A stretch of DNA of 64,000 nt, taken from positions 2,181,501 to 2,245,500 of the forward strand of contig JAOTOL010001597.1 of NCBI GenBank assembly GCA_034440575.1. Direction: 5' to 3'. Under the pieces are notes generated by a model, which worked only from the letters and a program-made list of their open reading frames with translations, was not told the DNA's origin and searched no databases. Shown here piece by piece: positions 1 to 64,000 of this stretch (position 1 is its first letter; every line of letters begins with the position of its first letter). Source of the DNA: Imbricaverruca yamaguchii (Eukaryota > Arthropoda > Thecostraca > Neoverrucidae). The translations under genes and the position numbers were made by a program.

Positions 1-287
1 CGCGGCGCGGGCGTACGGGCCGGGCCGGCTCAGTCGCGTCGGCGCGCCGTCAGAGGCAGGTTGTCGGGTGGCGCGCGTGCGTGCACGGACCGGAGGATCG
101 CCGCCAGTCGGGCCGTGTGTGCGGTGGTGGCGCGCCCAGGCCGGACGCGCCGCACAGCTGGATCTCCGCAGACAGCCGCCCGTGGATCCCCGGCTGCGTA
201 GCCACAACGGTGAGCCGGTTGCACGCGCCGACGGAGGCGTTGTTCGGTGCGTGAGAGGAGCGCGGCCGGCCGTCTGGCCGACGCATT

Positions 288-450
288 GCTGGTTGGTTAT
301 TGGTTTTTGCGACACAGCGACCGTTAATTCATGTAGCGTCGCCATTCTCTCACGCCGATTGGTCGCGGGCGAAGAATAGCGACAGGTGAGACTCCAACCC
401 ACAACCTTTTGACTGTGAGACGAGCAACCTACCCCTAGACTCCTCGTCAC
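288..450 (-). repeat. tRNA-derived SINE, family B, reverse copy
   Basis: Read on the minus strand this carries a tRNA-like head (a TTCG-type B box near 400) followed by the body that recurs in the window: CCAATCGGCGTGAGAG, then GGCGACGCTACATG-like sequence and a TCGNAAAAACCAATAACC end. It matches copies at 9,235, 14,258 (body only), 19,568 and 26,772. No target-site duplication was identified here. Confidence 0.7.
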
Positions 451-545
451 CTGGCCGACGCCCTGCGTCGGAGCGGCTGGACTCTGTCGGCCCCGGCTCT
501 GGGCGTGCTCTGTGCCGCCAGTCCGAGGAGGTATTCCCACCACAG

Positions 546-711
546 GTGGGTGGCGGAGCTCAGTGGTGAAGATGAGCGTCTGGCACGCCAGAGGTGCGCA
601 GCTCGATTTCCCGCGATGCCCGCCTTTCCGGCCAGGGTGAGAGGCAGGCGACGCCGTGGTCTCAGCTGCTGAGTGCGTCGTAAAGCCACAATCGAATCGA
701 ATCCGCCACAG
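546..711 (+). repeat. tRNA-derived SINE, family D
   Basis: This copy aligns along its length with the copy at 54,251. It has a tRNA-like head with the D-stem GCTC/GAGC, a GCTCGATT B-box region, the core GTGAGAGGCAGGCGACG, and the tail TGAGTGCGTCGTAAAGCCAC ending in repeated CGAAT. The T-arm is decayed compared with the 54 kb copy. It is a SINE rather than a functional tRNA. Confidence 0.75.
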
Positions 712-1024
712 ATGCGAGCCGCTACTATGGAATGCAGTCCTACCCCTATGTTTTTTGTTGTTTGTGATGTCGGGCCCATCTTGGACCTTTTCACTGCTGG
801 CTGCGATTCTATCCCAAGTCAGCTCACATCAGGCTGGTTCCACGTCTGCAGCCAGGTTCGGTTCCGTCTGGGGTCAGACCAACCTCCGACTCGCTGGGTG
901 TTTGTTGCCAGTTTTTGCTGCGCCGATATAGGTCCACGGCGTCACAAGAAAGTCGTCGTGCATGTCTGACGTCACACCAATGAGCTGCACCGTCAGGGAG
1001 AACGACGTGACGTCGCCCTGTGGC
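712..1024. other. Unassigned unique sequence
   Basis: No gene, RNA or recognisable repeat was seen here. Open frames are short and unsupported. Confidence 0.5.
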
Positions 1025-1325
1025 TATGGTAGCCGTGAGGTCGGCAGTCGGGAGGTTCTGGGCCGTGAGGTCGGCAGCCGTGAGGTCGGCAGCCGTGAGG
1101 TCGGCAGCCGTGAGGTCGACAGCCGTGAGGTCAGCAGTCATGAGGTCTTGGGCCGTGAGGTCAGCAGCCGTGATGTCGGCAGCCATGAGGTCCCGGACAG
1201 TGAGGTCTTGGACCGTGAGGTCAGCAGTCATGAGGTCTTGGACCGTGAGGTCAGCAGTCATGAGGTCTTGGACCGTGAGGTCAGCAGCCGTGAGATCCTG
1301 GGCCGTGAGGTCAGCAGCCATGACT
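1025..1325. repeat. Minisatellite, about 15 bp unit (CCGTGAGGTCGGCAG)
   Basis: About 20 imperfect copies of a 15-bp unit. Because 15 is a multiple of three, all frames stay open and give VRSAA-type or AADLT-type peptides. I treat these as artefacts of the repeat. Confidence 0.9.
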
Positions 1326-3050
1326 GACTGACGAGCCCGGCAGCGACCGCCAAGCACAACCGCTGCCACCTGTCGAGCAGAGTGTCGGCGTGGCGCCGGT
1401 GCACCTTGACCCGGTCGCACTTGAACAGGCGCACCTGACCTAACTCACTGCACCATGTCGACGCAAGCTGCCGCCGTCCGGGGCCGTCCGGACCACCTGT
1501 CTGCGATTGACCCGGGCCGACGAGACGTGGCCGTTTATCAGCTCAGCCCCGTCTGCCGAAGTGAGTCGCGCCGCCGCAGGCACTGGTGTCAGGGCGGAAC
1601 GTGGGAGACGTGGTGCAGACGGTCGGGCGTGGTGGTTTGCACCCGCCGTTGGGTGTTGCCCTCCCCCTCCCCGCGGCGGGTGGGTTGATCCTGCGAGGCA
1701 TTCTGGATGCAGCATGGAACCGTGGATACTGTGGATAACCGTGGAAAGCATGGATGCTCCCGATTACCAATTGTGGGGGACCTCGTGGCTGATAAATGCG
1801 CTCCCCCATCTCTCTCATAAAACGGCGCCAGTATAACGACAATACCTTGTTCGGGGAGGGGGGTGGGGGGCATTGGCGGTATGCGTACCACTCCTCAACT
1901 ATTGTTCTGATACGATTTGCACTATATTTACCGGCGCTAAGTACCGCAAGTTGTGACTGGGCGCGATGCGTCCCTCCCTCTGCCCTGAGGAGAATACGCG
2001 TCCTGCACGGCGAAGGATTGTGATACTGGAAGCAATGTTTAGGTCGTTCCTCCCGCAGAACGCCATTGACCCACCATTGAATGTCAGACATGCCGTGTGA
2101 CCTCGTCTCTCGTGGTGGAACTGTCGGTGGACCCTCAGCCGCCCAAATAATCAATCCCCTCAGCCGCTTCGGCCGGGGTAAATTCGGATTAGCGACTCCC
2201 GCTGGCCGGGACCGCATCGGCCCGTGGATTGCGAGAGGGGTCAGTTTGGCCCCGGTCAACTTCTCAGTGTACAATTATTGACCATGTGGCCTGGAAAGTC
2301 ACAGTTAATGGAATTGTGCTATTTCATCCTTGTCTTAGGTTTTTACCATTTTGCCACATGTGTGGGCGGTCATTAAACACACGACTGCTAAATAATGTCA
2401 AATGCATGTGACTGAAGTGAAAGGCATTCCGCTTTTTTAATCCTTAAGTGGCGATCCTTTATTTTCTTTCAATCTTTCACTATTCCCAAGCAACTTCTTT
2501 CTTCATCCACACAGTTAATGGTGAAGTAATTTTAGGACACTGCAACTTCTTTTGGAAAATAACTCGTGATCCGTTCACGATATCGCCTTCAAATCTGACA
2601 TACTTCGTATAACTTATGGGTGGACTTCGTGGAGAGATGGGAGATCTAAATAGTCCTGCCACGGAGGCGGTGGGTGGAGATCTATAGTCTATTACGGCCA
2701 GGGTAGGTGCAGATCTAAGTTTATTACAGCCGCGGAGCCAGGGTGGGTGGGAACCAGATCACTGCAACTATCTCGTCACAATGCGATCTTTGAACGTATC
2801 TTGAAATAGTTGTCATTAGGAGGCTAGCTAATTTATTGCAAACAAACGTTTTTTTTTTAAAACACATTGTGTCGACAAGCAATCAAAGACATACGAAAAA
2901 ACTTTCAGAATCTCGTTGGAAATGGAAACTTTGACTGAATATTATTTTTCTCGAATAATTTGGTCACGGATCGATATTTTAAAACTAGCACATGTGAGGG
3001 CAACTCAAGCCTCCTCATAGTACCTACGTGGTTCTGCGTGGTACTGAGTG
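1326..3050. other. Unassigned DNA; falls from GC-rich to AT-rich
   Basis: No gene was recognised. The sequence changes from GC-rich (to about 2,250) to AT-rich (2,290-3,000), which includes a poly(T)-type run near 2,850. The long minus frame at 1,543-2,274 shows no family similarity and no clear codon bias. Confidence 0.5.
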
Positions 3051-3054
3051 GTAC

Positions 3055-3410
3055 TGAGTGGCATAGGCGCACCGGAGGGGCCCCCCATGAGACCAAGGTG
3101 CCCTTTTGACAAAAAGTGCCCTTTTGACCGAAAAGTGCCCTCTTGGCCGGAATGTCCCAAAATTAGCCCAAAAATCACCTGTCTTACATGCCCCGCCTGT
3201 GCCAAAGGTGCCCTTTGGGCCCAAAACTGCCCTTTTGGCCTAAAAAAATTCACGCCCCCCACCCCCGGTCAACAAACCTTCCAATGTGCCCCGGGCCGCA
3301 AAGTGCCCTTTTGGAGCCGGTCAGGTGCCCTTTTGGAGCCGGCCAAGTGCCCTTTTCGGTCCGCCCCCCCCCCATGAAAAAAAATCCTGGGTGCGCGCCT
3401 GCTGAGTGGT
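3055..3410. mobile_element. Non-autonomous transposon-like element with GTGCCCTTTT repeats
   Basis: The left end reads GAGTGGCATAGGCGCACCGG followed by GGGGCC. The right end, read in reverse, gives CAGGCGCGCACCCAGGATTT followed by a G-run. The interior holds about ten imperfect copies of GTGCCCTTTTG. Both flanks show GAGTGGTACTG, which may be a target duplication or the microsatellite it landed in. No coding sequence. The class cannot be fixed from this sequence; a DNA transposon remnant is the inference. Confidence 0.45.
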
Positions 3411-5450
3411 ACTGCGGGGTGCTGCGGGGTGCTGCGGAGGTATCTGGGTGGCTGGTGCGAGCGTCGTGGGCTCGGCGGCGCCGCTGAGAGGAACGTGTTC
3501 CGGCTTCACAGCTACCGGACACGTTTGGTTTCGTGCGTGCGCCGTGCGCACTCACGTCTGGTCTGTTCGCTGGCCTGCCAATAGTGGCGGCCATCGTGGG
3601 GCGTCTCGCGTGCCGTTCCGCAGCCAAGCTCAACACCGGGTCGACGACACGGGAATCGCAACGTGACGTCACGTGTACCCGAGGCCTGGGTGGCGGTGAA
3701 TGGGCCAGGCACGTCCTGTTTTGTTTACGTCGTGGCGTAGAAATATGAGCGACGTCAGGAGAATGTTCGGCAGCATTCGCCGCTGGTACGTGGTTGATGG
3801 ATGCTGTCTTGCTTTCGGGTCATTAGCTGTGTTTATGAATGGGCGCGAATGATATATTCTGGTCGAAGCGCCCTAGAACCCAAATATCAAACTAAGTTGT
3901 GCTTATGGAAGGAGTGAGTATACACTATGAACATGCATAGATGTGTTGTGTTTATGTGCACCTTGAGAGAAGATTTCCTTGACTTCATCAGCTCGCCGTA
4001 GCTGTTCAGGCTGGCGCTGTATAACCACTGCAGTTGCTGCGCCCTAAAACCCTAATAACTAACAGCTGTTCAGGGTCAGCGAGTGACCAGCACCGTGCGG
4101 TCATTTACAGTTCTGATTTGTGCAGATTTACTCGACTCGGTGAGCTCATTACAAGTCTTCAGCGTGCGTGCGGAATTTTTCTTCCTTTATTTAGCGAGAG
4201 CGGAATTTCAACCATGGGCTTGTGCCAACGTATCAGGGGCACCACGCATTGAGCATTTCAGTTGTCGTAAGTTGATTGGGATGTGGCGAGGCTGGTGGGA
4301 CGAGATCCATACCACACTGGTCTGCGTCCAGCCAGTGGCAATGTGGGTGATTTGGCGTAACCGAACGGAGTGGGCGGGTTGACTACCATGCCCAATTCTC
4401 CAAACGACCGGATGTTCACCGTTCGTGAAAAATGTGCCTTCAGATGGACTTCCTTCGTTCAACATACCACACGTGTTGTTCAGAATTCATGGGGAGGCTG
4501 AGAACCCTGCGAACAATGGCTTCGCTCACAGTTGTGGTGGGTCTAATCACGAGCGTGTCCGGGTGGGGGCTTACGACGGCCACAAAACTCAAACCGGTGT
4601 ACGATCGGTTGCCGCCACCTACGCTATTTTCGGTTGAACAAAGCATATGGGTTCCGGGTAGGTAATGGTTCGTTTGTGCTTGCAACTCGATATTTCACGG
4701 CAAACATCTCGAGGTTCGATACGTTACATGAGCGTTGCTAGAGCGATAAATGAGAGTCCGATAAACTAGTAAATCTATTTATTCTAGTACCAAGCTGTTG
4801 TAAGGCTATAAACCAGACTAGATGAACTAGTCGAAAGATCACACCTCTCGTCGTCGTATGACGGCACGTCGTAATGGCGGCAGGCCGCATGCAAACCCTG
4901 GCACCCTGGTCTCCTGACTGGAGGGAGCGCGTCACTCAGTGTATGGGCGCTAAATGACCTCGCAGTCGGCGCGCCCTTAAGCCAAAATAATCAATCAATA
5001 ATCAATCACTCAGTGTTGTGCCGCTCTGACTGCGTCACGAGGTAGCCCACCGCCCAGACTGCAGGGTGCGCGCGATGCGACTGCGACGACCACGACGACC
5101 ACCTGCTGCAGTGTAATGTAATGTAATGTAATATAATGTAATGTAGCGTGTGTGTCGGCTGGTCCGCGCGAAGGTCCGCCGGCCGACGTGAGGCGGCGGC
5201 CACCGGAACGCCGCTCACGTCCAGCGACGTGCGGCCCGACCCGGGCCACAGCTGGGTCAGACACTGCCGCCGTTACGCCGTCGGCAGTCGCCGGCTCGTA
5301 CGTGCCGGCGGCAGCGTCTGCGATTCTGTGGGTGGCGGCCCGCCGTCGGTCGCGTCCGTCGTCATTCAGATGGGAGGCTGCTCTCGGCCGGCAGCTGGGG
5401 CTGACGTGCACATCCGGCGCAGTCGTCTCGCTGGAACTGACTCGGTCGGT
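3411..5450. other. Unassigned DNA with short SINE-tail fragments
   Basis: No gene was recognised. Three copies of the dispersed tail (a GCGC...GCGCCCTAA-type motif) lie at about 3,838-3,892, 4,012-4,066 and 4,965-5,010. The copy near 4,012 is nearly identical over about 50 bp to one at 16,519. A short (TGTAA)n run lies at 5,110-5,146. Confidence 0.5.
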
Positions 5451-5605
5451 GGCCACTTATCCAGCGGAGCGTTGCGGTGCGTGGGCTGGGCCGTCCGTCC
5501 GGCAGAATCAGTCTGTTACTGGAGCTGAATTTGTCGGCGGCCGGCCACTTATCTAGCGGAGCATTCCGTCGCGTGGGCCGTCCATCCGGCGGAGTCAATC
5601 TGGCT
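5450..5605. repeat. Imperfect tandem duplication, about 90 bp apart
   Basis: GGCCACTTATCCAGCGGAGC near 5,450 recurs with small changes near 5,540, and both copies continue into a GTGGGCC...CCGTCC...CGGCAGAATCA-like segment. This is a two-copy duplication in GC-rich DNA with no assigned gene. Confidence 0.6.
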
Positions 5606-5824
5606 CTGCCTGCGGCGGCTCGAAATCCACCCGTTTCTGGGACGATCGATCAGCGATCTGACACTGAAAATAACGCGGGCTCGCCGCAGCTAATTACGCC
5701 GGTAACGGTTGGGTGTTTTTCCGCGGCGGGGAGTGGACGCGTTGGCGGCATCCCGCCGACGCTGCGGCGGGCGTGGGCCGGGCTTCGGCCGCCGGGCGGT
5801 GATTGGGTTAGATGTCGGAGCTGG

Positions 5825-6435
5825 CGCGGCCATTGGGTGGTGTGGCAGCTTCACCCGGACAACTGGCATCACTATTACTGTGGCTGTTGGGTGGTGTGGC
5901 AGCTTCACCCGGACAACTGGCATCATTATTACTGTGGCCATTGGGTGGTGTGGCAGCTTCACCCGGACAACTGGCATCACTATTACTGTGGCTGTTGTGT
6001 GGTGTGGCAGCTTCACCCGGACAACTGGCATCACTATTACTGTGGCCGTTGTGTGGTGTGGCAGCTTCACCCGGACAACTGACATCACTATTACTGTGGC
6101 TGTTGTGTGGTGTGGCAGCTTCACCCGGACAACTGGCATCATTATTACTGTGGCCATTGGGTGGTGTGGCAGCTTCACCCGGACAACTGGCATCACTATT
6201 ACTGTGGCTGTTGGTGGTGTGGGCTCACCCGGAAATGGCATTATTACTGTGGTGGTGGTGTGGCAGCTTCACCCGGACAACTGGCATCACTATTACTGTG
6301 GCGGTTGTGTGGTGTGGCAGCTTCACCCGGACAACTGGCATCACTATTGCTGTGGCCATTGGGTGGTGTGGCAGCTTCACCCGGACAACTACCATCACTA
6401 TTAATGTGGCCATTGTGTGGAGTGGCAGCTTCTCC
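5825..6435. repeat. Minisatellite, 54 bp unit, about 11 copies
   Basis: The unit is GTGGTGTGGCAGCTTCACCC followed by GGACAACTGGCATCACTATT and ACTGTGGCCATTGG. Because 54 is divisible by three, long frames stay open on both strands. Every unit carries CCGG|GTGAAG on the minus strand and CAG followed by CTTCACC on the plus strand, so an exon-edge origin is possible but no adjoining exon was recognised. Confidence 0.92.
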
Positions 6436-7245
6436 CGGACAACGTGATCCGTATGATCTGAGGTCACGTTATTCTGACGGCAGCTCGCGTCACTCGGCAC
6501 AGAATCACCTTGGGGCGCTCGCGAGACACGCACACTACCCCGACGCCTGAGCCACATCGCCTGGACGCTTGCGGCGGCTTAGGCTGGCAGAGAATCCCCT
6601 GTCGCTGGAGACCCTCGCAGCTGATGGTCGATCGCGTCGCCCGATGCGCTTGGGGTGACGGTAGGTCGTGTCACCTGAAGCATTTGGGGTGACGGTAGGC
6701 CGTCGGCGGTGTAGGTAGCCTGCGACCGGGGCCCCTGGTGACCCTCGCTAACAGGCACTGCCGTGGCACGTGCACGCGCCCTGGCAGGCTGTGGTACACA
6801 CGTGCGTGACGACTCTGACTGCACGTGGCTCGCCGGACACTCGTCGCCATGCGCCAGATCAAGCACGTGGAACGCCCTGTGGTCGGCACGCTGAGAGGTG
6901 CGCACCACGTCTGGCAGTCATGACGCGGATGTGCCGAAATGCTTGGCGTGCTTCAGCGTCAAATTGGGCGCATGAACGCGATTTTCTGAGTGCCGCGGCG
7001 TCGATCACAAGGTCTTGCCGGCTCAGCCCGCAGATGCCGGACCCGCCCGACGCCGGGTTTAGCCCATCTGATGCTGAGCTGATGATTGGCCCTGGAGCCC
7101 GGCTATCTTGTCGTGCACGTGTGCTAAAGGTGTGACTTTGGTTGCGTGTGACTGAACATTTAGTACCTCGGAGGAATGCCTGCTTATACCTAGCCGGTAG
7201 CATGTCGATGCGCCCTTAATCTCAAATAACTCGGAGTACGGCCTG
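6436..7245. other. Unassigned DNA ending in a SINE-tail motif
   Basis: No gene was recognised. At 7,203-7,236 there is a copy of the dispersed tail (TCGATGCGCCCTTAA followed by CTCAAATAACT). Confidence 0.45.
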
Positions 7246-7470
7246 AGGGACAGTCCGATGCTGGCGCACTGACGGAGTACGGCCTGCCGTACGGTCTGGC
7301 CGTGACTCACGGCCCGAGTACGGCCTGCCGGACGGTCTGGCCGTGACTCACGGCCGAGTACGGCCTGCCGGACGGTCTGGCCGTGACTCACGGCCGAGTA
7401 CGGCCCGGCGGACTGTCTGGCCGTGACGCACGGCCGAGTACGGCCTGGCGGACAGTCCAGCTGTGACGTT
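7246..7470. repeat. Minisatellite, about 40 bp unit, 5-6 copies
   Basis: The unit is GAGTACGGCCTGCCGGACGG then TCTGGCCGTGACTCACGGCC. Copies degrade at both ends. No exon was recognised beside it. Confidence 0.88.
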
Positions 7471-8224
7471 CCCGGCCGGTGACCGTCACGCCGTGTACAG
7501 TCGTGACGCGGTGTAGTCGTGCATACTCGTGACAAGTCGTCACGGGGCCCGGCCGGCCGTCGGCACACACGCCGACCGACCACTTTCCCTTCGGGCATCA
7601 GCGCCACAGCAGCTGGCCGCCGGGGCGGCCGAGAGCGGCGCTGAGCCGCCGCGACGTGCGGCCGGCTAACGGTTTTGACGTGCATTACGTCTGAATAAGC
7701 CCGTCGAGCGTATCTGGCGCATCGACGGCGTCGCTGGCGGCAGGCCGGCTCTGAATATCGCGTGCGAGATTGCCTCCTGTTGGACGATCGTGTGCCGTTT
7801 GGCCGGCGGTTGTTATGCGGGCGTCAGCGATGGGCCCGGCAAACGGACTTGCAAATGCACGTTTATAGCCCGACGCCGGCGGAGATCCCGTGAGGGCGAG
7901 CGGCGCTGTTATTAAGTGTGCCAGCTGGAGCTTAGCAACTAGCCGGCGAGCCGGCGTCGCGCCGCGCCGGCCGGATATCGGCCACCATCGGCTGTCGCCG
8001 CGGCGGCGGCCGGCGATGGTATCGCCGCGCCGTGTGCTCGCCGCGTGCCGGCCCCGAGTGGTGGGTGTGTGAGGCAGGTGCGGCTGCCACCGCTGTGAGG
8101 CGGCGGGGGACTGGCGTGACGCTCGGCGCGGCTGGTCCGGGCGCCGCTGGCGGGTCGTCCGAGGCTGCTGCGTCCGGGCCGACCGCCGCCGAGCGGTGCC
8201 GACGGACGGCGTCGACTCGGCGGT
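7471..8224. other. Unassigned GC-rich DNA
   Basis: Open frames exist on both strands because of the high GC content. None shows a recognisable domain. Confidence 0.45.
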
Positions 8225-8530
8225 TCGCGTGTGGGCGGCCGACTGCAGGGTCGGCGGTGTCCTGTCGGCCGCAGGGTCAGCGGTGTCCTGCCGACTGCAG
8301 GGTCGGCTGTGTCCTGCCGACTGCAGGGTCGGCTGTGTCCTGTCGGTCGGCGGTGTCCTGCCGACTGCAGGGTCGGCTGTGTCCTGTCGGCCGCAGGGTG
8401 GCTGTGTCCTGCCGACTGCAGGGTCGGCGGTGTCCTGCCGACTGCAGGGTCGGCTGTGTCCTGTCGGTCGGCGGTGTCCTGCCGACTGCAGGGTCGGCTG
8501 TGTCCTGTCGGCCGTAGGGTTGGCTGGGTC
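8225..8530. repeat. Minisatellite, about 26 bp unit
   Basis: About 11 imperfect copies of GTCCTGCCGACTGCAGGGTC followed by GGC(T/G)GT. The unit contains CTGCAG. The long minus frame through it (PADPAVGRTQ-type repeat) is taken as an artefact. Confidence 0.9.
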
Positions 8531-8775
8531 GGGGCGGCCGCATTTTCGGTTGTGTCCGGGCCGCAAGGTCGGCGGTACAGGCGGCGCCGGAAGTGGGCTC
8601 GGGATGCGGCCGAGGTGGTGAGCGCACCTGACGGGCCCGATGTCGAGACGGCTGCCGCCTATCGCCCTGGCCGGCAGCAGGCGGCGGCCGGCTGTCCGGA
8701 TACCTGGCTGGGCTGCCGTCGCGTGGCGTGACACCCCGTCTGCTGACGGCAGGTCTCCGCCGTCTCGGTCTCCAG

Positions 8776-8889
8776 CTGGACCTGTAGCTCACCGCCGGCT
8801 CGTGCAGCGGCGTGTACGTGTCGGCGGCGACAGCTACAGCTGGACCTGTAGCTCGCCGCCGACTCCTGCAGCGGCGTGTTCGTGTCGGC
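8776..8889 (-). repeat. Two-copy duplication of a candidate exon end with donor site
   Basis: Two copies, 64 bp apart, of a segment that reads on the minus strand GACACG(A/T)ACACGCCGCTGC, then (A/G)GCTACAG|GTCCAGCTG. Each copy holds a potential GT donor at the same point. Confidence 0.7.
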
Positions 8890-8991
8890 TGCGGCCGCAC
8901 CTGTCCGCGTGTTGCCGTCTGTCGAGCCGTCTGGCCGGTAGCCGAAGCTGCAGGCGGCGCCGTCCCGGCCGCCTTCTGATGTGCACCGCCG
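8846..8991 (-). CDS. Candidate internal exon, unknown protein
   Basis: On the minus strand, CCATTTCAG (ending at 8,992) is a good acceptor and CTACAG|GTCCAG (exon end at 8,846) a possible donor. The frame between them is open, its codons end mostly in G or C, and it reads about 48 residues including GGRDGAACSFGYRPDG and ending TPLQESAASY. Just downstream, 8,776-8,845 holds a second, diverged copy of the exon end with its own CTACAG|GTCCAG, the same exon-edge duplication seen in the two named genes. The product is not recognised. The FGY...DG pattern faintly recalls cuticle chitin-binding proteins, but this is too weak to name it. Confidence 0.3.
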
Positions 8992-9234
8992 CTGAAATGG
9001 CGCCCGCCCCGACCCCCGCTCCCGCCACAGCCACGTCAGCCGCGTGTTCAGACGGTCCTTTGAAGTGTAATCACCGGCCGAAGGGTGGACGGTGCCGCCG
9101 TCGGGCCGGGGGTCGTGCGTCGGAGCGGCCCACTGCGCAGCTGATCCCGCCGACCCCCAGCTATCGGCCACGTCCGGGCGTGCTGCGCGGCTCCAGCGTT
9201 CCGGCCGTGGTCGGGCTACGCTTGGCTGGTGGTG

Positions 9235-9400
9235 GCGGTGGTGGTGGTGGTTGTTGGTTTTACGACACGTCGACCGTTGAGTCATGCAGCGTCGCCAATC
9301 TCACGCCGATTGGTTGCGGACATAGAGTGGCGACAGGTGTGGCCCGAACCAACAGTCTTTCGATTGCGAGACGGGCGACTTACCCCCAGGCTACTCCTCT
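9235..9400 (-). repeat. tRNA-derived SINE, family B, reverse copy
   Basis: Same body as the 288 copy in reverse orientation: TTTTACGACACGTCGACCGT, AGCGTCGCCAATCTCACGCC and GATTGGTTGCGGAC, then a tRNA-like head containing TTTCGATTGCGAGACGGGCG. Confidence 0.75.
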
Positions 9401-9529
9401 CCGACACATGGCTGGGATCTCGTGGCTCCGTCCGCCGCCGCCACCGTGGCGAGCCACCGCGCGGTGCCGCCGGGACGCCGTGCGACGGCGAGTCGGGTCC
9501 GTCACCGGTCGCCCTCCGACTGTGCAGTG

Positions 9530-9556
9530 TGTAGGGGCGGGGGGGGGGGGGCGGTG
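9530..9556. repeat. Poly(G) run
   Basis: A run of about 13 G at the end of one line and start of the next, in GC-rich DNA. It is likely length-unstable. Confidence 0.8.
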
Positions 9557-9639
9557 ACATCAGCGCCCGTGCGACAGCTGCACGGCTCGGTGCAGCCGTG
9601 GATGGCCAATGGCCATGACTCAGCGGCGGGGTGGTCTGC

Positions 9640-10470
9640 CGGCCGCCTATCGCAGCACCATCGGCACACCTGCAGGTCATCGCATGACCGTCGGCACACA
9701 CCTGTCGGCGGTCCGTCACAGTACCATCAGCACACACCTGCCGTCCAGTCGTCACAGTACCATCGGCACACACCTGCCGTCACAGTACCATCGGCACACA
9801 CCTGTCGGCGGGCCGTCACAATACCGTCGGCACACACCTGTCGGCGGGCCGTCACAGCACCATCATCACACACCTGTCGGCGGTCCGTCACAGTACCATC
9901 GGCACACACCTGCCGTCCTGTCGTCACAGTACCATCGGCACACGCCCGCCGTCACAGTACCATCGGCACACACCTGCCGCGGGCCGTCACAGTACCATCG
10001 GCACTCACCTGCCGCGGGCCGTCACAGTACCATCGGCACACACCTGCCGTCACAGTACCATCGGCACACACCTGCCGTCTGTCGTCACAGTACCATCGGC
10101 ACACACCTGTCGGCGGGCCGTCACAGTACCATCGGCACACACCTGTCGGCGGGCCGTCACAGTACCATCGGCACACCTGTCGGCGGGCCGTCACAGTACC
10201 ATCGGCACACACCTGTCGGCGGGCCGTCACGTGACCATCGGCACACACCTGCCGCGGGCCGTCACAGTACCATCGGCACCCACTACCGGGCCGTACGTAC
10301 CATCGGCCCCTGCCGGGCCGTCACAGTACCATCGGCACCACCTGCCGCGGGCGTCCACGTACCATCGGCACACACCTGCCGTCACAGTACCATCGGCACA
10401 CACCTGCAGGTCATCACAGTACCATCGGCACACACCCGCCGCGGGCCGTCACATGACCATCAGCACACCT
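9640..10470. repeat. Minisatellite, about 36 bp unit, more than 20 copies
   Basis: The core is CACAGTACCATCGGCACACA followed by CCTGTCGGCGGGCCGT or CCTGCCGCGGGCCGT. Many copies lack the second half, giving about 24-bp variants. The SQYHRHTP-type frame is an artefact. No exon was recognised at either edge. Confidence 0.93.
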
Positions 10471-10761
10471 GCCGGCCCAGGCAGGTCCTCCCGGCCAGAT
10501 TGCATGCTATGAGCCGGCAGGTGTGCCGATGGCACTGTGTTGCATGCTATGAGTCGGCCTGGTTGCATGCTATGAGCCGGCTTGTTCACAGTCATTGGAC
10601 GTGTTCGGCAGCGTGTGCCTGCTGCCCCTCCCTCCCGTCCCACTTGTTCCGGGTCGTCACGTCTGGGTGTGAGTAGACATGTTTTAGCCGGGCAGCTGCA
10701 ACTGTGCAACTGGTAGACATTTAGTCTGGGGGATGGTGTTGATCAAACACCGTGTGTCGCG

Positions 10762-10945
10762 GGCCGCGGTTGCTCAGTCAGTAGGGATTTAGACTCTTGG
10801 TCGTAAGACCACGGGTTCGAATCCCCGGTGGGATTGCCGAGTCCACCCGCTGCCAACCGGCCTGACAGGTTGTCGGGGCTATGCGACCCAGCAGGCGAAT
10901 GCGTCGTACAAGAGCTCAAGTACCTACCTACCAATGCGTGGGTAG
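10762..10945 (+). repeat. tRNA-Lys-derived SINE, family C
   Basis: The head resembles tRNA-Lys: GCTCAGTCAGTAGGGAT A box, an anticodon-loop region CTCTTGG (CTT anticodon register) and GGGTTCGAATCCCC B box. It is followed by a diverged core (CTGACAGGTTGTCGGGG) and the tail AATGCGTCGTACAAGAG. The acceptor and anticodon stems do not close well and a non-tRNA body follows, so this is a SINE. Confidence 0.75.
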
Positions 10946-10964
10946 GCAGTAAGCCGGGCGAGCA

Positions 10965-11120
10965 TCGTCTCCGGGTCAGCAGGCTGGGCTGGCTGTCGCA
11001 GGGTCAGCAGGCTGGGCTGGCCGTGTCTGGATCAGCAGGAGGGGCTGACTGCCGCAGGGTCAGCAGGTGCGACGGCTGCGTCTGGGTCAGCGGGACGCTC
11101 GACTGTGTGCGGGTCAGTGA
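10965..11120. repeat. Degenerate minisatellite, about 30 bp unit
   Basis: About five copies of GGTCAGCAGGCTGGGCTGGC followed by a variable 8-12 bp. Confidence 0.75.
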
Positions 11121-11144
11121 TTGAGCACGGGTGTCCGGTGTACG

Positions 11145-11300
11145 GTGGCGAGATCCGCCAGCTGCCGCGCAGCTGACCAGATCACGTGGTGAGCTGTGTG
11201 ACGTGGTACGGTGCGGTGTGGTGAGCCGCCAGCTGCCGCGCAGCTGACCAGATCACGTGGTGAGCTGTGTGACGTGTACGGTACGGTGTGGTGAGCCGCT
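11145..11300. repeat. Tandem duplication, about 77 bp, two copies
   Basis: CCGCCAGCTGCCGCGCAGCT, then GACCAGATCACGTGGTGAGC and TGTGTGACGTG, occurs twice in direct tandem. Each copy includes a CACGTG motif. Confidence 0.9.
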
Positions 11301-11409
11301 CGGCGGGGCATCTCCGCCCCTGCGTCGGGCCGGCTTAGCTGTGCCGGTCGCCGACGGAGGCGTGATCTGTGGCGCCGTCGCGTATGTGACGATGCCGGTG
11401 CCATCGGCC

Positions 11410-11980
11410 ATGCCCGAGGCACGGCTGAGCTGGCTCTGCCCTCGCAGTGGGCACGGCTGAGCTGGCTCTGCCCGCACAGAGGCACGGCTGAGCTGGCTCT
11501 GCCCGCACAGAGGACACGGCTGAGCTGGCTCTGCCCGCACAGAGGACACGGCTGAGCTGCCTCTGCCCGCACAGAGGGCACGGCTGAGCTGGCTCTGCCC
11601 TCACAGAGGGCACGGCTGAGCTGGCTCTGCCCCACGGCAGTGGCGAGGCTGAGCTGGCTCTGCCCTCACAGTGGGCACGGCTGAGCTGGCTCTGCCCTCG
11701 CAGTGGGCACGGCTGAGCTGGCCCGCATAAAGATGCCCACTAGAGCTGCCCGCAGAGAGGGCACGGCTGAGTTAAGACATAAAGACACAAAAGATTAGCG
11801 CAACTATGAGCCACAAGGGCCCTTCTTGGTTGCACTCTGTACACTCAACCAGTTGCCCACCAAATCTGTCAATCAGCCCTCCCTGTAATACTGAAGCAGA
11901 GTTGTTCTGCCCGCACAGAGGGCACGGCTGAGCTGGCTCTGCCGGCTGAGACACGGCTGAGCTGGCTGTGACGCCGTTGC
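11410..11980. repeat. Minisatellite, about 31 bp unit, interrupted by a LINE fragment
   Basis: The unit is GCACGGCTGAGCTGGCTCTG followed by CCCGCACAGAG. About 12 copies run to 11,770; the array resumes after 11,900 for about two more copies. The interruption is the retrotransposon 3' end listed separately. Confidence 0.92.
11772..11900 (-). mobile_element. 5'-truncated non-LTR retrotransposon 3' end, copy 1
   Basis: This segment closely matches 53,918-54,050. On the minus strand it keeps only the last codons (QYYREG then stop), the short 3' UTR and a terminal TTTGTGTCTTTATGTCTTAA repeat. It sits inside the 31-bp minisatellite, so it arrived after that array formed. Confidence 0.8.
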
Positions 11981-12399
11981 CAGCGCTCTGCTGGGTAAGC
12001 GGCGGCTGCTGGAGTCGACCAGCCGGCGGCACGTGTGCCCCTGGTGGCACAACTCGGCAACTCGGCAAGTCACACAAGTCGTGTGGTTTGGACCACGGAG
12101 AGAGCAGCGCCCGCACTGACTGGACTGACAGTGCCGCTGGGCTGGGACCGACCTGCCTACTGAACTCTAAAGTGCATGTGTTCCCGGACCAGGCAGCACG
12201 CGGTGTTTGTAACGCCAGTCACGGCCCGAGCCGGCGGCCCGCGACGAAACGTCAGGTAATCACCAATCCGCTCTGGATGGTCGTGCAGGTAAACGGCCCA
12301 GGTGCTGGCGCGCCCTGTAACCCTCCCCCGCACACACACACACTGCCGACTATCACCTGGCCGCAATAACCGGACCGTGTAGACTCGAGGTCGCGAAGG
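11981..12399. other. Unassigned DNA
   Basis: No gene recognised and no clear repeat. Confidence 0.45.
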
Positions 12400-13300
12400 G
12401 CGACAGGAAAGGTTGGGCCGTTATCAGCGGCGCCGAGCGTGCTCGTCACCCGTCCGCCGGTATCGTGTGCGCGCCGGCTTGGCCGGCAGGCTATCGACGC
12501 GGGGTCACGTGGCCGGCTGTGCGGAGCGGCGAGTGACGCGCCGTCGGCGCACGGCTCGTTTTTGCCGCCGCCGTCTGCGACGTGTTCTTCAAGGCGGCCC
12601 GGTTTTTGCCGTGTTCCGGCCGGTTTTTGTGGCCGGTTTTTGTGCCGCGGCCGGACTCGGCTGGGTGTTGGTTGTCGGCCGGGTCGTGCGGCGCCGGCGG
12701 CGTGCGATTGTGTTGTGGGGGGGGGGGGGTACTGCGCCGGTCGGCGTGTTGTCGGTCGGTGCCGCTCGGCGCGGGATTCCGCGCCGGGCGAGTTGCTTAT
12801 TGTCTCGTGTGGTGCCCGCCAAAACACCCGGAACACCCAAAACACAGGGGCCGACCCACTGCAGGCCCCATCCCTCGGCCGTCCGTTGGCTCCGCCCACT
12901 GCCGCCGACTCGGCCGCTCCCCCCCCCCCCAGAGTCGGCCGCTCCCCCCCCCCCCCCCCCAGAGTCGGCCGCTCCCCCTGTGGCTCCTGGCGCGGCGCCG
13001 TACGCGCTGCGGCTTTGTACGGGCGCGGTGGACGGTTACCTGTCCGTGCCGACGGGGGTCGGCGGCGACCCGCGCGCGGCCGCCTTTTACGGCCGACACG
13101 GCCGGAACAATGCGGCCGCCGCCGCCCAATTACGGCCGCATTCAGCCGGCGGCGGGGCGGCGGCCGGCGCGCTACGGGCGGCCGGTCCCGGCCAGATCTG
13201 CCCCACCTCATCCCATCCCGTCCCGGCCTAACCCAGCCCAGCCCAGCCCGGCCCGGCCACGTAGCCACCCGGAATTCAATCAGGCTGCGGTTAGCGGCGC
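12400..13300. other. Very CpG-rich island-like region, possible coding
   Basis: Dense CpG, two C-runs (12,920-12,960) and a G-run (12,719-12,728). The plus frame at about 12,982-13,230 has mostly G/C-ending codons and reads APYALRLCTGAVDGYLSVP, but I recognise no family and no clear splice sites. It could be a promoter/CpG-island region, a first exon or non-coding GC-rich DNA. Confidence 0.25.
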
Positions 13301-14256
13301 GGGTGCGGCCTGGTCAATGGAAGGAGGCGGGCGCAGCGGGACGCCGGCGGCGGCGTCTCGGCTCGGCCGCCAGCCCGCCAGCCCACCACGTGGTGCCCGC
13401 TGGCACCCAACAATGGACCGGTATTGTGGGCTGGATGGGCCGCCGTGTTTTTTTACTCGTCCGGAGCGAAAGCGACTGGGCCGGTGCCGGCTGGTCGGTG
13501 ACTCCGCGGGGACGAGTGTGGGGGGGGGCTCGGCGGTCCGGCCAGACGAGGTGCGTGTCGGTGGATGGCCCGGGGTTTCGCACTCTGCCTGGCAGCGGCG
13601 TAGTCGATGGCGGCGAAGGGGGCTGTCCCCCATCCCCTGGAGGGTGTGAGGGGACCGTCCATTCGACCGCCTCGATCGAGACCACCGTCCACACAGGGGG
13701 CTCGCAAGGGCCCTCCGGGCCGACGTGAGGGGCCCCGGGCTAACGGAAAGGGGCATGGGCCGATGAAGAGGGCCCGAGTCAATGGAGCGTCCTAGTGAAG
13801 ATGTTGAGGACCTTGGACTGGACCAACGCGAATGGCTTCCAGGTCCACTGAGGGGGCCCCGGATCGTTGGAAGGTCTCCCAGGATGACGGAGGTCGCTCC
13901 GAGTCAGTGTGAAGGTCCCGTGAGCTGACGGTGGGGCCCAAACCGAAGAAAGACCCGTGACCTGATGGAGAGAGTCGAAGCGTTTGAAAAGGGGCCCCGC
14001 TGGAAAAGTACCTGGGTCATCAAAGGGGGCCCCTGCGAAAACTGAAGTGGCCCTAGTTGCCACTGAAGACTTGGGGCCGTCAGAAATGGCCCTTACAATT
14101 GCGACTGGCAAGCATGCCCAGAGAGGTTGAATGGTGAACGGCGCCTTGAACTGCTGCAGTCGTAGATGGGCATCTATTGAATACGATGTTCCTCGGAACC
14201 CTAAGGGGTTGGAAACCTAAAGGTTGCCAGCTGAGTTACCGCAAGCCTGAGTGTTG
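13301..14256. other. Unassigned DNA with decayed GGGGCC-rich repeats
   Basis: From about 13,720 to 14,110 the motif AGGGGGCCCC recurs irregularly every 30 bp or so, like an old degenerate minisatellite. No gene was recognised. Confidence 0.4.
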
Positions 14257-14257
14257 T

Positions 14258-14350
14258 CGGTTGGTTATTGGTTTCTACGACACATCGACCGTTGAGTCAT
14301 GTAGCGTCGCCAATCTCTCACGCCGATTGGTCGCGGGCGAAGAGTAGCCT
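14258..14350 (-). repeat. SINE family B body fragment, reverse
   Basis: GTTGGTTATTGGTTTCTACG, ACACATCGACCGTTGAGTCA, TGTAGCGTCGCCAATCTCTC and ACGCCGATTGGTCGCGGGCG match the reverse body of the 288 and 9,235 copies, without the tRNA head. Confidence 0.75.
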
Positions 14351-15394
14351 GAGTGTTGTCCATTTCTGGCTAATTCGTAAACAAGGAGAATCTGCCGATT
14401 TCATCACTTAGAAGTAAAATTACTGAAAGATGTAGCAGCTGGCACAGGTGATAACATTAGTCGAAGGCGACAACGGCGAAGTGGTTGGGCTGCGTCCCCA
14501 TAATAACTCGCAGCAGGACGTGGTCGTGACCGAGTCAGATTGTTGGGCTGCGTTCCCATACTCACGCACAGCACGGGGTGGTCGTGACTGAGGAATTCCT
14601 GGCTCGCTGGGAGTCACGCTTGCAGTGCCCAATCCGCCGTAAATTCCTTTTGCATTCATGCGATGTGAAACATTGCAAATCGGAGAGAGTGTGGTGAGAG
14701 CTAGCGTAGTTCGCCAAGAGTGTGCCAGGTCAATCAGCTGCGTGGTCCTGGAATTCTTGTTCTTTTGTGGAGTGGAATGTAGCAGGCGAAGACGTCAAAA
14801 CCCCCGATGACTTTAAAGCAATTTGGCAACACGATAGGAACAATGCGATCAAAGGATGATGTTGACCAATGAACGAGGCAGCTGCTGGAAAGATGTTGAT
14901 GGCCAGATGACAGGAATCGAGTGGTGAAAACAGTAGCAGTTGCAGTTGTACGTGCGAAGTTGCATGGAAATCAATCCAGGATGCCAACACCCTGTCTTCA
15001 GGTCAAAACAAGTTCCTGATAGGTGCAGCTTTCCACCCATATTCCGGTGTTAAAGGACATAGATCAGCTGACGGTGACCCCGTCGCGGCCGAGGGTAGCC
15101 GATTCGGAGCCGGGGTGAGGGGCAGCCGACTTTAGGTCCGGCCGCACAGGCACCCATTGAATGGTCGGACGGCTCCCGGCCGCGCTCCACCCCGCACGCT
15201 GTGCTGATAGGCCTGCAGTCTAAAAATAATGACGTCCCGAACGACTCATCTTTAAAACATGGCCAGCCGTGCTGCAGGACGGCGATCCATCAGCCCAGTT
15301 GGACAGCACTATGCGGGGCGGAGATGGGCATCGGGCCGGCCGGTCGGCATTCCTGGGACGTGCGACTCCGTTAGATTGAGCCGCGCCGAGCCCC
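14351..15394. other. Unassigned DNA
   Basis: No gene was recognised. GTTGGGCTGCGT(C/T)CCCATA occurs twice (near 14,484 and 14,542), each followed by a GTGGTCGTGAC segment, which is an old two-copy duplication. Confidence 0.45.
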
Positions 15395-16228
15395 TCACGT
15401 CACGCGCCGACACGTGACCGAGACAGCGACGTGACGCGCCGACACGTGGCTGAGACAGTGACGTGACGCGCCGACACAGTGACGTGACGCGCGACACGGG
15501 ACAGTGACGTGACGCGCCGACACGTGACAGAAACAGTGACGTGACGCGCCGACACGTGACGAAACAGTGACGTGACGCGCCGACGTGACCGACACGTGAC
15601 GCGCCGACGTGACGAAAAGTGACGTGACGCGCCGACACGTGACCGAGACAGTGACGTGACGCGCCGACACGTGACAGAAACAGTGACGTGACGCGCCGAC
15701 ACGTGACAGAAACAGCGACGTGACGCGCCGACACGTGACCGAGACAGTGACGTGACGCGCCGACACGTGACCGAGACAGTGACGTGACGCGCCGACACGT
15801 GACCGAGACAGTGACGTGACGCGCCGACACGTGACCGAGACAGTGACGTCACGCGCCGACACGTGACAGAAACAGTGACGTGACGCGCCGACACGTGACC
15901 GAGACAGTGACGTGACGCGCCGACACGTGGCCGAAACAGTGACGTACGCGCCGACACGTGACGGATAGTGGCGTGACGCGCCGACACGTGACAGAAACAG
16001 TGACGTGACGCGCCGACACGTGACCGAGACAGCCACGTGACGCGCCGACACGTGACCGAGACAGTCACGTGACGCGCCGACACGTGACCGAGACAGTGAC
16101 GTGACGCGCCGACACGTGGCCGAGACAGTGACGTGACGCGCCGACACGTGACCGAGACAGTGACGTGACGCGCCGACACGTGACCGAGACAGTGACGTGA
16201 CGCGCCGACACGTGACCGAAACGGCCAC
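15395..16228. repeat. Minisatellite, 32 bp unit, about 26 copies, CACGTG-rich
   Basis: The unit is CAGTGACGTGACGCGCCGAC followed by ACGTGACCGAGA. Almost every copy contains the E-box palindrome CACGTG and a TGACGTGACG CRE-like segment. Variants change CCGAGA to AGAAA. The long minus frames (SARHVTVSVTCRRVTSL) are artefacts of the repeat. Confidence 0.95.
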
Positions 16229-19200
16229 CCTACTGCGGCCGGTCACTGGAACTCGCACGCCGCAGGTGGAGTAGGCGCTGCCGACGGCCGACTGCGTCGG
16301 TCCGTCGGGCGAGCCGCGAGCCAGCGTGCCGTCGCATTGCTGGCGCGCTAACCGACGTGTCGCCACCTAGTCAGGCGGCCGGCGTGCCGCGCCGCCGTTA
16401 CCGTCGGTCGTTCCGACCGACCGGCGGTCCGATGGTTTATGCATCGGCAGCCGTCGGCAGTGACGAGCGCGTTTATGCACTGCCGAACAGATGCGCTGAC
16501 GGCCGCACCCTGTGGACCCGGGCGCTGTATAACCACTGCAGTTGATGCGCCCTAAAACCCTAATAACTAACTTGTGGACTTCCCCGGCCGTCGTGCACGT
16601 GTGTGGGGGCACGGCTGGCATGTCACCTGCTGTCGGCTGAATTGTGCACTGCCTGACAGCGCGCTTTACTGTGTCCGTTGTGTCCTGTCCGTATCATGCA
16701 TTTCGTCCCATGTTTGGTGAACAAGATTGTATGCTTGACCAATAATGATTGTGCGAGTGATGAATTAATGGCTGCTAATGCCACTCATGTCGCTACTAAG
16801 TGATGAATCTGCCACTCTTACTGTTATTAATCAGGGACACTAGCACTCACTCTGATTAGTGATGAATTAATGGCTGGTGGCTACTGCCACTCATACTGCT
16901 ACTAATCAGTGACACTAGCACTCGGATTGGTGCAGATCGGTAGCAGTCGTTGGATTAAGAATGATGTGACAGCACGGCGTGCGTACTTTGATATGCAGTT
17001 GCATGCCTTGCTTTCAGGTGGATGCAGTTGTGCGGCCTGCCCCCTGTCGTGCCATGCCATCTACTTTGTCGTGCCGTATCCTGTGTCTTGCACCTGCCCC
17101 CTGCTTTGCCACGTCCACTGCCTCACCGTGCCTCCACTAGTGTTCAGCGGAAAGAAATGCGGCTTTATCGCTACTCTAAACAAGCATGTTGTACGGCTAC
17201 TACGTGCCCCGTTCTGTGCACGAGCTGCCTTTTTTAGCGAGGTCTCATCCAGCAGAAAATCGAAAGGAATGTTCCAAAGCTGAGGTCGTGCTAGTGACTC
17301 ATCACGCAGCGATGCACACGTTCTCGTACACAACGTGCGTCGTATCACCGTCCACATTGAGTGGACGGCGTCCACATCGCCGTCCACATGGCCACCTGGA
17401 GAGCGCCAGCGGCCGGCCAACGGCCGGTTTGCACTGCATTCTGGTCGTCACCAGCTCCGGTGCATCGGCCGGTAACCGGCCGGCACCCTTGGGGCGCGCC
17501 GACCCGCCGGTTAATGCGGTACTTGGCTAACCCAGTGGTCATGCATTCGCGGAATGCTATTGAGATGTCGGCGCCCCGGGCCATGGCCGTCGGCCGGCAT
17601 GTCGGAATGCAGCACTGCACGGCCGGCCAGTGCAAGCGCGGCGTGTGGGGAGGGGCGCGCGGCCGGGCGTTGCGTCAGAAGGCGGCAGCGTACCCGTTTC
17701 CATGCCGATACCAGTGCTGTACGCTGCCGCCAAAAAAAAAAAAAAACGGGGAAAAACGCGCAGCGGCCTGAACACGGTGCATCGCAGGTGCACGTGTTCG
17801 GACGCACCGTGGCGGCGGAGTGCGGTGGGAGGCGGACGCCGGCTCCGGTCTGGCCGTGCGACCGGCGGAGGAGAGGACGCGCGGCAACCCGGCGCCGGTC
17901 TGGCCGTGCGACCGGAGGAGAGGACGCGCGGCAACCCGGCGCCGGTCGGTTTGACTGATGGTTTATCTTTGGCGTGTCGTTCGATAACAGCCGGTCGGGC
18001 CGTGGCGCGTCGCCGAGTTGCGACATCTCTGGGAGCGTCTACTAAACTTGCAACTAAGCAAGTTTAGTGGATTTCTGCCGAGGTCACGCTTTTTGCCCGT
18101 TTCTCTGCAGTTGCTGCTGAGACGGCACCCGTTTGATGTTCTAAGAAATACTCCGGCTGGGGGATATCGCGCTTGTGTCTTGCTTGGTGTAGCCTACGTT
18201 AGCTTCACCTGGCCCAGGGCCAGTGGCCCATCCAGCTTGCACGTTGCGAGGTCAGATAAATGTCGACGGATTTGGGCAATCATAAGCTGCTCGCTTATGT
18301 ATAAGCCTAAGCTGCTCTCTTGCTGAAGTTCGTTGTTTGGCTCAGGTATTCAGTAAGTGTCCTGTATGAAACTGCTTATGCAAGACACCTGAGGAAGTAT
18401 TCCATTGTTTTCCTGCCTGCTGGCTCACTGGTTGATTGAAGTATGCAAGTTGGATTCAAATATATTGGTAGCGCGCAACCTCTTGGTTTCTGTGCCGTTG
18501 TCTTGTCCCGATTAGGGACGAAATGGAGATGTGGTGACAGCAACCTCGCCTGGGATGGCCTTGGCTACGAACTCCTGAATAATTTCCAAGTTTTCTAAGC
18601 CATCACATGCGATATCAGCCCAAGTTCAACCGGGGTTGCTCATCGAATAACCCTTGGCGGAGCAGTATAGAGCCGCGACAGCACTCAACACTCTGTTCGC
18701 GTTAGCACGGTTGCAACCGTGCGGAGTGCTGGAGACATATCTCGGGCGACGGGGACTACTTCGGCTGAGATTGTCTGCTCAGGTGCGTGCACTCAGCGGG
18801 ATACATGTCGGCTGATGCAACGTATTCATGACCCGCCCCCTGCCGGGCGGTGCGACCGCCGACCGCCCGAATGATGCTCTTCAAATAGACATTGAACGTG
18901 CCGAGCGATGTTTTATGTATGTAGCCGTGTCCCGCTGTGCGCCTTGCGCTCAAGTCCACATGCATACATGCAGCCGCTGACTGCCCCCTCCCCCCACCGC
19001 CGCCGCTGCTGCCTTTAGCGCTGGCCGTACTCGTGCAGAGTATGTCGCAGACCGGGCTTCAGGTTCGCCTGCCGGGTCTGGGCTGGACTGAGCCGTTGCG
19101 CTGGGCAGGGCTCGGGAGAGCTGGCTGTCTGTTTGTCTGTTGAGCTGGTTGTCTGTTCGTTGTCTGTTGAGGTGGTGGCGTGTCGAGTGTTGTGTGCACG

Positions 19201-19339
19201 AGGGCGCGGTCGCGGCGTACGCTCGGTCGCGTCGCGGCCCGTGGTCTGGCCCGCAGTGCCTAAATCATCCCAGCATGCCGATTTTGTTTGCTGTTTCTGC
19301 TGTGCAGCGCGGACGGAGTTTGTGCATCCGCGCCAGACG
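16229..19339. other. Unassigned DNA; no gene recognised
   Basis: It holds a SINE-tail copy at about 16,519-16,571, a degenerate repeat containing GATGAATTAATGGCTG and CACT(C/A)GCA at 16,740-16,925, a 14-base poly(A) near 17,730-17,744, and a tandem duplication (GCGACCGG, GGAGAGGACGCGCGGCAACC, CGGCGCCGGTCTGGCCGT) at 17,833-17,948. The frames have no recognisable domain. Confidence 0.45.
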
Positions 19340-19460
19340 ACGAGGTGTTGTTTACTTGGTTTACTGACGACACGTTGCTGTTTACTTAGTGTGCTGACGA
19401 CACGTTGCTGTTTACTTAGTGTGCTGACGACACGGTGATGTTTACTTGGCTTACTGACGA
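19340..19460. repeat. Minisatellite, about 30 bp unit, four copies
   Basis: TGTTTACTTAGTGTGCTGAC followed by GACACGTTGC, with GGTTTACT and GGCTTACT variants at the ends. Confidence 0.85.
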
Positions 19461-19564
19461 CATGGCGATGTGACCCAACGGTCGAATTCGTCGTAAAAGT
19501 AACGCGAGGTCATTCGGTTCAGTACGTGTATGGATGTCGACTTGTGCAGTGTAGTGGAGGGGAA

Positions 19565-19690
19565 GAGTGTTCTAGGCGTAAGTTGCCCGTCTCACAATCG
19601 AAACATTGTGGGTTCGGGTCTCATCTGTCGCTACTCTTCGCCTGCAGCCAATCGGCATGAGAGATTGGCAATGCTGGATGACTCAAATTA
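19565..19690 (+). repeat. tRNA-derived SINE, family B, forward copy
   Basis: The head is TCTAGGCGTAAGTTGCCCGT then CTCACAATCGAAACATTGTG. The body contains CAGCCAATCGGCATGAGAGA and TTGGCAATGCTGGATGACTC, where the core CGs are decayed to CA/TG. It is followed at once by a reversed tail element. Confidence 0.75.
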
Positions 19691-19745
19691 GTTATTAGGG
19701 CTTTAGGGCGCATCGACTACTTTGATCAAGTAGCGCCCATTCTGA
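19690..19745 (-). repeat. Dispersed SINE-tail element, reverse
   Basis: Read in reverse: ATGGGCGCTACTTGATCAAA, then GTAGTCGATGCGCCCTAAAG and CCCTAATAACTAA. It matches tails at 4,012, 16,519 and 51,194. The arms GGGCGC and GCGCCC can pair. Confidence 0.75.
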
Positions 19746-19889
19746 ATGACTCAACTGTTGATGTGTCGTAAAAACCGACAACCAACCAGCGGTGTGTAGT
19801 GGAGAGATTCCCCGTCTTGTACGGTGGCTGTCAAGACTTGCGTCGGAGGCCTCTGAGAACGCTTCGTAGTACGGGCCAAACACGCCTTG

Positions 19890-20010
19890 TTTGATGCGAC
19901 GTCACGTGCCGACGATTGGCTGCCGGCCGCGGTGGCAGTGGTCACGTGACTGCTGCTCCAGCGACGATTGGCTGCCGGCCGCAGCGGTGGTGGTCACGTG
20001 ACTGCCGCTC
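19890..20010. repeat. Two-copy duplication with CCAAT-like and CACGTG motifs
   Basis: GACGATTGGCTGCCGGCCGC, then GGTGG and TGGTCACGTGACTGC, occurs twice about 62 bp apart. Each copy holds ATTGG (reverse CCAAT) and GTCACGTGAC. A promoter-like role is possible but unsupported by a gene. Confidence 0.75.
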
Positions 20011-20156
20011 CAGAACTGCTGGCCTCCTGGCTGCTGCTGCGGAACTGCTGGCCGGCTGGCTGATGCTTCGCGTGGCTGCTGCTCGTTGTGCGGCATCACC
20101 ACAAGTGGCGCGAATATTCGCGGTGTGTGGTGCCGGTGTAAGGCACCTTGCGGCCT

Positions 20157-20815
20157 ATTCTGCCCTGTCCTGTCCTGTCCTGTCCTCTCCTGTCCTCTCC
20201 TGTCCTCTCCTGTCCTGTCCTGTTCTGTTCTGTTCCGTCCTGCCCTGTCCTGTCCTGTCCTGTCCTGTCCTGTCCTGTCCTGTCCTGTCATGTCATGTCC
20301 TGTCCTGTCCTGTCCTGTCCGGTCCTGTCATGCCATGTCCTCTCCTGCCCTGTCCTGTCCGGTCCGGCCCTGTCCGGTCCTGTCATGTCATGTCCTGTCC
20401 TGTCCTGTCCTGTCCTGTCCTGTCCTGTCCTGTCCTGTCCTGTCCTGTCCTGTCCTGTCCTGTCCTGTCCTGCCTGTCCTGTTCCTGTCCTGTCCTGTCC
20501 TGTCCTGTCCTGTCCTGTCCTGTCCTGTCCTGTCCTGTCTGTCCTGTCCTGTCCTGTCCTGTCCTGTCCTGTCCTGTCCTGTCCTGTCTGACTGTCCTGT
20601 CCTGTCCTGTCCTGTCCTGTCCTGTCCTGTCCTGTCCTGTCCTGTCCTGTCCTGTCCTGTCCTGTCCTGTACTGTCCTGTCCTGTCCTGTCCTGTCCTGT
20701 CTGTCTGTCCTGTACTGTCTTACTGTCCTGTCATGTCATGTCCTCTCCTGCCCTGTCCTGTCCTGTCCGGTCCGGTCCGGTCCGGTCCGGCCCTGTCCTG
20801 TCCTGTCATGCCATG
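20157..20815. repeat. Satellite-like (TGTCC)n array, about 650 bp
   Basis: Pentamer TGTCC repeats, mostly in the form CCTGTCCTG, with GGTCC, CTCC, CATG and TACTG variants and two runs of perfect copies (20,390-20,470 and 20,590-20,670). The complement is GGACA-rich. The LSCPVLSCP frames are artefacts. Confidence 0.97.
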
Positions 20816-21600
20816 TCCGCCGAGTCCCGACACGATGTTTAGCCGCCGACGTTTGGCTGCTCTCCTGCGTCGGCTGGAGCCGCGATCTGGTGGCGTGTGA
20901 ACGCTGTCAGCTCGTTACTCATGCGATTATTATTGTTATGTTGTACGGGAGAGGCCCTGACAGCTGTTGCCGATCGCCGGTAGAGGTGCCGGTCCGGCCG
21001 GGGCACGGCGCAGCCCACAGCCACGAGCCGAACACGGCCACTGCTAGTAGTTCGGCAGTGACGGGTGTTGTGTCGCTCGTATACGTGCCCTGTCGCGTGT
21101 GTTGCTTCGCTTACGCGAAGCGGAAAACGGAAACATCTCCGCGATTCGACCTAATCGCGTGCACGCCTGAGATCTACGACGTTACGCGAGCCGGCTGTGC
21201 ACTGACAGGCCGGTGTGGGGGTCGTTTGTCGGGCCGGATTGGGACGACAGCCGACGCGGTTACGTCGTAACTTAGTGCGGAATAATGTATCGCCCGTGTG
21301 GAACGGGAGCCCGGCGCTCAAGACTGGCACCTCCAATCCACGCCCCTATAAGCACGTGCTGAATCACCGTATCGTCTGGCACATATGGTGCCGTCAGGCA
21401 GGCAAGCCGATTGCGAGACGTCTTGCTTCGGTGAGCGGTGGTGGGGGGTGGCACGCCACGTGCATTCCTCGCCAAGGCCAAGTGACGGCAAGGCACTGCT
21501 CACGTGCTCGGTGCAGCTGTGTGTGCCCGTCGCACGGTGGTGGGATGCCGACGCGAGTGCCCCGGCGTCGGTGGTAGCCGGGCTGGCGGCGCACCAGTCG
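20816..21600. other. Unassigned DNA
   Basis: No gene recognised. Confidence 0.45.
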
Positions 21601-21830
21601 TGCTCTCCGGTGCTCTTCGGTTCTCTCCGGTGCTCCCCGGTTCTCTCCGGTTCTCCCCGGTTCTCCCCGTTCTCTCCGGTGCTCTCCGGTGCTCCCCGGT
21701 GCTCTCCGGTGCTCTCCGGTGCTCCCCGGTTCTCTCCGGTGCTCCCCGGTTCTCTCCGGTGCTCCCCGGTTCTCTCCTGTGCTCCCCGGTGCTCCCCGGT
21801 GTTCTCCGGTTCTCTCAGCAGGCACGCACG
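21601..21830. repeat. Minisatellite, 10-20 bp unit (CTCTCCGGTGCTCCCCGGTT)
   Basis: About 20 decamers of the types CTCTCCGGTG and CTCCCCGGTT. The pattern is interrupted once by CCCGTTCT. Confidence 0.95.
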
Positions 21831-21965
21831 GTCGGCGACGTGCTCCAGTTGCCGTCGCCGGCCGCCGGCCAGTGGGCAGCTCTCGGCGAGGAGCCCAGCT
21901 GCGACTGGTCGTGCCGACTCGCTCCGACGGTGACGGCCGTGGCGCCGCGGCGCTCTTCAGCTGCC

Positions 21966-22022
21966 CAGCTGTCGTGACCCCAGCTGTCGCGACCCCAGCT
22001 GTCGTGACCCCAGCTGTTGTGG
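21966..22022. repeat. Short minisatellite, 15 bp unit
   Basis: Four copies of GTCGTGACCCCAGCT. Confidence 0.85.
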
Positions 22023-24465
22023 CGTCGGCAGGTCGTGCACTCAGCCATGGGCGGAGCGGCCAAGGTGTCGTCAGTTGACCTGGTCGGGTCGCGGGGCTGT
22101 CGCTCGCCGGCCGACGGCGGCCGCCAGCACTGGCCAACACTGGCCAATGCTCGCCAACCGTGTCCGTGTGTGTGTGTGTGCATGAATGCATGTATGCATA
22201 TGTGTGCTCATAGCCGCACTCCAGGATGTGCCGGGTGAGGCGCGGCGGCGGCCAGCTGAATAATGCAGACGCGCTGCGCGGCGTGACGGCGAAGGCCGGC
22301 GTCGCCGGCGCCGGCTGCACGTTCCGCTGGTGTGTGCAGCGGCCCGACTGGGCCGGCCTTGCCGCCCGTCCCCGCCCCTGCTGTTGACCCGCGCGCGGCT
22401 GCTCCCACCGACGTGGCGTGCTGCACGACCCCCCCCCCCGCTGCAACATGGCTCGGCGCGAGTGCACAGTGCACACGACGCCGCCACTTGAGTCGCGCCG
22501 CCGCGCCGCGTCTCCCGCGCCATTTGCATGCGCGCCATATCCGGGTAAACGGGCGAGCGTGCATGCAGCGCCGGGCGGGCGGCACCGGCGGCGGCGGCGG
22601 CGCCGCCGGTGCTGGCCGGTGCGCGCGCCAGCGTCGCACATGCATTATGCATGGCGTCGGCTGCCGGCGTCACCACGTGCGGCGCTGCCCAGCCGACGGC
22701 CGGGCCGTCCGCGCGTCTGGCACGTGAGGTGACCGCAGATGCGCCGCCACCGCCGCCGGGGGTGTGGCGTGTGGCCGGCCGGTCGGGTGGTAGCGCGCTC
22801 GCGATCCTCGCGTGCGAGACTGGGGCGGTGTGCGCCGCCGCGGAACGCAACGGCCGGTGGTCACGTTGCGTGCCGCACGCAGCTGGTGACGACTACGCCG
22901 CACCAGCTGCGTGTTTCACACCCTCCGATCCACCTCGATCTACGCTTCCTGACCTCGTACTCACTGTGCCGCACAGTGGCCGGCGGTCAGCTGATGCTCG
23001 GCGCGGTGGTCAGCTGTTGCGCGACTCACCTGGCCAGCGGTCAGCTGATGCAGGACGCAGCGTTCTGTGGTGGGCGACAGGAGTGGCTTGTCAGCGGCCG
23101 TGTTGACCGCCGCTCACAACCTCCGCCGTCGGCGGGTGGACACAGGTCTGCGGTCGTTTGATGGACACTTTACGGCCGTGCGCTGCATGCCGAGTGGTGT
23201 CAGACTTGTCGGCCGGTGATGAGCCGCCCTGGGAGTGCCTGGCCAGCTGGTCGACCGCAGTGGGCACCGCCAGCTGTGCCTCCCACGGATCGACTCGACA
23301 CAGCGTGATCGACTCGTGCATAACTCTGGCCGTCAGTAATTTCGTCATTAATTGTTATTTGTGTGCTCTGTCCGAAGATGTGTCTTCGAACTTGAGGGGA
23401 AGCAGCTGATGCCTGGTAGAGAGTGCAGGAGGTGGCTGGCGTGTGGCGTCGCCAGCCGACCAGGGGGGGGGGGGGGTCAGCCGGTGTCACCGCGCGACAA
23501 GGATGCGAGTGCATCGCTGGCCGTGGACCGTTACCGGCGTGCTGTGGCCTCGTCCTCGTGCACGTTCGCTCGTGCATGTTTTCCGCCTGCTGGTGTAAAA
23601 AATCTGATGCACGACCGATGCAATCGATGCGCCCCTAAACTCCAGTCAAAGAGACTTACACGTTTTGCAGCTGCATTTCAGGTTTTGTCGTGGCTACCTC
23701 GATCTATGAACAGGCCGCACTATTTTTAGGCTTCGGAGCATTGCTCGTCAATTGTATCGACCCGTTCCCACGGATCGGCATGGCAACTGGACCGCAGTCA
23801 TCAGCGACCGGACGGTGTAGCGTGTCCGGCGTCATCGTGATTACGTCATGACGACGGGCCGGCGACACCGCTGCCGGAGATGAAAAGTTCACGGTGGCCG
23901 GCGGGTTGTCATGCGAGCTTGCGGTCGGGCCTGTCCAGCTGCAGACATTGCTGGCATATCCCCTGGGGGATCACTGACGCGGCGCGTCTCGACACCGCTG
24001 TCGGACGGTGCCGGCTGTTGGGGGGGGGCGCGGCGCGTGGTGTCCGGCTCACGGCCGACGCGGCTCCGACCGCTCTCCGACGTGCCTGGAATGCCGCTGC
24101 CGCTCAGCCGGCCAAAGCCGCCGCAGCCGCCGGCGGCGAGAAGCCGCCCCAGCCGGAGCCGGCGCGCAGGTGTCTGCTGATCCCGGCCCGCACCGGCCGG
24201 GCGCACCGGGATCAACGCCTGATGGTGTGCACCCTGGCCGGTGCAGGCAGTGCTTCCGAGAGCTTTATCGGAGGCTCGCATCTGGCGCATTACCTCTGCA
24301 GATGTGGCTTTCTTTAGAGCATGGCTTAGAATGACGCAGGAGGTCATGGGTGATCCCATGTCTGCGGCCTGGCGTTTGCGGTCTGGCGCCGTGCGGTATG
24401 CTACTTCTCCGTAGCTGTGTTGTCTGCGTTCAAGGTACGTGATGGGGCGGAACGTGACGTGGTCA
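22023..24465. other. CpG-rich DNA without a recognised gene
   Basis: Includes a (TG)n run near 22,165, a C-run at 22,430, a 14-base G-run at 23,463-23,476, and CGG/GCC-rich stretches at 22,580-22,620 and 24,100-24,140. The frame near 24,050-24,250 (AAAQPAKAAAAAGGEKPPQ) has a mild G/C third-position bias but no recognised domain. A tail fragment (CAATCGATGCGCCCCTAAAC) lies at about 23,619. Confidence 0.4.
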
Positions 24466-25105
24466 CGGCCCGGCACAGTCTCAGGCTCACGTGACGCGGT
24501 CACGGCCAGACCCCAGTTTCAGGCTCACGTGACGCGGTCACGGCCCGACCCCAGTCTCAGGCTCACGTGACGCGGTCACGGCCAGACCCCAGTCTCAGGC
24601 TCACGTGACGCGGTCACGGCCAGACCCCAGTCTCAGGCTCACGTGACGCGGTCACGGCCAGACCCCAGTCTCAGGCTCACGTGACGCGGTCACGGCCCGA
24701 CCCCAGTCTCAGGCTCACGTGACGCGGTCACGGCCCGACCCCAGTCTCAGGCTCACGTGACGCGGTCACGGCCCGACCCCAGTTCAGGCTCACGTGACGC
24801 GGTCACGGCCAGACCCCAGTCTCAGGCTCACGTGACGCGGTCACGGCCACTCTTCAGGCTCACGTGACGCGGTCACGGCCCGACCCAGTCTCAGGCTACG
24901 TGACGGGTCACGGCCGACCGAGGGTAGCCAGTCTCAGGCTCGTGACGCGGTCCGGCCCGACCCCAGTCTCGGCTCCTGACGTCGCTCACGTGACGCGGTC
25001 ACGGCCCGAACCCAGTCTCAGGCTCACGTGACGCGGTCACGGCCCGACCCCAGTCTCAGGCTCACGTGACGCGGTCACGGCCCGAACCCAGTCTCAGGCT
25101 CTCAG
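24466..25105. repeat. Minisatellite, 38 bp unit, about 16 copies, CACGTG-rich
   Basis: The unit is CTCACGTGACGCGGTCACGG followed by CCCGACCCCAGTCTCAGG. Nearly every copy holds TCACGTGA. The array is clean in the middle and eroded at 24,840-25,000. Confidence 0.95.
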
Positions 25106-25755
25106 GCGGCACCGGTGCCCCCGTGATAAAAAGGCGTGTGCACTTTGCCATCGGCAGTGGCGGGTGCTATGCCAAATCACGACTGTTCCAGACCGGCTAA
25201 TTCAGTGTCTGCAGCAGCGATGCTTTGTTTGAGTCGTACTGCGTGAGCGCTCAGCGAGAGTGGCGTTCACTGCGGGCGCTTCCGTGGTTTGCAAGCGACC
25301 GTCAACAGACCAGGGAATGTCTTGACAACAGACTCGAATGTCTCGACTCTCGGCAGCCGAATATCACAACGTTCGATGCAGATCAAGTTTTAGGTGTAGG
25401 CCATGCAAAACTGGCAGCGAGATCGGCTTCCAATTTGGGCTGTGATCGCGAATCGTTCCGGGTGTTGGATTTTCCGTCTCGTGCGTAACTATTCGGTATG
25501 AGATATCAGCAATGCGTTGTGGTTTTGGAAGTGGAATGTTCGGCAAAAGGCGAAATCACTAGATCTTCGCGCACAACATGCGCCTCTTATACTTCAAGTA
25601 GTGGCGTCGTCAGTCCTGCTGACTCGCTCGCTGACGTCACCACTTCGCAGTGCGACAGGTGAATACCCACTGCGATTGTCATGTGTCTGTGATGACGCGT
25701 GCTGCTGTGATGGCGCCCGTGAGGTCGTGCCCTCGGGGCGTGACACTGGACCAAG
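25106..25755. other. Unassigned DNA
   Basis: An 87-residue frame at 25,225-25,488 has no recognisable domain. No other signal. Confidence 0.4.
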
Positions 25756-25759
25756 GATA

Positions 25760-26240
25760 AATTATTCGTGGAATAGGGTGGAAAACACCATTTTCTGAAC
25801 ACTCAATCGACATCCTTCTCCAAGGAGTATCGACATCATGCTCCTTGGCGCGGGCTTATTAAGTCTTCGTGTTTCCTTTCTAACAGTATATCGTCTATAA
25901 GTGTCATGTTAATGCTCTCGATAAGGAATGGTGATGCACGAACATTTCGCAATGTAATTTCAGGTGACCGGATTAACTATAACGTGGTTTAGCATACAGT
26001 ATCGGTTTCTAGCATAGGTATTTGTATCCCTGTCGCGAATATAGCTCTTCTTAAATTATGAATTTTCAGGCAAAGGATAAAAGTCCAGTTATATGCACCT
26101 ACACCATTGGCACAAAGTTGAGTCCGAAAGACATCAAATACTATATTTATGACGCTAATTCCATGACAAATTTGGACATTCTTCTGTGCCCGTTTCGACA
26201 TCTCACACCCAACGAAAAACCATTATTTTAACCCTGCACT
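25760..26240 (+). repeat. Dispersed repeat family F, copy 1
   Basis: Shares ordered blocks with 32,250-32,640: a TGAACACT(C/G)AATC block, AATTTCAGGTGA, TAGCATAGGT.TTT.TATC and CGTTTCGACATCTCACAC followed by AACGA. The blocks are in the same order and orientation with about 60-75% visible identity between them. It ends in an inverted CCCTGCACTG...CAGTGCAGGG palindrome (26,233-26,262), which may be a separate hairpin. Unclassified element. Confidence 0.6.
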
Positions 26241-26770
26241 GGACGACGCAGTGCAGGGTTAAATGACGACTGTTTGATGACGACGTTCCCCGGCGGCGGC
26301 GGTGCCGGTCGGACGGCATTAGCTCGGCGCCTCCACTCGCTGGCACCGTGGCCGAAACTTCCCACATTCCAGTCATGCACCGGCATCGCTGTCCATTTAA
26401 GTCGATTTAATAGTACGAGGCTAATCTGGAAAAGTCTTTGCTGGGAACAGCTTGATGGATGATTGGATTGCCTGCAAGGTTGTGGTGCATCCAAGCCGAA
26501 GCTGGCGGTTTTTGTTGATTCGACGTGGCTGCGGATTGCGGATGTGAGGCGATTACCCCACGGGTGAGCTTCAGTGGGCGTTTGGAGGCCCTGACCCAAA
26601 TAGGCCACAGCTTTTGGACGGATGCTAACGATAATCCGCACGCCAACATGGCTTGGCGGCTACTCAGTTTCACGTCACTTACTACTTTTAGATATAGACA
26701 CACTGAGTCCCATATAAGGTTCTGAAAAATAAGGCACTCATGGGCGCTAGTTAACCACCAGCAGTTCGGA
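26241..26770. other. Unassigned DNA
   Basis: No gene recognised. Confidence 0.45.
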
Positions 26771-26771
26771 G

Positions 26772-26965
26772 ACAAATGGTCTAGGAGCAAGTTGCCAGTC
26801 TCACAATCGAAAGGTTGTCGGTTCAAGTCTAACCTTCGCTACTCTTTGCCCGCGACCAATCGGCGTGAGAGGTTGGCGACGCTACATGGCTCAATGGCCG
26901 ATGTGTTGAAAAACCAATAACCGACCAGCCACGAGCTGTTCGGGCGCCTTTAAGCCCAAATGCTC
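26772..26965 (+). repeat. tRNA-derived SINE, family B, forward, near full length
   Basis: Head CTAGGAGCAAGTTGCCAGTC, CACAATCGAAAGGTTGTCGG and TTCAAGTCTAACC; body CCCGCGACCAATCGGCGTGA then GAGGTTGGCGACGCTACATG; end GAAAAACCAATAACCGACC. A tail fragment (GGGCGCCTTTAAGCCCAAAT) follows at 26,941-26,961. Confidence 0.8.
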
Positions 26966-27394
26966 AGTCAATGCGTGCACACCTCAAGGACGCGGCGCGG
27001 CCGCCTCCGCGCGACGCGCCGGTGGTGTTCCGTGGTGTTGCGTGCCGCTGGTCGGCCGGCCCGGTCGCGTCCGCGCTGTCGGCGCGACCCACGCCGTCGT
27101 GTTGAGAGTGGACCGTCGGACGTGATGGGCGCCGACGGAGATGTTTGACAGGACGGGGAGCCGGTGTCGGCCCGCGTGCCGCCGCACCGACCGAGTGGCT
27201 CTGTTTACGTGCGCGTACACAACCGCGGCGGTGTGTTGGCGGCGAGTCGTGCCGGGTCAGACTGGTGGCGCCCGTACTGTGCCAGCGGTGCTGGTCTGCT
27301 GTTGTGCACAGGGTGTCAGGTATATCAGGTCACACTGGTGACGCCGACACCGTACCAATGGTGCTGGTCTGCTGTTGTGAACATGGTATGCGGA
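26966..27394. other. Unassigned GC-rich DNA
   Basis: GGTGCTGGTCTGCTGTTGTG occurs twice (27,287 and 27,359), part of an approximately 72-bp tandem duplication. Confidence 0.5.
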
Positions 27395-27548
27395 GTTACT
27401 GATGTCGACTGATGTCGGCTATTGCCGGCCTACTGATGTCGGCTAATGCCGGCCTACTGTTGTCGGCTGATGCCGACCTACTGATGTCGGCTGATGCCGA
27501 CCTACTGATGTGGACTGATGTCGGCCTACTGATGTCGACTGATTCAGA
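27395..27548. repeat. Minisatellite, about 24 bp unit
   Basis: About six copies of CTGATGTCGGCTGATGCCGA followed by CCTA. Confidence 0.9.
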
Positions 27549-29440
27549 GAGGCCGACGACTCAGTTTGTAGTTCCTCAAATAGACGAGCCATTCCTAGCG
27601 TATGCCACTCACACATAAACTGGCAGCACTGTCCGTCTGTTCAAATTAGTTGCGTCCTAAAGGTATTTTATGATGGCTTCCCACAACCACTCAGAAGACT
27701 AACCGCAGGTCAACGGTCAAACTGGTTGTAAGACGGTGAGGGTCACCACCTTCAAAACCACGAAATATGAACTGGGAAGCATAGATCAAGGCGAGCGCTA
27801 TATCACCGATGAATTTGATGCTCACCCTAGAGCTATCAACAAGGCGGGCGTGAAGGACGAATAAGCCGGGCGGGTGGTCGGGTACGACTGCGATGCTCCC
27901 TGAGTTCATGGGTTGCATGTGAAGCGTGCTCATTAAAGCAGCTGCGTGGTTTATTTGCCTGGTTCCTGAGGCCTTGAATCGGGAGTAATTCGTGCAGTTT
28001 GAATACTCATTCTCGTCCGTTACACTATTTAGTATCGACATTGACTGTCGTTATTAAGCGGAGTACTGACTGTTGCTGGGCTCAGTCTGCTTCGTTGTTT
28101 TGATTCCCTGGAATAGTGGCTTGTCCGTCGGTGGTGCTGTCCTTGACCACTATCAGCTGACCCTGTCATTGAAAGTCGGTTACAACCGTTAGCCGACTCG
28201 GTATGATCGACATCTGTGTTCGTGTGCTGTGCCTGACCTGGCCTGATCTGGCCCGCTCCCCTGATGTGGTGAGGTCACCGGCTGACCCAGGCCACCACAT
28301 GGCTTGAGGGCGCCTTCTGACGTGTTCCCCTCCCCTGGTGTGATGTCACGCTCCGTGGTTGTGTCGCAGCGTGGTGTAAGGCCGTGGGAGGGGATGAAGA
28401 GGATGGGGTAGGGTAGGGGGTTGTATGTCTTCAGGTTGTCGTGTCGACGCTGATTTGACGTGACACCGGACCTGCCCGCTGACCTGACGGCGGTCGCCGG
28501 TGGCACCACCCCTCCCCCTCCCCCCTAGGGATCAGCGGACGGCGCGCTCCCGGTGGCCTTCTCCGGTTTCCTCCCTTATCGCGATGTCATGAGCCGGCGC
28601 CGTGTCCGGTGTGACTGTGGAGGCGGTTCTCCGCGCCACCGCCGCCGCGCTCCGCTGCGTGGCTGTTGCTCGACGGGGGTTTCGTCGAAGCAATTAGCCG
28701 ACGTTGGCGCCAGGCTCCGCGTCAGGTAGCGCTCCGTAGCGCTACCTCCGCGTCAGGTGGCGCTCGTGCCGACGGACGGCGGGGCGGCCGCACATTCCGG
28801 CCGCCCGGCCCGAGGCGAGGCTCCCAGACAAGGGTTGTAAACGGACGGCCGCGGCCTTGCGTTGCGGTCCAGTCGCGATGATGATCGGGCGAGGATGGCG
28901 TGACGGCCAGCGGAGCGTCGACAAGTGTGCGCGAGCGGTGACGAACCGTGCTCCGGTCGCCGTCTGTGGGCCGCTGGTCGTCACACGAGCCGGTATTGGA
29001 CGTCCACCCTGAGCTCAGCAGCTCGAAATGAAGACCCGTGTACAGACACATCGTGTGTTGGGGATCGGCAGCCTGTCGACCGGTGGATGACATGACAAGG
29101 AGGGTGGGTCACCGGTAGCACGGTGGGTGACACGTTCTCCTGGCGTCCGTGAGGTCGCAGGTGAGGATCTTGTTCTCGTTCAGACGCTGATATTTCGGCG
29201 GCTAATCTCGGTAATGTGGTATCAGTGTGCGGCGATTTTGTGCGACCTGCGTGGCTGCCTGTGTCCAAAGGCATATGATATGATATATTCACATATTCAC
29301 ATATGATTATATTCACGAATGTATAGTGATGACGGGCAGGTGTGCCGCCACTTGTAGCCTCCGGCTCTACATGGTAGTTTCCCACCCCAGTGTAGGCTGC
29401 TGATGGGTCATGTGATGACCTGCCGCGTCGTCGTCCTATC
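27549..29440. other. Unassigned DNA
   Basis: No gene was recognised. GCGTCAGGTAGCGCTCCGTA/GCGCTACCTCCGCGTCAGGT near 28,715-28,760 forms a perfect local palindrome around AGCGCT. Confidence 0.45.
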
Positions 29441-29444
29441 ACCT

Positions 29445-29835
29445 GTGGTGACCTGTGCCCGTGAGATGTGGGCGTGTGGTGGCGAGCCGCCGCCCCGCCC
29501 GGCCGCGCCGCTCCTGGACTGGCAGTCGGGACCTGTGCCCGTGAGATGTGGGTGTGTGGTGGCGAGCCGCCGCCCCGCCCGGCCGCGCCGCTCCTGGACT
29601 GGCAGTCGGGACCTGTGCCCGTGAGATGTGGGTGTGTGGTGGCGAGCCGCCGCCCTGGACGGCAGTGGGACCTGTGCCCGTGGATGTGGGGTGTGGTGGC
29701 GGCCGCCGCCCGCCGCGCCGCTCCCGGACTGGCAGTCGGGGACCTGTGCCCGTGAGATGTGGGTGTGTGGTGGCGAGCCGCCGCCCCGCCCGGCCGCGCT
29801 GCTCCCGGACTGGCAATCGCGACCTGTGACGTGGC
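29445..29835. repeat. Minisatellite, 80 bp unit, about five copies
   Basis: The unit runs ACCTGTGCCCGTGAGATGTG, GGTGTGTGGTGGCGAGCCGC, CGCCCCGCCCGGCCGCGCCG, CTCCTGGACTGGCAGTCGGG. The copy at 29,645-29,720 has several deletions. On the minus strand each unit holds GGGCACAG|GTCCCG, a donor-like site. Confidence 0.92.
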
Positions 29836-30813
29836 CGGCGGCGCGCCGACTGCCGTCTGCACACATCGCTCTGACCCTCCTGACCCGGCCGGACACTCGA
29901 GATCTGCGCGGCGCCGCCCCCGCCCTGCGCATGACGCCGCGGCGCGCCGTGTGCCGACGCGACCGTGACGTGGTCGGCGGTATCAAGTACACGACCGTGA
30001 CGTGGTCGGCGGTATCGGGCGCGGCGGTCGTCAACACACGCCCACGCCAGATCGTGTCGCGGCATGCACCGCTTGGTGGAGCCGGCCTCACGCGGCGGGG
30101 CATGAGAGCCAGTCAGGTCCATCGTCCCCGTCGCCTCAGGCGGTGCGGCTGGCCTCACAGTGGCGGGGAAAGAGATCCAGTCACGTCCATCTTCCCTGTC
30201 GCCTCTGTCGGCACGCGTGAGTACGGCCGAACTCGCGTAACTCCGAACTGGTACGGCCGAAATCATGCTCTCCTGCCCATCATGCCCCGTTCGGCCTGCT
30301 CGCGGTTGTGTTCCTCCAGCTCCCGCAGTCCGTGCGGCTGTCCGGGCTGGACTAGGACACGCTGTGAGCGACGAGCACGCGCCTCCTCACACAGTGGGGC
30401 TCATTTTCCGTACAGCGCGGCGCTATCGCTGGCTTTGTGGACTGGCCGGGTCTTCCCGGCGGCCGACACTCGAGCACTCCTGCGGGCGCTGAGCCACCCC
30501 TGGCGGTGAGCTGCCGACGCGTGTATGTTGTGGGTGGGGCGGGGGCGTCACCGGCGGGCAGTACTCCCGCCGGTGACGGTGTGCCGGTGCCGTGTTGGTA
30601 GCCCGCCGATGTCGGGGCAGACGATGTGCGGAGTCGTTCCGGCGCCGGTTGTGGCCGAGGCGCGTCACGCGACGCGGCCGTGGTCGGTCGGTCGGATGTT
30701 TGCGGGAAGCTGTCGGGCAATTGGTCTTAATGGCATGGAGCGTGCGCTCAGGCTGCCAGGGCGGAGATCAGCCGGCGCGCGCAGAGCAGGACGTGCTCTG
30801 ACGCCGGCTGCAG
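29836..30813. other. Unassigned CpG-rich DNA
   Basis: GACCGTGACGTGGTCGGCGG followed by TATC occurs twice in tandem (29,959 and 29,992). CAGTCA(G/C)GTCCATC also occurs twice, with CCCCGTCGCCTC/CCCTGTCGCCTC (30,111 and 30,178). No gene recognised. Confidence 0.45.
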
Positions 30814-31275
30814 TTAGACGCCAGCACGCACTGTGAGGCCCGCTGGACCGTCAACGCGGCGGGCGTCGCCGCTGTGCCCGGCGCAGACGAGGCTGCGCTC
30901 GGCCCGGCTGGCGCCCTTTTTGCCGGCAACCTTCGGCTTGGTGTGCAGCGGCCGGCGGCGGTTTTTGCGCGCCGCGCCGTACACGCCACGGCGCGTGAGG
31001 CGCGCCGGCAGCTGCGCCTCCGTGCGGCTGCACGGCGTGTACGGCAGGTGCAGCGGGTACGCGGCCGCTGTCGTATACACGCGCCGCTGTCGGCGGCGCG
31101 TGACGGCCGTGGCGCGCCCGTCGGCTGCCGGCTGGCAGCGGGGCGTGTCTCGCGGCCGGACAGCGCCGCTGTCGGCTGACTCGGCCACGCCGCCGCCTGT
31201 GCCGGCCGCGGCCAGCTGGCAGATGAGTGCGCGCGCAGCCGGCGGCCCACGCGGCGTCGTGTAGCCGTCTCGGGT
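30814..31275 (-). CDS. Candidate terminal exon, unknown basic protein
   Basis: On the minus strand, CGCACGCTCAG| (exon start 31,275) is a usable acceptor. From it runs an open frame of about 153 codons that ends with TAA at 30,814-30,816. Third positions are very G/C-rich while second positions are not, the pattern of the confirmed exons here. The reading includes TRDGYTTPRGPP, VYTTAAAYPLHLPYTP and a basic stretch KNRRRPLHTKPKVAGKKG. No domain recognised. The plus-strand frames over the same DNA lack this codon pattern. Upstream exons would lie at higher coordinates on the minus strand; none was identified. Confidence 0.33.
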   Translation of the reverse strand, partial: TRDGYTTPRGPPAARALICQLAAAGTGGGVAESADSGAVRPRDTPRCQPAADGRATAVTRRRQRRVYTTAAAYPLHLPYTPCSRTEAQLPARLTRRGVYGAARKNRRRPLHTKPKVAGKKGASRAERSLVCAGHSGDARRVDGPAGLTVRAGV

Positions 31276-31579
31276 CTGAGCGTGCGTAATCCTGCGGCTA
31301 ATTAGTCGGCTCAGACAGGGCGTTTGCGTGTTGGGCTCCGGGCCGGCACGGCAGCGGCGGCGGCGGCGGTTTGATCGCCCGGCTGGTGTGTTGCCGGTCG
31401 TGTTGTGATCGTCCCGCCAGCTGCAGTAAGCGGTGCTGAGTGGCGTTCCACGCGGCACATGGCCGGTGCGGCCGACGCGGTGGGTGCGGCGGCGCCGTCG
31501 GCGTCGACGCTCGCCTCCCCGGGTCAGCGTCGACGCTGGTCGACGCTGGCCTTCCTTTTACGAGTAGCATGCTTATGTT

Positions 31580-31750
31580 CTCCGTAACCGATCCGGGATC
31601 GTGATACTGAACATTCCGTGGCACAATAACCGATCCGGGATCGTGATAATGAACATTGCGTGGCACAATTTCAGGTGAAGGGGTCGCCTATAGCGTGTTA
31701 TTTTAAACATTTGCAGCTTATAGCATATGGGCTTGTATCGGTACCAGTCG
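31580..31750 (+). repeat. Dispersed repeat family F, fragment
   Basis: CGATCCGGGATCGTGATA(C/A)TGAACATTCCGTGGCACAAT-type sequence occurs twice (31,588 and 31,628) and continues into CAGGTGAAGGGGTCGCCTAT and a TTATAGCATATGGGCTTG block. This matches 32,320-32,420. Confidence 0.65.
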
Positions 31751-31767
31751 ATGTGTTCGTCAGATCG

Positions 31768-31866
31768 CTAACGTCGGTCACGACTGTCGGTCACGATTGT
31801 CGGTCACGATTGTCAGTCTCGGCTGTCGGTCAAGACTGTCGGTCACGACTGTCGGTCACAGCTCTG
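31768..31866. repeat. Short minisatellite, 12-14 bp unit
   Basis: About seven copies of GTCGGTCACGACT with small variants. Confidence 0.85.
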
Positions 31867-31944
31867 GCCGGGTTGCCGCCACAGGGAAGACGACCTCTCC
31901 GTGTCATCATCGCGCTCCAGCCAACCCAGCATGGGCCACTGGCT

Positions 31945-32061
31945 CGCGTTAGCTCAGTCAGTATGGCGTTGAACTCGTGAGCACTAGGTTACAAGTTTAT
32001 ATCCCATAACCCGCGCGATTAGCGAGTCAACCCTCGGGCAAGCGGCATGAGAAGTCAGTGA

Positions 32062-32103
<42 letters not shown>

Positions 32104-32105
32104 CC
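31945..32105 (+). repeat. tRNA-derived SINE (C-like) ending in (TA)n
   Basis: Head CGCGTTAGCTCAGTCAGTAT then GGCGTTGAACTCGTGAGCAC; core-like CATGAGAAGTCAGTGACGAT; then (TA)n from about 32,064 to 32,100. It is degenerate but has the same order of parts as 10,762 and 60,517. Confidence 0.55.
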
Positions 32106-32249
32106 TAGCAGTAGAGTGCGTCGCAAAATAGCCAAAAGTTCTTCTTCCAGCTAGCGGTGCGTTACCAACTCATAGGTGATCCCAGCTGCAGGCTCCACAC
32201 AGCTGAGACTGTGACCAGTTTAGAGTGTCTAAGGACTGGGGGACAGTGG

Positions 32250-32640
32250 TGCATTTTTCGTGAAATATGGTGGAATATACCACTTGCTGAACACTGAATC
32301 AAAACCCTTCACAGAGATCTGGGATCGTGATAACGAACATTCCTTAGCGCAATTCCAGGTGAAGGGATTGCCTATGGCGTGCTATGTTGCACAATGCCAG
32401 TTTATAGCATAGGTGCTTGCATCGCTATTGCTGATACCAGTGTCCACAAATTAGGTACCTCCAAAACACGGAAAGCGTGACACAATAATATGTACGCAAT
32501 TTCCTCAAAACTGGGTTTGCAAGACTTAACAAGTTTTGCAACGTCATTATTTCTGTGTCAATTTCGACAGCATGTTGTACTCGTTTCGACATCTCACACT
32601 TAACGAGATATCCTTATTTTTACACTGCTGGGAGAGGGTG
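32250..32640 (+). repeat. Dispersed repeat family F, copy 2
   Basis: Blocks shared with 25,760-26,240: GTGGAATATACCACTTGCTG, AATTCCAGGTGAAGGGATTG, TTATAGCATAGGTGCTTGCA and CTCGTTTCGACATCTCACAC. Confidence 0.65.
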
Positions 32641-32950
32641 TGAATTTTCTTCTGGTGGACACTAATGCGCTATTCGGAAGTACCTCATACGATTAGTGCC
32701 AACCTCTGCCATCCCTTTGGGCACTAGGCCGCTGCTAGCAGTTCATGTGCCCTTAAGCCCAAATAATCGAAATCCAATCGAATATGCCATCCCTTCAGAA
32801 CCGGCCCGGTGACCGGTCAGCCACAACGTGCTGAAGAGACCGGCACCGCCAGCTACTGGACCGTGGCCGCTCTCCAGTGTACCCCTGATGACATCGTGAC
32901 CTCGTGATGGGACTCATGACGTCATCGTGCAATGGTAGTCAGCACCGTGG

Positions 32951-33139
32951 GGCGGGGATGGCCGAGTGGTTAAGGTGTCGGGCTATGGGCACCAAAGGTC
33001 CCGGGTTCGACTCTAGCGCCACTCAGGACATTTCCCAATCCCGCGGCCCACCGGCGAAACAGTGTGGGCGGCGCCATTAGCCGTGAATGTGCATAAAGTG
33101 TGTCGTGAACCAACCAATAAATATATTTTAAAAAATAGA
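32951..33139 (+). mobile_element. tRNA-derived SINE, family A, with target-site duplication
   Basis: The head GGATGGCCGAGTGGTTAAGG (A box) and CCGGGTTCGACTCTAGCG (B box) is of tRNA-Ser/Leu type. The body is CAGGACATTTCCCAATCCCG, CGGCCCACCGGCGAAACAGT, GTGGGCGGCGCCATTAGCCG, and the 3' end is AATAAATATATTTTAAAAAA. The 15-bp direct repeat TAGTCAGCACCGTGG lies at 32,936-32,950 and 33,140-33,154. CpGs are well preserved, unlike the copy at 39,861. Confidence 0.92.
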
Positions 33140-33454
33140 TAGTCAGCACCGTGGCACGCAGCGGACAGATAGTCAGCTGATCGTCCTTCCCGCTAATGAC
33201 GATCGATCTCTCGGCGGCCGATCATCGTGTGCGTGTGTGTGTGTGTAGTTGGGGCGCGTCAGCAGCTCTGGCGGCTTTGTCGCGCCGTGTTGCGTCTTCT
33301 GTGTTTTGTTGCCGAGCAGGTGGCGCCGTGCCGTGTGACGGTGTGCTGTCATGTTGTGTAGGTGGCATTGCTGGGATGTTGAGCAGGTGATGCACAGCGT
33401 CGCGGAGAAGAGTTGCGCGCTGTTGAGCAAGTGACGTGCTGAGATGTCGCATAG

Positions 33455-33770
33455 GTGATGAACCGTGCTGTTTGGGTAGCGCGCTGTGCTGTTGAGTGGT
33501 ACCATGCTGTGCTGTTGAGTGGTACCATGCTGTGCTGTTGAGTGGTAGCGTGAGCTGTTTGGGTGGCGCTGTGCTGTTGAGTGGTACCATGCTGTGCTGT
33601 TGAGTGGTAGCATGTTGTGCTGTTGAGTGGTACCATGCTGTGTTGTTGGTTACCATGCTGTGCTGTTGAGTGGTACCATGCTGTGCTGTTGAGTGGTACC
33701 ATGCTGTGCTGTTGAGTGGTACCATGCTGTGCTGTTGAGTGGTAGCATGCTGTGCTGTTGAGTCTTTTTG
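33455..33770. repeat. Minisatellite, about 25 bp unit upstream of ATXN1
   Basis: About 12 copies of GTGCTGTTGAGTGGTACCAT followed by GCT, ending about 140 bp before the ATXN1 coding exon acceptor. The minus-strand frame (TAWYHSTAQHG) is an artefact. Confidence 0.93.
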
Positions 33771-33907
33771 CATGGGTAGATGTTGTATTGTGTAGTTTTT
33801 GACGTGCAGCTGTGGTGTTGGCGGTGGACGTGGCCATTGCTGCCGGTCCGGCGCCGGTAACGTCGGCGGGCGGGCGAGTGTTGACCGGCCGTGGTGTGTG
33901 CCCGCAG

Positions 33908-34801
33908 GTGCCGCTATGCTGCTGTCGGCGCCCCTGTCGGCCGTCGGCACTGAGCAGCGCCTGCCGCCGCCGTTCCCGCCGCTGTTGGCGCCGCAGCTGG
34001 GCCGCTTGATGAGCGGAGGTGCCGACGGACTGAAGCCGCCGTCCGCCGCCGACCCGCTGCTCTACCCGTCCGCCTACCACCCTGGCGTCGCCGCCACCGC
34101 GCTGCTGCAGTTCGGCTACCAGGCGAGCGCGCCGGCCGGATACGCGCCCTACCAGTACCCGGCGTACGCCGCCGCCGCGCCGCGACCGCCGCCGCCGCCC
34201 GCCGAGCCGCTCCACCTGCCGCCGCACCGGCTGCGTCCGGTCGGCTTCCGCACGGCGCCCGGCAAGGAGGCGCTGGTGGCGCCACCGGCGTCCGCCAGGG
34301 CGGCGCCACCGGCGGCGCTCCGGCCGCCGGCCGACGAGCCGCGCGGCTTTCGGCCGCCCGGCAAGGAGGGCGTGCTGCGCGTGCCGGCGCACTACCCGCC
34401 GCTGAGCGGGGTGTACGCGCCGCCGCCGCCGCCCGGCGCGTACCCAGCCGTCGCCACACCGCCGCGCACCAGCGGCGGCGCCTCGGCGGCACCCCGCGGC
34501 GGTTTCAGTAACGGCGCGCCGGCGTCGCGCCGCGCCCAGCCCGCCGACGAGACGGCGCGGCCGCGCATGCGCGACACCGCCGCCGAGGCGACCAGCGAGC
34601 AGCCGTCGCCGGCCAAGCGGGCGCGGGTCGAGCCGGCACGGTCGCGAGCCGACCGAGCAGCCGCCGCCGCCGTCGCCTCCGCCTCCTCCACCGCCCCCGC
34701 CGCCGGTCGGACCAAAACCGACATGCCATCTGTCGTCAACAACGACAACTACGCGCCGCCCGAACACTTCCGGCTCGGCTCAGTCATCGAGCTTGCTGAC
34801 G
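33908..34801 (+). CDS. ATXN1: ATXN1 exon 1 of the coding set
   Basis: The acceptor TGTGCCCGCAG|GTGCCGCT places 8 nt of 5' UTR before ATG at 33,916. The donor is GCTGACG|GTAAGC at 34,802. It encodes residues 1-295, starting MLLSAPLSAVGTEQ, with proline runs and YHPGVAATALLQFGYQ, and ends in the first AXH strand (FRLGSVIELADG). Nearly all codons end in G or C. Confidence 0.88.
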
Positions 34802-36687
34802 GTAAGCGCTTTACACCCGCTCAGCGCTTGTGTGTCCGAGCCGCCGGGCCTATCCGGCGACTGGCCGCGCCCGGCGCGTGTCGGTTCTGCCTGAATTCTC
34901 GTCGCGGCCGGCCGTCGCCACGTGACCGGCAGTGGCTGTCGGTCGTCTGGTGTGCGCAGTCACGTGCCGTGTCACGCTCGCGTGGGACGTGCTCGGCGAC
35001 ACCGGCACGTCGGGCGGCCGGCGGCCCGCTGCCGGCGCGGCCGCTACGGCACCGGCTGGGCGTAAACTGGTGGGCGGCTGGACAGCGGGTCAACACGGAT
35101 GGCAGAGTGCATGGCTGCGGACGCCGGCGGCCGCTCACCTTCGGCACCGGTGCCGGCTGGCCGCTCGAGCCGGTCGGAGTCACCCAGTGCTAGAGAGGTG
35201 GACGGGTGGAAGGATCGACTGCGTGGCACGCGTGGCGTTTTGTCCAACATATCCACAAGTAATGTTTTTGTCCAACATATCCACAAGATGAAAGCGAAGT
35301 AACGTAAGTAATGAAAGAAATCGTTTCGGCCGATTTTAACAAATGTGTTTTTTGTTGTTATAAATCTTGATTGTATTGAGGACTCGAACGTTTTCATCGT
35401 GGATCATTTTGGAGATTCTTTAAAGTCATCCATGACCGAAAACATGGCACTCAAGGAAATAGTCCATTCCTCCTCACAATTAATTGTGCCCGGCCATGTT
35501 CGACAGGTCGGCTGAAGCGGGTGGAGGAGCTGCTGACGGAGGACTTCGAGACGTCGGCGGACCAGTCGGCCGAGCTGCGGCTGGACCGCAGCGTCGTCAC
35601 CCGGATCAACGACGTGGGCCGCACCGCGCACATCGTGTTCGCCGTCGGCCCGCACCGGACCGAGGTACGGCCGCCGTACAGGGGCAGGCGCGTCGCCAGC
35701 AGGGCGGGGTACTTTCCGAGGGCCGTCAGCCCCCACCGGACCGGGTACGGCCGCCGTACAGGGGCAGGCGCGTCGCCAGCAGAGCGGGGTATTGTCTGAG
35801 GGCTGTCGGCCCCCACCGGACCGAGGCACGGCCGCCGTACAGGGGCGGCGTCGGCCCGCACCGGACCAGGTACGGCCGCCGTACAGGGGCAGGCGCGTCG
35901 CCAGCAGAGCGGGGTACTGTCTGAAGGCCGTCGGCCCCCACCGGACCGAGGTACGGCCGCCGTACAGGGGCAGGCGCGTCGCCAGCAGAGCGGGGTACTG
36001 TCAGAGGGCCGTCGGCCCCCACCGGACCGAGGTACGGCCGCCGTACAGGGGCAGGCGCGTCGCCAGCAGGGCGGGGTACTGTCTGAAGGCCGTCGGCCCC
36101 CACCGGACCGAGGTACGGCCGCCGTACAGGGGCAGGCGCGTCGCCAGCAGAGCGGGGTACTTTCCGAGGGCCGTCGGCCCCCACCGGACCGAGGTACGGC
36201 CGCCGTACAGGGGCAGGCGCGTCGCCAGCAGAGCAGTCCGAGGGCCGTCGCCTTCGGATGCTGTACTGGCGGGCGCATCGCCAACCGAGTGGGATGTAGT
36301 TCACGGCCGGGTATAAGATGTAGGGCAGACGTGTGCGGCAGGTGTAGCGTCTTATTTTGTAGGGCACTCGTATGAGTATGGATTGAGTATAAATTGATGT
36401 GGATATGCGTGCCCTGTGAACCGACCCGACCCGTGGCTTGTGACCTGTCCCGACCCGACCCATGCCCTGTGAGCTGACCCGACCCGTGCCCTGTGACCCG
36501 ACATCACGGCCGTGTGCCACAGGTGACGGTCGAGGCACAGGTGGAGCACCCGTTCTTCGTCTTCCACCGCGGCTGGTCGTCGTGCAGCCCGTCGCGCACG
36601 GTGCAACTGTACAGCCTGCCGTGCCGCCAGCTGGCCGTGGGCGACACGTGCGTGTCGGTGGCGCCGCGCGCCGGCCCGGCCAACTAG
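33916..36687 (+). CDS. ATXN1: Ataxin-1-like protein with AXH domain (three exons)
   Basis: The spliced coding sequence is 33,916-34,801, 35,507-35,664 and 36,523-36,687: 402 codons plus stop. Residues 1-270 are low-complexity (Pro/Ala/Arg-rich) and predicted disordered. The AXH domain spans about 280-398: HFRLGSVIELADG, LKRVEELLTEDF, RINDVGRTAHIVFAVG, then EHPFFVFHRGWSSC, LYSLPCRQLAVGD. AXH domains mediate dimerisation and binding of transcriptional co-regulators and RNA; ataxin-1 proteins act in the nucleus with partners such as Capicua. The protein stops nine residues after the last AXH strand, so the C-terminal NLS/14-3-3 tail of human ATXN1 is absent, and there is no polyglutamine tract. 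Start chosen as the first ATG after the acceptor at 33,907. Upstream 5' UTR exons were not found. Confidence 0.9.
34802..35506 (+). other. ATXN1 intron 1
   Basis: GTAAGC...CGACAG intron of 705 bp. A two-copy duplication of GTCCAACATATCCACAAG (35,240 and 35,269) lies near its middle. No other feature seen. Confidence 0.8.
35507..35664 (+). CDS. ATXN1: ATXN1 exon 2 (central AXH)
   Basis: Acceptor GTTCGACAG|GTCGGC and donor CCGAG|GTACGG. The 158 nt keep frame with both neighbours and read GRLKRVEELLTEDFETS, ELRLDRSVVTRIND and AHIVFAVGPHRTE. The last 22 nt and the donor have been amplified into the following intron. Confidence 0.9.
35641..36238 (+). repeat. 81-bp minisatellite made from the ATXN1 exon 2 donor edge
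   Basis: About seven copies. Each contains CGTCGGCCCCCACCGGACCG AG|GTACGGCCGCCGTACAGG followed by GGCAGGCGCGTCGCCAGCAG and AGCGGGGTACTGTCTGA. The first copy starts inside exon 2. Every unit repeats the exon's last codons (VGPHRTE) and the GTACGG donor. The unit length is a multiple of three and the frame stays open, so use of a distal donor would add whole 27-residue blocks. Confidence 0.95.
36405..36510 (+). repeat. Degenerate repeat before the ATXN1 exon 3 acceptor
   Basis: Three to four imperfect copies of CCCTGTGA(A/G)C(C/T)GACCCGACCC end about 15 bp before the acceptor. No exon-derived sequence is clear here. Confidence 0.7.
36523..36687 (+). CDS. ATXN1: ATXN1 exon 3 (end of AXH and stop)
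   Basis: Acceptor GTGTGCCACAG|GTGACG. The exon reads VTVEAQVEHPFFVFHRG, then WSSCSPSRTVQLYSLPCRQL and AVGDTCVSVAPRAGPAN before TAG at 36,685-36,687. This is the C-terminal half of the AXH domain. Confidence 0.9.
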   Translation: MTVEAQVEHPFFVFHRGWSSCSPSRTVQLYSLPCRQLAVGDTCVSVAPRAGPAN

Positions 36688-37350
36688 CGCGCGCCGCGCC
36701 GCCGCCGTGTCGCTGTTTCCGTTAGTCGGTGTTGGCGCGGACGGCCGGCCGAGAGGCGCCGCCGCCGCGCCTCTGCGCGTGTCGCCGCACCCGCACTTCC
36801 GACGGCGGCGGCACGTCGCCACGTCGGCCGCGCGTGCTGTGTGGCCGCTGTGGCGTCCGGCGGCGGCTGCTGTGCGCCACCGGCTGGCTGTGCGGCGCGC
36901 CGACGCTGTTCGGGCGCGGCTGCCGACTGTGCTGCCACCTACCGGCGGGCGGCCGACTGTGATGCCACCTACCGGCGGGCGGCCGATTGTGCTGCCATCT
37001 ACCTTCGGGCGGCCGCGTTGGCGCCGGCCGGACCCGGCCGCGCGCCCTGTGATATTTTGTATCCGTTGTGTCGACCGTCTCCCCCCACTAATCGTGGCGC
37101 GTGCCGCCGGTCCGGGAGTTGGTGCGGCCGGGCGCGGGCAGCGGCAGGCTCGCCCGTCACGTGACCACCGTGCCGGCTCCACACCGCCCGGGCGCAATCA
37201 GACTTTCGAATTCTCAGGGATACACGCGTGCGATATCGGAGAGAGTGTTCGGAATAATATCACGCTGTGGTTTGGGACTTATTTTAATAGCTGTGACTAA
37301 TAAAGCGTATTATTTTTCCCAGTCTGTTGCAGCTGTGGACAATAAACTCG
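36688..37350 (+). other. ATXN1 3' UTR
   Basis: GC-rich at first, becoming AT-rich near the poly(A) signals. It contains a three-copy 30-bp repeat (CTGCCACCTACCGGCGGGCG then GCCGACTGTG) at 36,928-37,012. Confidence 0.6.
37299..37346 (+). terminator. Polyadenylation signals of ATXN1
   Basis: AATAAA at 37,299-37,304 and again at 37,341-37,346, about 610 and 650 bp after the stop codon, in locally AT-rich DNA. The cleavage site is inferred shortly after the second signal. Confidence 0.65.
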
Positions 37351-38035
37351 CATAATGCAGAGGGATGTGACTTTCCGATGCCTTTGTGCAGGTTCATCGT
37401 TTCGCTATGGACGGTGCCCCTACGAGAGATGGGGAACACGTGCCCCTGGATGTGAAATTTACCCTCATGCTCATAGCGGCGCCCAGTAGCAGCGACAAAG
37501 GCATTGCTGGGAAAGCATCTACTGAAAAATCGTCTCGACCCTCACATTCGAAATCTATGCTTCATCCGTATAGGGGAGCTGTTATGCTGTTTAAGCTGTT
37601 AGCTGCTAGGTACAGTTAGGTCGCATTCATAATTTTATGTCGGCACCTATTTTCCCAAGTAGCGAGAAGCAAAAGGTCATTGTATTTCATCAGTAAAAAC
37701 CTTGGTTTGGAATTGTTGAAACTGGGTGTACGTTCACTACCCTGCCTACTGAAACTGCTAATATGCCCTCAACTTTTCAAAGTGGAGGGCCATGCTCCAG
37801 TCTAGCGTCCCAATGAACGCACTGTGGTCAGTTCGAATGCGGGTTTGTAGACAAGGCTACAGATGATCGTCACGATCGCAGAGTTAGCGCGAGGATGGAC
37901 AGACGTTCAGCAATAGCCGCTTGGCTTCTGCGGAGCCGCCATCCACCGGTTTTTCGTCGATGGTCAGCCAGGATATTGAAGGACGGAGGCGGGGCGGCGG
38001 CGGAATGGCTTGCGGGCTCTGCACAAGTGCACTCC
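37351..38035. other. Intergenic DNA
   Basis: No gene recognised; the 77-codon frame at 37,386 is unsupported. Confidence 0.5.
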
Positions 38036-38345
38036 TCCCCATCGGTAAAAAAGTTTTGCCCCCCCCCCGGGCCCGGAAAAACAGGAGGGGGTTCCTAGTT
38101 AAAAAAAATTTTTTGTTTGTGGGTCGACTGCGTTTCCCTTCTTTGGTCTGGTTGGGTGGGGTGGTGTTGTCTGTTGTGGGGGGGGGGGGGAAGGTGGGGG
38201 GGGGGTGGGTGAGGCGCGGGGGCCCCCCCCCCACAACAACACCCCACCAAAGAAAAGCAAGCCGGGAGCGCTGATGGGTGACGGCCAGTGGCGTAGCTAG
38301 GATTTGCGTTACGTGGGTGGGGTTGGCACCGATTTGGAGGGGCCA
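38036..38345. mobile_element. Transposon-like remnant with G-run/C-run hairpin
   Basis: An imperfect inverted repeat pairs TTCTTTGGT...GGGTGGGGTGGTGTTGT (38,139-38,175) plus a G-run with a C-run plus ACAACAACACCCCACCAAAG (38,222-38,255). Just right of it is CAGTGGCGTAGCTAGGATTT (38,287), a terminus-like motif seen in DNA transposons of many animals (from general knowledge, not checked). No coding sequence. Confidence 0.45.
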
Positions 38346-39000
38346 CCTATCCACATAAAAAGTCCAGAATTTTTTCCACGATTTTTCAAATGAGCCCATT
38401 TATTGTTTTAAATAAAATATTTATGGACCAACTTAATTGCCCTACGAAGTCAGTTTTTTCCACTCACGTGGGCCAACTGACTTCCTTCCTGAATGAAACG
38501 TTTACTGTTTGCCAGCCTGCTTGCACAGATTTAAGGGTGTATGCCAGGGATGTAGGATCCTATTCAGTTAAGAAGGCTTTAGCCCCAACCAAACTTGCAG
38601 CTCAACCGCCCTAAGTTGACAGCAAGCCCCCCCCCCACGCTGGAAACTATTGTTCAATTTTTTTAAAACTCATCTGGTAGTTTCTCTGGGCTCATTTTCA
38701 TATTTCACTATGTTGATAGTTTTTGTCTACCATATGGTACCACTACCCACAAGCGTAGAAATCGCGCATCTGCGCTTTATTTGCCGCATATCTTCGGTTG
38801 AAACATCTTGCTGAGAATGCCACTGTGCAAAAATCAAAGTGCAACACGAGCACAATCGACGAGGATGTTGAAATGGCTCGTCGATAGTGAAGAATATTGC
38901 TTGGGGTTAATGTGGTTCGGAGATGCTTTTGGTTCTTCAGGAAAGTAATTTTGTCAGCATTAGCTCGACATAGTCGTCCATGTCTCCGTCCGAAGAACAT
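38346..39000. other. Intergenic AT-rich DNA
   Basis: No gene recognised. A C-run lies at about 38,627. Confidence 0.5.
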
Positions 39001-39860
39001 TAGGATAAGAATCAGGTAAGTTCAGAAGGAAAGACATTAAAATTTCAGTGTATTTAGCTTGTACGGAGAAGAGAACCTTGAAATGCAGAGTAGGCTCACA
39101 TATAAGCATATTATGTTCAAAATCAAGGTGTTGCTAGCATACTTGTCTGTGTTTGACTTATGGTTTGTAAACAGGCCCTTGGCCAATTTGTGTTCACATG
39201 TTAGTTTTGCTATTCTTTTTTGTGATTTGAACGAATTTGATGTTCATTTCATGGGAAATGAGCACTGAGGTATTGGTAATTTGGATTGAAGCACATGGAG
39301 GAAGAGGGGGTTTCTGAGCAGTTACAACATGCAACAAATATCTGTACTGTGTGGCCATACCAGTAACTGTACTGTTTACTGAGTACCCAAAATGAGCAAG
39401 CTATCCATATTTTAACAGTTCCTTTTGACGAAAATTAGCTAACACCATCCTCTAATCAGTAGTGTTTGGTTCAATTTGGCAAAGCAGAATATGTAGAAGT
39501 ACCAAAGCCATTATTGTAAAAAGCTGACTGGCATTTGAGGTAATATGCAGATGCATTTATATTGATAGTAATATGCATTTATAAACTTTTCACTTTTGAA
39601 CCAAAATTTGTGTGTTGAATATGGTTGCACATAGCTAATTTGTTTTTGCCATGCTGAAACAAGCCTGCATGCTGAATACTATGGTCATTTCACCAAATTA
39701 TGATGCACTATGTTGAATTTGATTGCACTATTTTTTATGCATGCTGTCCAACCAAATTTCTACAACTTGTGTCATATTCAGATGCAACATGCCGAAATGC
39801 CAAAATTGAATGTGTTTAATATTGAAATATGTGCAGTTTATTCAAACTTGCATGCAAAAA

Positions 39861-40043
39861 GGTTGGGGCAGGGATGGCCAAGTGGTTAAGGTATTTAACT
39901 TTGGGTATCAAAGGCCCCAGGTTCAACACTGGTGCTGCTCAGGACATTTCCCAATCCCACAGCCCACTGGCAAAGCTGGGTGGCACCATTAGCTGTGAAT
40001 GTGCATGAAGCATTTGGTAAACCACTGAATAAACCAACAACAA
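39861..40043 (+). mobile_element. tRNA-derived SINE, family A, CpG-stripped copy
   Basis: Aligns along its length with 32,951-33,139, and nearly all CpG positions there are TG or CA here (GGCCGAG to GGCCAAG, CCGGGTTCGAC to CCAGGTTCAAC, GGGCGGCGCC to GGGTGGCACC). Flanked by the 10-bp direct repeat CATGCAAAAA at 39,851-39,860 and 40,044-40,053. Confidence 0.92.
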
Positions 40044-40432
40044 CATGCAAAAATGTGTAGATTGCACTTGGTTTTTTACCCATGGGTTTTCCAAACAGGT
40101 TGGTTTTTCCCCTTCTCAGGTTTCTCCAAGCTTTAACATAGACATGCACCAACACATACAAGGTTGGACCTGATGCCTGCAACTCATCTGGGTCCTCTTC
40201 ACTTAGTTTCAGGTCACAGGTGGGCAGTGGGGTCTGCTCATAGGCTATGAAGCTGCCCACCCTCCAAATGTTCTAATTGTTATGTATGTATGCATATATG
40301 TACATGAGTCTGTATGCTATGTATGTATCAGCTCTACATCACATTCTTTGTTTGCTGGAATCTCTCCTTTCTTGCTTATTTGGTATAGCTGGATGCTACA
40401 TAAGCCAGATTAATGTAACCCTTCCTTTGTAA

Positions 40433-40530
40433 CCCAAGAGATTGGATGCTTCTTATTGAAATTATGCTTAATCAGCTTTAGTTTCACTGTTGACCAGTTA
40501 GTGAACATTTTTATATTGATCAGACATGAT
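40433..40530 (+). repeat. About 96-bp repeat, copy 1
   Basis: CCAAGAGATTGGATGCTTCT, TATTGAAATTATGCTTAATC, AGCTTTAGTTTCACTGTTGA, CCAGTTAGTGAACATTTTTA. The second copy is at 41,470-41,567 with few differences. Origin unknown. Confidence 0.9.
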
Positions 40531-40931
40531 ACATCTCTAACAGATGGCACTCTGACTCTGCTAAATAAAAAATCATAGTACTACCTTTGTTTTATACAGG
40601 CAAAACATGTGTAAATCTCATATTGTGACAAATTTAACACATGGTCTGGAGGGGGTTGGGGCAAAATCCTCCCACGCCTCTTGGTTTTTGTAAATATTTC
40701 ATTATTTCACTGGTTGATATATGCCATTCCTTTATGTGTACAGAGGCAGTCAAAGCACCCCAAGCACAAATAAACAAACAAAATGTGTACCTGCCAAAAA
40801 ATGTCCAGTGCATTGTTTAAATCAAGACAAATTAAAATAAGCCAAGAATGTATAAAATTAGAGGCAGGCTCACCAGAGAGAACATAGACTGGATGTGTTG
40901 GAACCCCTGAAATCCAAAATATTTTGGATAA

Positions 40932-63111
<22,180 letters not shown>

Positions 63112-63125
<14 letters not shown>

Positions 63126-63445
63126 GTGAGTCGGCGCAGGTCTGGTCTGGGCCGGTCCGGTCCTGCTGTCTACAGGTGAGTCAGCGAAGAGCTGGTCTGG
63201 GCCGGTCCTGCTGTCCGCAGGTGAGTCGGCGAAGAGCTGGTCTGGGCCGGTCCTGCTGTTTGTGGGGATGGGAGCGTGCTCTGTTAAGAGCTGGTCTGGG
63301 GTTGTTTTGGGATGAGCGTGCTCTACAGGTGAGTCAGCGAAGAGCTGGTCTGGGCCGGTCCTGCTGTCTGTAGGGATGGGATCGTGCTCTACAGGTGAGT
63401 CGGCGAAGAGCTGGTCTGGGACAGTCCTGCTGTCTGCGGGGATGG
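63112..63445 (+). repeat. Minisatellite made from the FAM135 exon 12 donor edge
   Basis: About six imperfect copies, spacing 50-75 bp, of (G)TGCT(C/A)TACAG|GTGAGTCGGC then GAAGAGCTGGTCTGGGCCGG, TCCTGCTGTC. The first is the real junction (GVLY). Several copies keep the strong donor CAG|GTGAGT. Confidence 0.93.
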
Positions 63446-64000
63446 GAGCGACGCTCGGGTAGTGCAGGGGACCGGGCGGAGCTAGCCCGGGGCGGTTCTG
63501 CATCTGGTGGGACTTAGCGGTGTCGGAGGACCCAGCTGCTGATGTGGTCTGTTCAGTGGTCACCTGGGCGTATTGACACCAGGCACCCCGTCGGCATGGG
63601 CAGCGAACCTTCGGAATGCGATGCGATCAGGAAAGCTTACGATTATATTGTTCTTGTGAACTGGTTTCTGACACACGTACACATCCTAAAAGCTGATCAG
63701 TATTTTAATGAGTTTCGAATCGCATCATGTTCGGAAATTTTGCTGGTCATGTAAACGGGATAATCAACACAGCGCGTGGCCGTGTTTTGGAAATTGGGTG
63801 AGCGAGGCGAAGTCTCTATCAGTTTGCGTAACTGTGTAGAAGTGATTGCCCGGGCTATGTGACCGACGCAGTCGATGCCCAAACGATCAAGTGATTGCCT
63901 GGGCGTGGTGAAATCACTGGCAATTGTGGTGGCCGTGTTTGAGTGATTGCCTGGGCGTGGTGGCCGTCTTCGAGTAATTACCTGGGCGTGGTTAAATCAC
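63446..64000 (+). other. FAM135 intron 12 to window end
   Basis: No exon recognised. GTGATTGCCTGGGCGTGGT repeats three to four times at 63,890-63,995 (about 45 bp apart). The array runs off the window. A tail-like GACGCAGTCGATGCCC lies at 63,865. Confidence 0.6.

What the first reader, a model, noticed from the sequence alone, without database searches (positions are those of the whole stretch)
33916..63445. Minisatellites repeatedly built from exon edges with their splice sites
In two unrelated genes, at least eight exon/intron junctions continue into tandem arrays whose unit contains the last or first bases of that exon plus its donor or acceptor. Each array uses the sequence of its own exon, so this is not one invading element. 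The native junction is always the array's exon-proximal copy. Intronic minisatellites are common, but systematic seeding at splice sites is not something I know to be described. Possible causes are slippage or break repair at exon boundaries (R-loops, GC step) or tandem duplication of AG|GT segments, as in models of intron gain. Possible effects are alternative splicing with many equal sites.
Basis: partly seen in the sequence, partly recalled or inferred. Interest (0 to 1): 0.93.

Follow-up and report, generated by a model that had tools for sequence, protein, structure and literature searches.

The report
Barnacle minisatellites grown from exon edges
In a barnacle genome many introns carry repeat arrays whose unit is a copy of the neighbouring exon's edge with its splice site; this was known from a few genes of the lancelet as 'mirages', and here it looks common enough to study as a source of new introns.

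Summary
The window is from a barnacle (best protein relatives Amphibalanus and Pollicipes) and holds an ataxin-1-type AXH gene and a FAM135 gene. Of 31 splice junctions, 8 have in-register tandem copies of the junction itself within 2.5 kb; a ninth is possible. The same structures occur elsewhere in this genome: 10 of 136 junctions in a myosin and kinesin sample pass the automatic test; on reading, one is spurious and one doubtful. Array starts are 3.9 times denser at -40..+60 nt of a junction than deep in introns (27 against 46 starts, p 2e-7); GC richness explains perhaps 1.5-fold. After that correction the excess of arrays that truly contain the junction is modest. The kind is not new: tandem repeats spanning exon-intron boundaries are the 'mirages' of amphioxus (passages of PMC3087553). 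New here are the lineage, the frequency and the measured bias. I read them as neutral minisatellites founded by small duplications across a junction. I found no significant sign that internal sites are kept for use; no RNA was available.

The parts
33908..34801 (+). AXH gene exon A1 (coding start inside), no array at its donor
   Evidence: Pfam AXH PF08517 E 7e-37 for the joined product
35507..35664 (+). AXH gene exon A2; its last ~24 nt and donor recur in the next array
35641..36234 (+). mirage array of the A2 donor, unit ~81, 7 further copies in the 36-nt test
   Evidence: TRF; junction copies
36523..36687 (+). AXH gene exon A3 (last coding exon)
41016..41107 (+). FAM135 exon B1
41721..41952 (+). 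FAM135 exon B2
43657..44271 (+). mirage array of the B3 acceptor, unit 56, 10 further copies
44241..44383 (+). FAM135 exon B3
   Evidence: orthologue alignment; Pfam PF12394 match of the joined product
44505..46099 (+). 21-nt array (about 77 copies), possible old mirage of the B3 donor (shares TCAGGTGGGC)
46621..46725 (+). FAM135 exon B4
47900..47999 (+). FAM135 exon B5
48505..48702 (+). FAM135 exon B6 (acceptor moved from 48489 to 48505 to fit phase and the Amphibalanus proteins)
48685..49597 (+). mirage array of the B6 donor, unit 60, 14 further copies in the 36-nt test
50830..50895 (+). FAM135 exon B6b, 66 nt in frame; present in the Pollicipes protein, absent from three Amphibalanus models; no array copies
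52534..53176 (+). mirage array of the B7 acceptor, unit 61, 5 further copies of the 24-nt core (6 in the 36-nt test)
53154..53309 (+). FAM135 exon B7 (acceptor moved from 53161 to 53154 to fit phase and orthologue length); GC donor
53278..53917 (+). mirage array of the B7 GC donor, unit 47, 11 further copies in the 36-nt test
55605..55733 (+). FAM135 exon B8
55698..55857 (+). mirage array of the B8 donor, unit 40, 2 further copies
56508..56948 (+). degenerate mirage array of the B9 acceptor, unit ~62, 3 further copies of the core, with an 11-nt array nested in it
56955..57091 (+). FAM135 exon B9 (one-nucleotide frame discrepancy inside)
57776..59447 (+). FAM135 exon B10, no array at its edges
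59802..59954 (+). FAM135 exon B11 (donor uncertain, 59954 or 59958)
62863..63125 (+). FAM135 exon B12
63121..63447 (+). mirage array of the B12 donor, units ~45-66, 4 further copies in the 36-nt test

Best explanation
These are 'mirages': minisatellites founded by a short tandem duplication (about 30-110 bp) whose segment straddled a splice junction, then lengthened away from the exon by slippage or unequal exchange. The duplication is harmless because splicing keeps using the junction attached to the rest of the exon, so copies pile up in the intron. This barnacle genome makes minisatellites at a very high rate (22-25% of the DNA sampled), more so in GC-rich DNA, and most of all beside exons. 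Shown: anatomy, private origin as far as tested, presence in unrelated genes, excess of array starts beside junctions. Inferred: duplication as the founding event, neutrality, and use of the exon-proximal site in RNA. Open: whether the junction is a real hotspot of duplication or mainly the place where arrays are stopped by exons.
For: Exact in-register junction copies at 8 of 31 window junctions, and in a sample chosen by protein family, not by repeats: 8 of 112 myosin junctions and 2 of 24 kinesin junctions; of these 10, one is spurious and one doubtful. In most of the curated mirages the copies reach nearly the far end of the array, as expected if the founding unit held the junction. Array starts at -40..+60 nt: 27 on 136 junctions against about 7 predicted by the deep-intron rate; ratio 3.9, binomial p 2e-7; resampling 29 contig groups gives 3.3-6.9, but on a fixed per-bp basis that is too high for the 12 short kinesin loci. 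In the myosin part donors and acceptors are alike: 11 starts on 57 and 11 on 55. Array ends that face away from the exon do not pile up there (3 in -40..+60). Amphibalanus proteins run through the FAM135 joins B2-B3, B6-B7, B7-B8 and B8-B9 without added units. No reading-frame preference and no significant keeping of the splice motif in copies (25 mismatches of 368 against 38 expected, p 0.12), as expected of neutral copies.
Against: Counting only arrays that truly contain the junction, the excess over uniform starts is modest: 8 against 1.9-3.2 expected, or 2.8-4.8 after a GC factor of 1.5 (P 0.0007-0.017 and 0.008-0.11). Junction cores have copies in 7% of cases, intron cores in 19%, so junctions are not the commonest place for an array. 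Many near-junction arrays begin 0-40 nt inside the intron and hold little or no exon sequence. Junctions in the sample were called by a simple weight matrix and some are wrong. In the Pollicipes protein the join B6-B7 holds some two dozen extra residues; they match a separate small exon (B6b), not array units. One assembly, no RNA, no second individual.
Confidence: 0.72

Rival explanations
1. Barrier model: arrays arise anywhere in introns and creep outward by taking in flanking sequence; purifying selection stops them at exons, so their edges pile up there and sometimes include a little exon. No hotspot at splice sites is needed.
For: The share of junctions with an array start in -40..+60 (26 of 136, 19%) equals the mean share of intron cores that have copies (19%, listed bins 15-26%), which is what blocked arrays would give. 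Most such starts lie on the intron side (20 of 27; list).
Against: In most curated mirages junction copies run nearly to the far end of the array; late arrival at the exon would leave far units without it unless the whole array was homogenised. Near arrays are not clearly longer than far ones (mean 441 against 321, 23 and 43 arrays, p 0.12), though the direction fits this rival.
Confidence: 0.4
2. Chance plus GC: a genome with about a quarter of its gene-bearing DNA in minisatellites that favour GC-rich flanks will have some on GC-rich exon edges.
For: Array starts are commoner in GC-rich flanks (odds 0.018 below 45% GC to 0.101 above 65%), and exon edges are richer than introns (0.584 against 0.504). 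Random placement without regard to coding gives 7.6 spanned junctions in the window.
Against: I estimate the GC effect as about 1.5-fold, against 3.9-fold observed (the 1.5 is my own estimate from its table, not a fitted value).
Confidence: 0.2
3. Functional splice-site banks: copies are kept as spare or competing sites that tune or diversify splicing.
For: Many internal copies carry sites that score the same as the native one.
Against: 3 of 16 units divide by three; the splice motif in copies is not significantly better kept than the rest (earlier counts that used the motif to find copies had suggested otherwise); Amphibalanus proteins show no inserted units at the joins seen.
Confidence: 0.06
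4. An invading element or an assembly artefact.
For: Arrays are hard to assemble; one exon shows a one-nucleotide frame discrepancy.
Against: Each array copies its own exon and the 8 window cores were found nowhere else in 294 kb fetched (a genome-wide search of one unit did not complete); units differ from one another by several per cent; the same anatomy recurs in unrelated genes on other contigs.
Confidence: 0.02

Closest known systems
'Mirages' of amphioxus (Adh, globins BflGb6 and BflGb9, troponin C, PGBD5)
   Same: Minisatellite-like tandem repeats whose unit spans an exon-intron boundary; donor or acceptor side; many copies hold AG/GT signals; the authentic junction is at the exon; unit lengths 10-160 bp reported there (PMC3087553 passages; PMC3902484 passage), about 31-106 here.
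   Different: Another phylum (barnacle). Found at some 6-8% of sampled junctions of unrelated genes and measured against intron background, instead of single genes. RT-PCR and somatic instability, reported for amphioxus, are untested here.
Intron gain by tandem genomic duplication of AG/GT segments (Rogers 1989; Zhuo 2007; Gao and Lynch 2009; potato RdRp case PMC4974935)
   Same: Tandem duplication that copies splice signals.
   Different: There the duplicated piece becomes a new intron inside an exon; here the copies lie in an existing intron. Known to me from text and reference list of PMC3087553 and a search listing; these papers were not read.
Ordinary intronic minisatellites (VNTRs)
   Same: Unit sizes, divergence between units, preference for GC-rich DNA (general knowledge).
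   Different: Ordinary ones need not include the junction.

Membership tests
mirage (amphioxus sense) | minisatellite-like tandem repeat | tested here: met
   TRF arrays; units 31-106 in the 16 curated cases, one of them (C1376) a single spaced copy
mirage (amphioxus sense) | unit spans an exon-intron boundary | tested here: met
   24-nt cores copied in register at 8 of 31 window junctions; FAM135 joins B2-B3, B6-B7, B7-B8, B8-B9 fixed by barnacle orthologues; the A2 donor rests on the Pfam AXH match, the B12 donor on an alignment that ends there
mirage (amphioxus sense) | both 5' and 3' boundaries can be duplicated | tested here: met
   window: 5 donors, 3 acceptors
mirage (amphioxus sense) | many copies keep AG/GT signals | tested here: met
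   90 of 94 copies keep the native dinucleotide (the search for copies included these positions, so the share is biased upward)
mirage (amphioxus sense) | normal mRNA splicing is not disturbed | not testable with these tools
   only indirect: orthologue proteins continue across four of the joins
mirage (amphioxus sense) | length polymorphism and somatic instability | not testable with these tools
   one assembly only
intron gain by tandem genomic duplication | a new intron position created by the duplication | not tested
   intron positions were not compared across species

The most novel reading that the evidence does not exclude
In this barnacle, splice junctions are hotspots of small tandem duplication, so that several per cent of all exon edges, probably many thousands genome-wide, sit at the head of a minisatellite of their own copies. 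The genome would thus hold a standing supply of duplicated splice sites for intron gain, intron sliding and exon lengthening.
Probability: 0.33. Interest if true: 0.82.

Novelty: new member of a known kind. Interest (0 to 1): 0.58.

Why it matters
Models of intron gain by duplication of splice-site segments rest on few cases. A genome in which exon edges are copied in tandem at several per cent of junctions would let one watch the steps: birth, growth, use of an internal site, frame change, new intron position. It also warns annotators: copies carry splice sites as strong as the native one, so gene models and RNA alignments can go wrong there. The density of minisatellites in general, about a quarter of the gene-bearing DNA sampled, is itself high and points to a strong duplication or slippage process in this barnacle.

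Tried and rejected
Splice motif kept by selection in the copies: a first count gave 90 of 94 site dinucleotides kept against 1342 of 1692 other intronic dinucleotides, and a position profile peaked at -1..+3. Those counts used the motif to find the copies. With the motif left out of the search, 25 mismatches of 368 against 38 expected, permutation p 0.12 pooled and 0.21 by array; rejected as evidence.

Chance in the window: random placement with no coding limit gives a mean of 7.6 spanned junctions (7.0), so the plain overlap count says nothing; only the count with exons respected does.

Exonic depth: all 16 curated arrays hold at most 36 exonic nt; probability 0.003 under uniform depth for all 16, 0.05 for the 8 outside the window. 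For that test I set the units of B9, B12 and C388 to 62, 50 and 31 from the TRF rows, where the automatic spacing gave 127, 58 and 93. With 93 for C388, 4 instead of 3 of 16 units would divide by three. Suggestive only.

Sample: of 72 myosin matches 60 had enough fetched flank and were used; 112 junctions were called by a home-made weight matrix (the first version over-called GC donors, and was corrected). Of 126 kinesin matches listed 12 were fetched, on 12 contigs, chosen by hand from E-value, length and interior position before the DNA was seen. Reading the hits: the myosin C1272:103160 'donor' hit is spurious, C1082:461419 is doubtful, the donor of C1082:448443 was called 7 nt off, and an acceptor copy at C1082:448443 seen by eye was missed by the test and not recovered by the 36-nt test either.

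Against 10 of 136 the window is still richer (Fisher p 0.0067; 0.0045 before).

Fold prediction, structure search and RNA families were not used; they do not bear on the question. Positions 1-33900 of the window were not searched for genes. The original mirage paper (PMC117041) is not held.
Full report
What the window is. The window is a 64 kb piece of contig C1364 of a 767 Mb assembly in 1430 contigs. The FAM135-like product built from its exons has its best relatives in barnacles: Amphibalanus amphitrite (74% identity over 44% of the query) and Pollicipes pollicipes (65% over 43%). I infer that it is neither of these species. The first gene in the finding codes for an AXH domain (Pfam PF08517, E 7e-37), the second for FAM135 (PF12394, E 3e-17).

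Exon edges. I placed 3 exons of the AXH gene and 12 of FAM135 and compared FAM135 with four barnacle proteins by translated alignment. Three Amphibalanus proteins run in register through the joins B6-B7, B7-B8 and B8-B9, and two of them also through B2-B3 (the third lacks that part). The comparison moved the B7 acceptor from 53161 to 53154 and the B6 acceptor from 48489 to 48505, and the Pollicipes protein revealed a further 66-nt exon, B6b, at 50830-50895. The B12 donor is supported only by an alignment that ends there, the A2 donor by the Pfam AXH match. The B7 donor is a GC donor. The donor of B11 remains uncertain, and B9 has a one-nucleotide frame discrepancy that may be a homopolymer error.

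The observation. Of 31 junctions, 8 have in-register copies of the 24-nt junction core within 2.5 kb: 5 donors and 3 acceptors, with 2 to 13 further copies each. A ninth, the B3 donor, is possible. The TRF arrays alone span 6 of 31 junctions. In each of the 8 the native junction is the copy joined to the exon, and the exonic share of the unit is 10-36 nt. The 8 cores are absent from 294 kb of DNA fetched elsewhere in the genome at 20/24 identity. So the arrays are, as far as tested, private copies of their own exon edge.

Is it more than chance? In the window, random placement that respects exons gives a mean of 1.1-1.6 spanned junctions against 6 observed; placement that ignores exons gives 7.6. 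But the window was chosen for its arrays. I therefore took exons by protein family, blind to repeats. The myosin-head family gave 72 exon matches, of which 60 could be used, with 112 junctions; the kinesin family gave 126, of which 12 were fetched, with 24 junctions. The junction-core test is positive for 8 of 112 and 2 of 24. By eye one of these is spurious and one doubtful, and one more was missed. Clear cases are the donors at C1307:909175 (unit 39, about 20 copies), C1082:448443 (unit 79), C1274:869371 (unit 67) and kinesin loci L057 (unit 52) and L064 (unit 55), and the acceptor at C1413:2360307 (unit 34). The window (8 of 31) is richer than the sample (10 of 136; Fisher p 0.0067).

Enrichment. 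Array starts that face the exon fall at -40..+60 nt of a junction 27 times on 136 junctions (26 junctions), 3.9 times the density at 200-1000 nt in the intron (46 starts; binomial p 2e-7). Seven of the 27 lie on the exon side, 20 on the intron side. Resampling contig groups gives 3.3-6.9, but it assumed 800 nt of deep intron for every group, which the 12 short kinesin loci do not have, so that range is too high. In the myosin part, array ends facing the other way do not pile up (3 in the same 100 nt), and arrays with at least 3 copies and 80 nt show the same excess (18 against 31 starts, ratio 4.6). Array starts favour GC-rich flanks and exon edges are GC-richer (0.584 against 0.504); from the table I estimate that this gives about 1.5-fold. 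For arrays that truly contain the junction, 8 compares with 1.9-3.2 expected, or 2.8-4.8 with the GC factor: an excess, but not decisive. Against a special role of the junction stands the copy profile: copies are found for 19% of intron cores, 7% of junction cores, 4% at 20 nt and under 2% at 40-100 nt inside exons.

How it most likely works. A short segment across a junction is duplicated in tandem. The copy lies in the intron and does no harm while the site next to the exon is used. The pair becomes an array by slippage or unequal exchange. Junction copies run nearly to the far end of most curated arrays, which fits founding at the junction better than late arrival from the intron. The barrier model, in which arrays creep through introns until exons stop them, explains the many arrays that begin 0-40 nt inside the intron and fits the number of blocked arrays; both may act. 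Nothing I tested shows use of the internal sites: 3 of 16 units are multiples of three, the splice motif in copies is not significantly spared from change, and the Amphibalanus proteins show no inserted units at the joins seen. RNA would be needed.

What is known. [quoted passage not shown] A passage of PMC3902484 adds PGBD5 and cites troponin C. The structures here meet the anatomical features of a mirage; the RNA and instability features could not be tested. My searches (listings only) and passages of three barnacle genome papers (PMC8917513, PMC8270832, PMC11331182) gave no description of it in barnacles or other arthropods; the library holds only openly licensed papers and the longer listings were cut. 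PMC8270832 reports at least 40% mostly novel repeats in Balanus improvisus (passages), which agrees with a repeat-rich barnacle genome.

Verdict. Real, not unique to these genes, and of a known kind found in a new lineage at high frequency. The claim of systematic seeding at splice sites is plausible and partly supported; a GC-matched, RNA-annotated genome-wide count would settle it.

Noticed in passing
window 1-64000 and L033-L052: Minisatellite arrays of period >=10 cover 22% of the window (57 merged arrays) and 25% of 186 kb of myosin-gene DNA, a high density.
   Followed up: partly
50830-50895: A 66-nt in-frame exon (B6b) of FAM135 lies between two arrays; its product is in the Pollicipes protein but not in three Amphibalanus models, so it may be a cassette exon.
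   Followed up: partly
53309-53314: The intron after exon B7 begins with GC (AGG|gcaggt), and all 11 array copies in the 36-nt test keep the GC donor.
   Followed up: partly
about 56995-57005: Exon B9 shows a one-nucleotide frame change against barnacle orthologues in a run of C; probable assembly or sequencing error, or a real defect.
   Followed up: no
58113-58296: Exon B10 itself holds an 81-nt coding tandem repeat (2.3 copies) in frame.
   Followed up: no
60516-60640; L022 near the donor at C1376:1866792: Similar tRNA-like sequences at both places look by eye like a tRNA-derived short interspersed element; ARAGORN finds no tRNA gene in the window.
   Followed up: no
1-33900: Thirty-one merged arrays in the half of the window in which genes were not sought.
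   Followed up: no
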